Positions 1 through 64,000 of a stretch of DNA of 64,000 bases are shown here, one piece after another. The position numbers were made by a program, and so were the translations under genes. Numbering within the stretch: position 1 is the stretch's first letter; each line of letters opens with the position of its first letter. The DNA is from Billgrantia pellis (GTDB taxonomy: Bacteria > Pseudomonadota > Gammaproteobacteria > Pseudomonadales > Halomonadaceae), in contig NZ_VTPY01000008.1 in the NCBI RefSeq assembly GCF_008297955.1, forward strand, positions 124,001 to 188,000. The letters run 5' to 3'. The notes under the pieces were generated by a model. That model saw only the letters and a list, made by a program, of their open reading frames with translations. It was not told the DNA's origin and made no database searches.

Positions 1-2
1 AC

Positions 3-86
3 GACGACGAGCTGCGCCTAGTAGTGCAACAGGCCTTTCGTCAATTCGCCAAACAGCAGGTGCAGCGCCGAAATCAGGACGCTTAA
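3..86 (+). CDS. C-terminal end of an unidentified protein (partial)
   Basis: An open frame enters from the left edge and runs for 27 codons to a TAA at 84-86. The tail is rich in Gln and Arg (it ends in RRNQDA) and looks amphipathic and helical, as at the end of a cytoplasmic protein. The family cannot be named from so short a piece. It points the same way as the sugar dehydrogenase that follows about 110 bp later. It could also be a chance open frame. Confidence 0.4.
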   Translation, partial: DDELRLVVQQAFRQFAKQQVQRRNQDA

Positions 87-197
87 CTCGTTCTTGTCGC
101 GACGGCCTAGCCGTCGCCATGCCCCGTCTCGTTGCGCTTGCCAGCCGATGCCGAGCGTTTACCTTGAAGACAACGCCCTTCAAGGAGGATCTCTCTC

Positions 198-1340
198 ATG
201 GCACGTACCATTACGACCGCCACGCTCGGCTTCGCCACTGTCGCCTTGTCCCTGTCTCCGCTCGCCTTGGCACAATCCAAGGAGTCCGTTCAGACCGAGG
301 CCGGCGCCTTGAGCATCGAAACCGTCGTGGACGGGCTCGTGCATCCGTGGGGAATGGCATTCCTTCCCGACGGACGCATGCTGATTACCGAACGCGAGGG
401 GCGGCTGCGGCTCCTCTCGCAGGATGAGACGCTTTCCGACCCGCTCGAAGGCGTACCCGACGTATTCAACGAGGGCCAGGGAGGGCTGCTGGATGTCGCC
501 CTGCACCCCGATTTCGACTCCAATCGCCAGGTCTACCTCTCCTTCTCCGAGCCCGGCGACGGGGGCGCCACCACCGCGCTGGGTCGCGGTCGCCTGGCAG
601 ACGACCGGCTGGAAGATTTCGAGGTGATCTTCCGCATGGAGCCGAGGGTCGAGCACGAGAACCACTTCGGCGGCCGCATCGTCTTCTCCGATGACGAGAC
701 GCTCTTTCTCACCTTGGCCGAGCGCTTTCAGTTCGACCCGGCCCAGGACCCAACCAACCATCTGGGTACCATCGTGCGGCTCAAGCACGACGGCACGGCG
801 GCGGATGACAATCCGTTCCTCGGTGACGAAGAGGCCCGCGACGAGATCTGGTCCTACGGCCACCGCAATATCGAGAGCGCAGCCATCCATCCCGAGACGG
901 GCGAGTTGTGGGTGGCCGAGATGGGTCCGATGGGCGGCGACGAGCTCAATCGGCCCGAGGCGGGACGCAACTACGGCTGGCCCGAGGTGAGCTGGGGGCA
1001 ACACTACGACGGCGAGGACATCCCCGACCCCAGCGACAGCGATGACTATGCCGGTTCGGTGAAGCAGTGGACGCCGGTCATCTCCCCTTCCGGCATGATC
1101 TTCTATACCGGCGACACCCTGCCGGAGTGGCAAAGCAGCATGTTGATCGGTGGACTCTCGGAGCAGGGCCTGGTGCGCATTACCCTGGAAGGCAACGAGG
1201 TTACCGACGACGAGCGCATCCCGCTTGGCGCTCGCATCCGCGACGTCGAACAGGGACCGGATGGCCTGGTCTACGTCCTCACCGACGAGGCAGACGGCAA
1301 ATTGATGCGCCTCGAGCCGCTCGAAGACGCCGATGCTTGA
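198..1340 (+). CDS. PQQ-dependent aldose sugar dehydrogenase (soluble, periplasmic)
   Basis: This 380-residue protein starts with a signal peptide (residues 1-25, cleavage expected after SPLALA) and continues as a single GSDH-type beta-propeller. Family landmarks are visible: HPWGMAFLPDGRMLITEREG near residue 52, HENHFGGRIVF near 152, a LGTIVRLKHDG strand, and the EIWSYGHRN...GELWVAEMGP segment that shapes the active site near residues 215-250. Relatives such as the E. coli YliI/Asd protein oxidise aldose sugars in the periplasm using PQQ and Ca2+. The length matches that family. A strong AAGGAGG ribosome site lies 10 bp before the ATG. It is probably monocistronic. Sugar specificity cannot be read from the sequence, and no PQQ synthesis genes are in view. 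Confidence 0.85.
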   Translation: MARTITTATLGFATVALSLSPLALAQSKESVQTEAGALSIETVVDGLVHPWGMAFLPDGRMLITEREGRLRLLSQDETLSDPLEGVPDVFNEGQGGLLDVALHPDFDSNRQVYLSFSEPGDGGATTALGRGRLADDRLEDFEVIFRMEPRVEHENHFGGRIVFSDDETLFLTLAERFQFDPAQDPTNHLGTIVRLKHDGTAADDNPFLGDEEARDEIWSYGHRNIESAAIHPETGELWVAEMGPMGGDELNRPEAGRNYGWPEVSWGQHYDGEDIPDPSDSDDYAGSVKQWTPVISPSGMIFYTGDTLPEWQSSMLIGGLSEQGLVRITLEGNEVTDDERIPLGARIRDVEQGPDGLVYVLTDEADGKLMRLEPLEDADA

Positions 1341-1455
1341 TACCTGCAGCACAAGGTCACATAAAGCAACCGATGAAAACCGCGCATTGCCCATAGTATT
1401 GCTACGTTGAAGTAGCCAGACAATGGAATGACTTGCCAAGCGAAAAGGAGGACAC

Positions 1456-1947
1456 ATGAAGATCGAAAGCCCCAAGGACCTGTTTATCCGCCTGCTCTCC
1501 GAGGCCAACAGTGCCGAAAAGCAGATGACCCGTTCGCTGCCCAAGATGGCGCGCGCGGCCGACGACGAAAAGCTGGTCGAAGCCTTCAAGGAGCACTTGG
1601 AAGAGACGCGTGCCCAGGTCGAGCGCATCGAACAGGTAGTCGACTCAGATGACAGTATCCGCCTCAGGCGCATCAAGAACTACGGGATGGAGAGCCTGAT
1701 CGACGAGGCACAGGAGTTGATCGACAACAGTGAAAAAGGCCCCGTTCGTGACGCCGGCCTGATCGGCGCCGCCCAGAAGGTCGAGCACCTCGAGATCGCC
1801 GCCTATGGCACCCTGGCCACCCTGGCCGACCAGTTGGGCTTCACCCAGGCCAAGCAGTTGCTCGCCGAAACGCTGCAGGAAGAGAAATCCGCCGACGAAA
1901 AACTCACCAAACTGGCCAAGAACGACGTGAACCGCAAGGCCGGCTAA
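1456..1947 (+). CDS. DUF892 / YciE-YciF ferritin-like protein
   Basis: This 163-residue all-helical protein begins with the family signature (DLFIRLLSEANSAEKQM). It has Glu/His-rich helices at residues 8-55 and 85-150, including AQKVEHLEIAAYGTL, which in relatives supply a di-metal site in a four-helix bundle. YciE/YciF proteins are stress-induced in enterobacteria and are structurally related to rubrerythrin, but their reaction is unsettled. The start follows an AAAAGGAGG site. The gene stands alone and is followed by a clear hairpin at 1965-1994. The family call is firm; the cellular role is only inferred to be general or osmotic stress. Confidence 0.85.
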   Translation: MKIESPKDLFIRLLSEANSAEKQMTRSLPKMARAADDEKLVEAFKEHLEETRAQVERIEQVVDSDDSIRLRRIKNYGMESLIDEAQELIDNSEKGPVRDAGLIGAAQKVEHLEIAAYGTLATLADQLGFTQAKQLLAETLQEEKSADEKLTKLAKNDVNRKAG

Positions 1948-1964
1948 GCAAAGTACGCGCTCTC

Positions 1965-1994
1965 AAGGCAGGCTGGAAGGAACTGGCCTGCCTT
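1965..1994. terminator. Hairpin between convergent genes
   Basis: A 9-bp perfect stem (AAGGCAGGC / GCCTGCCTT, 12-nt loop) sits between the ferritin-like gene on + and pncB on -. On + it is followed by a pyrimidine-rich CTTCTTC run. It probably ends transcription from the left and may serve both directions. Confidence 0.65.
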
Positions 1995-2021
1995 CTTCAC
2001 GCTATCCCGGAATCGGGACCG

Positions 2022-3221
2022 CTAGTCCTTCACGCCGAAGACGTGTTTGAGATAGCTCACATAGCTCTCGTCGCGTGACATGGTCTTTCCCGGCGAATCC
2101 GAAATCTTGGCCACCGGCTGGCCGTTGCACGACACCATCTTGATGACGATATTCATGGGCTTCACTCCCGGCACGTCACAGGTCAGGTTGGTGCCAATGC
2201 CGAAGCTGGTCCGGATCCGCCCTTCCAGCGCCGTCTTGATCCGCATGGCCTTGTCGAACGTCAGGCTGTCGCTGAAGATCAGTGTCTTGGTCATCGGGTC
2301 GATCCCCAACGCCTCGTAGTGACGAATGCACTTCTCCGAGAACCACAGCGGGTCGCCGCTGTCGTGGCGCAGCCCATCGAAGAGCTTGGCGAAGTAGAGG
2401 TCGAAATCGCGCAGGAAGGCGTCGAGGGTAACCGTATCGGTCAGCGCGATACCCAGGTAGCCGCGGTACTCCTGCACCCAGGCCTCCAGTGCGGCCCGCT
2501 GGCTGTCCACCAGGCGGCTGCCCAGTTGCTGGTGCGCCATGACCCATTCGTGAGCCATGGTGCCCATCGGGCTGATGTCGTGACGCCGCGCGATGTCTAC
2601 ATTGCTGGTGCCGACGAAATTGCCTGGAAACTCCTCCTCCATGACCGTAACGATTGCCTCCTGCACCGGCTGAGAGAGGCGCCGGCGCGTGCCGAAGTCG
2701 GCCAGATTGAAGCTCGCCAGTTGCTCGGATGTATAGGCCTCGCGCAGGTTATCGAGCTTGTGTCGCAGTTGGGCCAGGGCCTGGTCGATCTCGACTTCGG
2801 GGTAGAGGGTGCGATTGCGCACCTCGCTGATGATGGCGAGTATCACGATCTCGAACAGGATGCTGTGCGACCACGGCCCGTCGATGACGATACACAGCTC
2901 GCTGCCCTGCATGCCGATCTGGACGTATTCCGGCCGGAAGCGGAACAGCTCCAGGAAGCGGATGAAATCAGGTGACATGTAGGCGAAGCTCGCCAGATAG
3001 TCCGACTCCTCGCGCGTCAGCTGCAGCGTGGCCAGCCGGTCGATCTGCTCGCGAATCTCGGGGATGTAGCGCTCTAGGGGCTCGGCATCGCGACAGCGGA
3101 ACTCCCAGGTCACGCTGGCATTGGGGTACTGGTGATGCACCCCCTGCATCATGGTCAGCTTGTACCAGTCGGTATCCAGCAGGGAGCGGATAATCGGCCC
3201 TTCGCGGTAGGTCTCGTCCAT
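2022..3221 (-). CDS. pncB: Nicotinate phosphoribosyltransferase
   Basis: This 399-residue protein converts nicotinate and PRPP to nicotinate mononucleotide, the entry step of the Preiss-Handler NAD salvage route. N-terminal [21 protein letters not shown] is the standard family opening. The GTMAHEW segment near residue 220 carries the His that is phosphorylated during ATP hydrolysis in the enterobacterial enzyme. The HDSGDP loop is near residue 287 and [12 protein letters not shown] near 345. Length and motif order are those of the E. coli/Salmonella type. The start chosen has a GGAAGG-like site just upstream. The symporter gene upstream on the same strand ends 45 bp away, so co-transcription is possible. 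Confidence 0.95.
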
Positions 3222-3266
3222 GTCGCCTTCCGTTTGTGATCGGTAAGCTTGCCTCTGTCTGTCAGG

Positions 3267-4760
3267 CTAGCGCCCGCTGCCCTTCTCCACCAGCGCCGGC
3301 CGCTGCTGGCTTTGGGAGACGGCGGCCAGGAACGAGTCCGCTGCGGCATGAGGCGGCCGGCTCGCCAGGCTGACACCGACGAAGGTAAGGCTCGCGACGA
3401 TGACGCCCCACACCCCCGCCGGCAGCCCCAGAAAGCGATTGCCGATGGCATAGACGAACAGCACGAAGGCGCTCGTCACCACGACACTCGCCAGCGCACC
3501 GGCAGCCGTGCCGCGACGCCAGAAGAAAGCCCCTACCATGGCCGGCACTGCGGCGACGAGCCCGGCCGATGCGGCCACCGAGAGCACCGCAATCAGGCTC
3601 AGTTGCAGCTCGGCGAAGCCCAGCGCCAGCAATGCAATGACCGGAATGACCCACTTGCCGACCGCGAGCTGACGTGCCTCGCTGCTGCCCGGTTTCAGGT
3701 TGGCGTAAACGTCGCGGGCCACCATCGAGGAAAGCGTCAGCATGATCGAATCGATGGTGGAAACGGCCGCTGCCAGGATGCCGATCATCACGATTACGCC
3801 CAGCAGGGGCGGCACGTGCCCGGAGGTCAGCAGCAATGGCGTGGCCAGGTCGGCGTTGTCGAGGCCGGGGAAGGCGACGACAGCCGAGAGCCCCCACAGC
3901 ACCGACACCAGGGTATAGACGAAGCCGAAAACCAGGAAGCCAAGCAGCATTTGGCGCATCGCCGAGAGTGACGCCGGCATGAACAGACGCTGGCTGACCT
4001 GAGGATTGGAAAGACTGAAGAAGAACCACGGCACGGTCAGGCCCAGGAAAGTGGTGAAGGTGAACATCCCCTCGCCCGGCACCACCAGCATCTCGGGGCG
4101 CTCCGTAGCCAGCGTGTCGAACAACGCCTGTAAGCCGCCCAGCCCGCGAATGACCAGAAAGGTCACCAGCGTGGAGGCCACGATCATCATGATTGCCTGC
4201 AGCGAGTCGGTCCACATCACTGAGCGGATGCCCGCGATGTAGGAAAAGAACAATGCCAGCGCCGTGGCGAGCAGCACGCCGGCGGTGAAAGGCACCGCGC
4301 CTTGGGTGGTGCCCTGCAGCAGGTAGCCGATGCCGGCGAGCTGCACCGCGGCGTAGGGAATCAGAAACAGGCAGTTGGAAAGCGCCACCACGATCGCCAC
4401 CGCCCGGCTGTCGTAGCGCCGGCCCAGCATCTCGCTGGGCGTGACGAAACCGAACGCCTTGCCCACTGCCCAGAAGCGCGGCCCGAATACCGCCACCAGC
4501 GAGACCCCGGCGAAGTAGACGATCTCGAACCCCAGCGCACCCACGCCACCGGCGTAGGTCAGCCCCGCCAACCCCACCATCATGAAGGCGCTGTAGGTGG
4601 TCGCGCTGTAGCTGAGCGCAGAAACGAAGCCGTTCATCTGCCGGTTGCCGAGAAAATAGCCCGACATGTCCTGCGACTTGCCCTGGCGCGACAGGATGGC
4701 AATGACGATGGCAATCAGCAGGTAGCCCGCGATGGCCCACCACACGAGAGAGACGGTCAT
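3267..4760 (-). CDS. Sodium:solute symporter (SSS family)
   Basis: This 497-residue membrane protein has about 13 predicted transmembrane segments. It shows the SSS hallmarks: an N-terminal YLLIAIVIAIL helix, SGYFLGNRQMNGFVSALSYSATTYSAFMMVG in TM1-2 (region of substrate and Na2 contacts), and a long GILAAAVSTIDSIMLTLSSMVARD stretch near residues 330-355 with the Ser/Thr cluster typical of the second sodium site. It should import a small organic solute with Na+. Homology among SSS members does not allow a substrate call; pantothenate, proline and carboxylates are all precedents. It starts 1 bp after the stop of a 64-residue membrane protein, so the two are almost certainly co-translated. Confidence 0.85.
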   Translation of the reverse strand: MTVSLVWWAIAGYLLIAIVIAILSRQGKSQDMSGYFLGNRQMNGFVSALSYSATTYSAFMMVGLAGLTYAGGVGALGFEIVYFAGVSLVAVFGPRFWAVGKAFGFVTPSEMLGRRYDSRAVAIVVALSNCLFLIPYAAVQLAGIGYLLQGTTQGAVPFTAGVLLATALALFFSYIAGIRSVMWTDSLQAIMMIVASTLVTFLVIRGLGGLQALFDTLATERPEMLVVPGEGMFTFTTFLGLTVPWFFFSLSNPQVSQRLFMPASLSAMRQMLLGFLVFGFVYTLVSVLWGLSAVVAFPGLDNADLATPLLLTSGHVPPLLGVIVMIGILAAAVSTIDSIMLTLSSMVARDVYANLKPGSSEARQLAVGKWVIPVIALLALGFAELQLSLIAVLSVAASAGLVAAVPAMVGAFFWRRGTAAGALASVVVTSAFVLFVYAIGNRFLGLPAGVWGVIVASLTFVGVSLASRPPHAAADSFLAAVSQSQQRPALVEKGSGR

Positions 4761-4761
4761 G

Positions 4762-4956
4762 TCACCGCCCCTTGAAGCCGCGTGTAATGAAGACGTTCAG
4801 CGCAATCACGGCCAGCCCCGCCAGCGTCCAGAACAGAAAACTGCCGTACCACCGCGCCACGTCTGTGAGCAGCGTGTAGGGCACCGCATAGCACAGCACG
4901 ACCAGGGCCCAGACCAGCCATATCCCTTTGCCCTTCGTTCCCTTGACCTTTCGCAT
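4762..4956 (-). CDS. Small membrane partner of the sodium:solute symporter
   Basis: This 64-residue protein has two hydrophobic helices (about residues 13-31 and 38-56) and a basic tail. It sits directly before the symporter gene with a 1-bp gap. Very small two-helix proteins of the DUF3311/DUF997 kind regularly precede SSS transporter genes and are thought to be accessory subunits. The size, topology and position here fit that pattern. Whether it is needed for transport is unknown. The gene begins an operon reading leftwards toward pncB. Confidence 0.7.
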   Translation of the reverse strand: MRKVKGTKGKGIWLVWALVVLCYAVPYTLLTDVARWYGSFLFWTLAGLAVIALNVFITRGFKGR

Positions 4957-5288
4957 AGGCCTCCCTTCCGCTTCGAATCGGCATCCACATCTTCAGCCTA
5001 GATAACGGAGAGCGGTGCGTTCAGAAGTCTCCGGTAAGGTCTAGTGTCATATCGACGGCAGATCGCGCGACGAGGGAGTACGCAGTTTTCGTGTCGCTCA
5101 CCGGATTCACCCGTCATTCGACACGCCACAGGACCCACCGGATCAGGAAATCAACCGTGGTTCGGACAATCGCAAGCAACAACGCTTCGAACAGCTTCTA
5201 GCCAAGCATGGCGTTGAGGTCTTCGTTTCCTCGACTGCGTTTATCGAGTCGATTCCTATGCCGGTTTGAAAACTGTCCTGGTGTTCTG
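4957..5288. other. Gene-free gap with a start-less open frame
   Basis: This 332-bp stretch holds no convincing gene. On + an uninterrupted frame from about 5042 to a TGA at 5267-5269 would encode some 75 residues ending in VSSTAFIESIPMPV. It reads like real protein but has no ATG, GTG or TTG start, so it may be a decayed 3' gene fragment. The promoter of the symporter operon should lie at about 4960-5040. Confidence 0.3.
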
Positions 5289-6254
5289 TCAACGTCCTTG
5301 CGCACCTCGGCGAAGCCAATCATGTACGAAGGCCAGTTTCTCTAGCGCGGTTTCCGATAGCACGAAAGGATAGAGATCCGAAAGTCCCATGGAGCGATTG
5401 ACGTGATTGACCCCTACCGCAAGAGAGGCCGCGACATGAATCAGGCGCATAGCATCCGGTTCCGAATAAGGAGCCCATCCCGGGTTCGGCAACTCTGGCG
5501 AAGACAACCCCGCCGCTACGAAGCTATCCGTGATATCGGTTAGATGCATCAGGTGCGCCGCAGTCTCGGCCCAGTCTTCGTGCGGATGTGCGGAGGCGTA
5601 GGTCGTCAGGTAGCGCTGCCTCCAGTCGGGCGGCGGGCCATCCTGATAATGCCGCTGGAGCGCGGTGGGATAATCCTCGCGTTCATCGCCGAACATGGCA
5701 CGGAAAGCGTCGAGGAAATCGTCGCGAAGGCTGAGCCGCCACCAGAGCATATGCGAGATTTCGTGGCGCATGTGGCCGATCATGGTGCGGTAGGGTTCGT
5801 CCAATGCCTGGCGCCGGGTTGCGCTCAGCACCGGGTCCGCCTCGGCCACGCTGATGGTTACTTTACCGGCAACATGGCCCATGAGCACGGGGGTCGGACC
5901 TTCGGCGAGCAGATGGAAAACGGGGCGTGCGCCGGGATCTTCCGGACGGAACCAGTGCCAGCGGCCGAGGTTGTCGATAGCCCAGCGCTTGGCGGCCTCG
6001 GTTTGCGCCCAGTTGGAGATGGCACCGGGTATAGAGGGATCCGGGGCCAGCTCCGTCATAGCACAGGACCGACAGAAAGCCCCCTGTTCAGGAGCGATCC
6101 AGTTGCAGCCGATGACCTCCCGGTTGGCGCAGAAGGGCGGCATGGGCAGGAAAGCCCGCGCCTGCGGGTCGTAGGCAACGGGGGTGCCGTCGGCGGTGGC
6201 TAGATTGTCGAACCACAGCGAACCGGAACCCACTGGGTTGGCAAAGACGCGCAT
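5289..6254 (-). CDS. Putative zinc-ribbon metallopeptidase (Peptidase_Mx type)
   Basis: This 321-residue cytoplasmic protein has four cysteines (Cys42, 50, 61, 64) arranged like a zinc ribbon, followed by a metallopeptidase-like domain with HEISH near residue 165 (the HExxH zinc motif) and a WAETAAHLMH segment about 75 residues later that could give the third ligand. This layout matches the family of putative zinc-binding proteins with an N-terminal zinc ribbon. Substrates are unknown. Translation starts at 6254: a GGAGGT lies 8 bp before that ATG, and the longer reading from 6275 would place this ribosome site inside the gene. Monocistronic. Confidence 0.7.
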   Translation of the reverse strand: MRVFANPVGSGSLWFDNLATADGTPVAYDPQARAFLPMPPFCANREVIGCNWIAPEQGAFCRSCAMTELAPDPSIPGAISNWAQTEAAKRWAIDNLGRWHWFRPEDPGARPVFHLLAEGPTPVLMGHVAGKVTISVAEADPVLSATRRQALDEPYRTMIGHMRHEISHMLWWRLSLRDDFLDAFRAMFGDEREDYPTALQRHYQDGPPPDWRQRYLTTYASAHPHEDWAETAAHLMHLTDITDSFVAAGLSSPELPNPGWAPYSEPDAMRLIHVAASLAVGVNHVNRSMGLSDLYPFVLSETALEKLAFVHDWLRRGAQGR

Positions 6255-6360
6255 AATTAATGACCTCCGTAACATGCTTCACTGAACGGCAGATAAAATA
6301 AATGTCGCCCTCTTTAAGCCGATCGTCAAATTTACTACCCCCTCGCTCCCAAGTTGCTGA

Positions 6361-6401
6361 AAAACAAGAAAAGCCCGGCTCAAGAAAACTTGGACCGGGC
6401 T
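6361..6401 (-). terminator. Rho-independent terminator of the glucan synthase gene
   Basis: Reading on -, AGCCCGG and CCGGGCT (6372-6378 / 6395-6401) form a 7-bp stem. It has an inner CAAG/CTTG extension capped by a four-base loop, and is followed by TTTTCTTGTTTTT. It lies about 280 bp beyond the stop of the 2859-residue gene. The rest of 6255-6682 is A+T-rich and holds no gene that can be supported. Confidence 0.75.
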
Positions 6402-6682
6402 CTCTATCGCTATGTATCCTTACTTTCAATCACGAGCATCCTGCTCATGCATCCTTGGAAACTTAGAGCCGTCCATGCTCACTCTTCCTTAGAAAGCGTC
6501 CTTTGCTCCACATTAGTATAATGACACGCATGCACCGCTTTAGATATGATTTATCCTTATTTATTTTTACAGATACGGAGTCATCAAAGCATGGTTAATT
6601 TCTCCAATTATAATAAGCAATGCTTTTATCGCTCAAAAACAAACAGAAAATCCAAGAAAGATTCTCATAGCAAGAGCCCAAC

Positions 6683-9600
6683 TTACGGATATACCTGTTT
6701 CATCGTCATGGGCTGGGGATTCGGCAGAGCCAATGCCAGATGGTGCCAGGCGCCATCGAGCGGTACACGGACTTTTCCCGCATCGCACGCAATCATCTCT
6801 CCATCCAAGTGGGTTTGCGGGGTGGCAAGGTGACGTTCAGGCGCTTGCATGACATGGATGGTGTAATGGGTGGAAGCCACTTCGATGGTCGCCTCGAAAC
6901 CCGGCCAGGCGGCGGGTAGACAGGGGGCAATGATCAGGAAGGCGCCTTCGCGGCGAATGCCCAGAATACCTTCGAGTCCCGCCCGATACATCCAGCCGGC
7001 CGCTCCCGTGTACCAGGTCCAGCCGCCCCGCCCGGCATGCGGGGCCACGGAGTACACATCGGCAGCAGCGACATAAGGCTCAACCTTGTAGCGCGTAGCT
7101 TCGTTCAGCGTGCGGGCATGATTGATGGGATTGAGCAGCGAGAACAGGTCGACGGCTTTATCGCCCTCTCCCAGTTGGGTAAATGCCAGGATGGCCCACA
7201 TCGCGGCATGACTGTACTGGCCGCCATTTTCGCGAAGCCCGGGAGGGTAACCGCTGATATAACCAGGATCGCGCGCGGGCTGGTCGAAGGGGGGCCAGAA
7301 CAACAGGGCCAGCCCGGGATCCGCGCGAATTAATTCGCGCTCCAGCGAGCGCATGGCAATTGCGGCCCGCTGCGGATCTGCCGCACCGGAGAGTACCGCC
7401 CACGACTGCGCGATTGAGTCGATACGACATTCTGCGCTCTCACGGGTGCCGAGCCAACTGCCGTCATCGTAGGTCGCCCGCCGGTACCACTGGCCATCCC
7501 AGGCATGCTGTTCGAGTGACTCTCGCAGCGAGACTGCGTGGGCTCGCCAGCGGTCGGCACGGGCATCTTCGCCGCCGCGCCGTTCGGCGAACGGTACGAA
7601 CAGATCCAGGGTACGTACCAACAGCCAGCCCAACCACACGCTTTCTCCCTTCCCGGCTTCACCGACCCGGTTCATGCCATCGTTCCAGTCGCCGCCGCCG
7701 ATCAGCGGCAGGCCATGCTCACCCGTCAATGCCAGGCACTGGTCCAAGCCACGCGCGCAGTGGTCAAACAGCGAGCCGATGTCGTCAGCGATCATCGGTT
7801 GGAAAAAGGCATCGTGCTCATCGTCGCCGAGCAAAGCGCCTTCCAGAAAGCTCACCGGCTCATCCAGCACATCGGTGTCTCCCGAGGCGGCAATGTAGAG
7901 CGCACTCGCATAGGCCAGCCAGACCCGGTCGTCGGAAATACGAGTCCGCACACCCTGGCCGGAATGGGGAAGCCACCAGTGTTGCACGTCCCCTTCCACG
8001 AATTGACGAGAGGCGGCACGCAGCAGATGGTGTCGCGTCGTCTCGGGGCTGGCGAAGGTCAGGGCCATGCCATCCTGTAATTGATCGCGGAATCCGTAGG
8101 CGCCACTGGCCTGGTAGAAGGCAGAACGGGCCGTGATCCGGCAGGCCAGGGTCTGGTAGAGCAGCCAGCCGTTGAGCATGATGTCCATGGCGCGATCGGG
8201 GGTAGTGACTTGTACGGCACCTAACTGCTTCTGCCAATAGGACGAGACGGCAGCGAGCTCGGCGTCAAGATCGGCCCCGCGATAATGAGCGATGAGATCT
8301 CTGGCTTCGTCGGCGGAGCGGCACTGACCGATGAACGCGACAACTTCTATTGTCTCATCGACCGCCAGCTCAACGGTGCACTGCAAGGCTGAACAGGGGT
8401 CTAGGCCGGCACCGGTGGCCCCCGAAAGCGGGGTACGGCCGGCCAGGCAAGCGGGAGCTGCATGGCTACCGCCGAGGCCGAGAAATTCAGTACGATCTGC
8501 CGTCCAGGTCGTTTGCAGGCCACCCAGGTCGGCGAAGGCAACGCGTCCGGGAAAAGCCATGTTCCAAGGGTTTCGTACCAGCATTGCGCCAGAACCCTCA
8601 TCCCGATGCGTTATCAGGAACGGACCTGACGAACTTCGAGACAAGCCAAGCGACCATTCCACGTAGCCGGTGACGGAAAGCCGACGAGGTCGCCCCGAGC
8701 GGTTCTTGAGAAGCAATCGAGAGATCCGGATGGGATCGTCGAGTGGCACGAAGTGCAGCAGCTCGAGAGCGATGCCGTGAACCTCGTGCTCGAAGCGGCT
8801 ATAGCCGAAGCCGTGCCGGGCGATATATCGCCCCTCGTTACGAATCGGAAGTGCCGTAGCCGTCCAAACCGTCGAGGTCTCTTCGTCGCGCACATAGATC
8901 GCGTCGCTGCTGGGATCCATCACGGGATCGTTCGACCAGGGCGTAAGCGGATTCTCGCGGCTGTTATCGGCCCATAGATAGCCCGAGCCTTCCGCTGATA
9001 CCTGGAAACCGAACCCGGCGTTGGCCACCACGTTGATCCAAGGGGCCGGCGTGGAACATCCGGCCTCGAGTATCGTCACATACTCCCTCCCCTGCTTGTC
9101 GAAGCCTCCCAAGCCATTGAAGAATTCGAGAGCCGGCGGCGCCTCAGCATCCATCGACTCATACCCCTCCCCGAGCTGACTTGCCTCCTTTGGGGCCGGC
9201 TCAGGTGGCGAGTGGTGAAGCGCGGGCGGTATCAGCAAGAGCTGATCGGCAATCGGCCCACGGTGTGCCACCAGTGCCACACGGGCGACCGACTGCAGCA
9301 GAATACGTGCGTCGAGGCTCATCAAGTCGGCACGCAAGGTGATGACCGAGCCTTGGGCATGGCCCTCGTGCATACGCGGCCGCGACTGGCTACTATGCAC
9401 CGCGGTCTCGATGGCCTGTTGGAGATCCTGCACATAGGAAGAGGCACGCTCGTTGACGATCACCAGGTCGACGCCGAGACGCTTCATGCGCCAGTAATCA
9501 TGCGCCCGCAGCAGTTGGCGCACCTGAGCCATGTCCTCGATCGAATCGATGCGCAGCAGGACGATCGGCAGGTCGCCGGAAATGGCGTGCGGCCACAGTA

Positions 9601-12600
9601 CCGATTGCAGGCCCGCACCGCGCGCGATGGCATCACGCGGAGCCCTGAAGCGGGAGTCGGCATACAAGATGGGGGCCGCCAGGCGCTGGAAATCCGCCGC
9701 TTCCTCGGGCGTGATGGCCAAGTGGCGAAGCTGAACTTGCGCTTGGGTCCAGGCCAACGTCTTGGCTCGCTCAAAGGCGCTGCGGTCTTGATGCTTGTCG
9801 ATCAGGTCCAGCAGTGCCTCGCGAGTCTCTGCCACGACGGTCCAGAAAGCGACACGGGTGACTTTGCCCGGGGCGACCCTGAGGCGATAGCGTAATGCAA
9901 AGACCGGATCGAGCACCGTGCCGGTGGTATTCGTCAGCGGCTGTTCTCCGGTCAGGGCGGCAGCTGTCGTCAACGTGCGCCCCCGACCGATGAAACGGGC
10001 ACGATCGGTCTCGTATTGCATTTCGCCCATGCCTTCGCCTTCCACCACAGCGAAGTGGGCGGCCCAGATCTGAGCTTCGTCCGGCCCACGCCGCCGCCGG
10101 GTGGCGATTAGCGCATCGAATTCCTCAAGATACTCGGTGACGACGAACAGCTTCGCGAAGGCGGGGTGAGCATTGTCAGTAGCCGGCGAGGTCAGCACCA
10201 GTTCCGAATAGGAGGTCACGTCGATACTCCGCTCCCGCCGTCCGCTGCTGGTCAGCGACATGCGCCGCACCTCGCTGTCGTCCTCGCCCGAGACAAGCAC
10301 ATCGAGGTAGGTGACCAGGTCGCCACGGCGATGCGTGAAGCGAGCATAATCTTCGGCAAAGAGCACCTCGTGGCGGCTCTCCTCGGCATCCATTGCTTCA
10401 CCGGGCATAGGGCCGCTGGCCGACCAGCCATCGGAATTGTGGCTGTCGCGCAAAAAAATGAAGCTGCCCCAGTGATCGCGAGTGGCATCCTCTTGCCAGC
10501 GGCTGATGGCCATATGTCCCCAGCGGCTGTACCCCGCTCCCCTCGCCGTCAGCATGACCGAGTAACGTCCGTTCGACAGCAGATGGGTCACCGGTGCCCC
10601 TTCGGCCGTTGCCGTGGTACGACGAACCGACTGGCTCTGATTGAACGCCTCGTTCGGTGCCGACTTCACTTCTTCGGCGCGGGGGTGGGCGATGGCCACG
10701 TCACGCGGGATGCGTTCCTGCAGCAGGAGTTCGCTGGCATGAATGATCGGCTCACGATGGAAGCGTTCACGCATCTGACCGTCATGCAACGTATTGGCGA
10801 TCGCCACGAGGGTCATGCCCTGATGGTGGGCCATGAAACTACGCACGATAGCGACGCTCTCCCCCGCAGGAACTCGCGACCGGGTGAAATCAAGCGCTTC
10901 GTAGAAACCATAGCGTCCCAGCGCCCCCAGGTCGGCAAGCCGTGCGAAGTTACGACGCGCACTTAGTGGATCGACCATGGTCGCCAGACCGGTTGCATAG
11001 GGAGCCACCACGAGGTCGGCAGAGAGACCTCGCTTCAATCCCAGGCCTGGCACGCCGAAGTTGGAATACTGATACGTAAATTCCCTATCGCGAGCATTGT
11101 AGGCGGATTCGGAGAGCCCCCAGGGGACCCCCAGCGAAGCGGCGTATCCCACTTGACGCTTGACTACATGGCGATTGCTTTGCTCGAGCAGGCTGCCCGC
11201 GGGGGCGCGCATCACCAGCGACGGCATCAAATATTCGAACATCGAACCCGACCAGGAAATCAGCGCCGAGCCACGCTCCAACGGCGTAGCCGTACGTCCG
11301 AGGCGAAACCAGTGACGCGTCGGCACATCGCCCTTGGCAATCGCCAATAAACTGGCCAGTCGCGCTTCAGAGGCGAGCAGGTCGTAGCAACTGCTATCCA
11401 GGGTGTTGTCTTCCAAGGAGTAACCGATCGACAGTAGCTGGCGTTCGGGAACGAAAAGGAAGGCGAAATCCATCTCCAGCGCCATTCGGCGCGCGGTGTC
11501 GCTAATCTGTCCGAATCGGGCCAGGAGACGGTTGCGTGAGTCGACTCTGGCGTTCTGCTTTCGGTCTTGGCAATGCTCGGCTACCGACTGGCGCAAGGCC
11601 CCCACCCAGAACAGCACCTCTTCGGCCCAAGGGTTTTCGATGTCCCGCAGGGCATCATGAGCCCTACTCGTGGTTTGATCACTAAGCCGTTTGAGCGCCG
11701 GCAACCACGTCTCTCGCGTCGGCTCGACCTGCAGATGCGCCTCTATCCCATCCAGGCCGGCCTTGAGCGATGCGACTTGCGCGCCATGAGCCGTGGGTGT
11801 CGCCTGGAAGGCTTCGCGCAACAGATGGAGATGATCCGCAATACCCGGACGAGGATCGCGCAACGGCTCGGTTTCCAACCAGAGTTCACAGGCGTTGGCG
11901 ACAACCAATAGATGGCCTGCGAGATTGCCACTATCGACCGAGGAGACGTACTTGGGATCCAACGGACAAAGATCCTGGGTGTCGTACCAATTGAAGAAGT
12001 GCCCTCGATAGCGCGGCAGGGTCTGCATGACCCTCAGCGTGGCTTCAAGACGCTCGGCACTATTCAAAGCGCCTAGCCAACCAAAATCGCGAGCGGCCAG
12101 GATCGATAGAAGATAAAGCCCCATATTGGTCGGAGAGGTACGCCGGGCAATAACGGGTTCGGGCGTTTCTTGGAAGTTGTCCGGAGGCAACCAGTTATCT
12201 CGAGCTGTGACGTAAGTCTCGAAGAAGCGCCAGGTACGTCGCGCGATCAGCCGCAGCTCACGCGCCTCGGCTATCGATAGAGAGTGTTGCGGCTCGAGAC
12301 TCCTAGGCTGACTCACCCGAGCGGCGATAGCCGGCGCGGCCAACCAGAGTAACGCGAAGGGCAACACCACCGGCCAGGCCCTAGGTGCGTAGCCCACCAC
12401 ACCCAACGACACCAACAGCGCCAAGGTGGTCCCCGGCGCCATGCTCCGGTAGAAGCCTGTCAGCAACAGCCTCGGGCGCCCCATCGACTGTGCGGCGGTC
12501 GTCCACTCGAGCAAGTGGCGGCGGGTGATCAATACGCGTGTCAGGGTCCTGAGGATGGCGTCCAGCATCCGCCAGGTCTGGTCGGGCAGGAAGGCAACCC

Positions 12601-15262
12601 ACAGCAGGGTCTGGGCCAAGGCCTGCTTCAGTTCGGAAACCCATTGGTGAAAATAGTGGCGCAGGTTGACGCCCGCTCGAGACGGAACCAGCGACGTCAA
12701 TAGAGGCAACAATGTGGGCGTGGCGATGACCGTAATGACAAACAGCGTGCCTGCCAGAGCCGCCGGCAGCGGCAACAGCCAACTGACAACGAAACAGGCC
12801 AGCAGTAACGGTGCCAATAGCGAGCGCCGCAAGTTACCCAGCAGCTTCACGCGCCCGGTCCAGGGCATGGTGCGCGCGAAAATCCATGGCAGCAATTGCC
12901 AGTCTCCGCGTGTCCAGCGATGTTGGCGCTTGGCCGCGACATCGTAGCGGGAGGGAAATTCCTCGATGACCTCCACATCCGACGCCAGACCGGCGCGAGC
13001 GAAAACCCCTTCGAACAGATCGTGGCTGAGCACGCTGTTCTCTGGGATGCGTCCGCTGAGCGAGGCCTCGAACGCATCGATATGGTAGATGCCCTTGCCG
13101 GCGAAGGAGCCCTCTCCGAGAAGATCCTGATAGAGATCCGAGATAGCCGCGGCATAGGGATCGATGCCCCCGGGTGCGGAGAACAGACGTTGATAGATCG
13201 AGCCCTGTTGGCCCAGCGGTAGCGAGGGTGTTACACGCGGCTGGAGAATGGCGTACCCCTCCACGACGCGCTGGCGGCTTTCATCGAACCTGGGTTGATT
13301 CAGCGGGTGAGCCATTTTACCGATCAAGCGGCTGGCCGCCCCACGAGGCAGGCGGGTATCCGCATCCAGCGTGATGACATAGCGCACATCGCTCGGCAGA
13401 GTGGCTGGGTTCCGGAACGTGGTGTCGCGGGCGCCGCGGAGCAGGCGGTTGAGTTCGTGCAGCTTGCCGCGTTTACGTTCCCACCCCATCCAGCAATTTT
13501 CACTGTGGTTGAACACCCGCCGACGATGCAGCAGAAAAAAACGCTCGCCCCCCTCATCGGTGCCATAGCGATGATTCAACTGGGCGATTGCCGTGCCAGC
13601 AGCCGCGAGCAACGGAACATCCTCGGCGATTTTCTCGTGCTTGGCATCGACCCCGTCGGTCAGCAGAGCGTATACGATAGCGCCATCGCCACTGGCCAGG
13701 TGATGGACTTCCAGCCGCTCGATCTGCTCTTGAAGGTCGGCCTTGTTGGTCAATAAGGTCGGTACGGCAACCATTGTACGAAGTGTGGGCGGAACGCCTT
13801 CGGAAAGATCGAGGCTCGGCAGGGGCTGCGCATGGACGGTGTAGATGACGAGGCGATTGACCAGTAACGTCGCCAATTCGGTGGCAGGCAGAAGCCCCAG
13901 GATGCCCAGAAGCCACAGCCATCCCAAGGGAGATTCCCCTGCGGAAAGCGACAGAGACCATAACGTTCCTATTGCCAGTACCATCAGCCCGGCGGTAACG
14001 AGTGCTATCAGCCCGACATAACCGCGCATGCCGAACTTCAGGCAGGTCTGCCGCAAGCGCTCTCGCAGTGAAGGCCGAAAACCGATCGTTTGCTCCAGCA
14101 AAGGCCGGCCTGTCGCAATCAGAAAATAGCCGGGATCGCTCACTCGGGCCGTTTCGACGGGCCCGACAGCGTCCTCCATCGCTTCACGTGACGCGGCCAG
14201 GGCATATTCCACGACGTCGAGTTCTTCATGCTCAGAGCCCCGGGCCAGTTGTTCCACGGCACTGCGGTAACTATTGCGAGTCGGGAAATCCAGTGTCGCG
14301 AATTGGCTACTCTGGTTGAGTCGTGCGTCGACCAGGCTGACGCTTTCGAATAGCTCCGCCCAGTCGATACTCGATACGAAGCGCATGCTGGTAATGACGT
14401 TGCGCACGGTGACGTTAGCCGCCCCTTGACGCTGCTGAGCCTGCTGCACCATGCCATCGATGGAGTCGCCTTGGGCAGTGACTCGCTCTTCCAACCAGCC
14501 CACCATCGGGTTGGTTCGCGAATCCAGACCTCGCAAGCGCTTGGCCAGTTGGGCGACGAAGGGCTCCGCCAACGGCTTCGTGTAACGGGGTGGTGCTCCG
14601 CTGTCCAACGTGGCGCGATGCCCCCCCGGAACGAGCCAACGAGTCGCCAGGGAATCAGCCTCGTTGCGCGCCGCCTGTTCGCTGACGATCTGATCGGCAA
14701 GTCGCCTAAGATTCTCGACGAGTACGATTCGCAGCGTAATCGCCACCGCCCATAACTCGCCGATGGAAAGCGGTTGAACACGCTGATAGGCAGCAATGAA
14801 GCCGCGCAGGTTATCGAGATCGAGATGACTGTCGGTATGGGCGACAAAGGCCCAGGCCAGCCCGAAGACGCGTGGGTAGCCGACAAACGGCCCATCGGCC
14901 AGTTTCGGGAGCTGCCGATAATAGCCGGGAGGCAGATCGCTACGGATCTCGCGGATCTGGGCTTCGATGAGATGATAATTGTCGAGCAACCAGGCCGCGG
15001 CTGGCACGATATCGCGTCCCTCGGCTACCTCAACGGCACTGGCGCGATAGGCACTCAGCAGAACCTTGGCATTGTCCTTGAGCCGACTTGCCAGCGGCAA
15101 GACACTAGGCGGTTGGTCCGTGACACGCTGAGCCAGCGCGAGGCTGCTGGCATGCTGTTCAAGCCGCTCGACACTGAACAGCTCTTCCCGCACCGGGGCA
15201 GTGTCATGCCAAGGTGTCGGCGAAGCCCCGAATGCAATACGGTGAAGAAAGGCCACAAGCAC
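6683..15262 (-). CDS. ndvB: Cyclic beta-1,2-glucan synthase (GT84 / glycoamylase-like / GH94)
   Basis: This giant 2859-residue inner-membrane protein has the length and order of Brucella Cgs and rhizobial NdvB/ChvB. The N-terminal GT84 part carries the DADTRLPRGAA motif near residue 634 and QHRWTRGDWQ near 783. These are the Asp-rich and QxxRW elements of processive transferases, and hydrophobic segments flank them near 410-460 and 810-960. A central glycoamylase-like module follows, then a GH94 phosphorylase-like C-terminus with GGDWNDGMNRVG near 2525 that sets ring size in Brucella Cgs. The product would be an osmoregulated periplasmic glucan, fitting a salt-exposed cell. The start is a GTG with AGGA a few bases upstream. 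No separate export or modification gene is adjacent. The symbol is by family resemblance. Confidence 0.9.
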   Translation of the reverse strand: MLVAFLHRIAFGASPTPWHDTAPVREELFSVERLEQHASSLALAQRVTDQPPSVLPLASRLKDNAKVLLSAYRASAVEVAEGRDIVPAAAWLLDNYHLIEAQIREIRSDLPPGYYRQLPKLADGPFVGYPRVFGLAWAFVAHTDSHLDLDNLRGFIAAYQRVQPLSIGELWAVAITLRIVLVENLRRLADQIVSEQAARNEADSLATRWLVPGGHRATLDSGAPPRYTKPLAEPFVAQLAKRLRGLDSRTNPMVGWLEERVTAQGDSIDGMVQQAQQRQGAANVTVRNVITSMRFVSSIDWAELFESVSLVDARLNQSSQFATLDFPTRNSYRSAVEQLARGSEHEELDVVEYALAASREAMEDAVGPVETARVSDPGYFLIATGRPLLEQTIGFRPSLRERLRQTCLKFGMRGYVGLIALVTAGLMVLAIGTLWSLSLSAGESPLGWLWLLGILGLLPATELATLLVNRLVIYTVHAQPLPSLDLSEGVPPTLRTMVAVPTLLTNKADLQEQIERLEVHHLASGDGAIVYALLTDGVDAKHEKIAEDVPLLAAAGTAIAQLNHRYGTDEGGERFFLLHRRRVFNHSENCWMGWERKRGKLHELNRLLRGARDTTFRNPATLPSDVRYVITLDADTRLPRGAASRLIGKMAHPLNQPRFDESRQRVVEGYAILQPRVTPSLPLGQQGSIYQRLFSAPGGIDPYAAAISDLYQDLLGEGSFAGKGIYHIDAFEASLSGRIPENSVLSHDLFEGVFARAGLASDVEVIEEFPSRYDVAAKRQHRWTRGDWQLLPWIFARTMPWTGRVKLLGNLRRSLLAPLLLACFVVSWLLPLPAALAGTLFVITVIATPTLLPLLTSLVPSRAGVNLRHYFHQWVSELKQALAQTLLWVAFLPDQTWRMLDAILRTLTRVLITRRHLLEWTTAAQSMGRPRLLLTGFYRSMAPGTTLALLVSLGVVGYAPRAWPVVLPFALLWLAAPAIAARVSQPRSLEPQHSLSIAEARELRLIARRTWRFFETYVTARDNWLPPDNFQETPEPVIARRTSPTNMGLYLLSILAARDFGWLGALNSAERLEATLRVMQTLPRYRGHFFNWYDTQDLCPLDPKYVSSVDSGNLAGHLLVVANACELWLETEPLRDPRPGIADHLHLLREAFQATPTAHGAQVASLKAGLDGIEAHLQVEPTRETWLPALKRLSDQTTSRAHDALRDIENPWAEEVLFWVGALRQSVAEHCQDRKQNARVDSRNRLLARFGQISDTARRMALEMDFAFLFVPERQLLSIGYSLEDNTLDSSCYDLLASEARLASLLAIAKGDVPTRHWFRLGRTATPLERGSALISWSGSMFEYLMPSLVMRAPAGSLLEQSNRHVVKRQVGYAASLGVPWGLSESAYNARDREFTYQYSNFGVPGLGLKRGLSADLVVAPYATGLATMVDPLSARRNFARLADLGALGRYGFYEALDFTRSRVPAGESVAIVRSFMAHHQGMTLVAIANTLHDGQMRERFHREPIIHASELLLQERIPRDVAIAHPRAEEVKSAPNEAFNQSQSVRRTTATAEGAPVTHLLSNGRYSVMLTARGAGYSRWGHMAISRWQEDATRDHWGSFIFLRDSHNSDGWSASGPMPGEAMDAEESRHEVLFAEDYARFTHRRGDLVTYLDVLVSGEDDSEVRRMSLTSSGRRERSIDVTSYSELVLTSPATDNAHPAFAKLFVVTEYLEEFDALIATRRRRGPDEAQIWAAHFAVVEGEGMGEMQYETDRARFIGRGRTLTTAAALTGEQPLTNTTGTVLDPVFALRYRLRVAPGKVTRVAFWTVVAETREALLDLIDKHQDRSAFERAKTLAWTQAQVQLRHLAITPEEAADFQRLAAPILYADSRFRAPRDAIARGAGLQSVLWPHAISGDLPIVLLRIDSIEDMAQVRQLLRAHDYWRMKRLGVDLVIVNERASSYVQDLQQAIETAVHSSQSRPRMHEGHAQGSVITLRADLMSLDARILLQSVARVALVAHRGPIADQLLLIPPALHHSPPEPAPKEASQLGEGYESMDAEAPPALEFFNGLGGFDKQGREYVTILEAGCSTPAPWINVVANAGFGFQVSAEGSGYLWADNSRENPLTPWSNDPVMDPSSDAIYVRDEETSTVWTATALPIRNEGRYIARHGFGYSRFEHEVHGIALELLHFVPLDDPIRISRLLLKNRSGRPRRLSVTGYVEWSLGLSRSSSGPFLITHRDEGSGAMLVRNPWNMAFPGRVAFADLGGLQTTWTADRTEFLGLGGSHAAPACLAGRTPLSGATGAGLDPCSALQCTVELAVDETIEVVAFIGQCRSADEARDLIAHYRGADLDAELAAVSSYWQKQLGAVQVTTPDRAMDIMLNGWLLYQTLACRITARSAFYQASGAYGFRDQLQDGMALTFASPETTRHHLLRAASRQFVEGDVQHWWLPHSGQGVRTRISDDRVWLAYASALYIAASGDTDVLDEPVSFLEGALLGDDEHDAFFQPMIADDIGSLFDHCARGLDQCLALTGEHGLPLIGGGDWNDGMNRVGEAGKGESVWLGWLLVRTLDLFVPFAERRGGEDARADRWRAHAVSLRESLEQHAWDGQWYRRATYDDGSWLGTRESAECRIDSIAQSWAVLSGAADPQRAAIAMRSLERELIRADPGLALLFWPPFDQPARDPGYISGYPPGLRENGGQYSHAAMWAILAFTQLGEGDKAVDLFSLLNPINHARTLNEATRYKVEPYVAAADVYSVAPHAGRGGWTWYTGAAGWMYRAGLEGILGIRREGAFLIIAPCLPAAWPGFEATIEVASTHYTIHVMQAPERHLATPQTHLDGEMIACDAGKVRVPLDGAWHHLALALPNPQPMTMKQVYP

Positions 15263-15489
15263 TATCCTGGTCGATGCGCGTTACCCACTGGGGCAAGCGA
15301 TATTTCATTACCAGTATCATGAGGAAAATTTCCGAATTTGTCGGTTCGCTGGCGCACACTCACACTTGCTGAATCAGGACGGAAAAAAGGCGCTTAAGCG
15401 CGCTAGCGCACCGAACTTCCGGACAAGTTGGGGCAATGTTGTTGCGTCGCCGTCATGCATTCGCGGATGACGTCACCGAGGCCATCCCC

Positions 15490-15699
15490 ATGAAAAATCC
15501 AATTTATCAGCGCATTACCACCAGCACCCCAAGGGATTTACGCCCCCTCATCTCGCGTCGTCTCGACCGCGATCCGGTCGCTTTCAGTACGTTCAAGTAT
15601 CTTCATATCGCCCCCTGCGCTGGCCAGAGTATGTCATTGCAAGCGGCTCGTGGGGACGATGAGCTCATGAGCATGGATCCCAACCTAACCCAAGCTTGA
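15490..15699 (+). CDS. Possible small protein, unrecognised
   Basis: A 69-codon frame (starting MKNPIYQRITTS) ends in TGA just 6 bp before a strong hairpin with a T-run. That hairpin argues that something is transcribed on + here. The protein shows no recognisable domain, signal peptide or membrane helix, and no good ribosome site precedes the ATG. An in-frame upstream ATG at 15,436 gives an 87-residue version. It may equally be a non-coding transcript. Confidence 0.3.
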   Translation: MKNPIYQRITTSTPRDLRPLISRRLDRDPVAFSTFKYLHIAPCAGQSMSLQAARGDDELMSMDPNLTQA

Positions 15700-15705
15700 A
15701 GGACC

Positions 15706-15729
15706 TGGCGGGTCTATGCCCGCCATTTT
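15706..15729 (+). terminator. Rho-independent terminator
   Basis: The 7-bp stem TGGCGGG / CCCGCCA (15706-15712 / 15719-15725) has a 6-nt loop and is followed by TTTT on +. It lies between the small + frame and the convergent Crp/Fnr gene. Confidence 0.65.
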
Positions 15730-15749
15730 CGCCGGAAACGTTGCTTGGA

Positions 15750-16496
15750 TCAGGGCGTGACCCTGCTATAAGGCATTAGGCGATCGCTCTCCTTCTTGAC
15801 CACGGCGTAACACTCGCAGCTGAGCTGCTCCAATCGAGCCCTGTCGAGTACTGTAATGTGCCCGCGTCGATATTTGATCACACCCAGCTTGTGCAGCTTG
15901 CCGGCCGCCTCGGTGACCCCCTCGCGACGCACCCCCAGCATGTTGGCGATCAGTTCCTGGGTCATGTCCAGCTGGTTGCCTGGCAGCCGGTCCAGGGATA
16001 GCAGCAGCCAGCGACACAGCTGCTGATCGATCGAGTGGTGACGGTTGCATACCGCCGTTTGTGCCATTTGCGTGATCAGTGCCTGGGTATAGCACAACAG
16101 CAAGTGAAGCATTTCCCCATGACGATTGAACTCCTTCTTGAGCTGACTCACCGGCAACCGCAGTGCATGGCCAGCGCCCTGTACGATCGCCCGGCTGGTG
16201 GTGCTTTCTCCGCCCATAAAGACGGCGATACCCACCAGACCTTCGTTACCTACTACAGCGATCTCCGCAGATGCTCCGCTCTCGGTCACGTAGAGCAGCG
16301 ATACGATGGAGTCGATGGGAAAATAGACATGGCTCAGCGCACCGCCCGCCTCGTGCAGTACCTGGCCCAAGGATAAGTGCACCGGCTCAAGGAGCGAGGC
16401 TAGCCGTTGCTTGACCTCCCCTGGTAGAGCAGCCAGCAAATGATTTTGCACATGAGAAAGATTCTCCACGCACTTCCCCTTCGACAGTGGCTCCAT
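15750..16496 (-). CDS. Crp/Fnr-family transcriptional regulator
   Basis: This 248-residue regulator has an N-terminal cyclic-nucleotide-binding-type beta barrel (residues 20-140). It is followed by the dimer helix and a C-terminal winged helix, where MTQELIANMLGVRREGVTEAAGKL (about residues 178-201) is the recognition helix region. It lacks the N-terminal Cys cluster of Fnr, so it is not an iron-sulfur oxygen sensor. It belongs to the Crp/Fnr branch often annotated only by domain, and its ligand is unknown. Placed between convergent and divergent genes, it is autonomous. The AT-rich 430-bp region upstream could carry its promoter. Confidence 0.85.
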   Translation of the reverse strand: MEPLSKGKCVENLSHVQNHLLAALPGEVKQRLASLLEPVHLSLGQVLHEAGGALSHVYFPIDSIVSLLYVTESGASAEIAVVGNEGLVGIAVFMGGESTTSRAIVQGAGHALRLPVSQLKKEFNRHGEMLHLLLCYTQALITQMAQTAVCNRHHSIDQQLCRWLLLSLDRLPGNQLDMTQELIANMLGVRREGVTEAAGKLHKLGVIKYRRGHITVLDRARLEQLSCECYAVVKKESDRLMPYSRVTP

Positions 16497-16777
16497 ACAG
16501 TACCACCTCCAAGCCTCCTCGATAGTTGCTTATCCAAATATTGGTCGTTTAATTCGCCGTCAGTGCCATTCCCCCAAGCTCAAGGCTATCTGTCAAGCCA
16601 TCAAGACCCTCCGTCAGCTGCGGGGAAAGCACGACTCATTGAGGATAGCCCACCGACGGCATGCGTCGAGTGATTCGACATAAAAATGAATACGTAACCA
16701 AACCTACTACCAAAGTATATTTTCTTTTTTATCATCGAGTTAGAAACGGAATATTGAAGCGATTCAACCCATATGCT

Positions 16778-16816
16778 TGCATACGTATGCATAGAACTCT
16801 ACAAAGTTCTATGCAT
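16778..16816. promoter_or_regulatory. Overlapping palindromes upstream of the first TRAP operon (candidate LacI operator)
   Basis: TGCATACGTATGCA (16778-16791) is a perfect 14-bp palindrome with a central CG, the form favoured by LacI-family repressors. It overlaps a second perfect inverted repeat, ATGCATAGAACT (16787-16798) and its complement (16805-16816), around a 6-nt spacer. Both lie 110-150 bp before dctP in an otherwise gene-free, A+T-rich gap (16497-16926). A LacI-type gene closes the same operon. Confidence 0.55.
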
Positions 16817-16926
16817 GCGCTGTACGACCTCGACAAACGGCTTCCGCCATCCGTTTCGATGGTACGAGTCGATGGAACAAGGACAAGACGGTCAACGATT
16901 TGTTGGCAACGAACTCAGGAGTCACC

Positions 16927-17925
16927 ATGAAAGAATTGCAGCTCGGGAAATTCACGCTTACCACCATCGCCACGTCAGTTGGATTCGCTGTCTCCGCAGG
17001 AGCCTTGGCACAAGCCGAGCAAATCATCGACGTGAGCCTTCCCCTTGGCCCTGAATCTCAACAAGGTATCGGGGTGCTCAAGTTCGGAGAGGAGCTGGAA
17101 CGTCTTTCTGATGGTCGCCTGACGATCGAACCCCATTACGACAATGCCCTAGGTGCCGAGCGTGAGGTCATAGAAAGCATGGGATTCGGTATCATCGATG
17201 CCGGCATCGCCTCCACTGGCCCGATGGGCGGCTTTGTCGATCAGTTCCTGCTTTTCGACCTGCCCTACATTTTCGAAAACCACGAACACGCCTACGCCTT
17301 TCTGGATAGCGAACACGGCGAACAGCTGGCCCAGTTGGCTGAAGAGCAGATGAACGTCAAGTTCCTGGCGTGGATGGAGAACGGCTTTCGCCACAACACC
17401 AACTCGGTGCGCCCACTTGAGCATCCCGGCGACCTGGAAGGCATCAATCATCGTACACAGGAGAGTCGGGTCCAGGTCGACACGTGGGAAGCGCTGGGCG
17501 CCAATGCCACACCCATGGCTTGGACCGAAGTGTACACTGCACTCCAGCAGGGCGTGATGGACAGCCAGGAGAATCCTCTAGCCACCATCTACGACGTCAA
17601 CTTCTACGAGGTTCAGGACTACCTGAACATGACCCAGCACGTCTACTCGCCGGCGCCGCTGATGATGAGCCTGGATCTCTTCAATTCTTTCAGTGAAGAG
17701 GACCAGGCCATCATCATGGAAGCGGCCCAGATCGCTCTGCCCGTTCAGCGAGAAGCCAGCCAAGAACTCGAGCAACGCTACCTCGGGGAGCTCGAAGAGC
17801 TGGGTATGACGGTGACCCACCCCGACCTGGAACCCTTCCGCGAAGCGGTACGTCCCGTCATCGACGAATGGGGCCCCATCGTCGGTGAAGACCTGGTCGA
17901 CGCTGCCATCAACTTCGAGTACTGA
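16927..17925 (+). CDS. TRAP transporter substrate-binding protein (DctP type)
   Basis: This 332-residue periplasmic receptor has a signal peptide (about residues 1-29, ending AGALAQ). The mature protein shows DctP landmarks: EFGEELERLSDGRLTIEPHYDNALG, the LFDLPYIFENHEHAYAFLDS hinge region, RHNTNSVRPLEHPGDLEG and the AWTEVYTALQQGVMDSQENPL segment. The conserved Arg in these proteins usually clamps a substrate carboxylate. The start at 16927 has CAGGAG 7 bp upstream, whereas a longer in-frame reading from 16,900 lacks this. It is the first gene of an operon with DctQ, DctM, an SDR, a dehydrogenase and a BKACE enzyme. The ligand is therefore probably a hydroxy- or keto-acid. Confidence 0.9.
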   Translation: MKELQLGKFTLTTIATSVGFAVSAGALAQAEQIIDVSLPLGPESQQGIGVLKFGEELERLSDGRLTIEPHYDNALGAEREVIESMGFGIIDAGIASTGPMGGFVDQFLLFDLPYIFENHEHAYAFLDSEHGEQLAQLAEEQMNVKFLAWMENGFRHNTNSVRPLEHPGDLEGINHRTQESRVQVDTWEALGANATPMAWTEVYTALQQGVMDSQENPLATIYDVNFYEVQDYLNMTQHVYSPAPLMMSLDLFNSFSEEDQAIIMEAAQIALPVQREASQELEQRYLGELEELGMTVTHPDLEPFREAVRPVIDEWGPIVGEDLVDAAINFEY

Positions 17926-17986
17926 GCTCCCGTCACCCGCAGGCGGCGAGGCCTCTGCGGGTGCGACGCTGACGCATGAGGCAGCC

Positions 17987-18499
17987 ATGAAAACATACCT
18001 ATCCCTGGCCAACAGGGCCATCGACCAGTTCAACCGATTGATAGGCTGGGGACTGGCCGCACTCCTGCTGGTGATGACCGTGCTCATTTTCTGGCAAGTC
18101 TTCGCCCGATTCGTGGTAGGCAAACCGTTGTTCTTCTCCGACGAGATCGCCCGTTTCGCCATGCTCTGGCTCACCTTCGTCGGGGCCGGCTACGCCTACC
18201 GCAAGGGAACGCTGATCTCGGTGGACATCGTGCTGGAGTATGCCGGCAGCAAGTTCGCCTGCCTGCTGCGCATCGCCATCATCCTCTGCTCGGCTCTCTT
18301 CGCCTTCATCATGGTCAAGTACGGTCTTGATTTGGTGGAGCGCGTCTCTCGCCAGACCGCACCCAGCACCCGAATCTCGATGATGTGGCCTTACCTGGCG
18401 GTACCCGCTGGCGGCATCGTCATCCTGGTCAATAGCCTGGGGCTGCTGCTCGATGAAGCGCTCGGCAAGCCGCCCGTCCCGAAACAGGAGGCGAGCTGA
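17987..18499 (+). CDS. TRAP transporter small permease (DctQ)
   Basis: This 170-residue protein has four predicted membrane helices (about residues 17-38, 52-72, 90-112, 132-152) and the DctQ signature FWQVFARFVVGKPLFFSDEIARFAMLW. It partners the large permease that starts 2 bp after its stop. The ATG at 17,987 follows a GAGGCAG site; a longer reading from 17,885 would overlap dctP. DctQ stabilises or scaffolds the transport subunit in Na+-driven TRAP uptake. Confidence 0.88.
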   Translation: MKTYLSLANRAIDQFNRLIGWGLAALLLVMTVLIFWQVFARFVVGKPLFFSDEIARFAMLWLTFVGAGYAYRKGTLISVDIVLEYAGSKFACLLRIAIILCSALFAFIMVKYGLDLVERVSRQTAPSTRISMMWPYLAVPAGGIVILVNSLGLLLDEALGKPPVPKQEAS

Positions 18500-18501
18500 T
18501 C

Positions 18502-19770
18502 ATGGCCCTGCTTCTGTTCCTGCTGTTGATCTCACTGTTCATCGTTGGTGTTCCCATCGCCTTCTCGCTTGGCCTGGCCTCCGCCGTCACCGTCTGGCAT
18601 GGCGATCTGATGCCGATGCTGGTCATTGCCCAGCAACTCATCGCCTCGGTGAATTCGTTCCCGCTCATGGCGATTCCCTTCTTCATTCTGGCGGGCTATC
18701 TGATGCAGGGAGGCGGCATTTCACAGCGCCTGGTCGACTTCTCCAATACCCTGGTCGGCAGCATGACGGGAGGCCTGGCGATGGTGGCTATCGTCACTTC
18801 GCTGTTCTTCGCGGCCATTTCAGGCTCAGGTGCCGCCACCACCGCGGCGATCGGTTCCATTCTGATTCCTGCCATGCTAACCAAGGGTTACCCCGGCAGC
18901 TACGCAGCTGCCAACCAAGCCGCCTCCGGGGCTCTTGGCGTGATTATTCCACCCAGTATCCCGCTGATTCTGTATGGCATCGCGGCCAATGTCTCCGTGG
19001 GCGACATGTTCATCGCCGGCATTCTGCCCGGCATTCTCGTCACCTTGACCTTGCTGGTCTTCGCCTATTTTTTCGCCAAGGCCAATGGCCTGGGCGGCAA
19101 CGAAAAGAGTACCTGGAAAGAGGTATTCCAGGCAGGACGCAAGGCCATCTTGGCCATTCTCATGCCGGTCATCATCCTCGGCGGCATCTACGGCGGCGTC
19201 TTCACCCCCACCGAAGCTGCGGTCATCGCGGTCGCCTACTCTTTCCTGGTGGGATTCGTGATCTATCGGGAAATCAAGCTGGCCAGCCTGGTCGACATCT
19301 TCAAGCAGGCCGCGGTCACCACGGCCGTGGTGCTAAGCATCATCGGCGCCGCTGGGCTCTACGGCCGTATTCTGCAAAGGCTGAGGGTGCCGGACATGAT
19401 CTCGCAATTCGTGATCTCGGCGATCGACAGCCCGCTGCTGTTCATCGTCCTGGCCAACCTCTTGCTGTTGTTTGCCGGTATGTTCATCGAAGCCGCCGCC
19501 GCCATTTTGATCTTCGTGCCGATCCTGCTGCCCATCGCCGTCAGCTTCGGCTTCGACCCCGTTCACTTCGGCATCATTATGGTGGTGAACCTGGCCATGG
19601 GTATGTTCACCCCACCGGTCGGCCTCAATCTTTTCGTGGCCTCGCAGATCACTCACATCGGTATCGCGCGCCTCACTTGGGCCGTCCTGCCCTTCGTAGG
19701 CATCGTGATGATCAACCTGTTGATCATCAGCCTGCTGCCCTTCCTGTCCACTTGGCTGCCTTCGCTGTAA
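18502..19770 (+). CDS. TRAP transporter large permease (DctM)
   Basis: This 422-residue integral membrane protein has the 11-13 helix DctM layout, which catalyses Na+-coupled uptake in the elevator-type mechanism. Typical segments are visible: FPLMAIPFFILAGYLMQGGGISQRLVDF near residue 53, AAISGSGAATTAAIGSI near 105, GALGVIIPPSIPLILYG near 137, and the second-repeat FTPPVGLNLFVASQIT near 371. AGGAGG lies 9-10 bp before the ATG. It completes a DctPQM set dedicated to the substrate metabolised by the three downstream enzymes. Confidence 0.9.
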   Translation: MALLLFLLLISLFIVGVPIAFSLGLASAVTVWHGDLMPMLVIAQQLIASVNSFPLMAIPFFILAGYLMQGGGISQRLVDFSNTLVGSMTGGLAMVAIVTSLFFAAISGSGAATTAAIGSILIPAMLTKGYPGSYAAANQAASGALGVIIPPSIPLILYGIAANVSVGDMFIAGILPGILVTLTLLVFAYFFAKANGLGGNEKSTWKEVFQAGRKAILAILMPVIILGGIYGGVFTPTEAAVIAVAYSFLVGFVIYREIKLASLVDIFKQAAVTTAVVLSIIGAAGLYGRILQRLRVPDMISQFVISAIDSPLLFIVLANLLLLFAGMFIEAAAAILIFVPILLPIAVSFGFDPVHFGIIMVVNLAMGMFTPPVGLNLFVASQITHIGIARLTWAVLPFVGIVMINLLIISLLPFLSTWLPSL

Positions 19771-19801
19771 GTCCTTTTCAAGCCTTTCAAGGAGAGAACC
19801 C

Positions 19802-20575
19802 ATGAGTGTCGTAGAAAGCCTGTCGCCACGCCCAGGTCTCCGCGTGCTGGTCACCGCCGGCGCCAATGGCATCGGTTTAGCCATCGCCCGGGCCTTCCAG
19901 GAAGCGGGCGCTCGCGTGCATGTCTGCGATATCGATACCCAGGCATTGGCTGTGTTGCCCGACGGCATCACTCACACCGTCGCCGATGTCAGCCGGGAAG
20001 CGGACGTCGTACGGCTCTTTCAGGAGGCTGTCCGCCTGGGTGGGCTCGACGTGGTGGTGAATAACGCCGGCATCGCCGGTCCCACCGCCGGCATCGACGA
20101 AATCGACGACAAGACCTGGGCCCACACCATCGACATCAACCTCAACGGCCAGTATCGGGTCGCCCACCGCGCCGCACCGCTGCTGCGTGACAGCCAGGGG
20201 CTGCTGCTCAACCTGGCCTCGGTGGCCGGCCGCCTGGGCTTCGCCTACCGCACCCCCTACGCCGCCAGCAAGTGGGGCGTGGTGGGCTTGACCAAGAGCC
20301 TCGCCTGTGAGCTCGGCCCCGAAGGGGTGCGGGTCAATGCCATTCTGCCCGGCATCGTGCGAGGACCGCGCATCGAGAAGGTCATCGAGGATCGCGCCGC
20401 CAAACGCGGGATAAGCTATGCCGAAATGGAGCAGGAAAACCTCGCCAAGGTTTCCATGCGACGCATGGTCGAGCCTACTGATATCGCGGCCATGGCGTTG
20501 TTCCTGTCCGCTCCGGGCGGCGCCAACATCTCGGGGCAGGCGCTGAGCGTATGCGCCAATGTCGAGTCCCTGTGA
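19802..20575 (+). CDS. SDR-family NAD(P)-dependent oxidoreductase
   Basis: This 257-residue classical short-chain dehydrogenase has the nucleotide loop TAGANGIG at residues 18-25, NNAGIAG near 84, catalytic Ser in the LASVAG strand near 140 and YAASK near residues 153-157. A C-terminal SGQALSVCANVESL is typical of 3-oxoacyl or 3-hydroxyacid SDRs. The acidic CDID after strand 2 suggests NAD+ rather than NADP+. It sits between the TRAP genes and a 3-hydroxyacyl-type dehydrogenase, with AAGGAGAG ahead of the ATG. It probably oxidises or isomerises a hydroxyl of the imported acid; the exact substrate is not visible. Confidence 0.82.
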   Translation: MSVVESLSPRPGLRVLVTAGANGIGLAIARAFQEAGARVHVCDIDTQALAVLPDGITHTVADVSREADVVRLFQEAVRLGGLDVVVNNAGIAGPTAGIDEIDDKTWAHTIDINLNGQYRVAHRAAPLLRDSQGLLLNLASVAGRLGFAYRTPYAASKWGVVGLTKSLACELGPEGVRVNAILPGIVRGPRIEKVIEDRAAKRGISYAEMEQENLAKVSMRRMVEPTDIAAMALFLSAPGGANISGQALSVCANVESL

Positions 20576-20593
20576 CCGGAATAGGAGTGCTCC

Positions 20594-21529
20594 ATGTCAA
20601 CCAAGATAGGTATCGTCGGCGCCGGCCTGATCGGCCGCGCTTGGGCCATCGTCTTCGCCCGGGCCGGCATGGCCGTTTCCCTCTACGATGTAGACGCCGG
20701 TGCCTTGGATAAGGCCCGCGAGGCCATCCGCCAGTCGCTCGTTGATCTAAAGCAGGCCGACCTGATTGAGGACATGGAAGCCACTCTGGCGCTTATCCAG
20801 ACGGAGAGCGATCTAGCGCAGGCCATGGCAGGCGCAGTGTACGTTCAGGAATGCGGCCCAGAGAATACCGAGGCCAAGCGGCGCATCTATTCCGCCCTGG
20901 AGGGGGTAGTGGCCGAAGATAGCGTGCTGGCCAGTTCCACCTCGGGCATCGCGGCCTCGCGCTTTACCGATCACCTGCGCCACCCGGAACGCTGCCTGGT
21001 CGCCCATCCGGTCAACCCGCCCTACCTGATCCCGCTGGTTGAGGTTGCCCCCACACCGTTCACCTCGGAGGCGGCCGTGAGCCGCACCGTGCACACCATG
21101 CATCAGGCCCAACAGGTACCGATCCTGGTTCGCAAGGAGATTCAGGGGTTTATCCTCAACCGCCTGCAAGGTGCCCTGCTCAACGAGGCGCTGCGCCTGT
21201 TTCGCGATGGCTACGTCTCCGCCGAGGACCTGGACAAGACCGTCAGGCACGGGCTGGGGCTGCGCTGGTCTTTCATGGGGCCCTTCGAGACCATCGACCT
21301 TAATGCGCCATCGGGCGTGGTCGACTACGGCCAACGCTACGGCCCCCTGTACCGCGACGTCGACCGTCAACGCGGTGACGACGATCCCTGGGATGAGGCG
21401 ACGCTGACCGCCCTGGATCGGGAGCGCCGCGAGCGGCTCCCCTCCTCCGATCTCGCCGAGCGCCAAGCCTGGCGCGATCGCCGGCTCATGGCGCTGATGG
21501 CCCATCAGCGCACTTTTTTCTCTTCCTGA
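20594..21529 (+). CDS. 3-hydroxyacyl-CoA dehydrogenase-family NAD-dependent dehydrogenase
   Basis: This 311-residue protein starts with the Rossmann motif IGIVGAGLIGRAWA (residues 5-18) and has the C-terminal helical domain of the family. ASSTSGIAASRF and VAHPVNPPYLIPLVEV contain the catalytic His-containing segment. This single-domain layout also covers carnitine dehydrogenase, lambda-crystallin/gulonate dehydrogenase and free-acid 3-hydroxy dehydrogenases, so a free hydroxyacid is as likely as a CoA ester. Next to a BKACE gene it would make the beta-keto acid that BKACE cleaves. It is spaced 18 bp after the SDR in the same operon. Confidence 0.85.
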   Translation: MSTKIGIVGAGLIGRAWAIVFARAGMAVSLYDVDAGALDKAREAIRQSLVDLKQADLIEDMEATLALIQTESDLAQAMAGAVYVQECGPENTEAKRRIYSALEGVVAEDSVLASSTSGIAASRFTDHLRHPERCLVAHPVNPPYLIPLVEVAPTPFTSEAAVSRTVHTMHQAQQVPILVRKEIQGFILNRLQGALLNEALRLFRDGYVSAEDLDKTVRHGLGLRWSFMGPFETIDLNAPSGVVDYGQRYGPLYRDVDRQRGDDDPWDEATLTALDRERRERLPSSDLAERQAWRDRRLMALMAHQRTFFSS

Positions 21530-21554
21530 ATTCAATCCACTCAGAGAGATTCCC

Positions 21555-22487
21555 ATGGCTACCCAACGCAAAGTCATTATCACCTGCGCCGTGACCGGCG
21601 CTATCCACACTCCCTCCATGTCCCCGCACCTGCCGGTCACGCCGGAAGAGATCGCCGAGGCCGGCATCGCCGCCGCCGAGGCGGGTGCCGCCATCTTGCA
21701 TCTCCACGCCCGCGATCCGAACAACGGCAAGCCCACCCAGGATCCCGCCGTCTTCGAGCGTTTCCTCCCCCGCCTCAAGGCCTCGACCGACGCGATCATC
21801 AACCTCACGACCGGGGGCAGCCCGCACATGACCGTGGAGGAGCGCATGCGGCCGGCCATGGAGTTCAAGCCGGAGCTCGCCTCGATGAACATGGGCTCGA
21901 TCAACTTCGGCCTGTTCCCCATGCTAAACCGCTACGATAGCTTCCAGCACGAGTGGGAGCGTGCCCACCTCGAGAACAGCCGCGACCTGGTGTTCAAAAA
22001 CACGTTCGCCGACATCGAAACGGCCATGACCCTCGGGGCCAAGAACGGTACCCGCTTCGAATGCGAATGCTACGACATCGGCCATCTCTACAACCTTCGC
22101 AATCTGATGGATCGCGGTATCGTAGGTGGGCGTGTGTTCGTGCAGAGCGTGTTCGGCATCCTCGGTGGGATCGGCCCCCATCCGGAGGACGTGGTGCACA
22201 TGCGCCGCACCGCCGACCGGCTGTTTGGCGATGCTTACGAATGGTCAGTGCTCGGTGCCGGCAGCAACCAGATGCGCATTGCCGCGCAGTCCGCAGCCAT
22301 GGGCGGCCATGTCCGAGTGGGCCTAGAGGATTCCCTGTGGCTCGCACCGGGCAAGCTAGCCGAGAGCAATGCCAGCCAGGTGGCCAAAGTACGTGACATT
22401 CTCGAAGGTCTCTCCTTAGAGATTGCGACCCCCGATGAAGCACGTGACATGTTGCAGCTGAAAGGCGCCGACAAGGTCGGCTTCTAA
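21555..22487 (+). CDS. Beta-keto acid cleavage enzyme (BKACE / Kce family)
   Basis: This 310-residue zinc-dependent TIM-barrel enzyme has the ILHLHARDP motif (His49 and His51 as metal ligands), preceded by TCAVTGAIHTPSMSPHLPVTP and followed by INLTTGG near residue 83. ASMNMGSINFG and FGILGGIG segments complete the fold. BKACE enzymes condense a beta-keto acid with acetyl-CoA and release acetoacetate plus a new CoA ester; Kce in lysine fermentation and dehydrocarnitine cleavage are known cases. Here the upstream dehydrogenase would provide the keto acid. Substrate specificity varies widely in the family and cannot be assigned. Confidence 0.88.
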   Translation: MATQRKVIITCAVTGAIHTPSMSPHLPVTPEEIAEAGIAAAEAGAAILHLHARDPNNGKPTQDPAVFERFLPRLKASTDAIINLTTGGSPHMTVEERMRPAMEFKPELASMNMGSINFGLFPMLNRYDSFQHEWERAHLENSRDLVFKNTFADIETAMTLGAKNGTRFECECYDIGHLYNLRNLMDRGIVGGRVFVQSVFGILGGIGPHPEDVVHMRRTADRLFGDAYEWSVLGAGSNQMRIAAQSAAMGGHVRVGLEDSLWLAPGKLAESNASQVAKVRDILEGLSLEIATPDEARDMLQLKGADKVGF

Positions 22488-22491
22488 GGCA

Positions 22492-22721
22492 AAGATCTAT
22501 TTGAAACGTGAGGTCACCGTTTGGCCGGGTGCGGTGCTGCGCGGCGACAATGATCCGATCACCGTAGGCGAAGGCAGCCCTTCAGCATGACTGTGTCGTG
22601 GATGCCCGCCCAAGTCAGGGATCACCGACGAGAAAGCCCGGTCGGCGCTGGACAACAGCCGCGTCTATGTGAAGAGATCGCCAAGTATCGCTCCCTGGAG
22701 CGGATCGAGCCGACATCCTAG
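22492..22721 (+). pseudogene. Decayed gamma-carbonic-anhydrase-family gene
   Basis: From 22,498 the + strand reads YLKREVTVWPGAVLRGDNDP..VGEGS, the start of the left-handed beta-helix of the YrdA/PaaY/CaiE family. The frame then shifts to QHDCVVDA. Most of the middle is missing, and a typical C-terminal helix (DEKARSALDNSRVYVK, then IAKYRSLERIEP after another shift) ends at a TAG at 22,719-22,721. No start codon remains. At least two frameshifts and an internal deletion separate recognisable pieces. CaiE-type proteins often accompany carnitine-like operons, so this was probably the last enzyme gene of the operon. Confidence 0.7.
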
Positions 22722-22755
22722 ACACTACCCAGCCAACTCGACGCTACGAGAATCG

Positions 22756-23775
22756 ATGAAAAGAAAATCCGTTACCTCACGCGATGTCGCCAAGCTGGCC
22801 GGCGTCTCGCAATCCGCTGTCAGCCGCACCTTCTCTCCTAACGCCAAGGTCTCGGAGAGGACACGCAAGAAGGTAATGGACGCCTCCCGCGAGCTGGGCT
22901 ATCGACCGAATACGATAGCCCGCTCGCTCATTACCCGCTCGAGCCGCACCATCGCCGTGGTGACGTATAGTCTGCAGAACCCTTTCTACAGCTCCATGCT
23001 GGAGCAGGCCTCACGCTTCTTTCAGCAACAGGGCTACCATCTGCTGCTGTTCTTCGCTCCATCGAGTGGCGACTTCGATGCGGTACTCGACGACATCATC
23101 AGAAGCCAGGTGGAGGGCGTGCTCATGCTAGCCCTCACCATGAACGAACAGCAGGCACACCTGGTGGCCGACTTCGGCATTCCCATGGTCATTATCAATC
23201 GCACCGTCAACGACTCGGGCATCAGTCAGGTCAGCAGCGACAACTTCCAGGGCGGATACTGGGCCGGCAGATACCTGACTTCGCTGGGGCATCGTCGCAT
23301 CGCCTATCTGGCAGGGCTGCCTGACTCCTCGACCGAGAAGCAGCGTCGCTCCGGTTTTCTCGAAGGGCTGGCCTCGATGCAAGCCTCATGTCATGCAGTT
23401 GACGTTGGCAATTACCGCTACGAGGATGCTTGCCAGGCCACACGTCGGTTGTTCGCCGATTCGCATCCTCCCGACGCCCTCTTCGCGGCTAACGACCTCA
23501 TGGCTATCGCTGCCATGGAGATCCTCCGCCACGAATACTGCATGAAGATTCCTGAGGACGTTTCGATCATCGGGTTTGACGACGTCCCCATGGCCTCCTG
23601 GCCGAGCCACTCCCTTACCACTCTGCAACAGCCCGTGGACACCATGGTCATGCGTGCCACCGAGTTGCTGCTGGAACAGATCGCCCAGCCAGGCACGCCG
23701 CCGGAGCACATCACGCTGCCCGTTACGCCAATACTACGTAACAGCACGAGGCGCCAGAGCGATCCCCGGCGATGA
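22756..23775 (+). CDS. LacI-family transcriptional regulator
   Basis: This 339-residue repressor has an N-terminal helix-turn-helix (VTSRDVAKLAGVSQSAVSRTF, about residues 5-25, with hinge helix to residue 60) and a periplasmic-binding-protein-like sensor domain (FYSSMLEQASRFFQQQGYHLL through SIIGFDDVPMASW). The ATG at 22,756 puts the HTH at the usual place; upstream in-frame codons overlap the carbonic anhydrase remnant. It closes the DctPQM-SDR-dehydrogenase-BKACE operon and probably represses it through the central-CG palindrome at 16,778-16,791, with the imported acid or a product as inducer (inference). Confidence 0.88.
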   Translation: MKRKSVTSRDVAKLAGVSQSAVSRTFSPNAKVSERTRKKVMDASRELGYRPNTIARSLITRSSRTIAVVTYSLQNPFYSSMLEQASRFFQQQGYHLLLFFAPSSGDFDAVLDDIIRSQVEGVLMLALTMNEQQAHLVADFGIPMVIINRTVNDSGISQVSSDNFQGGYWAGRYLTSLGHRRIAYLAGLPDSSTEKQRRSGFLEGLASMQASCHAVDVGNYRYEDACQATRRLFADSHPPDALFAANDLMAIAAMEILRHEYCMKIPEDVSIIGFDDVPMASWPSHSLTTLQQPVDTMVMRATELLLEQIAQPGTPPEHITLPVTPILRNSTRRQSDPRR

Positions 23776-23857
23776 AAGGACCAGAGCGCGGCCTGGCTCG
23801 CCAGGCCGCCAGCGTACTGCTATGGATTACGGTGACGACTCTAGGGAGGACTGTGCG

Positions 23858-24103
23858 ATGACCCGGCATGAAAGAACCGTGATGGCCTTCGACGAACAAG
23901 GCCGCGAGTACATGATCGATATGTTCGTCAACCCCCGCGAGCTCAGCGAAGTGCAGCATGAGGGCGCCGTTCAAGGCACATCCGCCTTACGTACCCACGA
24001 TGGCCACGACGTAACCTACCTTGGCAACGGCGAGTTCATGGTCATGGTGCCCGGCGAGGAAGGCGGCGTTACCGTCAGGACCGACGATTCCGAGTTCGCT
24101 TGA
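23858..24103 (+). CDS. Small hypothetical protein
   Basis: This 81-residue acidic soluble protein is preceded by a good GGGAGGA site 8 bp from the ATG. No known domain is recognised. Predicted beta strands (ERTVMAFDEQGREYMIDMF, HDVTYLGNGEFMVMV, GGVTVRTDD) suggest a small beta-barrel or sheet. It is convergent with the PNPOx fusion gene, 8 bp from its stop. Codon use resembles its neighbours, so it is likely a real gene of unknown role. Confidence 0.6.
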   Translation: MTRHERTVMAFDEQGREYMIDMFVNPRELSEVQHEGAVQGTSALRTHDGHDVTYLGNGEFMVMVPGEEGGVTVRTDDSEFA

Positions 24104-24111
24104 GGCGACAT

Positions 24112-26199
24112 CTACCCGGCCAACGTTATGACCAGGGGCGCTTCAGCGGCGGGAACCGCGCAGCACAGCAGCACCTCGCCTTCCGCGGCCGCCGCCAGCG
24201 GCGGCACGGGGTAGTGCACCTCACCGGACACCAGGCGCAGCGCGCAGCTCCCACAACGCCCTACCCGGCAGCTGGACAACGGCGCAAGCCCTGCCTGCTC
24301 GGCCAGATCCAGCAAGGTGCCTTGCGTTGGCGTCCATTCGACGACGGCCTGCGCCAGGTGTGATTCATCCTGTCTCGTGGAGGCCGATATAAACGTGACC
24401 CGGGCATGCGAAGGCAACGCTTGCTGCGCAGCCGCGGCCAGTGCCTGCGCCTCGGTGGACTCAAGCGAACCGCGCCCGAAGAACTCATGGTGCAGGTACT
24501 CACGGGGCATACCGAGCGCCAGCAATGCCGCATACTGTGCTCGCATGAACCCCTCCGACCCACAGAGGTAGACCTGGCTGCGGGTCATGTCCGGCAACCA
24601 GGCCGAGAGCGATGCCAGCGTCAATCGTCCTCGCGAATGATACGTCTTGCCCAATACATCCTCCGGCGTGGGGCGCGTGTAGACGATATGCAGGCGCAGC
24701 CAGGGATACCTGTCAGCCCACGCCTTCAGCACCTCCGCGAAGGCCTGTTCCCGTCCGGTGCGCGCGCTGTGGATAAAGAACACCTCATCAGGCGGCGCCT
24801 CTCCGGCGTCGGCACGCTGCACGATGGTTTCCAGCATGGCGATCATCGGGGTGATGCCCACGCCGGACGACACCAACACGATGGCATTCGAGCGCTCGCG
24901 CAGCGTGAAGTCTCCCGCCGGCGGTAGCGCCTCGAGCACATCCCCCACCGTGTACTCGTCATGCAGGAGGCGGGAGACCGTTCCGTACTCTTCGCGCTTG
25001 ACCGAGATCCGGTAACGCGACGCCCGCTCATGCCATGCGGCGGAGAGGCTGTAACTGCGCGTCAGCTTGGCCTGCCCCGATGGCGAATGCCCGGCCCGGG
25101 AGGCAAGGCGCACGGTGAGAAACTGCCCGGCCGTATAGGGCACCAGCGGAAGGTCATCCGTGGCCAGTGGCTCGAGATAGAAAGAGGTAATGACGTCACT
25201 CTCCCTGACCTTGTCGGCAATCCGCAGGCGGCGGTAGGCGTTCCCGGGCGCCTCCTTGGGCCAGTTGCCCGTCTGCGCCAGCGAGGGAGAGCGCTCGATC
25301 AGCCGCCCTCGCGTGGGCAGGGCGTTTTCGACATACCAGACCTGCTCCGGCACGACATCCACGATGCGCTCGGCCCCCTCGACCAGCGACGCGCGCCGAG
25401 GGTCCCAGTCGATCCGCCCGCGGCCTTGCAGCACCAGGGCTTGCCCGGTCTCGAAGTCGGGAATGAAAAGGCTGACCCGCGGGTCCTGCTCGATGTTGCC
25501 CAAGGTATTGAAGAAACGATTCCCCCGAAAATCCGGAAACGACAGGCTTCCGTCCGCGTTCAAGTGCAAGAAACCCGGCTTGCCACCGCGATGGGAGATA
25601 TCCACGCCATGGTGGGAATCCCCCAGTTCGCCTGCCCGGGTGGCGATGAAGAAGGTATCGGCCTGGACCAGCATGGCCCGGCTGGCACGGGAGGCGATCG
25701 ATACCTGCCGGGCAATGGGAGGCGCATCCTGCCCCGCCTGCCAGTCCACCTCGCGCAGCTGTATGTACTGTGGGCAGTTGCCGAAACTCTGATCGACCGA
25801 GACCCGTATGCCCTTGGCATCACGGGAACGCACCGTGCCATTCAACCGATTACGGCGACGGCTGGTCATCTCGAGCCCAAGCAGCCCCAGCCTTGCCCCG
25901 GGCTCCAGTGAAAGCTCCAGGGCATCCGCCAGCGGTGGCACTTGGCGAATCAGCAGTTCGCTGGGCGTCGCCGTACACAGCTGCCCCGGGGCACCGAAGG
26001 TCACCGCCGCCCACGGCCAGCCCTGCCGGTCCAGCGCCCCCATAAACAGCACCGGCAGCGTGTTAAAGAACTCGACGTGCTGATCGGGCATTGCAGCACG
26101 TACGAAGGCAGACACCCGCTGCACATAGGCGTCAGGCACGCCGGCACGCTGCTGTACCCTGCGCTCGCCTTCATGAAAAACCTGCCGGTTCGCTGTCAT
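24112..26199 (-). CDS. PNPOx-like / FNR-type reductase / 2Fe-2S ferredoxin fusion
   Basis: This 695-residue three-module flavoprotein has an N-terminal split-barrel PNPOx-like domain (about residues 40-300). It is followed by a ferredoxin-reductase FAD/NAD(P)H unit (about 330-590; RSYSLSAAW for FAD and IVLVSSGVGITPMIAML for the pyridine nucleotide), and a C-terminal plant-type 2Fe-2S domain with CRVGRCGSC and a last Cys in LLCCAVP. The layout implies electrons passing from NAD(P)H through FAD and the cluster to a flavin or an acceptor in the barrel domain. The natural substrate is unknown. A GST gene ends 29 bp upstream on the same strand, suggesting a shared role in electrophile or redox stress. 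Confidence 0.85.
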   Translation of the reverse strand: MTANRQVFHEGERRVQQRAGVPDAYVQRVSAFVRAAMPDQHVEFFNTLPVLFMGALDRQGWPWAAVTFGAPGQLCTATPSELLIRQVPPLADALELSLEPGARLGLLGLEMTSRRRNRLNGTVRSRDAKGIRVSVDQSFGNCPQYIQLREVDWQAGQDAPPIARQVSIASRASRAMLVQADTFFIATRAGELGDSHHGVDISHRGGKPGFLHLNADGSLSFPDFRGNRFFNTLGNIEQDPRVSLFIPDFETGQALVLQGRGRIDWDPRRASLVEGAERIVDVVPEQVWYVENALPTRGRLIERSPSLAQTGNWPKEAPGNAYRRLRIADKVRESDVITSFYLEPLATDDLPLVPYTAGQFLTVRLASRAGHSPSGQAKLTRSYSLSAAWHERASRYRISVKREEYGTVSRLLHDEYTVGDVLEALPPAGDFTLRERSNAIVLVSSGVGITPMIAMLETIVQRADAGEAPPDEVFFIHSARTGREQAFAEVLKAWADRYPWLRLHIVYTRPTPEDVLGKTYHSRGRLTLASLSAWLPDMTRSQVYLCGSEGFMRAQYAALLALGMPREYLHHEFFGRGSLESTEAQALAAAAQQALPSHARVTFISASTRQDESHLAQAVVEWTPTQGTLLDLAEQAGLAPLSSCRVGRCGSCALRLVSGEVHYPVPPLAAAAEGEVLLCCAVPAAEAPLVITLAG

Positions 26200-26228
26200 G
26201 GGGTTTTCCTCCAGTCGTCGCCGTTCGG

Positions 26229-26888
26229 TCAGGCCAGTGCCGGGCTGCGCACCATGCCGACGAAACCGGGCTGCGCCTCGATGCGCTCGAGCCAGGCGAG
26301 AATGGCCGGATATTCCTTCAGGCTGACCCCACCCTCCGGGGCGTGGGCGATATAGCTGTAGCCCGCCACGTCCGCCAGGGTGATCGCGCTCCCGGCCAGG
26401 TATTCTTGCCCGCCGAGGTGTTTTTCCATGACCGAGAAGAGCGCATGCGCGCGGGCAATCGCCTGCTCGTGATCCAGCGGCACGTTGAAGAGCGTTACCA
26501 GGCGAGCGGCACAGGGCCCCGCGGCAATCTCGCCAGCGGCGACGGACAACCAGCGCTGTACCTGCGCGGCCGCGAGCGGCTCCGTGGGCAGCCAGCGGTC
26601 GTGCGCGTCATACCGCCGGGCCAGATAAACCAGAATGGCGTTGGAATCGCTGAGAAACTCGCCGTTGTCCTCGATCGCGGGCACCTGGCCGAACGGGCTG
26701 ATTTTTAGGAACTTGGCCGACTTGTGCGCGCCGTTGGCCATATCGACATCGACCGTCTCATAGGGCAGCTCGAGCAGCGCAAGCATCAGTTCGACGCGAT
26801 GGCAATGGCCGGACTTGGGGTTGCGAAACAGGCGGATCGGTGCGGCGTCACGTGGAAAGCGCGCATTTACGGTAGTGGGCGTTGGCAT
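26229..26888 (-). CDS. Glutathione S-transferase family protein
   Basis: This 219-residue two-domain protein has a thioredoxin-like N-domain (IRLFRNPKSGHCHRVELMLALLELPYETVDVD, then the cis-Pro GQVPAIEDNGEFLSDSNAILVYLA near residue 73) and an all-helical C-domain (SAITLADVAGYSYIAHAPEGGV). The Ser in KSGHCHRV is the likely thiolate-activating position. GSTs conjugate glutathione or act as reductases. It is the first gene of a two-gene unit with the PNPOx/FNR fusion, and divergent from a LysR regulator 158 bp away that may control it. Confidence 0.88.
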   Translation of the reverse strand: MPTPTTVNARFPRDAAPIRLFRNPKSGHCHRVELMLALLELPYETVDVDMANGAHKSAKFLKISPFGQVPAIEDNGEFLSDSNAILVYLARRYDAHDRWLPTEPLAAAQVQRWLSVAAGEIAAGPCAARLVTLFNVPLDHEQAIARAHALFSVMEKHLGGQEYLAGSAITLADVAGYSYIAHAPEGGVSLKEYPAILAWLERIEAQPGFVGMVRSPALA

Positions 26889-27046
26889 CGCAAGACTCCT
26901 GCTGGCAATGGCATGACGTGTCGTGAAGAGCCACGACGGCGGAACGTCACCAGACTAATCTTTGCGCCTTTTCACTAGAATCCTCGTGATTTGCAATTCA
27001 TTATTCCATCAAATGTCACCAATCGACGCCGATCGGAAATCCCTTC

Positions 27047-27961
27047 ATGGACCGCCTCCAGACCCTGCAAGTCTTCGTCGCCGTGGCCGATGCCGGCAGC
27101 TTTGCCGCCGGAGGGCGCGCCATCGGCCTGAGCGCCCCCTCGGTGACCCGTGGCATCAATGCGCTGGAAGCACGGCTCGGGGTTCGCCTCTTCACGCGTA
27201 CCACGCGGCGAGTTCGTCTGACGGAGATCGGAACGCGCTACCTGGAAGACACGCGGCGCATCCTCCAGGAACTGCAGGCGGCCGACGATGCCGTCAGCGG
27301 TGCGGCGGCACACCCCACCGGGCTGCTGCGTATCAACTGCCCCAATGAGTTCGGCCGCATCCACGTCATGCCGATCCTGCTGGAATATCTCGACCGCTAT
27401 CCGGAAATGCGCGCGGAAATCGTAATGGTGGATCGCGTGGTCAACATCATTGAGGAGGGTTTCGACATCGCGGTGCGCATCGGCCCACTGCCCTCCTCCG
27501 GCCTTTCCGCCATCAGGGCGGGGAGCGTGCGCCGAGTGGTCTGCGCAGCGCCCGACTATCTCGCCCGGCATGGCACGCCCACTACCCTGGAAGACTTAAC
27601 GGCGCATCGCATTCTCGCCACCACGACACTGAGCGCCAACAAGGAGTGGCGCTTCGGTAGCGACTACGATCAAGTGGTACGTATCCACCCCCGAGCGACG
27701 GTCAGCAGTATCGCGGCCTGTATCGAGGCCGTACGCAACGGCTGGGGCATCACCCGGGTGCTTTCCTACCAAGTCGGGGCGGATCTCGAAGCAGGACGGC
27801 TAGAGGCCGTGCTGGAAGCCTACGAACCCCCGCCGTTACCCATTCACCTGGTGCACAGCGAAGGCCGCGGCGCCGTCGCCAAGATACGCACCTTCCTCGA
27901 TCTGGCAGCGCAGCGTTTGAGAGCCTCGGCGATACTTAATCCTAGCCAGGTGAGCTCCTGA
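27047..27961 (+). CDS. LysR-family transcriptional regulator
   Basis: This 304-residue protein has the N-terminal winged HTH (MDRLQTLQVFVAVADAGSFAAGGRAIGLSAPSVTRGINALE) and a C-terminal two-lobed effector domain (GLLRINCPNEFGRIHVMPIL onward). It belongs to the CrgA/DmlR-like subgroup judged by the RTTRRVRLTEIG wing. It is divergent from the GST/PNPOx-fusion pair across 158 bp, the standard layout for a LysR gene and its target. Its inducer is unknown. Confidence 0.88.
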   Translation: MDRLQTLQVFVAVADAGSFAAGGRAIGLSAPSVTRGINALEARLGVRLFTRTTRRVRLTEIGTRYLEDTRRILQELQAADDAVSGAAAHPTGLLRINCPNEFGRIHVMPILLEYLDRYPEMRAEIVMVDRVVNIIEEGFDIAVRIGPLPSSGLSAIRAGSVRRVVCAAPDYLARHGTPTTLEDLTAHRILATTTLSANKEWRFGSDYDQVVRIHPRATVSSIAACIEAVRNGWGITRVLSYQVGADLEAGRLEAVLEAYEPPPLPIHLVHSEGRGAVAKIRTFLDLAAQRLRASAILNPSQVSS

Positions 27962-27977
27962 CCCAGGCACTCGACAG

Positions 27978-28022
27978 TTGACAAAGCGATGTTCCTTTTA
28001 TAGAACGTTCACTATAAGGAAC
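27978..28022 (+). promoter_or_regulatory. Promoter with overlapping palindrome before the XRE-cupin gene
   Basis: TTGACA at 27978-27983 and TATAGA at 27999-28004 form a sigma70-like promoter with a 15-nt spacer, slightly short. The inverted repeat GTTCCTTTTATAG (27991-28003) / CTATAAGGAAC (28012-28022) covers the -10 box. This is where an autoregulatory repressor would bind, and the next gene encodes an HTH-cupin regulator. Confidence 0.55.
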
Positions 28023-28040
28023 AACGCGAGACCACCTCTC

Positions 28041-28568
28041 TTGGACAAGCTCTCACTCGGCACCCTGGGCCAGCACTTGCAGACTCTACGCCAAGCGCAA
28101 GGCTGGTCACTGTCACAGCTGGCCGCCGCGGCTGGCATCGCCAAGTCGAACCTGTCGCGCCTGGAGCAGGGCAACGGCAACCCCACCCTGGATACCATCT
28201 GGCGCCTGGCGGTGCAGCTGAAGGTACCCTTCGGCACTCTGGTGGCGCCTATCGCCGTGCCCTTGGGCGAGGATGGCGTGGAGGTACGCCTACTCGACCA
28301 GGGCAAGGACCATCCGCAGATCGACGCCTACTGGATGCGCTGCGCGCCGCATACCTTGCGTCTTGCCGAACCCCACACCCCGGGCGCCCGGGAATCGCTC
28401 ATATTGATCAGCGGCACCCTGGAGGCCGGGCCGGAGGACAACACCCGTACCCTCTCGGCTGGCGAAACCCTCACTTTCGCCGCCGATCGCCCCCATCTTT
28501 ACCGCACCGGAGAAGCCTGGGCCACGCTGCTGCTCAGCATCATCTACCACGAGGAACCCACGCCGTGA
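28041..28568 (+). CDS. XRE-cupin transcriptional regulator
   Basis: This protein of about 175 residues has an N-terminal XRE helix-turn-helix (LQTLRQAQGWSLSQLAAAAGIAKSNLSRLEQGNGNPTLDTIWRL) and a C-terminal cupin sensing barrel (RESLILISGTLEAGPEDNTRTLSAGETLTFAADRPH). A TTG start at 28,041 is chosen because the in-frame TTG at 27,978 is part of the apparent -35 box; no strong ribosome site decides it. Its stop overlaps the GTG start of azlC (GTGA), so it is coupled to azlCD. Such regulators commonly control branched-chain amino acid exporters. Confidence 0.75.
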   Translation: MDKLSLGTLGQHLQTLRQAQGWSLSQLAAAAGIAKSNLSRLEQGNGNPTLDTIWRLAVQLKVPFGTLVAPIAVPLGEDGVEVRLLDQGKDHPQIDAYWMRCAPHTLRLAEPHTPGARESLILISGTLEAGPEDNTRTLSAGETLTFAADRPHLYRTGEAWATLLLSIIYHEEPTP

Positions 28569-29311
28569 CCCTGCAAGCCGCCTCTTCGCCGACCCGCCCA
28601 TGGTTGACCGGGATGAGCGAGGCCATCCCGCTACTCGGGGGCTATGTGCCGGTGGCCATCTCCTTCGGATTGATCGCGACCCAGGCCGGTTTCAGCGCCT
28701 GGGAGGCCGTCGTTATCTCGACGCTGATTTATGCCGGTGCCTCGCAGTTCCTGTTCGTCGGCATGGTGGCCACCGGCGCACCGCTATGGCTGGTGGTGGC
28801 CATGACGCTGTTGATCAACCTGCGCCATGTGGTCTACGCCCCTAATCTGGCCCCTTGGCTGACCTCCAGCCGCCTGTGGCCCTGGTTGATGCACGGCCTC
28901 ACCGATCAGGTCTTCGCTCTGGCTCACGCCCGCCTGCCCCAACTGCCCGCTGCACAGCGCATCGGCTGGTTCGGCGGCGCCGCCCTTCTGGCCTGGTTGA
29001 GTTGGATCGGCGGCACAGCCCTGGGAGCGTTTGCCGGTGGCGAACTGGTCGCCCGCTGGGCCCTGATGGGTGAGATCCTGCCCTTCGCCCTGCCCGCTCT
29101 CTTCCTGGTGCTGATAGCGCCCCGCTTCACCTCGCGGCGCTGGAGCCTGGCCCTCGGCCTGACCATCCTGGCCGCCCTGGCGCTGACCGTGACGGGCCTG
29201 ACCAACCTGGCGATTCCTCTTGCCGCCGCCTGCGGCGCCCTGTGCTTCCAGGTCGTCAAGTTCGGCCACACCCCAAAAAGCGAACACGCGCAAGGAGAAC
29301 GCCATGAGTAG
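28565..29311 (+). CDS. azlC: AzlC-family branched-chain amino acid exporter, large subunit
   Basis: This 248-residue membrane protein has about 6-8 helices and AzlC signatures: AIPLLGGYVPVAISFGLIATQAGF near the start, TLIYAGASQFLFVGM near residue 56, NLRHVVYAPNLAPWL near residue 86, and GLTDQVFALAH. Together with AzlD it exports branched-chain amino acids or analogues (azaleucine resistance in Bacillus; YgaZH in E. coli). The start is GTG, overlapping the regulator's stop by 4 bp. azlD starts within its last codons. Confidence 0.88.
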   Translation: MTLQAASSPTRPWLTGMSEAIPLLGGYVPVAISFGLIATQAGFSAWEAVVISTLIYAGASQFLFVGMVATGAPLWLVVAMTLLINLRHVVYAPNLAPWLTSSRLWPWLMHGLTDQVFALAHARLPQLPAAQRIGWFGGAALLAWLSWIGGTALGAFAGGELVARWALMGEILPFALPALFLVLIAPRFTSRRWSLALGLTILAALALTVTGLTNLAIPLAAACGALCFQVVKFGHTPKSEHAQGERHE

Positions 29312-29642
29312 CGCCCTGTGGTTCGCCGTTTTCGCCTCGGCGCTGGGCACCCTCTTGATACGCGTGCTGCCGCTGTTCTGGATGCAGCGCCGCCTCGAGC
29401 GGCAAGGCAACGACGACAACCTGGAAGCAATGCCCCAGTGGCTGAGCTTGCTCGGGCCGGTAATGATCGCCGCCGTGTTCGGCGTATCGCTGATGCCAGT
29501 GACGCCCAGCGCCAGCTCATGGCTGGCCACCCTCATCGGCATTCTCGCGACCCTGGCCGTGTGGTGGTACAAGCGCACCCTGGGCTGGCCGGTGGCGGCC
29601 GGCGTGGCGGCCTATGGTGTGGTGGTGATGCTGCTTGGGTGA
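29304..29642 (+). CDS. azlD: AzlD-family exporter small subunit
   Basis: This 112-residue protein has three to four membrane helices and the typical AzlD opening (WFAVFASALGTLLIRVLPLFW). It overlaps the end of azlC by 8 bp and has an AAGGAGA site inside azlC. It forms the exporter with AzlC under the XRE-cupin regulator. Confidence 0.85.
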   Translation: MSSALWFAVFASALGTLLIRVLPLFWMQRRLERQGNDDNLEAMPQWLSLLGPVMIAAVFGVSLMPVTPSASSWLATLIGILATLAVWWYKRTLGWPVAAGVAAYGVVVMLLG

Positions 29643-30208
29643 GCCAACGCCCCGGAGTGGGACGGGCTATCCGCCTACCATGGGGCGCTGAAATAATTCG
29701 CCATTGGACGATGCTAGCCAGATTCGACCAAATGGCGCGCCTGAGCCTGCTTGAACCTTCGTGGGAAAACCAAACCCTAGTATCCAAGGCGTTGGAACCG
29801 ACCTCGCGCAACACGTTGAATTACTTGCCATTTGTCGCGAATTCCGGCAGTGCGTTGAAGAAGCGGTTCCTTTAAGTAGCGAACCTAAAACCAGGGGTAA
29901 TGCAACGCCCTTCAGCCACGTTAAGCCGAACGAACGCAGTTGAAAATCATTCGCATAAAGCTTTTTTCATGCTAGAACACCAAGCTTTGTTCAGGTAGCA
30001 AAGATAAATCTTCTTATACCTTAGTCGCATCAATAACTCATTAGCTAACTACAAGAGCCGCGCGGGGCGAGGCTTTGCGCTCGATAGTTCAGTTTTTCTG
30101 ATTAATTGATCGAATAAAAGCCGTTGTAATTTATCAATCCCATGACTTAAATCAAGGACGGAACACGGAATGAGCCTCAGGCATAAAGAACAAAACGCTG
30201 GAGCGAAA
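29643..30208. other. A+T-rich gap before the long catabolic cluster
   Basis: About 560 bp hold no gene that can be supported. A short + frame (29,761-29,943) with no recognisable domain is probably chance. The A+T content rises from about 29,940, and the promoter of the GST/TRAP cluster is expected in 30,060-30,160. No clear operator was found. Confidence 0.4.
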
Positions 30209-30817
30209 ATGCAACTCTACATGTCAGCAAATTCTCCGTATGCACGAAAAGCGAGGGTAGTCGCTCATGAGCTTGCCTTGCATAACAGCGTCGAGATGAT
30301 AGAGGTCAATCCCCGCAACCCATCCACGGGATTCTGGGACATCAATCCTCTCGCCAAGATCCCTGCCCTCGTGACGAACAACGGCGATATCATTTATGAC
30401 TCACCTGTCATCTGCGAGTACCTGAACGAAGTCGAGGGTGATGGCCACCTGTTGTCACAAGACATTCGAGAGCGTTGGAGAACCCGTACGCTAGTGGCAT
30501 TGGTAGATGGCATTCTGGATGCAGGTATGGCGGTACGCCTGGAGAACATGCGTCCAGAAGAGGAACGATCTGCGGCCTGGATCGAGAAGCAGTTAGCTAC
30601 CGCCTGCCGTGGAATGGACACGCTTGAGAAAAACGTCCCCGAGTTCGACAACAAAGTAGATTTGGGAACTATCGGCGTCGCGTGTGCAATCGCTTGGTTG
30701 CAACTCCGCCATGGTGATCACGACTGGCTGGGCAAGCGCCCTCAATTGAATGATTGGTACGAACAATTCACGAAGAGAGATTCTTTCCAGGAAACACTGC
30801 CTGACCAAACTCGCTAG
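30209..30817 (+). CDS. Glutathione S-transferase family protein
   Basis: This protein of about 202 residues has an N-terminal thioredoxin fold (MQLYMSANSPYARKARVVAHEL, with Ser in the SPYARK loop, and AKIPALVTNNGDIIYDSPVICEYL) and a helical C-domain. It is preceded by GGAG 5 bp from the ATG. An alternative start at 30,170 would add 13 residues without family resemblance. It precedes a TRAP uptake operon on the same strand. It could detoxify an intermediate, or isomerise or cleave an ether or diketone bond as maleylacetoacetate isomerase-like GSTs do; an FAH-family hydrolase lies downstream. Confidence 0.82.
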   Translation: MQLYMSANSPYARKARVVAHELALHNSVEMIEVNPRNPSTGFWDINPLAKIPALVTNNGDIIYDSPVICEYLNEVEGDGHLLSQDIRERWRTRTLVALVDGILDAGMAVRLENMRPEEERSAAWIEKQLATACRGMDTLEKNVPEFDNKVDLGTIGVACAIAWLQLRHGDHDWLGKRPQLNDWYEQFTKRDSFQETLPDQTR

Positions 30818-30909
30818 CGATATGGGAGATCGAATCATCGCTAAATGCATCATCTAGCATACAGACAATAACCAATAATTATATCCCCTAAGCAATTGGA
30901 GACGAGACA

Positions 30910-31935
30910 ATGACAAAGAAACAAATGGTTTTAGTCATCAGTTCAGCAACGATATTTGCCACCGGCATGGGAGTCTCACAAGCCCAGGAATCTGTAACGC
31001 TATCCATGGTCCATGGTAGTCCCGAGAGCCATGTGATAACCAAACAAGGCGTAGAGCCCTGGATGGCATGCGTCAGTGAAGAAACCGACGACCAGGTTAG
31101 CTTCGATTATTACCCTGGCGGGCAAATATCGAAAACGCCTGAGCTGCTGCGCGCCATCCATAGCGGAATTGCTGACATAGCGCCGGTCCCCATTGGTTAC
31201 GTTAGTGACGAACTCCCTCTGAATGGAGTTTCGATGCTCCCGGGCCTAGGCAGCTCCGCCATGGAAATCGTCACCGGCTACTCCAGCGCCTTGAAAGAGG
31301 GCATTCTGAAAGAGGAGTTTACCTCAAGCAACCTAATGCCTCTTATGGTAATGGCCTATCCTCCTTACCAGATAGTGTCCATGGGCGAAAAGATCGATAG
31401 CGCCGCTGACTTCGAAGGAAAAGTGCTTCGTTCCGCCGGGGGGGCCATGAATCTGGCCGTTTCCGAATTGGGTGCATCGCCCGCCGAGATCCCGATCGGC
31501 GATACCTATATCGCACTTGAGCGTGGCACGGCAGACGGCACTATCTCCGCTTTTGCCAGCATCAAGCCTTTCAGCCTTCACGAACTCATGAAAAGCATGA
31601 GCAGCAATGGCGCATTCGGCACGTTTACCAATGTACTCAGCATGTCACTGGACGATTTAAACGCCATGTCGAGTGATCTTCAGGAGACGCTCATTAGCTG
31701 TGGCTCACGCACTGAAGAAGCCATGGCCAGCTACTTGGATGCAGAGGTCGAAGAACTGTCACAAGAATTCACCGAACTCGGTATTGATGTCTATGAGTTT
31801 TCACCAGACGAACTCGACAAGATAAATGACAAGCTCGCTAAAGTTCAGGAAGATTGGGTACAACGTCTGGATAGCCGAGGGCTGGCGGCCGCTCAGGGCC
31901 TGGAAGAATACAATAGTGCGTTGAATGGCCAGTAA
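30910..31935 (+). CDS. TRAP transporter substrate-binding protein (DctP type), second system
   Basis: This 341-residue periplasmic receptor has a signal peptide of about 25 residues (ending GVSQAQ). The mature DctP fold shows SLVHGSPESHVITKQGVEPWM-like opening residues, YYPGGQISKTPELLRAIHSGIADIAPVPIGYV, and a VLRSAGGAMNLAVSELGASPAEIPIGDTYIALERGTADGTISAFASI substrate region. It has a lower G+C and a more divergent sequence than the first DctP. A GGAGACGAGACA ribosome region precedes the ATG. It is followed by its own DctQ and DctM, then a set of oxidative enzymes, so it probably brings in their substrate. Confidence 0.87.
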   Translation: MTKKQMVLVISSATIFATGMGVSQAQESVTLSMVHGSPESHVITKQGVEPWMACVSEETDDQVSFDYYPGGQISKTPELLRAIHSGIADIAPVPIGYVSDELPLNGVSMLPGLGSSAMEIVTGYSSALKEGILKEEFTSSNLMPLMVMAYPPYQIVSMGEKIDSAADFEGKVLRSAGGAMNLAVSELGASPAEIPIGDTYIALERGTADGTISAFASIKPFSLHELMKSMSSNGAFGTFTNVLSMSLDDLNAMSSDLQETLISCGSRTEEAMASYLDAEVEELSQEFTELGIDVYEFSPDELDKINDKLAKVQEDWVQRLDSRGLAAAQGLEEYNSALNGQ

Positions 31936-31967
31936 AGAAGCCTGGGCAAACGAGGAGGGGGAGAGGC

Positions 31968-32483
31968 ATGTTTTTTTCACTACATGAGCGTATCGATCGT
32001 GCGCTGAGCTGGATAGAGAACGTTGCTGCCATCATTGCAGGGTGTGCCGCATTAATTACCATGGTGCTGGTAACCTTCGATGCCGTTTTGCGTCATCTGT
32101 TCAGCTCACCTCTCACCTTCCAACATCACCTGACGCAGTATTACCTGCTGGTGATGGTGACCATGCTAGCTCTGTCCTGGGGCTACCGCACCGGAGGGGC
32201 TATCCAGATCCAGCTGCTTATTGACCGGCTGCCTGCAGCAGTAGTTGGCCCCCTGGTTCGCATCGGGCTGCTTGCCTCCGCGGGTTACATCGCCGCCATG
32301 ACCTGGCGTAGCTATATCGAATTCCTAGATGCCTGGGAAAAGGGAAAGCTGATCATGGGCGTCATCGATTGGCCGGTTGCCTGGTCCTGGGTCTGGATTC
32401 CGCTCGGCTGTGGCTTACTCGCACTACGCCTGCTACTCGATGCGACCGCCCCCCGTCTGCGTGCCATTGGTTCCTCTCACTGA
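31968..32483 (+). CDS. TRAP transporter small permease (DctQ), second system
   Basis: This 171-residue four-helix protein has the DctQ-type sequence TMVLVTFDAVLRHLFSSPLTFQHHLTQYYLLVMVTMLALSWGYRTGG. It starts 32 bp after the receptor gene behind GAGGAGGGGGAG and lies 21 bp before the large permease. It forms the membrane complex with DctM. Confidence 0.82.
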   Translation: MFFSLHERIDRALSWIENVAAIIAGCAALITMVLVTFDAVLRHLFSSPLTFQHHLTQYYLLVMVTMLALSWGYRTGGAIQIQLLIDRLPAAVVGPLVRIGLLASAGYIAAMTWRSYIEFLDAWEKGKLIMGVIDWPVAWSWVWIPLGCGLLALRLLLDATAPRLRAIGSSH

Positions 32484-32504
32484 TCTCATCCTGGATGCGA
32501 CGCA

Positions 32505-33824
32505 ATGGATATTTTGCTCGGAATAGGGCTACTGCTCCTATTGATTGTGGTTGGCGTGCCAGTCGGTTTTGCCCTCGGCCTCGCCGGGACTCTCAGCCTG
32601 ACCTTGATCATAAACCCGTCCATCGTTGCCGGCCTGCTTGGCCAGGTCGTTCATCATACGGCATCGAATTATGTACTGCTGACCATACCGATGTTCGTGT
32701 TGATGGCGGAGTTTCTCGGCGCCAGCGGCATTGCCAAGGACATGATGATTTCATGCAGCCGCCTGATGCATCGGGTCAAGGGTGGCTTGGCCATGGCCTG
32801 TGTACTGGCCGGCTCCATTCTCGCCTCGGCTTCGGGTAGCAGTACCGCCTCGGTCGCTTCGATCTCGAGCGCAGCTTTTCCCACGATGAAAACGTTGGGA
32901 TACAACGAAGGCTTCTCTATCGGCACCATGGCGATTGCCGGCACTTTGGCCATCATGATTCCGCCATCGATTGCGTTCATCGTCTACGGCATCATTACCG
33001 AGGAGTCGATCGGTAGATTGTTCATGGCCGGTCTGATTCCCGGCGTCCTGACGGCGCTAGGCTACATTGCGACAATTGCTATTGCAGTGCGCGTATGGCC
33101 AAGCTGGGCGCCGGACCCCAAGCTGGTTAAATCTCAAATTCTTCAAGCTGATAGTAATAGCGCAGCGGCGGGTGAACTTCGCCAGTCTGGTCGCGTTTGG
33201 CCGGTACTCGCGCTGGTTTTCATCGTCCTGGGTGCCCTCTACTCAGGCATCGCCACCCCGACCGAAGTCGGTGCTATCGGGGCTTTCGGAGCGTTGGTCA
33301 TCAGCCTCATGTTGCGTCGCATGACGTGGGGTTCCTTTTACATGGCTGTCGGCAAGACGCTGCGCACCACCGCCATGATCGTGGCCATTATCTTTGGGGC
33401 GCTACTGTTCGGTTATTTCATGGCATACACCAAAGTGACCACCAGTATGATCGAATGGATCGCACTCGCGGATCTGTCGCCATATACGGTATTACTCCTG
33501 GTGGTATTCATTTATCTCATTCTCGGTATGTTCATGGATCAGTTTGCCATTATCGTACTGACCGTACCTATTACCTATGCAGTCCTGACAGGCCTGGGAT
33601 TCGATGGCATCTGGCTAGGTATCGTTCTCGTAAAGACCGCGGAGATCGGCCTGGTCTCACCCCCGCTGGGATTGAATATTTATATCGCGTCGGGATCGAC
33701 AGGAGTCAGCACGAAGCAGGGCTTTACCGGTGTCGCACCGTTCCTGGTCGTCGAAATGCTGATTCTCGGTTTGATCATTGCCTTCCCCTCCATGTCTCTA
33801 TTCCTCCCGAATCTTCTGGGTTGA
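32505..33824 (+). CDS. TRAP transporter large permease (DctM), second system
   Basis: This 439-residue polytopic protein has DctM features: LLIVVGVPVGFALGLAG at the N-terminus, TIPMFVLMAEFLGASGIAKDMM near residue 62, SILASASGSSTASVASISSAAFP near 105, GTLAIMIPPSIAFIVYGI near 145, and VSPPLGLNIYIASGSTGVS near 385. It belongs to the Na+-dependent elevator transporters. It is separated by 58 bp from the FAH hydrolase gene that begins the metabolic part of the cluster. Confidence 0.88.
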   Translation: MDILLGIGLLLLLIVVGVPVGFALGLAGTLSLTLIINPSIVAGLLGQVVHHTASNYVLLTIPMFVLMAEFLGASGIAKDMMISCSRLMHRVKGGLAMACVLAGSILASASGSSTASVASISSAAFPTMKTLGYNEGFSIGTMAIAGTLAIMIPPSIAFIVYGIITEESIGRLFMAGLIPGVLTALGYIATIAIAVRVWPSWAPDPKLVKSQILQADSNSAAAGELRQSGRVWPVLALVFIVLGALYSGIATPTEVGAIGAFGALVISLMLRRMTWGSFYMAVGKTLRTTAMIVAIIFGALLFGYFMAYTKVTTSMIEWIALADLSPYTVLLLVVFIYLILGMFMDQFAIIVLTVPITYAVLTGLGFDGIWLGIVLVKTAEIGLVSPPLGLNIYIASGSTGVSTKQGFTGVAPFLVVEMLILGLIIAFPSMSLFLPNLLG

Positions 33825-33882
33825 GAGTTACGAGATATCTGATCACTCGGACAATGAACAAGCCAGATTGAAGGAGCAAGGA

Positions 33883-34797
33883 ATGAAATTGATTACCTAC
33901 ACGGCGCAAGGCACACAGCGCCTGGGCACGCTGCAGGACAGTGGCCAAGTCATCGATCTACGCAGCGCGGTGGAGGCGCTGATGGCTCGCCGGGGCCAAG
34001 CCGATGCCGTCGAGCAAGCGGCGTTCATGGTTCCTTCTGACATGGCTGTGCTGCTTGAGCGTGCCAAGGGCGACCTGGCGCTGCTGAGCGAAGCGTCGGC
34101 CACCGCCGGGAGCGAATCGGCAGTGGAGCGGGAAGGCATAGTCTTGCAGGCACCGATAACGCGCCCCGGTAAAGTCCTGGGGGTCGGCCGAAATTATGGA
34201 GCCCATGCCGGAGAAGGCGGCCTGCTGGCTCAAGCCGAGCCCCGCATCTTTGCCAAGGTGCCATCCTCGGTGATCGGTACGGGCGCCCCTATCCCCTGCC
34301 CCGCGTCGGTGACCAAACTGGACTGGGAAGTGGAACTTGCCGTGGTCATCGGCCGGCACATGAAGGAGATCCCTGAGTCGCAGGCGCTGGAATATATCGC
34401 TGGATATACGATCGTCAATGACGTTTCCGCACGCGAATTCCAGTTCGATGTGAAGCCACCGCAAACCACCTTCGCCAAGAGCATGGATGGTTTTACGCCC
34501 ATGGGCCCTGTGCTGCTTACCGCCGATGAGCTGACCGATCCCAGCGACGTCGCGTTGCGCTGCTGGGTCAATGACACGTTGATGCAGGAAGGCAACACCA
34601 GCGACATGATTTTCCCGGTGGCTTACATCCTGTCCTACCTCAGCCGCTTCATGACGTTGGAACCTGGTGATGTCATTGCGACCGGCACGCCATCCGGGGT
34701 GGGTTGTTTCAGGGACCCCCCGGTATACCTCACCCACGGCGATCAAGTACGCATGGAAATCCCCCCTATCGGCGTACTTGCCAATGACATCACATGA
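33883..34797 (+). CDS. Fumarylacetoacetate hydrolase-family protein
   Basis: This 304-residue protein has a C-terminal FAH fold: VLGVGRNYGAHA near residue 100, KVPSSVIGTGAPIPCPASVTKLDWEVELAVVIGR with the metal-binding acidic residues near residues 145-150, and PGDVIATGTPSGVG near 265. Members cleave C-C bonds in diketo acids, decarboxylate oxaloacetate-like acids, or hydrate 2-hydroxydienoates. The start is at 33,883 behind AAGGAGCAAGGA; a longer reading would overlap dctM. The neighbouring TauD-type dioxygenase and dehydrogenases suggest it cleaves a diketo acid made by them. Confidence 0.85.
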   Translation: MKLITYTAQGTQRLGTLQDSGQVIDLRSAVEALMARRGQADAVEQAAFMVPSDMAVLLERAKGDLALLSEASATAGSESAVEREGIVLQAPITRPGKVLGVGRNYGAHAGEGGLLAQAEPRIFAKVPSSVIGTGAPIPCPASVTKLDWEVELAVVIGRHMKEIPESQALEYIAGYTIVNDVSAREFQFDVKPPQTTFAKSMDGFTPMGPVLLTADELTDPSDVALRCWVNDTLMQEGNTSDMIFPVAYILSYLSRFMTLEPGDVIATGTPSGVGCFRDPPVYLTHGDQVRMEIPPIGVLANDIT

Positions 34798-34837
34798 TCT
34801 GCTTGTCCTTAGGAAAGAAAATTCAGGAGAAATAGCT

Positions 34838-35755
34838 ATGTCTACACTCAATATCAAATCCAGCGGAAAGATCCTCGGAGCAACGGTTGAAGGTCTGGAT
34901 TTATCTCAGCCTCTGGATCAAGCCAGCTTTGATAGCATCATCGACGCATTAGGTGAATATGGCGTACTGTGCTTTCACGGTCAGGATCTGGACGAAGCAA
35001 GCCTAAAGCACTTCAGCAGCCGTTTCGGCACGCTCGAAATCAACGTTGCCAACACGTTCAAGGATCCCAATCATCCTGAAGTGATGATTCTGTCCAATAT
35101 CGTCGAGGACGGTAAACCCATCGGCATTGCCGATGCCGGCCAGGACTGGCACACCGACATGTCCTACAGCAGCACCATTGCCTTCGCCAATGTGTTGTAT
35201 GCGATCAAGGTGCCGCGTCGCGAGGGCAAAGCCCTCGGTTGTACCAGCTTCGCCAATATGCACGCTGCCTACGAAGATTTGCCCGACGATGTAAAACAGA
35301 AGTTGGCCACCGCCACGGCTACCCACGACTTCAACAAGTTCTGGGAAATGATGCGCCGCGAGAAAGGCAGCACGCGCCCCCCGCTGACTCCCGAGCAGCG
35401 CAAGGCAAAGCCACCGGTGTCTCATCCGGTATTTCTTACCCACCCCATCACCGGGCGCAAGGTGCTGTACGCCAATCCCGGCTATACGGTATGCATCGAT
35501 GGCTGGCCAGAGAAGGAGAGCGAAGAGATGCTGGAGTTCCTTTTCAAGCATCAGCTCGACCCGAAATACCAATATACCCATGAGTGGAACGAGCATGACG
35601 TCCTCATGTGGGAGAACATCGGCACTCTGCACAACGCCGTCGCCGACTATGCACCCGATGAGCCCCGCTTGATCAAGCGTTGCCAGATCATGGCCGACTG
35701 GATCTTCGACTCGCCCCAGGCACAGGCGCTTGGTGCCGATCGCGAACCCAGGTAA
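34838..35755 (+). CDS. TauD/TfdA-family 2-oxoglutarate- and Fe(II)-dependent dioxygenase
   Basis: This 305-residue enzyme shows the full facial triad: HTD (His105, Asp107) in DAGQDWHTDMSYS and a distal His265 in IGTLHNAVADY, followed by the 2-oxoglutarate-binding Arg in DEPRLIKR. Family members hydroxylate taurine, aryloxyacetates and similar acids, often breaking C-S or C-O bonds through an unstable hemiacetal. In this operon it would act on the TRAP-imported acid or an intermediate. GGAGAAATAGCT lies before the ATG. Its substrate cannot be deduced. Confidence 0.88.
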   Translation: MSTLNIKSSGKILGATVEGLDLSQPLDQASFDSIIDALGEYGVLCFHGQDLDEASLKHFSSRFGTLEINVANTFKDPNHPEVMILSNIVEDGKPIGIADAGQDWHTDMSYSSTIAFANVLYAIKVPRREGKALGCTSFANMHAAYEDLPDDVKQKLATATATHDFNKFWEMMRREKGSTRPPLTPEQRKAKPPVSHPVFLTHPITGRKVLYANPGYTVCIDGWPEKESEEMLEFLFKHQLDPKYQYTHEWNEHDVLMWENIGTLHNAVADYAPDEPRLIKRCQIMADWIFDSPQAQALGADREPR

Positions 35756-35780
35756 TCGTTCACCCAGGAGTCTAGTCTGC

Positions 35781-36383
35781 ATGTTCTACGAACCGTCGGC
35801 GGGCCATGGTCTTGCGTACGATCCGTTCAAGGCCATTATCGCCCCCAGGCCCATCGGCTGGATTTCGACGTTATCCGATGAAGGGCTGCCCAACTTGGCG
35901 CCGTACAGCTTCTTCAATGCCATGTCGAGCCGACCTCCCATGGTCGGCTTTACCAGCGAAGGCATGAAGGACTCCCCAAGAAATGCGCAGGCGACCCGCG
36001 AGTTCGTTTACAACCTGGCCACCATGCCCTTGTCGCAGGCCATGAGCGAGAGTTCGGTCAGCCTGCCGCATGGCGAGAATGAGTTTGACTATGCAGGCCT
36101 GGAAATGGCGCCCTCTCGCTTGGTCAAGCCGCCTCGTGTCGCCAGGGCCCCAGCCGCCCTGGAGTGCCGTACGGTGCACTTCAGCGAACTGCTGGATCTG
36201 GACGGAAAGCCGACGGATCGGTATCTGGTGATAGGTCAGGTTATCGGCGTGTACATCGATGAGGCGTATATCCGCGACGGGCGGTTCGACACGGTCGCAG
36301 CCCAGTCACTAGCCCGTTGCGGCTATCGCGATTATGCCGCTGTCGATCGGGTATTCGAACTGCTACGCCCCGATGAGCGCTAA
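35781..36383 (+). CDS. Flavin reductase-like split-barrel protein (DIM6/NTAB type)
   Basis: This 200-residue FMN-binding split-barrel protein has KAIIAPRPIGWISTLSDEGLPNLAPYSFFNAMSSRPPMVGF, the standard FMN-contacting stretch. Relatives are flavin reductases for two-component monooxygenases or unassigned FMN proteins. No monooxygenase partner is in view; the FMN-dependent hydroxyacid oxidase at the end of the cluster is the nearest flavoprotein. It follows the dioxygenase by 25 bp. Confidence 0.83.
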   Translation: MFYEPSAGHGLAYDPFKAIIAPRPIGWISTLSDEGLPNLAPYSFFNAMSSRPPMVGFTSEGMKDSPRNAQATREFVYNLATMPLSQAMSESSVSLPHGENEFDYAGLEMAPSRLVKPPRVARAPAALECRTVHFSELLDLDGKPTDRYLVIGQVIGVYIDEAYIRDGRFDTVAAQSLARCGYRDYAAVDRVFELLRPDER

Positions 36384-36443
36384 GGACTTCATTATGATGC
36401 GCCATGGGATCGAACCGCCACGTAGCGGCCAGAAAGATGGAGA

Positions 36444-37385
36444 ATGCCGTTGAATCCCGAAACGTTTTCTCCTGCATTTTTTCGCCGCCTGGAGACTTTC
36501 ATCGCCGTTGCCGAAACGCTCAGCTTTCGACGCGCCGCTGAGATGATCGGTCGCTCCCAGCCCGCGGTGACATCGCAGATCAACCAGCTTGAAGACGCGC
36601 TCGGGGTGAAGCTGCTGGTTCGCTCAACCCGCCAGGTACGGCTGACGACGGCGGGGGCCGAGCTGCTCGAGCGAGGCAGGCGGCTGCTGGCGGAATCCGA
36701 GCGGCTCGTGCGCGACATCCACGCCCAGGCAGGTCTGCTGACTGGCCAGGTGGTGGTTTCCTTCTCGCCCACCATCGCCATGAGCCTTGCGCCTAAGGTA
36801 CTGGCCACGTTTGAAAGCGAGCATCCCGGCATCCGCGTCCTGCTTCGTGAGGAGCTGGCACCCCAAATGCTGGAAGCGATTCTCAACGGAAGTGTCGACG
36901 TCGGGATTGGGCCATATCAACCGACCACGGACAAGCTGGCCTTCAACCCTATCTTCGATCAGGAATTCTCGCTGGTAATTCGCGAAGACCATCCCCTTGC
37001 CATTCGCGGACACGCCCGAATACGGGATCTCGCGAACATCAATCTCCTCTGCTCCTCGGTGGGCACCACCGCACGCGAGGTGCTGGAAAACGCCGCCAAG
37101 GCAGAGGGGATCACCATCATGCCCAAGTACGAAGCCCTGCAGTATCCCACGCTCTTCGCGCTGGCAGCGGCAGGCTTTGGCGGTACGGTCATGCCCGCGG
37201 TCAACACCAACATATTGAGTGCCATGGGATTATGCGCCGTGCCGTTTCGCGGCAAGTGCCTGGTGCGGCCTATCGGGATCATCACTCGGCGTGACGAGGC
37301 GTTGGCGCCGGGACCACAGGCCTTCGTACGCCTGTTGCTACTGACGGCGGAACAGGAAAGCCAACACCTGGCTGGCCAAGGCTGA
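36444..37385 (+). CDS. LysR-family regulator embedded in the catabolic cluster
   Basis: This 313-residue protein has the winged HTH (LETFIAVAETLSFRRAAEMIGRSQPAVTSQINQLE) and the effector-binding domain (GQVVVSFSPTIAMSLAPKVLATFE). It lies within the co-directional gene run, 60 bp after the flavin reductase and 23 bp before an SDR, rather than divergent as most LysR genes are. It may regulate the cluster, with the start of the downstream genes at its own promoter. Its effector is unknown. Confidence 0.87.
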   Translation: MPLNPETFSPAFFRRLETFIAVAETLSFRRAAEMIGRSQPAVTSQINQLEDALGVKLLVRSTRQVRLTTAGAELLERGRRLLAESERLVRDIHAQAGLLTGQVVVSFSPTIAMSLAPKVLATFESEHPGIRVLLREELAPQMLEAILNGSVDVGIGPYQPTTDKLAFNPIFDQEFSLVIREDHPLAIRGHARIRDLANINLLCSSVGTTAREVLENAAKAEGITIMPKYEALQYPTLFALAAAGFGGTVMPAVNTNILSAMGLCAVPFRGKCLVRPIGIITRRDEALAPGPQAFVRLLLLTAEQESQHLAGQG

Positions 37386-37408
37386 GTGCCCAGAACAAGG
37401 AGAAGAGT

Positions 37409-38164
37409 ATGGCGGACGAACAGCAGATTCTGCTGGTGACGGGGGGTTCGCGGGGCATCGGCCGCGCCATCTGCCGCATGGCCGCGGTGCAAGGGTTTCG
37501 GCTCGTCTTCACTTACCGCAGCGACACGTCAGCGGCCGAACGCCTCGTCGCCGAAATCGAACAGGCGGGGGGCAGCGCCCTTGCGGTACGCAGCGACGTC
37601 AGCAACCCGGACGACGTCACACGGCTGTTCGAAACCGTCGATGCGCAACCCGGTCGCCTCGCCGCCCTGGTGAACAATGCCGGCATCACCGGGCAGCGGG
37701 GCCGGTTCACGGAGACCTCCATGGACACCGTGCGTCAGGTCTTCGACGTCAATGTCTTCGGCCTCATGGAATGTAGCCGCCAAGCCGTACAGCGCCTCTC
37801 GATCCTCAGGGGCGGCGCCGGCGGCTCGATCGTCAACCTCTCTTCAGGCGCAGCCCAACAGGGCGCGGCCGGCACCTACGTCTGGTATGGCGCGTCGAAG
37901 GCGGCGGTGGAAACGTTCACCCTGGGGCTTGCCAAGGAAGTGGCCGGCGAAGGAATTCGCGTAAACGCGCTCTCCCCCGGCGTTACCGACACCGAGATTC
38001 ATGCCGCATCCGGCACCGCACCCGACCCGCAAGCATTGGCGAAGACGATTCCCCTTGGGCGCATGGGCAGCCCGGAAGAGATCGCCGCCCCCGCTCTATG
38101 GCTTCTGTCAGACGCGGCCGCCTATGTGACCGGCGCCGTTTTGAGAGTCAGCGGAGGACGCTGA
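37409..38164 (+). CDS. SDR-family oxidoreductase
   Basis: This 251-residue classical SDR has TGGSRGIG at residues 12-19, NNAGITG near 89, the catalytic Ser in NLSSGAA and YGASK near residues 160-164. TYRSD after strand 2 carries an Arg that favours NADP(H). It resembles 3-oxoacyl-ACP or glucose dehydrogenase-like SDRs. It lies between the LysR gene and an MDR dehydrogenase, and probably interconverts a ketone and alcohol in the same pathway. Confidence 0.83.
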   Translation: MADEQQILLVTGGSRGIGRAICRMAAVQGFRLVFTYRSDTSAAERLVAEIEQAGGSALAVRSDVSNPDDVTRLFETVDAQPGRLAALVNNAGITGQRGRFTETSMDTVRQVFDVNVFGLMECSRQAVQRLSILRGGAGGSIVNLSSGAAQQGAAGTYVWYGASKAAVETFTLGLAKEVAGEGIRVNALSPGVTDTEIHAASGTAPDPQALAKTIPLGRMGSPEEIAAPALWLLSDAAAYVTGAVLRVSGGR

Positions 38165-38195
38165 GTCGCCACCGGAATTTGTCAGGAGAAACATC

Positions 38196-39215
38196 ATGCA
38201 GGTCTACCATCTACTTCCCGGCCAAGGCCTCGATGGCCTGGTGCTACGACAGGCCGACACTCCCCGACCGGGACCGGGCCAGGTACTGGTCAAGATGCGA
38301 GCCGCCTCCCTGAACTACCGTGACTTGCGCGTGGCCGAAGGCCAGTACGCGCTGGGTAGCGTACCGGAGAACCTGGTGCCGCTTTCCGACGGTGCCGGAG
38401 ACGTGGTCGACATCGGCCCGGAGGTGACACGAGTGCAGCCCGGCGATCGCGTTGCCGCTTTGTTCCTCCAGCACTGGCTGGGGGGTGAATTCGAGGAAGC
38501 CTTTGGAATATCCGCCCTGGGCGGGTCGTGCCATGGCGTGCTGTCGGAATACGCCGTGTTCGACCAGAACGGGCTCGTCCAGTTGCCGGCGCACCTGTCT
38601 TACGAAGAAGGCGCCACGCTGCCCTGCGCGGGAACGACGGCATGGAACGCTCTGTTCGGCGGCCCCGCCGTCAAACCCGGCGAGACCGTACTGACATTGG
38701 GTACGGGCGGGGTGTCGCTGTTCGCCCTGCAGTTCGCCAAGATGGCGGGCGCCCGGGTGATCGCCACCTCCTCGAATCCTGCGAAGCTCGACTACGCGTT
38801 GCAGTTGGGCGCCGACGAAGGCATCGACTATACCGCCTCGCCGGAGTGGCACGAGCAGGTCATGGCGCTGACCGGCTGGCGCGGTGTCGATCATGTGGTC
38901 GAAGTCGTTGGCGGTGAGAACGTGGGGCAATCTGTCGAAGCCACGCGCAATGGCGGCACCGTTCATCTCATCGGTGCCCAGGCGGGAGGCCTGATCGACC
39001 CCACGCGCGTACGCCGCCGCAACGTGACCCTGAGAGGGTTGTACGTTGGCTCGAGAGCGCATTTCGAAGCTATGAATCGTGCCATGGCTCAGCATGCGCT
39101 GAAGCCGGTCATTGATCGGGTTTTCCCCTTCGACGAAGCGAAAGCCGCTTACCGTCACCTGGCGGCGCGGGCCCACATGGGGAAAGTGGTGATCACGCTG
39201 GGAGATAAAGCGTGA
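38196..39215 (+). CDS. MDR-superfamily alcohol dehydrogenase / quinone oxidoreductase-like
   Basis: This 339-residue medium-chain dehydrogenase has an N-terminal GroES-like domain (KMRAASLNYRDLRVAEGQYALG) and a Rossmann domain with VLTLGTGGVSLFALQFAKMAGARVIATSS near residues 166-195. The Cys cluster for structural zinc is missing, so it may be zinc-free. The family often reduces or oxidises enones and alcohols with NAD(P). Its stop overlaps the GTG start of the following membrane protein. Confidence 0.82.
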   Translation: MQVYHLLPGQGLDGLVLRQADTPRPGPGQVLVKMRAASLNYRDLRVAEGQYALGSVPENLVPLSDGAGDVVDIGPEVTRVQPGDRVAALFLQHWLGGEFEEAFGISALGGSCHGVLSEYAVFDQNGLVQLPAHLSYEEGATLPCAGTTAWNALFGGPAVKPGETVLTLGTGGVSLFALQFAKMAGARVIATSSNPAKLDYALQLGADEGIDYTASPEWHEQVMALTGWRGVDHVVEVVGGENVGQSVEATRNGGTVHLIGAQAGGLIDPTRVRRRNVTLRGLYVGSRAHFEAMNRAMAQHALKPVIDRVFPFDEAKAAYRHLAARAHMGKVVITLGDKA

Positions 39216-40279
39216 ACCGACGCTACCACCAGCAAGGGATTCGTCTTACCGTCCTGTTCCTGCTGTGTGTGGCGGCGGGATTCGTCGCGAACATGCTTCA
39301 AGCGCCGCTGGCCTGGATGATCGGCCCGATGTGCGCCGCAACCGCCCTAAGCCTCAGCGGCCACGCGCCCTACTTGCACCATTCCGCCCGCGGCCTGGGC
39401 CAGCTGATCGTGGCTGCCGCCGTCGGGCTATATTTCACGCCAAGCGCATTGGCGCAAGCCATTAGCCATCTTCCGGCCATGGTAGGGGTGGCGCTGTTAG
39501 CCACATTGGCCGGTTGCGTAACAGCTTACTTCCTGATTCGGATTACCGCGAGCGACCTGGCGACCGTGCTGTTCTCCAGCATACCCGGGGGGCCGGGCGA
39601 AATGGCGCAATTGGCCGCGCAGCAGGGAGGCAGCTCGCCCCTGGTCGCCATCGCGCAGAGCCTGCGCATCGCCATGGTGGTCACCATCATTCCCCTTTCC
39701 CTGGCCGCAGTGGGGGTGGGTACCGAATCGCTCGGCAGTGGCATCGATCTCGCCGTGGTGGGGCCGCTTCGCCTGCTAGAGGTGCTCGCAATCGCCACGC
39801 TTGCCGCTTTTCTTTTCCATCGTTGCGGCATCGTCAGCCCCATGTTCATGGGACCGCTTGCCGCCTCGGCGATCCTGGCCGGCATGGGAGTCTATGACTT
39901 TGCCTTTCCCCGCTTCGTGCTCTATGCCGGCCAGTTGCTGCTGGGCGCATCGTTGGGGCTCAGCTTTACCCGCGATATCTTTCGTCGCGCGCCACGGTTC
40001 CTATTAGCCAGCACGTTGCTGACAGGCCTGCTCATGGCGGTCTGCGCGGCAATGGGCTACGTGACGGCTCAGCTCACCGCATGGGATCTCCCCACCATGA
40101 TGCTGGCCACGGCCCCCGGGAGCGTGTCCGAGATGTCGATTACCGCGGAAACCCTGGGCTTAGGCGTGGCAGGGGTCGCCGCGTTTCAGATCGTGCGGCT
40201 ATTCATCATGGTGCCGCTTACGCCCCTGCTCTACCGACTGGCAAGTTCACGCGCACGCCTACGCGACAGGGCAAACTGA
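39212..40279 (+). CDS. AbrB-family (ammonia monooxygenase-like) membrane protein
   Basis: This 355-residue polytopic protein is built from two related halves, each with a helix-breaking loop: SSIPGGPGEMAQLAAQQGG near residue 123 and ATAPGSVSEMSITAETLG near 300. This is the AbrB_dup pattern. The old ammonia monooxygenase label in this family is not supported. Members look like transporters and often sit beside tricarboxylate- or TRAP-type systems. Starting at a GTG that overlaps the MDR gene, it may export an intermediate or by-product of the pathway (inference). Confidence 0.8.
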   Translation: MNRRYHQQGIRLTVLFLLCVAAGFVANMLQAPLAWMIGPMCAATALSLSGHAPYLHHSARGLGQLIVAAAVGLYFTPSALAQAISHLPAMVGVALLATLAGCVTAYFLIRITASDLATVLFSSIPGGPGEMAQLAAQQGGSSPLVAIAQSLRIAMVVTIIPLSLAAVGVGTESLGSGIDLAVVGPLRLLEVLAIATLAAFLFHRCGIVSPMFMGPLAASAILAGMGVYDFAFPRFVLYAGQLLLGASLGLSFTRDIFRRAPRFLLASTLLTGLLMAVCAAMGYVTAQLTAWDLPTMMLATAPGSVSEMSITAETLGLGVAGVAAFQIVRLFIMVPLTPLLYRLASSRARLRDRAN

Positions 40280-40293
40280 ATCGGGAGAAACGA

Positions 40294-41220
40294 ATGAAAG
40301 CGACCTATTTCATGCAAACCGGCGGCCCCGAAGTGCTCCAGTACGGCGAGCTTCCGGATCCCGAGCCGGGGGCCGGCGAAATCGTGGTCGACATCCAAGC
40401 GGCCAGCGTGAACGGCGTGGACTGGAAGATTCGAAGCGGACGATACAAGGAAATCACCCGATTTCCCTATGTGCTGGGACGCGATTTCTCCGGCGTCGTG
40501 GCGGCGTTGGGCGAAGGAGTCGAAGGCTTGCCGGTCGGCACCCCCGTATTCGGTGTCTGCGAAACGACGGACGACGGCGCCTACGCGGAGAAAATCGCCA
40601 TCAACGCAACGAACGTCGCCCGCAAGCCGGACAGCGTTAGCCATGTCGAAGCGGCCGCCCTGGCCCTGGCCGGGCTCACCGCAATCGTCAGTATCGAACA
40701 TACCCTCAACATACAGTCGGGCGAGCATGTCCTGATCCAGGGCGGAGCCGGAGGGGTCGGCAGTTTTGCGATCCAGCTCGCCCGACATCTAGGTGCCAAG
40801 GTCACCACTACGGCTAGCGCGGCAAACCACGACTACCTGCTGAGCCTGGGAGCGCAGCAAGCCATCGACTACAGGACACAGGACTTTACTCGCTGTGTCA
40901 GTGCCTGCGATGCCGTACTCGACACTATCGGCGGCGAAGTGGCCGAACGCTCCTTCAGAGTACTGCGTTCGGGGGGGCGCGCCGCCTTTATCGCCTCTGG
41001 CCCCAAGGCACCCACTCCGGCACGTTCCGATGTCCAAGCCCTGCGGCCCCAGGTCAACCGCGACTCGGCATATCTGGAGCGCATTATGGCGCTGCTCGAG
41101 TCCCGCGCTATTCAAGTTCCTGAAATCACTACGTTTGCACTCGAAGACGCCGCAAAGGCGCATTGCGTGAGCGAATCTCGCCACTTGAGGGGCAAGCTGG
41201 TCTTGGAAGTAAAACGCTAA
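40294..41220 (+). CDS. NADP-dependent quinone oxidoreductase-like protein (MDR)
   Basis: This 308-residue zeta-crystallin-like enzyme begins MKATYFMQTGGPEVLQYGELP and has LIQGGAGGVGSFAIQLARHLGAKVTTTAS near residues 148-176. There are no zinc ligands. Such enzymes reduce quinones or alpha,beta-unsaturated ketones with NADPH. The ATG at 40,294 follows CGGGAG by 7 bp; a longer frame would overlap the AbrB gene. It is one of two MDR genes in the cluster. Confidence 0.85.
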   Translation: MKATYFMQTGGPEVLQYGELPDPEPGAGEIVVDIQAASVNGVDWKIRSGRYKEITRFPYVLGRDFSGVVAALGEGVEGLPVGTPVFGVCETTDDGAYAEKIAINATNVARKPDSVSHVEAAALALAGLTAIVSIEHTLNIQSGEHVLIQGGAGGVGSFAIQLARHLGAKVTTTASAANHDYLLSLGAQQAIDYRTQDFTRCVSACDAVLDTIGGEVAERSFRVLRSGGRAAFIASGPKAPTPARSDVQALRPQVNRDSAYLERIMALLESRAIQVPEITTFALEDAAKAHCVSESRHLRGKLVLEVKR

Positions 41221-41248
41221 CAATCGCCAGAAAGAACAAGGAATCCCC

Positions 41249-42427
41249 ATGTCTAAGGTGGATAAGCTACACAGCATTGAAGACCTGAGAAAATTGGCTA
41301 AACGCCGTCTGCCACGCGCCATCTTCGATTTTTTCGATGGCGGGGCCGAGGATGAGACGACGCTTGTGGCGAACCGGGAGGCCTTCAAGCGGATTCGCCT
41401 TGCGCCTCGCTGCCTGATGGACGTGTCGAAGGTAGACACCTCGCTGGAGCTCCTAGGCACACGCTCGCCGCTGCCATTGGTCGTGGCCCCTACGGGCGCT
41501 GTCGGCTTCGGCCGCAGAGGAGGCGATATCGCCATCGCTCAAGCGGCGGCCGAAATGGGCATTGCCTACACGTTATCGACGTCAGCCACAGCGTCAATCG
41601 AGCAAATCGCCGAGGCGGCCCCGGGCAGGCACTGGTTTCAGGCCTATATCCTGCAGAACCGCCAGTTGCTGGATTCGCTCATTGCCCGGGCCTATGCCGC
41701 GGACTACGAAGCGCTGATGATAACTGTGGACCTGCCGGTAGGCGGCAAGCGTGAGCGCGACTACCGCAACCATCTGTCTTTTCCTTTCCGCTATACGGCA
41801 AAAAACCTGCTGGACTTCGCGAGCCGCCCAGCCTGGGCGCTCGATATCGTGCGCCATGGCTTGCCCAAGATGGAAAATCTGGTGGAATTGGAGAAACCCT
41901 CTGCGAGCACGGCCAAGCTGGCTTCGTCCGTGGGGCGCAGCTACGACCCATCATTCGATTGGACGCGCCTGCAGGCGTTACGCGATTCCTGGTCGCGGAA
42001 GTTGATCGTCAAGGGCGTCATGCGTGCCGACGATGCGGATCGGCTGGTGCGGCTCGGCTGCGATGCCATCGTCGTATCGAATCATGGCGGACGGCAACTG
42101 GATGGGGCTGTCGCCACGATGGAGGCGTTGCCAGCGATACTCCATGCCGTGGCAGGCCGAATCCCAGTGTTCGTGGATGGCGGGGTGCGCCGCGGAGTCG
42201 ATATCTTGAAAGCCCGCGCGCGTGGCGCCGAGGGGGTACTGATCGGGCGGGCGACCTTGTGGGGAGCGGTGGCGGCTGGCAGGCCGGGGGCCGAGCGTGC
42301 CTTGACGATACTTGCCGATGAGCTTCAGCGAAGCATGCAATTATGTGGCGCAAGGAATATAGAAGAGATAGCAGAGAACCTCTGCTTTCCCTCGCTGGAA
42401 AAACATATATCTGAATACAAGCAATAA
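41249..42427 (+). CDS. FMN-dependent alpha-hydroxy acid dehydrogenase/oxidase (LldD type)
   Basis: This 392-residue TIM-barrel flavoenzyme has the active-site SNHGGRQLDG with catalytic His279, FFDGGAEDETT near residue 27 for FMN contact, and VKGVMRADDA and FVDGGVRRGVDILKA for the phosphate. It oxidises an L-2-hydroxy acid to the 2-keto acid, passing electrons to quinone or oxygen. It is the last gene of the co-directional cluster. The following 270 bp to the convergent TAXI permease show no gene. Lactate, mandelate and glycolate are precedents. Confidence 0.87.
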   Translation: MSKVDKLHSIEDLRKLAKRRLPRAIFDFFDGGAEDETTLVANREAFKRIRLAPRCLMDVSKVDTSLELLGTRSPLPLVVAPTGAVGFGRRGGDIAIAQAAAEMGIAYTLSTSATASIEQIAEAAPGRHWFQAYILQNRQLLDSLIARAYAADYEALMITVDLPVGGKRERDYRNHLSFPFRYTAKNLLDFASRPAWALDIVRHGLPKMENLVELEKPSASTAKLASSVGRSYDPSFDWTRLQALRDSWSRKLIVKGVMRADDADRLVRLGCDAIVVSNHGGRQLDGAVATMEALPAILHAVAGRIPVFVDGGVRRGVDILKARARGAEGVLIGRATLWGAVAAGRPGAERALTILADELQRSMQLCGARNIEEIAENLCFPSLEKHISEYKQ

Positions 42428-42698
42428 GGCTGATATCTGCGTCTTCCAAGACACCTGAGTACTCCCCAGGACCCACAGTGCCGGTTATCGTTAGCCGATT
42501 CGCTTCCTGGGGCAGTCGTCCTCCTCCCTTGGTTTAGGTCCGCCAATTACCCAGCAAGCCTCCCCCCTGCATACAAACGGCTCGGCATACGCCACGCGTG
42601 GATATCCCAGCTAACTGTACGGCCTGAAGATCTGTCGGTGTGCTTTCTAGCATCCGCTTCGATTACGAGCGTATTGCTGCTGTGTCGGCTCAATCCAA

Positions 42699-44720
42699 TC
42701 AAGCATGCTCATCGCGACCTTTGATGGGGCGGCTGGCATGACACCACAAGCGATGAAGCGAAAGGCCCACAACAACACCCGCCATGCCCACCATATCGAA
42801 CCATAGCCCGGGGGTAACCATGACGACGGCACCGGCTCCTACCATGAGCCGAGGCAGCAGTCTCATGCTCTCCCCCAGTTGGCCAATGGCTGCCACCGAC
42901 AGAAAACCGATGCCTATCAACGCGCTGAGCATGGCAAATACAATGGCCAATGGATCACCGGCCAGGGTCAGTTCAGGGTTGAGGATGAACAGGAACGGCA
43001 GCAGGAAAAGGCTGCAGGCCAATGTCAGCGCATAGCGGGCGGTGCCGAGAAAGGTTCCTCCGCTGATCGCGATAGCGGCGAAGATTCCTGCCGCCACCGG
43101 CGGAGTGATCGCCGAAACGCTAGCGAAGAAGTACAGGAAAAGGTGAGACGGCAAGCGATCGAAGCCTAGATTCAGCAAGGGCGGAGCCAGCACCGCGGCT
43201 CCCACCGCATAAGCCGCCGGGGTCGGCATTCCCATGCCGAGCACGATTGCCAACGCCATGGTCAGCAGCAGCGAGACAATCAGGTAATCGCCACCGATGG
43301 AAAGAATCACCTGCGACAGCGTGACCCCAAGCCCCGTCAGGTTGATCACCGAGACCATCACCTGAGCGGCGGCGATGATCATCGCAATGTACACCACGCT
43401 GAGCGAAGCGTTGTAGAGCCCATCATAGGTGGCACGTAGTAACTCGGCCACGCGTCCTCGCACCGATGCTTTCTTTCGCCGTGGCGCCGGCGCCTCGAGG
43501 CCTACCAGATCAAGCGAGCGATCGCTTGCTTCGGCAACATTCTTGCGTTGCGGCAGCAGCGAGCTGATGGCCATCATAATGAGGATCGACATCAGCGACC
43601 AGAACACCGCAGTCTGAATGGTATAATGCTGCAGAATGAAAAACAGCAGCACCCCGATCGGTATCAGTAGGTTGGCCATGGCCCATGGTTCGAAGGCCTC
43701 CCTGCGCGACGGGATCAACTGCGGCGGCAGCGCCTCGAGTCCATAGCGACGGGCCATTAGATAGACCCCCAGTAGCAACGCAGTAAAGAATAGCACCGAT
43801 GGTACCAGGGCGGCCTTCACCACCTCTAAATAGGGGATTCCCAGCAATTCTGCCATCAAGAAGGCGCCCGGCCCCATGATGGGTGGCATAATCTGTCCGC
43901 CAGTGGAAGCGACAGCCTCAATAGAGCCAGCCAGGTTGCGATTGAATCCCAGCCGTCGCATCAGTGGGATGGTCAGTACGCCGGTACTGGTCACGTTCGC
44001 CACTGTACTTCCGTTGATCATGCCCATAAAGGCGCTCCCGATAACCGCCACCATGCCCGCCCCGCCACGTAAACGCCCTCCCAGACGCATGGCAATGCGA
44101 ATGAAGGTATCGCCTGCCCCGCTGACGTTGAGTAGTGCGCCTAGAATCAGGAACAGCGCCACCACTGTGGCAGAAATCCCCATGAGCGTGCCCAGCAACC
44201 CGTTGTTGCCCAGATAGAAAACGTAAACCATCCGCTCGAGCGACAGACCTCTGTGACCGAACGGATCCGGAAGATACGGTCCAAAGTAGGCATAACAGCA
44301 AAATACCGTGATCAGCCCGACAAACATCCAACCCAGAGTGCGCCGCACCGCCTCAAGCAGCAGCAGGAACAGCGACACGCCAAAGATCTTTTCGATCGCC
44401 TCGTTCACGTACCAGTTGCTCATGACGATGGCATCATAATTGACGAACACGTAACCCAGCAGAACCACACAGGCACAGGCGCAAGGCAGATCGATTACGA
44501 ATAGCTGCAGGCGCGGAAAACGGGGGCGCCCCTGGTAGAGCAGAAACACAAAGAACAGCGCCCCGCCCAGATGGACGGCGCGTTGCTGATAATTGGGAAG
44601 CGTGCCCACACCGGCCGTCACGACATGAAACAGAATCCAGGCCAATGCCAGGCTTCCGACCAGCCAGCCTGCCACTCCGCTAAAGCGGCGCAAATGCGTG
44701 ACGCGTTCATCTGAACTCAT
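42699..44720 (-). CDS. TRAP transporter fused permease (TAXI type, DctQM fusion)
   Basis: This 673-residue polytopic protein fuses a DctQ-like N-terminal section (to about residue 140) to a DctM-like body. MGISATVVALFLILGALLNVSGAGDTFIRIAMRLGGRLRGGAGMVAVIGSAFMGMINGSTVANVTSTGVLTIP and VASTGGQIMPPIMGPGAFLMAELLGIPY are hallmarks of the 4TM/12TM fusion class that pairs with TAXI receptors. The receptor gene lies about 100 bp upstream on the same strand. It drives uptake of an organic acid or amino acid, Na+ or H+ coupled. Confidence 0.9.
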   Translation of the reverse strand: MSSDERVTHLRRFSGVAGWLVGSLALAWILFHVVTAGVGTLPNYQQRAVHLGGALFFVFLLYQGRPRFPRLQLFVIDLPCACACVVLLGYVFVNYDAIVMSNWYVNEAIEKIFGVSLFLLLLEAVRRTLGWMFVGLITVFCCYAYFGPYLPDPFGHRGLSLERMVYVFYLGNNGLLGTLMGISATVVALFLILGALLNVSGAGDTFIRIAMRLGGRLRGGAGMVAVIGSAFMGMINGSTVANVTSTGVLTIPLMRRLGFNRNLAGSIEAVASTGGQIMPPIMGPGAFLMAELLGIPYLEVVKAALVPSVLFFTALLLGVYLMARRYGLEALPPQLIPSRREAFEPWAMANLLIPIGVLLFFILQHYTIQTAVFWSLMSILIMMAISSLLPQRKNVAEASDRSLDLVGLEAPAPRRKKASVRGRVAELLRATYDGLYNASLSVVYIAMIIAAAQVMVSVINLTGLGVTLSQVILSIGGDYLIVSLLLTMALAIVLGMGMPTPAAYAVGAAVLAPPLLNLGFDRLPSHLFLYFFASVSAITPPVAAGIFAAIAISGGTFLGTARYALTLACSLFLLPFLFILNPELTLAGDPLAIVFAMLSALIGIGFLSVAAIGQLGESMRLLPRLMVGAGAVVMVTPGLWFDMVGMAGVVVGLSLHRLWCHASRPIKGRDEHA

Positions 44721-44822
44721 AGAAGAAGCCCCGACATCCCGAACTCACGATCGGCAAGCGGAGCAGAGCCCTAGGCCCTACTCCGACTACCTGCGACGTT
44801 GAAGAATCTGCCAAACCGGTAA

Positions 44823-45839
44823 TTACTCGGCATATTCGGGCGGAATCAGCCGCTCGGGAACGTCGTGCCCCTGTTCCTCGAGATAGCGCACCACGCCTGC
44901 ATGTAGCGGTGCCACGCTTGCATTGAGTGTCAGCTGCAGCGGATCGATATCAGCGGCAGGCGCATAGCCATCGGCCGCTGCCTTGATGCCGGCCTCGGAG
45001 AAGGCACGCGCTATAATGCCGTAGGCGATCTCCTCGCTGAGCTCGCTGGTAGTGTTGATACCGATGCCGGTCTGAATCGTAATCTGTGGGTTTTGCTGTT
45101 CGCCGTAATGATCCTGGGCATCGATCTCGCCGACGCTGAAGTAGGCACGTTCGCCTGCGACCTTCTCCGCCTGCTCCCGAGTCATCGACAGCAGACGAAC
45201 AGGGCGTGACGAATGCGCCTGCTGGATGTAACCGTCAGGATGCAAACCAGCCTTGACGAAGGCATCCAAGCGCCGGTTTTGGTAAGCGTCCAGAGCATCG
45301 CTGGCTCCGGCGCGGTAGTATTCGGGCTCGATACCTAGAATCTCGAGCACCGTCTCGGTCTGTCCTTCAGTCGCGGTACCCCGCCCGCCCGAGTTGAAAT
45401 CCTGGCCCTCCAGTTCCTCAAGCGTCTGAATGTCGGTATCTTCCGACACGACCCAGTTCAGGGGCAGCGGCGCGAAAAAATACAAGGTGCGCAGATTTTC
45501 CGCTGGCGATTCAAATTCCCCCTCCCCCTGCATGGCCTGATAGTCGGAAGACGTCACCGCGATGCCCATATCGACTTCGCCTCTCAGCAGTCCTTGGGTC
45601 GAAGCCGAAGCCCCCCCTAACTCCTGGATGCTCAGGTTGACGCCGTCGACGTTATCGTTCCAATCGGAGACGACGGCCACCTGGTACGAATAGAACGCCG
45701 AACCACTATGGGTACCGCCCATGGCCAGACGTGCCTGGGCTTCCGATTCCAGCGGCACTAGGCCGAGCGCAAAAATGCCCGCGGCGGTGAGCGTCAAGGC
45801 GTTGAGGCGAAAGGGAGATCCATGCTTTATGGTAGGCAT
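44823..45839 (-). CDS. TAXI-family TRAP transporter substrate-binding protein
   Basis: This 338-residue periplasmic receptor has a signal peptide (residues 1-36, ending ESEAQA) and the TAXI core: ARLAMGGTHSGSAFYSYQVAVVSDW at the start, GEVDMGIAVTSSDY near residue 92 and QDFNSGGRGTATEGQTETVLEILG near 145. Start at 45,839, with AGAGGA 8 bp upstream on -; a longer reading adds 34 residues that break the signal peptide. It precedes the fused permease and faces an IclR gene. Its ligand is unknown; glutamate-like acids are known for the family. Confidence 0.88.
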   Translation of the reverse strand: MPTIKHGSPFRLNALTLTAAGIFALGLVPLESEAQARLAMGGTHSGSAFYSYQVAVVSDWNDNVDGVNLSIQELGGASASTQGLLRGEVDMGIAVTSSDYQAMQGEGEFESPAENLRTLYFFAPLPLNWVVSEDTDIQTLEELEGQDFNSGGRGTATEGQTETVLEILGIEPEYYRAGASDALDAYQNRRLDAFVKAGLHPDGYIQQAHSSRPVRLLSMTREQAEKVAGERAYFSVGEIDAQDHYGEQQNPQITIQTGIGINTTSELSEEIAYGIIARAFSEAGIKAAADGYAPAADIDPLQLTLNASVAPLHAGVVRYLEEQGHDVPERLIPPEYAE

Positions 45840-46149
45840 TGTTGTTGTCCTCTTTGGCGTGTCGTGGTGCGTTGTCTTTCTTGCTTGGAAATGTCGTCCT
45901 TCCTTGGATGTCATGGTTTGCCGGAGCGCAAGCTCTCGCAACCTGCAGCCGGCTCGTTTATCTGTTTAGTACAAACCTAGCAGCTTTTCATGCATGTGTA
46001 ATACTATTCAGCAAATCGAATAAGATAAAAGGACCGTCTGATCGAATTTCGCAAAGGCTTGCGCATCAAGTACCCTTTCGAGATCGCGAGGAAGCGATCA
46101 GTCGCCAGGCATCGTTCGGCGGGGCCTCAAGAGCAATGGACGAGTCACT
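45840..46149. other. Divergent promoter region between TAXI operon and IclR gene
   Basis: This 310-bp A+T-rich region contains no gene. It should carry both promoters and the IclR operator. GTTTAGTACAAAC at 45,964-45,976 is a short near-palindrome, and ATCGAAT occurs twice (46,015-46,021 and 46,041-46,047). None is strong enough to call an operator. Confidence 0.35.
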
Positions 46150-46938
46150 ATGAAGCAATCCTCTAGCGTCAGCACCGGCGTTGGCCAGAAAGCCCCTTCC
46201 CGGCCCGAAAGCGTCAAGACGGCAGCCCGTACCCTGAGCCTCTTCGAATCCTTCGCCGAAGCCCAGACCCCCCTCTCGTTGACGGATCTTGCCAAGCGCA
46301 TCGACGCCCCGGTCAGCAGTTGCCACGCCCTGGTCAAGACCCTGCAGAGCCTGGGTTACGTCTACGTATTGGAGCAAAAGAAGCGCGTCTACCCGACCAA
46401 GCGGCTGCTGCAGATCGCCCAGTCGATCGCCTCGCATGACCCGCTGCTCGAAAGTGTCTCGCCCGTGCTGCAGGACCTTCGGGATGCGCTCGGTGAAACC
46501 GTGATTCTCGGGAAGCGCCAGGACTACAGCGTGGTGTATCTCGACATCATTGAAGGCACCCATACCGTGCGCTACGCCGCGAACCCGGGTGACGCCAAAC
46601 CATTGCACTCCAGCGCCATCGGCAAGGCCATGCTCGGCGAGGAAAGCGGCGTGCGGTTGCAGAGTCTGCTGGAGCGTCTTCCTCTGCCCAGCGTGACATC
46701 GAGCACCATTACCGACCGCGACCAACTGCTGGATGACATCCTCAATGGTCAGCGACGCGGCTACTTCGTCACTCGCGGCGAGAATGTCGATGACGTGATG
46801 GCGCTCGCTATCGCCCGACCGGTATTCGGTGAAACATTAGGACTGGCCATTGCCGGGCCAATGGAGCGTATGTCCCGTCACTATGAACGGTACCGCGAGA
46901 CCCTGATCCGTCATGGTGACCGGCTGGCCTCGCTCTGA
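46150..46938 (+). CDS. IclR-family transcriptional regulator
   Basis: This 262-residue regulator has an N-terminal winged HTH (AARTLSLFESFAEAQTPLSLTDLAKRIDAPVSSCHALVKTLQSLGYV) and a GAF-like C-terminal effector domain (AIGKAMLGEESG, GYFVTRGENVDDVMALAIARPVFG). It is divergent from the TAXI transporter genes and likely controls them. Its 3' end overlaps the convergent MFS gene by 28 bp. Confidence 0.87.
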   Translation: MKQSSSVSTGVGQKAPSRPESVKTAARTLSLFESFAEAQTPLSLTDLAKRIDAPVSSCHALVKTLQSLGYVYVLEQKKRVYPTKRLLQIAQSIASHDPLLESVSPVLQDLRDALGETVILGKRQDYSVVYLDIIEGTHTVRYAANPGDAKPLHSSAIGKAMLGEESGVRLQSLLERLPLPSVTSSTITDRDQLLDDILNGQRRGYFVTRGENVDDVMALAIARPVFGETLGLAIAGPMERMSRHYERYRETLIRHGDRLASL

Positions 46939-48170
46939 GGAGACGTCTCCGATTCCCGAATCGCGCGGCGCAGACAGAAAAGCGCCATTAGCGATGCCAA
47001 ACCCGGAAGTAGGAAGCCGACGGAATAGTTACCTCCCAGCGAGACGATGACACTAAACAGCGCGGGTCCAGTCAGCACACCCATGTAGGTCAGCACCAGT
47101 ACCGCGGCAGTGGCCTCACTCACCTCGACCTGGGGGCTGCGCCGCGCCACCTCCGAAAGATACACGCCGTTCCAGCCTATCGCGGTGACCCCGGCCGCAC
47201 TCAGCAGTCCTATCACCAGCCAGACCGGAGTGCCTGGCCCCAACAGTGAGACCGCGACGAACAACACCAACATGGCAATGGCCAGGCCGCACAATACGGG
47301 CACGCTCCTTCCCAAGCGGTCGGCCAGCATCCCCCAGCCAACTCGGCCAACGACCCCCGAAGCGTGAACGACCGACATGATCACCCCGGCCGTGATCAGG
47401 GTAATCAGCAGCTCTTCCACCATGAACGCCACGGTAAAACTCAGCAGCGACAACTGAGCCGCAGCCAGACAGAACCCGGCCATTCCCAGCCACAGAATCG
47501 GCGGGCGTCGATAGAGGACGGCGAGGCTGCCGGAGCCCCGCAGCAGCGTGGCGGGCGCGCGGTCACTGTCCCACTCGCGGCGCCGCAGCTGCAATGCCAA
47601 AGTAGTGAACAGCGCGGCCAGGCTCAAGACAAAAAACGCGGCGTGCCAGCTCCAGGCTTGGGCAAGCGATGGTGCCAGGGAGCCCGATAGCACACCGCCC
47701 AGCGGCACACCGGACTGCTTGATCGAATAGAGCAGGTTGCGATGGCGCAGCGGCGTATAACGCGCCAGGAGCTGTGCGGCCGCGGGGTTGGTCAACCCGT
47801 AGGCAACGCCGAGAAGCAGCGTGGTAAGCAGCAGCGCGGCCGGCGTACTACCCCCTGCTACCGCGCAGCCCACCATCACTAGCGCCATGGCCACCTGACT
47901 AGAGCGACAGGCACCGAGGCGCCGAGCCAACGATCCCGCCTGCAACGACACCAGCATGGCAATCCCATACAGCAAGCTCACCTGCAACCCCACCAGGCCA
48001 GTGGGAATGCTGAAGTCGGCCGCGATCTGTGGTGCCAATACGGGTACCAGCAGCATGGCGGCACTGGTCAATGCCTGCACCCAAGTGGTGGACACCACCA
48101 CGATCCAAATCTCCCGTCTAGAAGTGAGGGAAGGGTCGGGTGGCGTGATGAGCCGTGGGGACTTTGGCAT
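46911..48170 (-). CDS. MFS transporter
   Basis: This 419-residue 12-helix major facilitator protein has the first-half loop RRLGACRSSQVAM and second-half GMLADRLGRSVPVLCGLA (about residue 275), matching the GxxxDRxGR motif A. It is divergent from the B12-mutase operon across about 135 bp, so it may import that pathway's substrate or be regulated with it. No drug-export signature stands out. Substrate unknown. Confidence 0.85.
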   Translation of the reverse strand: MPKSPRLITPPDPSLTSRREIWIVVVSTTWVQALTSAAMLLVPVLAPQIAADFSIPTGLVGLQVSLLYGIAMLVSLQAGSLARRLGACRSSQVAMALVMVGCAVAGGSTPAALLLTTLLLGVAYGLTNPAAAQLLARYTPLRHRNLLYSIKQSGVPLGGVLSGSLAPSLAQAWSWHAAFFVLSLAALFTTLALQLRRREWDSDRAPATLLRGSGSLAVLYRRPPILWLGMAGFCLAAAQLSLLSFTVAFMVEELLITLITAGVIMSVVHASGVVGRVGWGMLADRLGRSVPVLCGLAIAMLVLFVAVSLLGPGTPVWLVIGLLSAAGVTAIGWNGVYLSEVARRSPQVEVSEATAAVLVLTYMGVLTGPALFSVIVSLGGNYSVGFLLPGLASLMALFCLRRAIRESETSPQSEASRSP

Positions 48171-48223
48171 GCCATGCCTCCTTACGCATCGGTGTGCTCC
48201 CCAAACGTGATGTGGTGCTTAAC

Positions 48224-48247
48224 TTGACATATAATTTCACATATAAG
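48224..48247 (+). promoter_or_regulatory. Promoter region of the B12-mutase operon
   Basis: In the short divergent gap a TTGACA (48,224-48,229) lies in an A+T-rich stretch with two ACATATAA copies (48,228-48,235 and 48,239-48,246), exactly 11 bp apart. That spacing suits a regulator binding on one face of the helix. TTCACA at 48,235-48,240 is an alternative -35 box. Confidence 0.35.
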
Positions 48248-48305
48248 TATGTTTATTCATAATACGGAAATAAACAACGCCAACATTTTCCGTCGGAGCG
48301 CCCCC

Positions 48306-49082
48306 ATGGCCGAACACCTCCTTGTCGATGCGCAAGGCCCTCTGCTGAGGGTGACCATCCATCGTCCCGAGAAGCGAAACGCTCTATCTCGTGCTGTGCT
48401 CAATGGGCTCGCCGATGTCTTCACTGAGCAAGCCGCCGATCCCCGATGGAAAGTGGTCGTGCTGATCGGTGCCGGCGACAAGAGCTTCGCCGCTGGAGGC
48501 GATCTTCGGGATCTCGCTCAGGTGCGCAGCGAAGAGCAGGCCACCGCCATGAGCCACGAGGCAAGGCGCGCGCTCGATGCGGTGAGCCGGTTTCCGGTTC
48601 CCGTCATAGCCGCTCTCAATGGCGATGCCATTGGCGGTGGCGCGGAACTTGCCGTGGCTTGCGATTTCATCATCGCCCCACCCACCAGCCGCATTGGCTT
48701 TATACAGGGCAGGCTCAACATCACGACCGCCTGGGGCGGCGGCGCTCGCCTGCTGAGTCGCCTTCCGGCACCGCTGGCATTGCGCTTGCTGACCCGCTCC
48801 GAGCTACTCGACGCCCATGCCGCACAGCGCATCGGCTTGATTGACCACGTGGCCGAGGCGGGTCAGACGCTCGAGCAGTGTGTCGAGCAGTTCACCAAGC
48901 CCATGCTTGCCCAGGCACCTCAGGTTCTGCGGGGCTTCAAGGCCCTGGCGCTGAGCCATGCCGACGGTCTGACGAAAGCGGAACTTGCCAAGATCGAGAC
49001 CCACCATCTCGTCGCCACCTGGACGCATGACGATCACTGGGAAGCCGCCGACAAGGTTCTGAAGACGAGGAAATCTTCATGA
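48306..49082 (+). CDS. Enoyl-CoA hydratase/isomerase family protein
   Basis: This 258-residue crotonase-fold protein has RPEKRNALSRAVLNGL near residue 20, the first oxyanion strand AGGDLRDL near 65, and NGDAIGGGAELAVACDFIIA near 103-122, in which the Gly-rich turn and Glu match hydratases. The ATG at 48,306 is used because it gives the usual N-terminus. It overlaps the mutase gene by 4 bp (ATGA), the first of a tightly coupled B12-enzyme operon. It would hydrate or dehydrate the CoA ester before or after rearrangement. Confidence 0.88.
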   Translation: MAEHLLVDAQGPLLRVTIHRPEKRNALSRAVLNGLADVFTEQAADPRWKVVVLIGAGDKSFAAGGDLRDLAQVRSEEQATAMSHEARRALDAVSRFPVPVIAALNGDAIGGGAELAVACDFIIAPPTSRIGFIQGRLNITTAWGGGARLLSRLPAPLALRLLTRSELLDAHAAQRIGLIDHVAEAGQTLEQCVEQFTKPMLAQAPQVLRGFKALALSHADGLTKAELAKIETHHLVATWTHDDHWEAADKVLKTRKSS

Positions 49083-50689
49083 GCGATTCCGAAAGCCGCA
49101 CACCGCCTATTCCCGAGCCGCGCACCGCCTCCGGTATCGAGATTCCCGAGCGAATCACCCCCGACATGCTCCGCCACCCCGACCCAGGCACCCCCGGCGA
49201 GCCCCCCTACACACGCGGCATCTTCCCTAACGGCTACCGCGGGCGGCTATGGACGTTTCGCCAATACTCCGGCTTCGGCACCGCAGAGGATACCAACGCA
49301 CGCTATCGCTTCTTGCTGGAAAGCGGCCAGACCGGCCTGTCGGTGGCCCTCGATCTGCCCACCCAATGCGGCTTCGATCCCAACGACCCCATGGCGCGCT
49401 CCGAAGTGGGCAAGGTGGGTGTCTCGTTATCCAGCCTCGCCGAAGCGGAGATCCTCTTCGATGGCATCGACCTGAGCGGTATTTCCACTTCCTTCACCAT
49501 CAATGGTACCGCCGCCATCGTCTATGCCATGTACTGTGCGGTGGCTGACAAACAAGGAGTGCCGCGCGAAAAACTCACCGGCACCATCCAGAACGACATT
49601 CTCAAGGAGTACGTGGCCCGCGGCACCTGGATCTTTCCTGTGCGTCCCTCCATGCGCCTGATCTCGGACACAATCCTGTTCTCCAACCGCGAAACCCCGC
49701 GTTTCAACCCGATCAGTATCGCCGGCGCCCACGTGCGCGACGCTGGCGCTACTGCTGTCGAGGAACTGGGCTATACCCTGGCCAATGGCCTGGCCTACGT
49801 GGAAGAACTGATTCGTCGTGGCGGCGATGCCGCCAAGTTCGCCAACCGGCTGAGCTTCTTCTTTTACGTCCACATGGATTTCTTCGAGGAAATCTGCAAA
49901 TTCCGCGCGGCACGTCGCCTTTGGGCAGCACTGCTGGAGGAGCGCTTCGACATCACCGACCCGAAGGCGCAGCGCTTCCGTTTCGGGGTGGTCTGCGGGG
50001 GTTCCTCGCTGACCGCCGCCCAGCCTTACAACAACATCGTGCGCGTAGGCATCGAGACGCTGGCAGCCACCCTGGGCGGCGCGCAGTCGATCTTCACCTG
50101 CGCCTACGACGAGGCTTTCCAGATTCCTACCGAGTTCAGCGCCGAGATTGCCCTGCGCACCCAGCAGATCATCGCCTACGAGAGCGGCATCTCGAAGATC
50201 GTGGACCCCTTGGGGGGGAGCCACTATGTGGAATGGCTGACCGACAAGATGGAAGAGGAGACGCGCCGGGTCATTGAGGAAATTGACGAATACGGCGGCG
50301 TGGAGAAGGCGATCGAGGATGGCTACCTGCAGGCGCGCATCGCCGAGCGTGCCCATGAGCGCAAACAGATGGTCGACAAGGGAGAGACCGTCATCGTCGG
50401 GCAAAACTACTTCCGTCGCGACGATCAGACCGACGACTTCGGGGAAGTGTTCAAGGTTGATCCGCAGGCTGCCCAGCGGGTCCAGGAGAAGTATCAGCGC
50501 GTCATGGCCGAGCGAGACTCAGCCAAGGTGGAGCAGACGCTGAAAGCGCTGGAACGGGCCGCAGCGAAGGATGATGAAAATCTCATGCCATACCTGATCG
50601 ACTGCTGCCACGCCTATGCCACGGTGGGCGAGATGGTCGCCACGCTCAAATTGCAATGGGGCGAATTTCAGGAACCCATTCGTCTATGA
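49079..50689 (+). CDS. Methylmalonyl-CoA mutase-type acyl-CoA mutase, large subunit
   Basis: This 536-residue catalytic TIM-barrel subunit lacks a cobalamin domain, which is encoded by the separate small subunit downstream. LTGTIQNDILKEYVARGTWIFPVRPSMRLISD is the core signature. Tyr63 (FRQYSGFG) and Arg181 (ARGTWIF) stand at the positions of Tyr89 and Arg207 in Propionibacterium methylmalonyl-CoA mutase, with an identical 118-residue spacing. In 2-hydroxyisobutyryl-CoA mutase these are Ile and Gln. This favours a substrate with a free carboxylate, such as methyl- or ethylmalonyl-CoA. The exact substrate stays open because short split mutases include several specificities. Confidence 0.87.
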   Translation: MSDSESRTPPIPEPRTASGIEIPERITPDMLRHPDPGTPGEPPYTRGIFPNGYRGRLWTFRQYSGFGTAEDTNARYRFLLESGQTGLSVALDLPTQCGFDPNDPMARSEVGKVGVSLSSLAEAEILFDGIDLSGISTSFTINGTAAIVYAMYCAVADKQGVPREKLTGTIQNDILKEYVARGTWIFPVRPSMRLISDTILFSNRETPRFNPISIAGAHVRDAGATAVEELGYTLANGLAYVEELIRRGGDAAKFANRLSFFFYVHMDFFEEICKFRAARRLWAALLEERFDITDPKAQRFRFGVVCGGSSLTAAQPYNNIVRVGIETLAATLGGAQSIFTCAYDEAFQIPTEFSAEIALRTQQIIAYESGISKIVDPLGGSHYVEWLTDKMEEETRRVIEEIDEYGGVEKAIEDGYLQARIAERAHERKQMVDKGETVIVGQNYFRRDDQTDDFGEVFKVDPQAAQRVQEKYQRVMAERDSAKVEQTLKALERAAAKDDENLMPYLIDCCHAYATVGEMVATLKLQWGEFQEPIRL

Positions 50690-50723
50690 GCCGGCCCTCA
50701 CCCATTCCCAGTGGAGACACCCC

Positions 50724-51119
50724 ATGAGCTTGAAAGGCAAGAGAATACTGATCGCCAAGCCCGGCCTGGACGGCCATGACGTGGGCGCTAAGGTCATCGC
50801 CCTGGCGCTTCGTGATGCCGGTGCTGACGTCATCTACACCGGGCTGCGTAAAAGCTCGGCATATATCGCCAAGGTGGCGGTGGATGAGGACGTGGACGTA
50901 GTGGGCCTGAGCATGCTGTCCGGCAGCCACATGGCGCTGGTCAGCGACACCATACGCTGCCTGGAAGAGTACGACGCCAGCGACATCAAGATCTTCGTGG
51001 GCGGTACCATCCCCGAGAAGGACCGCGCGGCCCTGATCGAAGCTGGGGTATGCGGCGTATTCACCGCCGACATGCCATTGGAAGACGTCATACGCGCCAT
51101 CGAGAGGGAGCTATCATGA
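50724..51119 (+). CDS. Acyl-CoA mutase small subunit (B12-binding)
   Basis: This 131-residue flavodoxin-like cobalamin domain has the base-off motif DGHDVG (Asp16, His18, Gly21; His18 is the lower Co ligand), SMLSGSHM near residue 69 and VGGTIP near 93. It completes the large subunit encoded 34 bp upstream. GTGGAG precedes the ATG. Its last codon overlaps the start of the CoA transferase (ATGA). Split large/small organisation is typical of archaeal-type, hydroxyisobutyryl- and isobutyryl-CoA mutases. Confidence 0.92.
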   Translation: MSLKGKRILIAKPGLDGHDVGAKVIALALRDAGADVIYTGLRKSSAYIAKVAVDEDVDVVGLSMLSGSHMALVSDTIRCLEEYDASDIKIFVGGTIPEKDRAALIEAGVCGVFTADMPLEDVIRAIERELS

Positions 51120-52294
51120 ACCATACTGCCGCTCCCTCTGGCCCGCTCAGCGGAATCCGTATCCTCGAGGTGAGCCACATGCTGGCGGGCCCCTACTGCG
51201 GCATGTTGCTTGCCGACCTGGGTGCCGAGGTGATCAAAATCGAGGCTCCTGGTAAGGGCGACATCGGCCGCCAGATCAGCCCCCACTTCATCGGCCCTCA
51301 CAACGCCTATTTCGCCAGCCTCAACCGCAACAAGCGCAGCGTCAGTCTGGACCTGAGCAATGAGGCGGGACAGCAGCGCCTAGGCGAACTGGCAGTCAAT
51401 TCACACGCTCTTCTCACCAATGTGCGGCCCGCGGCAGTGCGCAAGCTGGGGCTGACCTATGAGGCCCTGCGCAAGCACAACGACAAGATCGTCTGTCTTG
51501 CATTGACAGGCTTCGGTCTTGAAGGCCCTTTCGCCGAGAAACCCGCCTATGACTACGTCATTCAAGCCTTGGCCGGTGTCATGGCCATGACCGGCGATCC
51601 GAATGGCCCGCCAGTGAAGACCGGCTACTCCGTGGTCGACAACTCCGCCGGGATCATGGGCGCCTTGGGGCTTACCGCCAAGCTGGTCGAGGGCAAGGGC
51701 GGCCAGGTGGATGTTTCCCTCTACGACACCATGCTCTCGCAACTCAACTACCTGGCAGGGGGTTACCTCAACGCCGGACAAAAGGCACAGCGCTATCCCG
51801 GCGGCGGACACCCCTATATCGTCCCGGCCCAGATCTTTCCTACCCTGGATGGTCACTTGGCACTGTTCATCACGCATGACGGTTTCTGGGCGGACTTCTG
51901 CCGTGAAATCGGTTGCGAAGCCTGGATCACCGATACGCGCTACGCCACGATGGCCGCACGCACCGCGAATCGCGAGGCGGTAATCGCCGATGTACAGGCG
52001 GTGCTGGCCACGGGCTCCACCGACAGCTGGGTCGAACGACTCGCCCCCCTAGGCGTGGTCGTAGCCGGGGTCCAGAGCCTCGAGGATGCCTTAGAGTCTG
52101 AGTTGACGCGCTCACGCCAGATGGTCGTCTCGGTGCCCACGCCACATGGTGAGATCCGCATGGTGGGAAATCCCATCAAGCTCCAAGGCCAGCCGCCCCA
52201 CTACGGCCCGCCGCCACTGCTTGACGAAGATGCTGGGGAGCTAGAAGAACTGGATGGGCAGAGTCACGTTTCGTACAACGCTAGCGGAGGCTGA
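51116..52294 (+). CDS. CaiB/BaiF-family CoA transferase (class III)
   Basis: This 392-residue protein has GIRILEVSHMLAGPYCGMLLADLGAEVIKIE at the N-terminus and NKRSVSLDL and YDYVIQALAGVMAMTG near residues 145-160, where the Asp of the YDYVIQ segment is the acyl-anhydride nucleophile of family III. It activates or exchanges the acid with a CoA donor without ATP. It is translationally coupled with the mutase small subunit, so it probably charges the pathway's carboxylic acid with CoA. Confidence 0.9.
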   Translation: MNHTAAPSGPLSGIRILEVSHMLAGPYCGMLLADLGAEVIKIEAPGKGDIGRQISPHFIGPHNAYFASLNRNKRSVSLDLSNEAGQQRLGELAVNSHALLTNVRPAAVRKLGLTYEALRKHNDKIVCLALTGFGLEGPFAEKPAYDYVIQALAGVMAMTGDPNGPPVKTGYSVVDNSAGIMGALGLTAKLVEGKGGQVDVSLYDTMLSQLNYLAGGYLNAGQKAQRYPGGGHPYIVPAQIFPTLDGHLALFITHDGFWADFCREIGCEAWITDTRYATMAARTANREAVIADVQAVLATGSTDSWVERLAPLGVVVAGVQSLEDALESELTRSRQMVVSVPTPHGEIRMVGNPIKLQGQPPHYGPPPLLDEDAGELEELDGQSHVSYNASGG

Positions 52295-52295
52295 C

Positions 52296-53234
52296 ATGAG
52301 TGGTCTTGCCCCTCGTTCGCGCCGCGCGCTTGGCCGCGAGCTGACCCGCCTGGCCCAGGCGTCGGTGGCGGAGAGCCTGGCACACAGTGCTCAGCGCCCC
52401 GAACCTTCCATGGAGACGGCACGTATCGGTTTTACCGGCGCACCTGGCGCCGGCAAGAGTACCCTGATCAGTCGGCTCGCCAGGCTTCGGTTGGCCGCCT
52501 GCCGCGACCAAGGCGGCGTCGCCATCCTCGGCATCGATCCCACCAGCCCACTGACCGGTGGTTCGATTCTCGGCGACCGCATCCGCATGGATGCCATCGC
52601 CAACGAACCAGAACTCTACATTCGCTCGCTGGCTAGCCGCAGTTCCAACGACGGTCTGGCAGACAACGTCCTGGATCTACTGGTAACCGTAGAGAGTTAC
52701 GGATTTCGTGAAGTGCTGCTGGAAACGGTAGGCGTGGGCCAGGCCGAGCACGCCATTCGCCACTCGGTGGACACCTTGGTGATGGTCCTGCAGCCCAACG
52801 CCGGCGATGCCATCCAGGCGATGAAATCAGGGGTTCTCGAACTGGCCGATATCTACGTCATCAACAAGGCCGACCTTCCCGGCGCCAAGAAGAGTGCGTC
52901 GGAAATCCGCGGCATCGTTCAGCGCTCTCAGGCAGCGTGGCGCGCCCCAGTGATCGAGATCAGCCAGCAACACGGAGAGGGGCTGGCCAAGCTGGATTCG
53001 GCCATCAGTGAACATCTCGCCTGGCAGGCAGAGCACCGCAATGCCAGCGAAACGTTGCGCCGACGCCGTCATTATCACGTCCAATCGTTGATCGTGCGCC
53101 GGGTCGCCGAGCTGCTGGATCACCGGCCCCAACTGCTCGATACGACGAATCTGGCAGAGAGCTATGCCGAAATCCTTCAGTTACTCGCCAGTGATGCCAA
53201 GCGATACTCCCGGCAGGAGGAAACGGGATGGTAA
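52296..53234 (+). CDS. meaB: MeaB/ArgK-type G-protein chaperone of the B12 mutase
   Basis: This 312-residue GTPase has the P-loop GAPGAGKST at residues 48-56, GIDPTSPLTGGSILGDR (switch region), LLETVGVGQAE near residue 147 and NKADLPGA near 200 (NKxD guanine motif). MeaB protects the mutase and controls cofactor loading and release. It starts 1 bp after the CoA transferase stop, and its own end overlaps the adenosyltransferase start by 7 bp. Confidence 0.92.
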   Translation: MSGLAPRSRRALGRELTRLAQASVAESLAHSAQRPEPSMETARIGFTGAPGAGKSTLISRLARLRLAACRDQGGVAILGIDPTSPLTGGSILGDRIRMDAIANEPELYIRSLASRSSNDGLADNVLDLLVTVESYGFREVLLETVGVGQAEHAIRHSVDTLVMVLQPNAGDAIQAMKSGVLELADIYVINKADLPGAKKSASEIRGIVQRSQAAWRAPVIEISQQHGEGLAKLDSAISEHLAWQAEHRNASETLRRRRHYHVQSLIVRRVAELLDHRPQLLDTTNLAESYAEILQLLASDAKRYSRQEETGW

Positions 53235-53377
53235 AACTCAACAAAATCTATACCCGCACCGGCGACAAGGGACAGACTGGCCTCGGCGACGGCACTCGGG
53301 TCGCAAAACATGATCTGCGAGTGGCAGCCTACGGAAGCAAGAAGCCCCGCCCAGCAGTGAACGACGCCCACGAGTAG
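53228..53377 (+). pseudogene. Truncated PduO-type cob(I)alamin adenosyltransferase
   Basis: The first 36 residues (MVKLNKIYTRTGDKGQTGLG through LRVAAYG) match the N-terminus of PduO/MMAB adenosyltransferase, including the ATP-binding TRTGDKG loop. The similarity then stops abruptly, and 13 unrelated residues end at TAG, giving 49 residues instead of the usual 180-190. The helical bundle that binds cobalamin is absent, so this copy cannot work. The break lies near 53,335, 450 bp from the att-like site of the mobile element. A second adenosyltransferase elsewhere must serve the mutase. Confidence 0.85.
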
Positions 53378-53405
53378 GGCGATTCATTCAGAAACTGGCA
53401 CTTAA

Positions 53406-53442
53406 GGCCTGAGCCCTGTACAGCATGGGGCTCAGGCCCTTT
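53406..53442 (+). terminator. Strong hairpin terminator
   Basis: An 11-bp perfect stem (GGCCTGAGCCC at 53,406-53,416 and its complement at 53,428-53,438) with an 11-nt loop is followed by CTTTCG on +. It ends the mutase operon. The stretch from here to the att-like site (53,443-53,784) has only degenerate open frames and no supported gene. Confidence 0.7.
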
Positions 53443-53784
53443 CGTTCCAGACTATTACACTCGTGGTTGTGGTATTGAATGTAACGGCTGATACGTTGCC
53501 CTCAGTGTCAGGCTTAATGTCATGCCCTCTGATACCCTGTTCTTATAGACCGACCAAGAGGCAATGCCCTCGGCGTGCTGGTGGCGCTCGGCGCGCTGGC
53601 GGGACTTCAGGTAGATGGGTCAGCCACATACAGTCTCCTACTCGAGAGCGTGGGTGTCTCGAGAGTATGGCGAATGATCTCTCCCTTTGCCGTTAGCAAA
53701 TCCTCTTCGCGGTCTACTCCAGACCCTAAATCCTTCCTAGCTTTGTGCGGTATTCGCTAGCGCTGCCCTATGGCCGCCTGGATT

Positions 53785-53830
53785 TGGTGGGCCCAGCTGG
53801 ACTCGAACCAGCGACCAAGGGATTATGAGT
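53785..53830 (-). repeat. 3' fragment of tRNA-Ile2(CAT): attachment site of the mobile element
   Basis: On - this reads from the anticodon loop ACTCATAA through the variable loop and T arm (CTGGTTCGAGTCCAG) to TGGGCCCA plus CCA. The sequence is close to the 3' part of the E. coli ileX-type gene. No D arm or matching 5' acceptor strand lies on the other side, so this is not a complete tRNA. A duplicated tRNA 3' end is what a tyrosine-recombinase element leaves at one junction; the intact gene would then be at the far, unseen end of the element. Confidence 0.75.
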
Positions 53831-53846
53831 TCGCTTTTAAAACAAT

Positions 53847-53916
53847 AAGTTACTGACAAAAAAGGAAAAGCAACCGTAATCAAGCGAAAGGTACAGTCCT
53901 TTAGAATCAGTAACTT
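53847..53916. repeat. Inverted repeat next to the attachment site
   Basis: AAGTTACTGA (53,847-53,856) and TCAGTAACTT (53,907-53,916) are perfect 10-bp inverted repeats 50 bp apart, 17 bp inside the tRNA fragment. They could be binding sites of the integrase or excisionase. Confidence 0.5.
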
Positions 53917-53950
53917 AGCGAAAGTTGAGGATAGCATAGGAAGCTGGCGT

Positions 53951-53972
53951 GTGTACCGGTGGTGTACCGGTG
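53951..53972. repeat. Tandem 11-bp direct repeat near the element end
   Basis: GTGTACCGGTG occurs twice in immediate tandem (53,951-53,961 and 53,962-53,972). Short direct repeats beside an att core often are arm-type recombinase sites; this is an inference from position. Confidence 0.5.
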
Positions 53973-54025
53973 CGCTCGATTGTAATCTACCATACGGTCA
54001 ATATGGATTTTGGTAGGAATTCAGC

Positions 54026-55072
54026 ATGACGTTAGGAAAACTCTGGGCTGGCCGGGCTTACGGCACAAACACAGGCAACGTATTTGTCAAGCTGAATGGT
54101 GATGATGAAGCCCTGACCGGGACGCTTCATCTGAACGAGCCTGGTGTTGGGCTTGTAGTTTACTCAATCCAAGGCGCATTTGACGGTCACCAACTGACAC
54201 TTACTGGCGAGCCTCAGACACAGATTGAGGGAGTAGCTTTTGGACAGCTCTCAGCAACAGCCAGCTTAGACGCAAGGGGCGAGCTCAATGGCGAGTGGAG
54301 CACTAGCATAGGCTCCGCTGGAACCTTCATCCTATTCCCCCATGACCAAGCCCAAGATATCGAAGCCGATTCAGGAAAATTTCCGGATCAACTTCACACA
54401 GCACGGCATCAGTTTGGGGCTGTGGCAATCGATCGAGAGCAAATCACGACCCTTGCCGGGGAAATTCAGCGCGACTTCAAAAGAAGTCAAGTGGTTGTCA
54501 CTGTTGTAGCTGGTACCGAGCAGTCTCGCTTCCTATCGGACTTCAAGACTACCGAATTCAACGCTGATCGAGCCGCGATCATCAGGTTGTTTGTGCAAGA
54601 GCCAGAGGGTAACGGGGTAAACCGAGTCGTTCAGGTAGAATTTGGTCCACAAGTGAATACGGCAATGAGCCAGGGTGGCGAAGAATCTTGGGTTCTCGGA
54701 ACGCTTGAGAAACTGAAGCGCAGCATCCGGCCTCTCGAGCGGACCTACACTACCAATTTTAAGAAGATGGGATTCGGTATCAACCAGCTCCTGTTCATCG
54801 GTGCGATTGTTTTCCTTCCCAGTCTTGGAAGCTTCTTGGACCGTACAATTCTAATGGTCGGTGTGCTGGCTATCATTTACGGGGTGATTTGGCTGCACAA
54901 TCGATATCTACCTTTTGCTGCCATCTATCTTGGACAAAAGCCTAAAGGGATACTCGAACGGCTCGCCCCAAGTGTGATTTCGTGGCTTATAGCCGTTACT
55001 GCAGGCCTCGCTGCCACCCTACTTGGTGCCTACCTCCAGGGCTTGTTCCCAGCTCTGTCTATAGGCCAATAG
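54026..55072 (+). CDS. Unrecognised membrane protein at the element edge (possible cargo effector)
   Basis: This 348-residue protein has no family that can be named. Residues 1-107 are beta-rich and Gly/Thr-rich (GTLHLNEPGVGLVVYSIQGAF, then a strand ending GSAGTFILF), suggesting a small beta-barrel sensor. Residues 115-250 are mixed alpha/beta. Residues 250-345 hold three hydrophobic helices (LLFIGAIVFLPSL; MVGVLAIIYGVIWL; WLIAVTAGLAATLLGAY). No signal peptide is present. AGGA lies 8 bp before the ATG. It pairs with the next gene 9 bp downstream, just inside the attachment site, the usual place for cargo such as defence or exclusion genes. Function is not assigned. Confidence 0.75.
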   Translation: MTLGKLWAGRAYGTNTGNVFVKLNGDDEALTGTLHLNEPGVGLVVYSIQGAFDGHQLTLTGEPQTQIEGVAFGQLSATASLDARGELNGEWSTSIGSAGTFILFPHDQAQDIEADSGKFPDQLHTARHQFGAVAIDREQITTLAGEIQRDFKRSQVVVTVVAGTEQSRFLSDFKTTEFNADRAAIIRLFVQEPEGNGVNRVVQVEFGPQVNTAMSQGGEESWVLGTLEKLKRSIRPLERTYTTNFKKMGFGINQLLFIGAIVFLPSLGSFLDRTILMVGVLAIIYGVIWLHNRYLPFAAIYLGQKPKGILERLAPSVISWLIAVTAGLAATLLGAYLQGLFPALSIGQ

Positions 55073-55081
55073 GAGGAGCCA

Positions 55082-55435
55082 ATGGCCCGTAAGCGTGAAA
55101 TTGACGCGAGGGAAGCGTCACTATGGTTGGGCGTACTGCTCGATGCAACGTTTGATCCAACTAGCCAAGTGATCCACCTAGACACCCAAGCCGATGCAAT
55201 GAATCGGGAGCTTCCTAGCCCCCCAGATGGGGGATGGTCGGCTCAAATTGGGCGCTCTGAACTCCTGTCGATTGCTAAGGATATGACCGATGCCCCCGAC
55301 GACTATCCGCCATCCAGGGCCGCCGATGTTCTACTTCGATGGGCTAACCGATGGGTGACCACTAACGATTGGTCACGACTAAAGGCAAGGGTAAGGAAGC
55401 GCCGTCAAAGGATGGACAGACAAGCTCCCTTTTAA
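55082..55435 (+). CDS. Small unrecognised partner protein
   Basis: This 117-residue soluble protein has a basic C-terminus (RLKARVRKRRQRMDRQ) that could bind nucleic acid or membranes, and a Trp-rich middle (LLRWANRWVTTNDWSRL). No domain is recognised. An AGGAGG site 5 bp before the ATG and a 9-bp gap from the membrane protein mark them as a two-gene operon. It converges with a winged-helix gene 8 bp away. Confidence 0.7.
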   Translation: MARKREIDAREASLWLGVLLDATFDPTSQVIHLDTQADAMNRELPSPPDGGWSAQIGRSELLSIAKDMTDAPDDYPPSRAADVLLRWANRWVTTNDWSRLKARVRKRRQRMDRQAPF

Positions 55436-55443
55436 TCCCTATT

Positions 55444-56067
55444 CTACGACATGCGCAGGTCACCCAGTATCGTATAAATATTATTCCCCCTCTGCTCTTT
55501 TCCTTTAATAATCACCTCTTCAACTCGATGTACGTGTATCAATATGTGATTTATCAAAAGATCGATACCAGGCCGAATACGGTTTTTTTGCAACCCTGTT
55601 CTGTCACGAAGGGTTTCATGGGTTATCTTTACATCCCTGGTTGGATTAGGTCGCGACGCCAAGAGATAAATATAAATTTTCAACGCCGATAACGAAGCAT
55701 CACCTCTATTTGGAAACCTACAAAGGGACTGCCTCAACCGATCATAAGGGACCTTAGCCCACCCCATGTCACTGCTGGAGTAGACAAGCCGGTAAACATT
55801 TTTGTTTTCTCCCCTCGATACAGCGATGATCTTTTCTTCTTCGAGCTTCCGTACCGCTCTGATTACCATGGGCCGCGACAGACCTGTAATGGCCTCTAGG
55901 TCAGTATACGAAACCCTGATCGCTTGATTCGAAAAATCAGACAGAACGATCCCTAGCAAGCATTTAAGAGCAGCGATGCTTCCACCGCTGCTTTTACCCC
56001 CTGTAAAGCGCTTCAACCCTACCTCGTCCCGCACCCACCAGACGGGTAGCTGTCTGAACCCAGTCAT
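55444..56067 (-). CDS. Winged-helix DNA-binding protein of the mobile element
   Basis: This 207-residue protein has a helix-turn-helix/wing at residues 55-95 (VSYTDLEAITGLSRPMVIRAVRKLEEEKIIAVSRGENKNVYRLV) and a second possible one near 135-175 (LSALKIYIYLLASR, KITHETLRDRTGLQKNRIRPGIDLL). Two tandem winged helices recall plasmid replication initiators, but no initiator signature is clear, so a transcriptional role is equally possible. It overlaps the 48-residue membrane protein upstream (ATGA). It is A+T-rich relative to the chromosome and likely element-specific. Confidence 0.65.
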   Translation of the reverse strand: MTGFRQLPVWWVRDEVGLKRFTGGKSSGGSIAALKCLLGIVLSDFSNQAIRVSYTDLEAITGLSRPMVIRAVRKLEEEKIIAVSRGENKNVYRLVYSSSDMGWAKVPYDRLRQSLCRFPNRGDASLSALKIYIYLLASRPNPTRDVKITHETLRDRTGLQKNRIRPGIDLLINHILIHVHRVEEVIIKGKEQRGNNIYTILGDLRMS

Positions 56068-56210
56068 TTGTCACGCTCCTTGTCCACCAAGCGGCCGATG
56101 ACACGTATGCACTGATAGGCCACGCCGAGCCCTGATATGGCCACCAAAGCGACCAGCAGAGAGGGGGAGGCCCCGCTAAGCAACACCACTAACTCTTTGA
56201 TAGTTCCCAT
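56064..56210 (-). CDS. Very small single-helix membrane protein
   Basis: This 48-residue protein (MGTIKELVVLLSG...) has one hydrophobic helix (about residues 15-33, SPSLLVALVAISGLGVAY) and a charged tail. GGAGGG lies 7 bp before the ATG, and its stop overlaps the start of the winged-helix gene by 4 bp, so it is well supported despite its size. A hairpin (AGCCTTC/GAAGGCT, 56,225-56,252) lies just upstream of the ribosome site. The role is unknown. Confidence 0.65.
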   Translation of the reverse strand: MGTIKELVVLLSGASPSLLVALVAISGLGVAYQCIRVIGRLVDKERDK

Positions 56211-56424
56211 AAGTAAGCCCTCCAAGCCTTCGATTTTTGAATTTTGAAGGCTCTCAATTCCTCTTTCTAGAAGGAGGGATAGGGAAATACCGCAAAATTT
56301 TATAAAATATCCTTACATATCAAATGTTTAATGACAAACATCTCAGTCAATAAGAATACCTGAAATAGTAAATGGGAGCAATTATACGTGATAATGTCAC
56401 GCATTCACAAAGATCATGCTGAAG

Positions 56425-57414
56425 CTAGCGCTCGTCCTCCAGTTTGTGTTCACGCTCGCTAGGGCGCTGGGTCTGGTACCGTTTCTGGAGCTGTGCAGCC
56501 ACCTTCTCCTGGAATTCGTGGCGCTCGGTCTTCATCAGCGGCATGGAGTCCACAAAAGCCGCGACGTGCTTGGCCAGCTCCTGGTCTTCGGGGGCGCGGC
56601 TCTGGGCCATGTCCTTGGCCGCCGTCAGCCAGGCCTTGCGGACATAGGTCTGGCGCTCCTTGATACGATCCTCCCAGGGCCGCGGCTTCGGGGCTTTTCC
56701 TGTCCGCTGGTCGCGGAAGTCTTCAAGGACCTCCCGGACCTTCGCCTGGTCCACCTGTGGCGTCTGGCCTTTCTCGCGAATGTGGTGCACCACTTGGCTA
56801 ACGCCCTTCTTGATCACGCCACGGGTGGCACGCGGTGTGGCCTCGGCCTCTACCCCTCGGCGCTCAAGCTCAGTGGCGAATGCCTCTCGCCACTTCTGCG
56901 GGTCGCCCTTCTTCACGTTCAACCGACGGCCGTCATAGCCCAGGCTCTTCACCGTCAGGTGGACATGCGGGCTGTCAGTGTCGGTATGCAGCGCCATGAC
57001 GTACTGATTACTCTGGCCAAACTGTCGTTTGGCGAATGCACGGACGGCATCTTTCACGTCACGCGGCTCAGTGCCGGCCGGCATGGACATGATGATGTTG
57101 GTGGTGTCGCGGGTGTTCTTCCGGCGCTTGCCCTGATCCTGCGACCAGTCCTTGGCCAGGGCCCGTACCTCGTCTTTCCCATGGATCACGTCGCCGCGCT
57201 CGTCTTCAAGCTCCAGCTTGCCGTTGCGGCTGATGTAGTCCAGGTGGGACTGGACATGATCGGCTCCCTTGGCATTACCAGTGATCTTCACCATGACCTC
57301 TGGCACTCGACTTGCTATGCGGCGCGCACGCGCCCGATTAGCGGCCCGGTTGCTCTTATGCTTTACAGGGCCTCCCAACAAGTCGGCAATGGTGTCATCA
57401 GCCAGACTACCCAT
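56425..57414 (-). CDS. MOBP-type relaxase
   Basis: This 329-residue relaxase nicks oriT and pilots the transferred strand. Tyr60 in SHLDYISRNG is the likely catalytic tyrosine. HTDTDSPHVHL (His143, Asp145, His150, His152) is the metal-binding motif III of the VirD2/TraI group. The C-terminus is short and charged, without a helicase or primase domain. The gene overlaps the preceding paralogue by 8 bp, and its oriT partner lies about 1.05 kb upstream. Residues 38-205 match the neighbouring 170-residue protein along its whole length. Confidence 0.85.
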   Translation of the reverse strand: MGSLADDTIADLLGGPVKHKSNRAANRARARRIASRVPEVMVKITGNAKGADHVQSHLDYISRNGKLELEDERGDVIHGKDEVRALAKDWSQDQGKRRKNTRDTTNIIMSMPAGTEPRDVKDAVRAFAKRQFGQSNQYVMALHTDTDSPHVHLTVKSLGYDGRRLNVKKGDPQKWREAFATELERRGVEAEATPRATRGVIKKGVSQVVHHIREKGQTPQVDQAKVREVLEDFRDQRTGKAPKPRPWEDRIKERQTYVRKAWLTAAKDMAQSRAPEDQELAKHVAAFVDSMPLMKTERHEFQEKVAAQLQKRYQTQRPSEREHKLEDER

Positions 57415-57919
57415 TCTTCCTCCTTCGGGTGGCCTTTAATGTGGCTTTCGCTTCCACCCCGTGCCGTTCCAACTCGGCCGCAAAAGCCTCACGCCACTCC
57501 TGCGGATCGCCCTTCTTCACATGCAACCGGCGCCCATCATGGCCAAGATTCCGCACCGTAAGTTGGACATGCGGATTGTCGGTGTCCGTGTGCAGGGCCA
57601 TGGCATACTGATAATTCTGACCAAATTGCCGCTTGGCGAACGCCTGGGATGCCCTTTTTAGCGCCTGCGGGTCGGTTCCGGCCGGCATCGACAGAACGAT
57701 ATTGGTGGTATAACGAGAGTTCTTGCGCTGCAGACCTTGAAACCTCGACCAGTCTCTAGCCAAGTCACGGACCATATCTTCCGTGAAGGAGAACTGGCCG
57801 CTTTCGTCCTCAAGCTCCACGGCTCCGTTCTTACTGATGCGAAGCAAATCGCTCTCTACTTGGTCCGCATCGTATGCATTACTGACGATCCGGACGACGA
57901 CTTCCGGCTTATCCATCAT
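57407..57919 (-). CDS. Catalytically degenerate relaxase paralogue
   Basis: This 170-residue protein aligns without gaps to residues 38-205 of the downstream relaxase (constant offset of 33). The catalytic Tyr position is Arg27 (SDLLRISKNG), and the third motif-III His is Gln119 (HTDTDNPHVQL). His110 and His117 remain. It has no C-terminal part beyond the nuclease domain. The frame is intact and lies between mobC and the active relaxase with overlaps on both sides, which argues for retention. It may bind oriT or the relaxase without nicking, acting as a regulator or decoy (inference). Confidence 0.8.
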   Translation of the reverse strand: MMDKPEVVVRIVSNAYDADQVESDLLRISKNGAVELEDESGQFSFTEDMVRDLARDWSRFQGLQRKNSRYTTNIVLSMPAGTDPQALKRASQAFAKRQFGQNYQYAMALHTDTDNPHVQLTVRNLGHDGRRLHVKKGDPQEWREAFAAELERHGVEAKATLKATRRRKNG

Positions 57920-58433
57920 CCCTCCACCGATTCATGTTCTTGGACAGCAGACTGGCCACCTTGTCCTTGTGCTGCTCAATTCGCTCTGCCAGCGCCTCGA
58001 TGGCCTCCCGCTTGAGCTTGTCGCTCTCACGGAATTCGACATTCAAGACCTTGGTGATCTGGTTAAGGTTTTTCCCTATTGCACGTAATTCCCTGTTTGA
58101 CTCCCGCAAGACAGCCACCTCGTCGTCCGTCAGTACGGGCTCTTGATGCAACTCAGCCAGAACCATCGCAGTGACCCAACTGGTACGGCTGGGATAGCCC
58201 TCCTCTTGAGCACGTTGTGCTAGCCAGCGTTCCTGAGTGGGTGATAGGCGGATGGTGAGCTTTCGGGACCTAGCTTCGTCCTCTTGGTCGTCCGCCATTA
58301 CAGTCGCAGCTCTGCCGGCAACGCGCTGAATCATTCGCCGCAGCATGTCCGACTCGCGCAGGCCATTGGCATTGCAGAACTGCGCCCAGGCGTTCTTCTC
58401 GATTTCTGTTAGGCGTGCTTCAACTCTCGGCAT
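57909..58433 (-). CDS. mobC: MobC-like relaxosome accessory protein
   Basis: This 174-residue protein has an N-terminal ribbon-helix-helix-like part and the MobC core: RKLTIRLSPTQERWLAQRAQEEGYPSRTSWVTAMVLAELHQEP, then LTDDEVAVLRESNRELRAIGKNLNQITKVLNVEF, which is diagnostic of MobC/NikA-type proteins. It binds oriT and recruits the relaxase. The start at 58,433 is preferred; a longer reading from 58,577 runs through the oriT sequence. The 3' end overlaps the degenerate relaxase. Confidence 0.88.
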   Translation of the reverse strand: MPRVEARLTEIEKNAWAQFCNANGLRESDMLRRMIQRVAGRAATVMADDQEDEARSRKLTIRLSPTQERWLAQRAQEEGYPSRTSWVTAMVLAELHQEPVLTDDEVAVLRESNRELRAIGKNLNQITKVLNVEFRESDKLKREAIEALAERIEQHKDKVASLLSKNMNRWRDDG

Positions 58434-58460
58434 AGTCCAGTTTTCTCCACCGCTGAGAGG

Positions 58461-58515
58461 TGGGCTAGGCAAGTTTGCCGGCATACGCCAGCACTTGCCG
58501 AATCCTGCCCTAGCC
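58461..58515 (+). other. Origin of transfer (oriT), RP4/MOBP-like
   Basis: GGCAAGT (58,468-58,474) and ACTTGCC (58,493-58,499) are inverted repeats around an 18-nt spacer. Two bases later ATCCTGCCC begins, identical to the core of the RP4 nic region (cleavage after ATCCTG). The nic would be between 58,507 and 58,508, 8 nt from the repeat, the same distance as in RP4. It sits directly before mobC and the MOBP relaxase genes. Confidence 0.7.
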
Positions 58516-58628
58516 TCAAACCCATTGAATTTTTTCGTACGTAAGAAAAATGGCTGCTTCTCGGGCGAGGCTATCAAGCACAGGAATACGCGTTAGGCTT
58601 CGCCATTAGTAATACGGACGGACCTGTC

Positions 58629-58850
58629 TCAAACCTCCTCGTCGCCTGGGGCTGAACCAGAAGCTTCGCCATTAGACATAGGGGAAGGACTTTGAACACT
58701 CTCGGTTGATCCGGCTCCCGATGGTGAAGCTTCGGTTTCAGCACGCTCGCGCCGGCGCCTGGCCAGCTCACTCTTCATCCACTGCCCGGCGGCGCGCATC
58801 TCGTTGCGCAAGTCTTCTATCTCCTGAGGTGTCAAACGGCGATAGCTCAT
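58629..58850 (-). CDS. Small hypothetical protein of the transfer region
   Basis: This 73-residue soluble protein has a helical N-terminal half (LTPQEIEDLRNEMRAAGQWMKSELARRRRERAE) and a disordered Ser/Gly/Pro-rich acidic tail. AGGAG is 8 bp before the ATG at 58,850, and the start overlaps the stop of the upstream membrane protein (ATGA). No family is recognised. It lies between the VirB6 unit and oriT and is probably a transfer accessory. Confidence 0.65.
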   Translation of the reverse strand: MSYRRLTPQEIEDLRNEMRAAGQWMKSELARRRRERAETEASPSGAGSTESVQSPSPMSNGEASGSAPGDEEV

Positions 58851-59140
58851 GATTGTTTCTCCTGAGACGCATCTCGCCGAAGCTGCGGGTAGATCGCCGT
58901 GCGCCATCGCCATTGAAAAACGCACACGGCAATTCCCGCCGTGCAGACAAGCAGTGTTTTGATCGCATGGATATCACCCGCCAATGCATTCGAGACCACC
59001 CCAGGGAGTGCAGGTATCAAGGCCACAACCAGCAAGGCACCAATGAGTAACAGCACGCCAGATAGCCCTAGTTCTCCGAGACGTTTGATGCGCATCCAAC
59101 GCGCACGCCAGGTGGCAAACCATTGTGATGGCATGTTCAT
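58847..59140 (-). CDS. Small membrane protein of the transfer region
   Basis: This 97-residue protein has two hydrophobic helices (about residues 25-48 and 60-78) and basic ends. It may start at 59,140 (ATGA overlap with the virB6 stop) or at 59,134, where GGGGG has a 6-bp spacing. No family is recognised. The topology and tight coupling to virB6 suggest it works with the transfer or exclusion machinery. Confidence 0.65.
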   Translation of the reverse strand: MNMPSQWFATWRARWMRIKRLGELGLSGVLLLIGALLVVALIPALPGVVSNALAGDIHAIKTLLVCTAGIAVCVFQWRWRTAIYPQLRRDASQEKQS

Positions 59141-60132
59141 CCCCCGGTTATCACGTTGCCGGCACCAAAGCGCTTCTGATACGCACGATAAGCCGATTTG
59201 GCGCCACGATACGGTGCTGCTGCAGCATTACCTGCGATACGCGTATCACGCTGGATACCACGGTACTGACGCCTGATCGCTGAGGGACGCATCGCGCTCA
59301 TGGCCGAGCCAAGGGCCCCTTGAGTTGCCAATGCCACACCACCGCCCAATGCAGAAGCAATGGCCGGCACCTGCTTCAGCACCAGGATGCCCAGGGCAAA
59401 AAAAGCAATCAGATAGGCACTTGTGGTCATACTGGCCATGCTGCTTGCCGAGGACTCCACGATGTTCATGAACGCTTCGCTGACATCGATGACCATGCGT
59501 CCAATGGCTGAACCCAAAACTAGCAGCATGCCGAAATTGATCACCATGCCCAGCCAGCTCTCGAAAAAGCGTTGGGTGCTGTTAAAAAGCAGGCCGATGA
59601 TGAAGAGTGGGCCGATCGCCAGCAGCACCGTCGTCGCCACCTTGCTGGCCAGCAGGAGAAACGCCACTACGATGGCAACACCACCACCAAACACCATGAT
59701 CAGAATCGCCACCAGATACATGCCGAAATCACCACTCATGACCCCCGCTTTATCCCAGGCCTGATCAGCTACGGCGAGAACGCGGGAGAACAGGCTATCC
59801 AAAATGGCCGCTGCACCTCCATTGGAACCCGTGATGACTGCTGCTACCTTTTCCGGGCCGTGAGCCAGCACGTCCACCACGACGCCCATATAGGTACCGA
59901 CCGTCAGCCCCAGCGTCATGATGAAGCCGATGCGAAGGATGCGAAAAACACCCTCCTGCAAGGGCTCACTGACCTTGCCAAACATCATCAAATAGCCCCA
60001 GATAGCAATCCAGACGATCAACATGCTGGTAAACATTGGAGTGATGTAAGCGATGAGGTCGGTAGCCGTGTTGATGATGTACTGGTCCAGTGCCTGATCA
60101 ACGACGGAGAACATGCCTTCAAACAGGTTCAT
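59137..60132 (-). CDS. virB6: VirB6/TrbL-type T4SS inner-membrane protein
   Basis: This 331-residue protein has a short periplasmic N-terminus, about six to seven hydrophobic segments, and the VirB6 central region (DLIAYITPMFTSMLIVWIAIWGYLMMFG near the start; GPLFIIGLLFNSTQRFFESWLGMVINFGML near residues 177-206). The C-terminus is basic and cytoplasmic. VirB6 forms part of the inner-membrane channel of conjugative type IV secretion. It starts inside the end of the EexN gene (4-bp overlap). No VirB1-4 or VirB8-11 gene follows, which is unusual. Confidence 0.87.
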   Translation of the reverse strand: MNLFEGMFSVVDQALDQYIINTATDLIAYITPMFTSMLIVWIAIWGYLMMFGKVSEPLQEGVFRILRIGFIMTLGLTVGTYMGVVVDVLAHGPEKVAAVITGSNGGAAAILDSLFSRVLAVADQAWDKAGVMSGDFGMYLVAILIMVFGGGVAIVVAFLLLASKVATTVLLAIGPLFIIGLLFNSTQRFFESWLGMVINFGMLLVLGSAIGRMVIDVSEAFMNIVESSASSMASMTTSAYLIAFFALGILVLKQVPAIASALGGGVALATQGALGSAMSAMRPSAIRRQYRGIQRDTRIAGNAAAAPYRGAKSAYRAYQKRFGAGNVITGG

Positions 60133-60422
60133 GAGTTCTCCTCGCTCTTGAGGCTAGACAAGTCGAGCTCGAAGGGCTCACCGCTAGACAGTGCCCGTTC
60201 CGCCTGGAGTGCATTAATGCAATTCGGCGTATCCTGGAGTGCGCCAGGGTTGTTGCCGCACGTCTCCAGTGTCACCTTGCGCTCGTCGTCATGCGCTTTG
60301 TACCAGTCCACGGTCTGCACCGGGCCAGTATCCGGGGTGTCATCAAAGCACCCGGTCTGCGCAACGCTGACTAGCACCACAACGGCAATATTTCGTGAGC
60401 ACGAAATTTTCCTGGTACTCAT
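60129..60422 (-). CDS. eexN: EexN-family entry-exclusion lipoprotein
   Basis: This 97-residue lipoprotein has a signal with a lipobox-like ...AQTGC (Cys25). The mature part carries the EexN pattern: a WYKAHDDERKVTLETCGNN stretch followed by two spaced Cys (ETCGNNPGALQDTPNCINA). EexN proteins block redundant conjugative entry into cells already carrying the element. Codons 6-11 (ISCSRN) overlie a palindromic DNA site at 60,390-60,407. The C-terminus ends with SSGEPFELDL, a peptide also present at the end of the neighbouring VirB5. Confidence 0.85.
   Translation of the reverse strand: MSTRKISCSRNIAVVVLVSVAQTGCFDDTPDTGPVQTVDWYKAHDDERKVTLETCGNNPGALQDTPNCINALQAERALSSGEPFELDLSSLKSEENS
60390..60407. 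repeat. Palindrome copy 1 (inside eexN start)
   Basis: ATTTCGTGAGCACGAAAT is palindromic except for its central base pair. It lies 15 bp inside the eexN coding sequence and is one of three related sites. Confidence 0.75.
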
Positions 60423-60431
60423 AAAGCTTCC

Positions 60432-61082
60432 TTACCAATCAAGCTCGAAAGGTTCCCCTGATGACGCGACACGCATCTGTTGAACCCGCTGAGCGTGAAG
60501 CGCCTGGTTGGCCACGGCCTGAGAGCGGAGCATGGTCAGCTTGGCCATTTCGTTCTCCAGCATGACTTCCTCGGCGCCGATGCGCGCCTGTAGGTCCAGA
60601 ATGTCTTTCTGGTCCGGACTGTTGTTGACCTGGGCTATCAGGCCGGTCAGGTCTTGGAACCGCTCCTGGGCCTGCTCCAGGGACTTTTCCGACTGAGCTA
60701 ACCAAGTCGCAGCGTTCACATTGCTGCTGTCGTACAGGTCGGCCACGTCCCCGCTCAGGCCATAGTCGCTACCACTGTGGATACCGTAGCGATCCAGTAC
60801 CTCCTGTGGATCCACGTCCAAGGCTGTGTCGTAAGCTGAGTCGATGACGTTGGCTAACCCCCGTGAGCCACTAATGCTGGCCAGCTCTTTGTTAGCCGTT
60901 TCGAGCTGGCTTTTCAGTTGCTCGATTTGGCTAAGCATGTGCTGAACCTGCAAAAGTTGCTGGGTCAGGTTGGACACGTCGATGACCGGAATCCCGCCCG
61001 CCATTGCAGGCTGGGACAAACCGATGGTGGCCGCGATAGCGACGCTGGCCATTTTTCGTGCGCACGAAATTCTGATGCTCAT
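60432..61082 (-). CDS. virB5: VirB5-family minor pilin / T4SS protein
   Basis: This 216-residue periplasmic protein has a signal peptide (about residues 1-29, ending PAMAG) and long helices typical of VirB5 (LTQQLLQVQHMLSQIEQLKSQLETANKELASISGSRG; EKSLEQAQERFQDLTGLIAQV; ARIGAEEVMLENEMAKLTMLRSQAVANQAL). VirB5 caps the conjugative pilus and helps recipient contact. Codons 4-9 (ISCARK) overlie the palindrome at 61,054-61,069. The C-terminus is SSGEPFELDW. It is followed 10 bp later by eexN, then virB6. Confidence 0.87.
   Translation of the reverse strand: MSIRISCARKMASVAIAATIGLSQPAMAGGIPVIDVSNLTQQLLQVQHMLSQIEQLKSQLETANKELASISGSRGLANVIDSAYDTALDVDPQEVLDRYGIHSGSDYGLSGDVADLYDSSNVNAATWLAQSEKSLEQAQERFQDLTGLIAQVNNSPDQKDILDLQARIGAEEVMLENEMAKLTMLRSQAVANQALHAQRVQQMRVASSGEPFELDW
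61054..61070. repeat. Palindrome copy 2 (inside virB5 start)
   Basis: TTTCGTGCGCACGAAA is a perfect 16-bp palindrome 13 bp inside the virB5 coding sequence, matching copies 1 and 3. Confidence 0.8.
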
Positions 61083-61084
61083 GG

Positions 61085-61408
61085 TTAGGCTTCCTTTTGG
61101 CTATTCTGGTGGACCGCCTTGGCCTCCAGACGGCGTTTCGTCCTCTTGAGCGTGAGCGATCGTTTTTCAAAATCCAGGCTTTTCAGGTCGATGGACTCCA
61201 TCACCTCTTTCATCTCCTCGATGCAGCTGAAGAAGTCCTCAGGAAGGGCTTCCAACCCTTCAGTCAGAAAGTCCCGAGCGTAACCAGCGATGATCATCAG
61301 AGTTTGAATCTCACTCCCGATGGCGTGCCGTTCAATCGCTTGGGATCGGCACAGCCGAGCTAGCTCGCTGTCCGTAAAAATAGGTGTGTTATATTGATCG
61401 TTAGCCAT
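61085..61408 (-). CDS. Hypothetical protein of the transfer operon
   Basis: This 107-residue soluble, highly charged helical protein starts behind AGGAGG with 5-bp spacing and ends 2 bp before virB5. C-terminal LKSLDFEKRSLTLKRTKRRLEAKA is basic and probably helical. No family is recognised. It is probably regulatory or structural for the transfer operon. A non-coding alternative is unlikely given the strong ribosome site. Confidence 0.65.
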   Translation of the reverse strand: MANDQYNTPIFTDSELARLCRSQAIERHAIGSEIQTLMIIAGYARDFLTEGLEALPEDFFSCIEEMKEVMESIDLKSLDFEKRSLTLKRTKRRLEAKAVHQNSQKEA

Positions 61409-61435
61409 AATTGCCTCCTATACAGGCAGTTGTGG

Positions 61436-61615
61436 TTAGGCGCGGCCGGGGCCGTCATCCCCGTACCGCGCCGTTTGAATCGCCTTTAGCAGCTCACTCA
61501 GCGCCTGGTGTTCCTCGTCAGTTAGCCAGAATGCGCGTTGCCGGCGCCCCAACTTATTTTGTCTTCCGACATAATCACGTTGTCGCTGGGCGCCCGTCTT
61601 TGGGTCGCTTTTCAT
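61436..61615 (-). CDS. Small ribbon-helix-helix-like protein, first gene of the transfer operon
   Basis: This 59-residue protein (MKSDPKTGAQRQRDYVGRQNK...) is basic at the N-terminus. RAFWLTDEEHQALSELLKAIQ near residues 27-47 has the strand-helix pattern of small RHH repressors found on plasmids. An in-frame GTG at 61,672 is less likely because it lies inside the promoter. It is a candidate for the protein that binds one of the palindromes upstream. Confidence 0.6.
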   Translation of the reverse strand: MKSDPKTGAQRQRDYVGRQNKLGRRQRAFWLTDEEHQALSELLKAIQTARYGDDGPGRA

Positions 61616-61655
61616 TCCGATTTTAAGCTCAAAAAAACGCCAACTTTGAAAGAAA

Positions 61656-61683
61656 AGTATAGAGAATGTCACTAATGACGCAA
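61656..61683 (-). promoter_or_regulatory. Sigma70-like promoter of the transfer operon
   Basis: On -, TTGCGT (61,678-61,683) and TATACT (61,656-61,661) are separated by 16 bp, about 40 bp before the RHH-like gene. They sit downstream of both palindromes of the control region. Confidence 0.5.
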
Positions 61684-61763
61684 TAGTACCGCTACTGTAT
61701 TAAATTAATAGAATGAAGTGTTTTCACTATCTATAAACGTAAATAGATAATGATCATATCCCC

Positions 61764-61781
61764 ATTTCGTGCGCACGAAAT
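61764..61781. repeat. Palindrome copy 3 (control region)
   Basis: ATTTCGTGCGCACGAAAT is a perfect 18-bp palindrome in the intergenic region, about 80 bp upstream of the promoter of the RHH/virB5/eexN/virB6 operon. Confidence 0.8.
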
Positions 61782-61809
61782 TTTCGCTTCCGATTTGATG
61801 TTTTTTTGG

Positions 61810-61831
61810 TTTTGGATTGTACAATCCAAAA
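61810..61831. promoter_or_regulatory. 22-bp perfect palindrome in the control region
   Basis: The half-site TTTTGGATTGT is followed immediately by its exact complement (centre 61,820/61,821). It lies in the gene-free stretch 61,616-62,001 between the P-like gene and the transfer operon and is a likely repressor operator. The remainder of the gap (61,860-62,000) shows a small Cys-rich 18-codon frame and weak hairpins but no supported gene. Confidence 0.65.
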
Positions 61832-62001
61832 ATAAAGAGCTAGATGTACTCGGAATAGAAGGAGCTTCTTGACGAAGCGAGCGTGGTGATCCTAGTAGGG
61901 AGGAACAGCGCGCCATGTGCGGATGTTGTGGCAGCACCCGAGGATATTCTTCGGGGAGAAGGATAAACTAGGAACGCATGCCTCTCCTCGTAACGAGAGC
62001 G

Positions 62002-62757
62002 TTAACTCGGCAGTATCATTGCTCGCATTTTGCTCAGCGCGGCATCGCCAACCTTACCGCTACCCAAGCTCCTGGCCAACGCCATTGCTTGTTCCTGCCC
62101 CCGCTTCTCAGCCCTCTGAACCAGAGTGAGAGGTTTGTCAGTGCCTAGCAGCTCTCGCTCGGTCAATCGTTGTCCATTCATCACACGGTTGACCAAGGCG
62201 AGATATTCTTGGCTAAAACGCTCTCGAATACTGCCCATTTCCCGTTGCCCGGAGTGCATAATGCTCCAGGTTACCTTTCGGGCTGCGAGACGCACAGCAA
62301 GGTGACTCCAAGAGTGATTAGCGGGGGAGTGAGCTTTTTCACATACTTCAGCCCAGGCCAGCTCCACATTAGGCATACCGAGGTCCTCTGGGCGTGGTTC
62401 ACAAAGAACAGCGAATTCGGCAGGCTGTGGTGGCCAAGCTTCACCCCCTTGCCGCACAGACGCTCGGAGCCTTTCCCGGCAGCAACGATAGCCGAGTTTA
62501 AGATGTGCGACGCTTAAATGGGCTAATTCAGCAAGCCACAGGCCCTTTTCATCGTAAAGCCCCCACTGGCTGATAAACTTATTTCCATAGAGGTTCTTAA
62601 GGGCATCAAACAGTGCATCGACATCGTGTTCAGTCACTGCCTGGGCATTTGAGGCTTCTCCAGAGTTAACCTTCAAGCTATCGAACTCTTCGGGCCCGGT
62701 CTCGAGCTTCTGCAGCTGAGATACGACGTGATGGAGAGTGTCCATAGCAGCTTTCAT
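62002..62757 (-). CDS. Phage lambda P-like replication protein (helicase loader)
   Basis: This protein of about 251 residues resembles replication protein P: a FDALKNLYGNKFISQWG segment near residue 50, WLAELAHLSVAHLKLGYRCCRERLRASVRQGGEAWPPQPAEFAVLC in the middle, and a basic C-terminus. P proteins deliver the host DnaB helicase to an origin marked by an O-type initiator. GAGGGG lies 7 bp before the ATG at 62,757; an ATG at 62,763 is too close to it. The N-terminus overlaps the end of the O-like gene by 80 bp. Confidence 0.75.
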   Translation of the reverse strand: MKAAMDTLHHVVSQLQKLETGPEEFDSLKVNSGEASNAQAVTEHDVDALFDALKNLYGNKFISQWGLYDEKGLWLAELAHLSVAHLKLGYRCCRERLRASVRQGGEAWPPQPAEFAVLCEPRPEDLGMPNVELAWAEVCEKAHSPANHSWSHLAVRLAARKVTWSIMHSGQREMGSIRERFSQEYLALVNRVMNGQRLTERELLGTDKPLTLVQRAEKRGQEQAMALARSLGSGKVGDAALSKMRAMILPS

Positions 62758-63529
62758 TGTCATACCCCTCTCGTGAATTCATGAGATTATTTTCAGTTCC
62801 TTTCTGGCTCATTCGATTCTCATAAACCCAACGAGCCAGTCGGTCATGCCAGCCTTGCTCAGTGAAAGCCCGATTTGTCTCCGAGTAATAGCCAACAAAA
62901 TCCGCAAGCTCAGCCTGGCTAGGACGAGCACCATCCGGCATGTCTCGACGCTGACAAGCCAATCCGAAGACATTGAGATCAGGCTGCCACCCATAGGTCA
63001 TCAAGAACTGCTTGCAGCGTCTCTCGCTCAGCTCGTCTACACGTGTGTGTGAGTTAGAGTTGGTTAAGGACGGTTCGGGTGCAGATTCTGCACCCCGTGC
63101 TGCAGTAATCCGCACCCCGTTATTGTGACGAGGTGCGGTATCTGCACCCCGTGCAATGTTGCGGGGTGCAGATATTGCATCCCGTTGATCGTAACTGCTG
63201 ACCTCATCTTCATCACCGACTCCGCTGCCATCCCTTCCAAGTTCCATTCGCAGGTCATATACCACTGGCCGCCGATCAGCACGTTCAATAATGGCCTCTG
63301 CGACACGCTGATTTCCTCTCTGAATCGCACCGACTTCTCGCAAGAGCTTGAGCTTCTCCTGAACCGTTCGACGCTTAAGCCCTGTATATCTGGACAATAA
63401 TTCGACGCTTGGGAAAGCATAACGGCCTTCCTCGTCGGCGTGATTAGCCAAGCCAATAAGCACATGACGAGCACCAGGATCTGTTACAACCTGTTGATGC
63501 AAGGCCCAGGCAATTGCTTGTACGCTCAT
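62678..63529 (-). CDS. Phage O-like replication initiator with helix-turn-helix
   Basis: This 283-residue protein has an N-terminal winged HTH (VLIGLANHADEEGRYAFPSVELLSRYTGLKRRTVQEKLKLLREVGAIQRG, about residues 24-73), as in O-type and DnaT-like initiators. Next come a low-complexity linker (about 110-155) and a C-terminal domain that should contact the P-like loader (QAELADFVGYYSETNRAFTEQGWHDRLARWVYENRM). The linker is encoded by palindromic repeats (63,076-63,184), as the lambda origin lies inside gene O. The start overlaps the stop of the upstream AlpA-like gene by ATGA. Confidence 0.75.
   Translation of the reverse strand: MSVQAIAWALHQQVVTDPGARHVLIGLANHADEEGRYAFPSVELLSRYTGLKRRTVQEKLKLLREVGAIQRGNQRVAEAIIERADRRPVVYDLRMELGRDGSGVGDEDEVSSYDQRDAISAPRNIARGADTAPRHNNGVRITAARGAESAPEPSLTNSNSHTRVDELSERRCKQFLMTYGWQPDLNVFGLACQRRDMPDGARPSQAELADFVGYYSETNRAFTEQGWHDRLARWVYENRMSQKGTENNLMNSREGYDNESCYGHSPSRRISAAEARDRARRVR
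63076..63184. repeat. Four palindromic iterons: probable replication origin inside the O-like gene
   Basis: Units of 22-24 bp at 63,076-63,097, 63,096-63,119, 63,129-63,151 and 63,162-63,184 share the arms CGGGGTGCAGA and TCTGCACCCCG around a 1-3 bp centre; the second has a decayed left arm. Centres are about 21, 33 and 33 bp apart. Like the lambda iterons they are palindromic and lie within the initiator gene. Confidence 0.65.
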
Positions 63530-63744
63530 CAGTCTTCCAAACTCAGCGCTTCCTTTACCTGAAGCGTGCGAAAATACACACGACGCCCTACCCTCACCAT
63601 TGTAGGTTTCAGCTTTCGGGATACATCTGTATCCGTATAAAGGGATACTCGCACTCCATCAGGTGATCGCCCTAACAGATCGGCCAGGTCAGATATGCTC
63701 ATCAATAAACCAAAGCGGTTTATCAGATATTCTTCGGCGGTCAT
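63529..63744 (-). CDS. AlpA-like helix-turn-helix protein
   Basis: This 71-residue DNA-binding protein (MTAEEYLINRFG...) has the helix-turn-helix MSISDLADLLGRSPDGVRVSL and a KPTMVRVGRRVYFRTLQVKEAL wing, the pattern of AlpA/excisionase-type regulators of phages and integrative elements. ATG at 63,744 is preferred over the GTG at 63,747. It starts an operon with the O- and P-like genes and may control their transcription or excision. Confidence 0.75.
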   Translation of the reverse strand: MTAEEYLINRFGLLMSISDLADLLGRSPDGVRVSLYTDTDVSRKLKPTMVRVGRRVYFRTLQVKEALSLED

Positions 63745-64000
63745 CACTGCACCTCATCAACAACGAATGGTGTGAAGGCAGTGTTAAGCGCGAGAAAAAA
63801 AGGTGCAAATTTTTAAGGTTAAAGAAGAAAATCACAGCTCATCAAAATATGGTATTTTGATTTTCAAGATAACGTAGCTTGATTTTTAATCCAGTATATT
63901 TTGATTTTAGCTAAGAAAATTAGCTGGAAATTCAGTAAGTTAAATGTGAAAATCTGTTTTCCTCCAGCAACAAAATTCTACAAATATCCAGGCATTACAC
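63745..64000. other. A+T-rich region with TTTTGATTTT-type repeats
   Basis: The right edge is strongly A+T-rich with no supported gene. TTTTGATTTT occurs at about 63,853 and 63,894, with a related TTGATTTTTAA at about 63,871, giving roughly helical-turn spacing. AGCTAA/TTAGCT (63,899-63,915) forms a small hairpin. This is a likely promoter or regulatory region of the replication operon, or an AT-rich origin part. Confidence 0.45.

Follow-up and report, generated by a model that had tools for sequence, protein, structure and literature searches.

A tRNA-Met-integrated element of Billgrantia pellis with an orphan VirB5-EexN-VirB6 cassette: a probable conjugation satellite of RA3/pEIB202-group plasmids

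The analysed stretch of Billgrantia pellis DNA (the window, 64,000 nucleotides) holds an element that is probably a helper-dependent, integrative mobilizable conjugation satellite of KorB-carrying plasmids of the RA3 (IncU)/pEIB202 group, one that would rebuild the helper's inner channel and give itself a separate exclusion identity, much as SGI1 acts towards IncC. This conclusion was drawn from sequence alone, without mating, exclusion or KorB-binding data. What can be read from the letters is a tRNA-Met site between att repeats, an oriT core, KorB operators and a relaxase type that match RA3/pEIB202, and only the trio VirB5-EexN-VirB6 of a T4SS, which we call an orphan cassette where the rest of such a T4SS is lacking. 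The element imitates the plasmid group threefold, in the oriT core, the KorB operators and the trio. The features are as follows, in the order of the forward strand.

53785–53830: left-hand 46-bp attachment repeat, the same sequence as the tRNA-Met 3' half at L002 6088–6133
55444–56067, minus strand: 207-aa HTH protein, encoded downstream of the relaxase gene
56425–57414, minus strand: MobP1-type relaxase, below the NCBIfam cut-off, 73% identical to the pEIB202 relaxase
57407–57919, minus strand: another protein with a relaxase domain, lacking both the catalytic Tyr and the motif's last His
57909–58433, minus strand: MobC/NikA-like relaxosome protein, its start at 58433 taken from the sequence
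58499–58514, minus strand: oriT core GCTAGGGCAGGATTCG, as in RA3/pEIB202-type plasmids
58533–58548: imperfect KorB operator adjoining oriT, TTTCTTACGTACGAAA on the minus strand
58629–58925, minus strand: 98-aa protein of unknown function, with a match in most orphan cassettes
58847–59140, minus strand: 97-aa hydrophobic protein (hydrophobicity judged by eye)
59137–60132, minus strand: VirB6/TrbL-family inner-membrane channel protein (Pfam TrbL/VirB6, 9.7e-45)
60129–60422, minus strand: EexN-family exclusion lipoprotein (NCBIfam NF033894 at 65.4 bits, cut-off 33)
60391–60406: KorB operator inside the eexN start
60432–61082, minus strand: VirB5 (Pfam T4SS, 1.9e-29)
61054–61069: KorB operator inside the virB5 start
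61085–61408, minus strand: 107-aa helical protein, found only in orphan cassettes within the searches made
61401–61473, minus strand: R1162-like structured RNA (RF00043), lying across the 107-aa gene's start
61436–61672, minus strand: reading frame of 78 aa that probably opens the cassette operon
61765–61780: KorB operator upstream of the cassette operon
62002–62763, minus strand: lambda P-like helicase loader
62678–63529, minus strand: O-like replication initiation protein

The contig continues past the window, and the right-hand copy of the repeat (L002 6088–6133) marks the end of the element, which measures 16,303 bp (~16.3 kb) from repeat to repeat and is closed by this 46-bp tRNA-Met repeat. 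The part beyond the view of the preliminary description encodes a methyltransferase, a HerA-like ATPase and a tyrosine integrase, and no secretion genes other than those of VirB5, EexN and VirB6 were recognised anywhere in the complete 16.3-kb element. That description's claim of a VirB5-EexN-VirB6 cassette without the remaining T4SS was thus borne out, with Pfam and NCBIfam matches for the trio, and as the rightward remainder contains no T4SS genes, the finding that would have refuted it, a complete T4SS in the unseen part, did not materialise. The search for VirB4 and VirB10, likewise proposed there, gave zero matches to PF03135 and PF03743 across the whole host genome. With its own tyrosine integrase and att repeats for site-specific integration, without a complete T4SS and with VirB5-Eex-VirB6 equivalents, the element matches the integrative mobilizable elements with a partial MPF (the GIsul2/IncP-island kind) in every feature that sequence can show.

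The cassette is followed by oriT, mobC and the MobP1-type relaxase, whose catalytic Tyr and His motif are present. The element belongs to the RA3/pEIB202 oriT group, its core being exact at 58499–58514 and its adjoining KorB operator imperfect. A 37–53 bp match to small IncP-like plasmids at ~58590–58650 had been considered as oriT and was dropped in favour of the RA3-shared core; neither Rfam nor DNA folding yielded a result for this stretch, and the match stays unexplained. Exact copies of the KorB operator occur three times in the 4.35-Mb host genome, all within the cassette. The same palindrome is the published KorB site O_B of RA3, according to the accessible parts of the RA3 papers (PMC4175270, PMC7414963), and as these assign the palindrome to KorB and a different site to MobC, its interpretation as a KorA/TrfB or MobC site was abandoned. 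The literature searched contained neither the exact operator letters nor pCY-VIM, and binding of KorB to the GTGCGCAC form, as opposed to the TTTCGTACGTACGAAA form published for RA3, is an inference without binding data.

A pattern scan for relatives, with one genome per species, yielded 27 loci, 21 of which carry the orphan cassette (19 of them in Halomonadaceae), as do three plasmid records. Nineteen of the 21 orphan loci share the integrase (two by partial matches), 18 adjoin tRNA-Met and 18 have the oriT core, while eexN is kept in every one of them. The KorB operator is found at the eexN start in all 21 and at the virB5 start in all 20 that have virB5, a position at which it is absent from seven conjugative-type relatives. 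That L025 and L036 lack a relaxase is inferred from the absence of a tblastn match and from a Pfam scan of a sample, ten of 42 frames across L025, L036 and L037. In the window, virB5, eexN and virB6 are all open frames, and the low end of the span given in the preliminary description (58847–59140) proved to be a fourth small gene, that of the 97-aa protein, which occurs in 20/21 orphan cassettes and 0/6 T4SS loci. For the 107-aa protein, three helices were predicted with a pTM of 0.31; the RF00043 RNA at its gene start was absent above threshold from L019 (eight loci were scanned for RNA families). Compared with pCY-VIM, dN/dS is 0.075–0.12 for the 107-aa gene, virB5 and eexN, and virB6 has a pN of 0.046 with saturated synonymous sites; in the identity and dN/dS comparisons, the MobC start was placed one codon too far upstream, and M was substituted for first residues. 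Judged by these values, the trio in its orphan form is under purifying selection.

Such constraint bears on the possibility that the cassette is merely the relic of a decayed conjugative element, in line with which virB5, eexN and virB6 are consecutive in full operons and virB5 has been lost from L037. We regard decay as very unlikely, because the compared frames are open and constrained, VirB4 and VirB10 are without a match in the genome, the same set recurs together with the cassette-specific 107-aa gene in 24 places (the 21 loci, the window, pCY-VIM and p123), orphan virB5 holds an operator that conjugative-type virB5 genes lack, and alleles keep being exchanged. Cognate VirB4 is also missing from the family sample: VirB6 is found at 58–100% in 24 of 275 family genomes, none of which holds a cognate VirB4, and a pEIB202-type VirB4 (E <= 1e-30) was detected among the 275 only in G120, at 28%, a genome that is not among the 24. 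A helper plasmid, which the preliminary description had suggested looking for in related strains, had no candidate in these 275 genomes either, so that the partnership is not observed in its natural setting.

An exclusion identity is indicated by the pairing of EexN with VirB6. Their distances correlate with r=0.88; the corresponding values are 0.49 for VirB5, 0.35 for the 97-aa protein, which is just as adjacent, and 0.16 for the 107-aa protein. This test left out L037, which has no virB5, and L038–L043. VirB5–EexN distances also correlate (0.67), and some co-inheritance of EexN and VirB6 is to be expected since their genes are adjacent. EexN and VirB6 swap jointly, as discrete linked allele pairs on one shared backbone. 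In L038, which has a full T4SS, EexN and VirB6 are 54% and 62% identical to those of pEIB202 and the remaining T4SS proteins 76–90%, so that these two are the outliers, which is what an exchangeable exclusion pair would lead one to expect. VirB5 is nearer than VirB6 to pEIB202 in 20/20 orphan loci (orphan VirB5 reaches 82–92% in L019–L030 and 75% in the window). We rejected lower conservation of VirB6 as an orphan-only mark, as L038 has 76% for VirB5 and 62% for VirB6; VirB6 also diverges between some complete T4SSs, and its divergence is therefore not special to orphans. A single origin of the orphans was not demonstrated by the VirB6 tree (46/39).

The pairing also weighs on two further explanations. 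The cassette could be a defence module only, in which EexN blocks plasmids or rival elements, and VirB5 and VirB6 are carried along or stabilise EexN outside any helper channel. L037 retains eexN-virB6 and not virB5, L025 contains restriction-type and OLD-like genes, and an Eex lipoprotein cloned alone, trbK of pKPC_UVA01, acts in the recipient according to the available part of the source (PMC8923210). We still consider pure defence unlikely: open VirB5 and VirB6 frames under strong purifying selection would not be needed if EexN acted alone, VirB6 diverges in step with EexN, as expected if EexN recognises VirB6 in donors, and oriT and the KorB operators tie the element to transfer. Alternatively, an own tip and channel might serve compatibility, giving access to distantly related T4SSs with no role in evading exclusion. 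VirB5 indeed appears to have been exchanged between orphans and conjugative-type systems, with four label changes in its tree and L032 grouping with L038 at 100/100; as neither the constant retention of eexN nor the discrete linked EexN-VirB6 alleles on one backbone would be explained, we give this idea little credence.

For the satellite reading, the following course of events can be inferred. When a helper plasmid enters, its KorB would bind the operators of the element and tie cassette expression to the helper, and it would perhaps also link the element, once excised, with the partition complex of the helper. As KorB represses in RA3, helper KorB might switch the cassette down. The element's VirB6, together with VirB5, would displace the helper's version in the mating pore, so that helper-bearing recipients might fail to recognise the incoming channel and the element could enter, whereas its EexN would exclude donors whose VirB6 is of the same type. 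The EexN-VirB6 pair would thus represent a switchable exclusion identity. Mobilisation by a helper in trans is itself inferred, from the oriT and KorB-site matches only. The SGI1-like role suggested in the preliminary description fits the anatomy, as far as sequence can tell: the T4SS remainder is missing from element and genome, the trio is constrained, oriT and KorB signals are present, and EexN and VirB6 are paired. Its proposal that the helper is remodelled gains support for the inner channel and the element's own exclusion; the pilus tip is the weaker part, as orphan VirB5 is often near that of pEIB202 and L037 does without virB5.

A more far-reaching reading, which we put forward only tentatively and without leaning towards it, sees here an MPF_T counterpart of SGI1 that arose independently: a widespread family of satellites with exchangeable EexN-VirB6 immunity types, bound to a single plasmid class in three ways at once, by oriT, by KorB/parS-type sites and by the mating pore. 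If this is true, EexN acts in P-type conjugation on VirB6 as its target on the donor side, and an exclusion-typing system is the means by which satellites and their helpers compete. The satellite reading itself would extend mating-pore hijacking beyond F-type (SGI1) and putative IncP-1 elements into a large environmental family and connect it with mimicry of a partition/regulatory protein. Since EexN-VirB6 allele pairs occur naturally, the question of what exclusion targets in the donor of a P-type system can be put to a direct test. A carbapenemase gene is present in two related plasmid records, so the mechanism may have a part in how small plasmids of this kind spread.

Among known systems, the RA3 (IncU)/pEIB202 plasmids share the oriT core, the KorB operator beside oriT and in eexN, the MobC-relaxase pair and the virB5-eexN-virB6 order. 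They differ by a full T4SS, KorB-IncC and a plasmid replicon, and the element does not qualify as such a conjugative plasmid, which would require a full virB operon, a coupling protein and KorB. The same orphan cassette with KorB operators is present in pCY-VIM/pHD2956-VIM and in the sul2 segment of V. tubiashii p123 (VirB6 92% and 72%), and in pCY-VIM there are also the oriT core and a MobC match that lacks annotation. These are plasmid-borne and associated with resistance genes, and in their examined stretches no match to a relaxase of the element's family was found. The examined p123 stretch also lacked the oriT core; p123 is a large plasmid typed MPF_F/MOBH and therefore has its own F-type system. 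According to the available parts of the SGI1 papers (PMC5389848, PMC10954446), SGI1 replaces mating-pore proteins, with the TraN adhesin the most helper-like (78%) and the TraG exclusion determinant the least (37%), mimics helper parS sites and answers a helper regulator; these parts mention no exclusion gene on SGI1. It uses F-type proteins, an IncC helper and the AcaCD activator, whereas our element has eexN and KorB-type sites. The SGI1 family is marked by F-type TraN/TraH/TraG and thdF/trmE integration, as far as the accessible text goes (PMC5704250, PMC5389848), and the present element, with MPF_T proteins and a tRNA-Met site, would work like SGI1 but is not a family member. Also close in design are GIsul2 and the 'IncP island', described in the accessible part of a review as integrative elements with TrbJ-TrbK-TrbL, the latter with its own MobP relaxase, and SGI1-like pore reshaping was already proposed there (PMC5704250). 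They are likewise integrated and helper-dependent with VirB5-Eex-VirB6 equivalents only, and belong to the IncP-1 Trb lineage, whereas our trio is of the RA3/pEIB202 lineage; KorB operators in coding starts, the cassette-specific 107-aa gene, allelic EexN-VirB6 pairs and the Halomonadaceae distribution set our element further apart. The architecture is thus of a known kind (GIsul2, IncP island, SGI1), and the lineage, the KorB mimicry and the co-swapping EexN-VirB6 pairs appear to be new.

The type IV secretion (T4SS) genes recognised by family matches in the element are three:

window 60432-61082, minus strand: virB5
window 60129-60422, minus strand: eexN
window 59137-60132, minus strand: virB6

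On its 5' side virB5 is preceded by a 107-aa gene and by a 78-aa frame; after virB6 come genes for a hydrophobic 97-aa protein and a 98-aa protein, then oriT, mobC, a relaxase paralogue whose catalytic residues are altered, and a relaxase of the MobP1 type. The contig beyond the window (L002) contributes a methyltransferase, an unknown protein, a HerA-like ATPase, a tyrosine integrase and a tRNA-Met, whose 3' half is duplicated as an identical 46-bp repeat (window 53785-53830 and L002 6088-6133); with this repeat as boundary, the element measures 16,303 bp. The preliminary description of VirB5-EexN-VirB6 without ATPase or core was borne out, as no further T4SS gene could be recognised anywhere in the element, the part then unseen included, and PF03135 (VirB4) and PF03743 (VirB10) gave zero matches across the whole genome (rated 99.99% complete). 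The cargo at L002 271-4736 (adenine methyltransferase, unknown 441-aa protein, HerA-like ATPase) is possibly a defence system, and the related locus L025 has restriction-type and OLD-like genes aboard. A lambda O/P-like replication pair is present at window 62002-63529, and the element may therefore be able to replicate once excised; L023, L025, L037 and L045 encode at this position a 228-247 aa protein of a different kind.

The arrangement is widespread. A pattern scan based on a VirB6 alignment (window plus five relatives; one genome per species; two short conserved peptides, not exhaustive) gave 27 loci, which were sorted by tblastn with 27 proteins. Twenty-one of them combine the 107-aa gene with EexN and VirB6, 20 of these having VirB5 and 20 the 97-aa protein, and in none of the 21 did tblastn match VirB3, VirB4, VirB8-11, VirD4 or KorB. 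The other six (L038-L043) have a T4SS, in L040 only up to VirB8, where the contig ends, and the 107-aa and 97-aa genes were absent from all six by tblastn. An integrase of 90-98% identity is common to 19 of the 21 orphan loci (only partially matched in L021 and L030), adjoins tRNA-Met in 18 of the 19, and occurs in Halomonas, Vreelandella, Salinicola, Modicisalibacter and Billgrantia; L031 and L032, which lack it, are metagenome-assembled contigs. Repeats of the att type delimit elements of 11.0, 13.7, 16.1 and 17.2 kb in four of 18 loci tried; in the remaining 14 the element may end beyond the stretch examined, and in L020, L027 and L028 the right flank is short because the contig ends. Among plasmids, the 107-aa protein (E <= 0.01) was found in three records, pCY-VIM, pHD2956-VIM and p123, all of which carry the cassette and have no virB genes next to it; p123 is typed MPF_F/MOBH and therefore brings its own F-type system.

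The window contains three copies of the palindrome TTTCGTGNNCACGAAA, one upstream of the cassette operon and one each within the starts of virB5 and eexN, against 0.14 expected (up to two mismatches), and these are its only exact copies genome-wide (reversed control 0). In RA3, the palindrome IR-SnaBI adjoining oriT is bound by the ParB-family protein KorB, and KorB is also active at orf02p, mobCp and orf023p (PMC4175270, PMC7414963). Our three RA3 matches, all TTTCGTACGTACGAAA (2075, 9707, 23579), fit the published sites, and we infer that 23579, within eexN, is orf023p. All seven virB-operon relatives (RA3, pEIB202, pVIM-20710, pVH1, an S. entomophila plasmid and two V. alginolyticus plasmids, the latter two typed non-mobilizable and with some genes split) have a KorB-type site in eexN and none at the virB5 start, as does L038, and no site was found in L039-L043 or in four plasmids of other lineages (L007-L010). 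Orphan cassettes have it in eexN (21/21 loci) and in virB5 (20/20 loci with that gene); the eexN site of pCY-VIM is a degenerate one. That KorB acts at the GTGCGCAC form is inferred, without binding data, and its role at the cassette may be simple repression. KorB was not found in the host genome, where the best match, a 313-aa frame at 29%, is probably the chromosomal ParB. An R1162-like structured RNA (RF00043; window 61401-61473) covers the beginning of the 107-aa gene; it scored above threshold in the window and in seven of eight loci scanned (L004, which is pCY-VIM, L023, L025, L031, L032, L033, L037), and suggests that the cassette is under RNA control.

A KorB-type site also adjoins the oriT core GCTAGGGCAGGATTCG (window 58499-58514), as it does in pCY-VIM and all seven virB-operon relatives; the RA3 core, with one mismatch, lies inside the published 45-nt oriT (9722-9766). 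The core is present in 18 of the 21 orphan loci (up to one mismatch) and was not found in the examined stretches of p123 or L038-L043. In the orphan locus L026 (11561-12064), four cores are interleaved with five KorB-type sites at a spacing of about 110-120 bp, like a multiplied oriT/parS region. A 38-base stretch (window 58595-58632; up to 7 mismatches) recurs in 16 of 21 orphan loci, pCY-VIM and pVIM-20710, and in the small IncP-like plasmids BPP5P1, p2990 and pMAD49b, several copies lying near rep genes. The relaxase of the window's family was matched by tblastn in the window and six orphan loci; ten others gave only a MobC-like protein (32-35% identity; the L044 contig ends soon after), and the remaining five also lack a relaxase match, most near contig ends. 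Since L025 and L036, whose bounds are att-defined, belong to these ten, they probably borrow a helper's relaxase. Ahead of the relaxase stands a further protein with a relaxase domain (window 57407-57919; also L019, L032, L033, L037, L045); in all six copies examined the catalytic Tyr is replaced by R or S and the motif's last His by Q, and the protein is a conserved, probably inactive relaxase paralogue.

Against pEIB202, VirB5, EexN and VirB6 are 75%, 67% and 67% identical in the window and 82-92%, 63-68% and 65-67% in L019-L030; VirB5 is nearer than VirB6 in all 20 orphan loci with virB5, by as little as 3 points (L036, L044). Among five plasmids (RA3, pEIB202, pVIM-20710, CP082306, S. entomophila), VirB6 outranks VirB5 and EexN in conservation in 10/10 pairs. 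A reversal special to orphans is ruled out, as the full-T4SS Marinobacterium locus L038 shows the same (VirB5 76%, EexN 54%, VirB6 62%). Because EexN and VirB6 of L038 (9158-10972) diverge far beyond its VirB4, VirB8-11 and VirD4 (79-90%), the preferred reading is that the two are swapped together not only in orphans but possibly also in complete systems. The VirB5 tree has four orphan/T4SS label changes, with L032 grouping with L038 (100/100), and by this topology VirB5 has moved between both kinds of locus; a single orphan origin of VirB6 is possible, with weak support (46/39). L037 lacks virB5, and its eexN starts at the operator that immediately follows the 107-aa gene, an arrangement compatible with removal of virB5 through recombination of the two operators.

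Across 23 cassettes (20 loci, window, pCY-VIM, p123), the distance correlation is r=0.88 (p=0.0002) for EexN with VirB6, 0.16 (p=0.10) for the 107-aa protein with VirB6, and 0.35 for the 97-aa protein, whose gene overlaps virB6, with VirB6; VirB5-VirB6, VirB5-EexN and 107-aa-VirB5 give 0.49, 0.67 and 0.63. EexN and VirB6 each have a mean distance of 0.33 between VirB6 groups A (n=13) and B (n=5), compared with 0.03-0.10 inside a group; the 107-aa protein does not differ (0.13 against 0.12-0.14), and VirB5 differs little (0.18 against 0.10 and 0.18). Fixed differences affect 93 of 331 VirB6 residues, most densely residues 211-255 (27/45), and the EexN tails differ as well. Between pCY-VIM and p123, DNA identity is 98-100% over a stretch that begins ahead of the operon and reaches into virB5; it then declines, to 48-87% across eexN and virB6. 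Judged from sequences alone, EexN-VirB6 behaves as a switchable pair. Between window and pCY-VIM, dN/dS is 0.12 (107-aa gene), 0.075 (virB5) and 0.10 (eexN); for virB6, pN is 0.046 with saturated synonymous sites. Orphan status and the flanking small genes are common to the two copies, from which we infer that selection has acted on the cassette without a T4SS in cis.

No helper plasmid was seen in the 275 Halomonadaceae genomes. VirB6 matched in 25, of which 24 (58-100%) belong to the cassette family and one (G120, 23%) is a different system; this genome also gave the sole match to a pEIB202-type VirB4 (28%; E limit 1e-30), and PF03135 matched in eight genomes, three of them among the 24. Two plasmids from Enterobacter, pCY-VIM (orphan cassette) and pVIM-20710 (full plasmid), have VIM-1, IntI1 and IS6100 protein accessions in common and are a possible satellite-helper pair. 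Comparable sets without a KorB site occur in small plasmids of other lineages, BPP5P1 (VirB5-EexN-VirB6), pMAD49b (annotated TrbJ-TrbK) and p2990 (TrbJ-TrbK-TrbL-like); repeated recruitment of the trio is possible.

Most likely, the element's VirB6 (and VirB5) would be substituted into the pore of a KorB-type helper, which would let the element enter cells already holding that helper, and EexN would exclude the element's own type. We found no description of a VirB5-EexN-VirB6 element of the RA3/pEIB202 lineage in the literature searched, which did not cover many subscription papers. Our model is based on known systems. SGI1 swaps in its own TraN, TraH and TraG for those of its helper, and TraG defeats helper exclusion (PMC5389848). 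TrbJ-TrbK-TrbL is carried by GIsul2 and the IncP island, for which a review already proposed the same use (PMC5704250), and transfer of pKPC_UVA01 requires the genes named trbJ and trbL but does not require trbK (PMC8923210). The KorB sites would coordinate substitution and exclusion, and might tether the element to the partition machinery of the helper; SGI1 copies the parS of its helper (PMC10954446).
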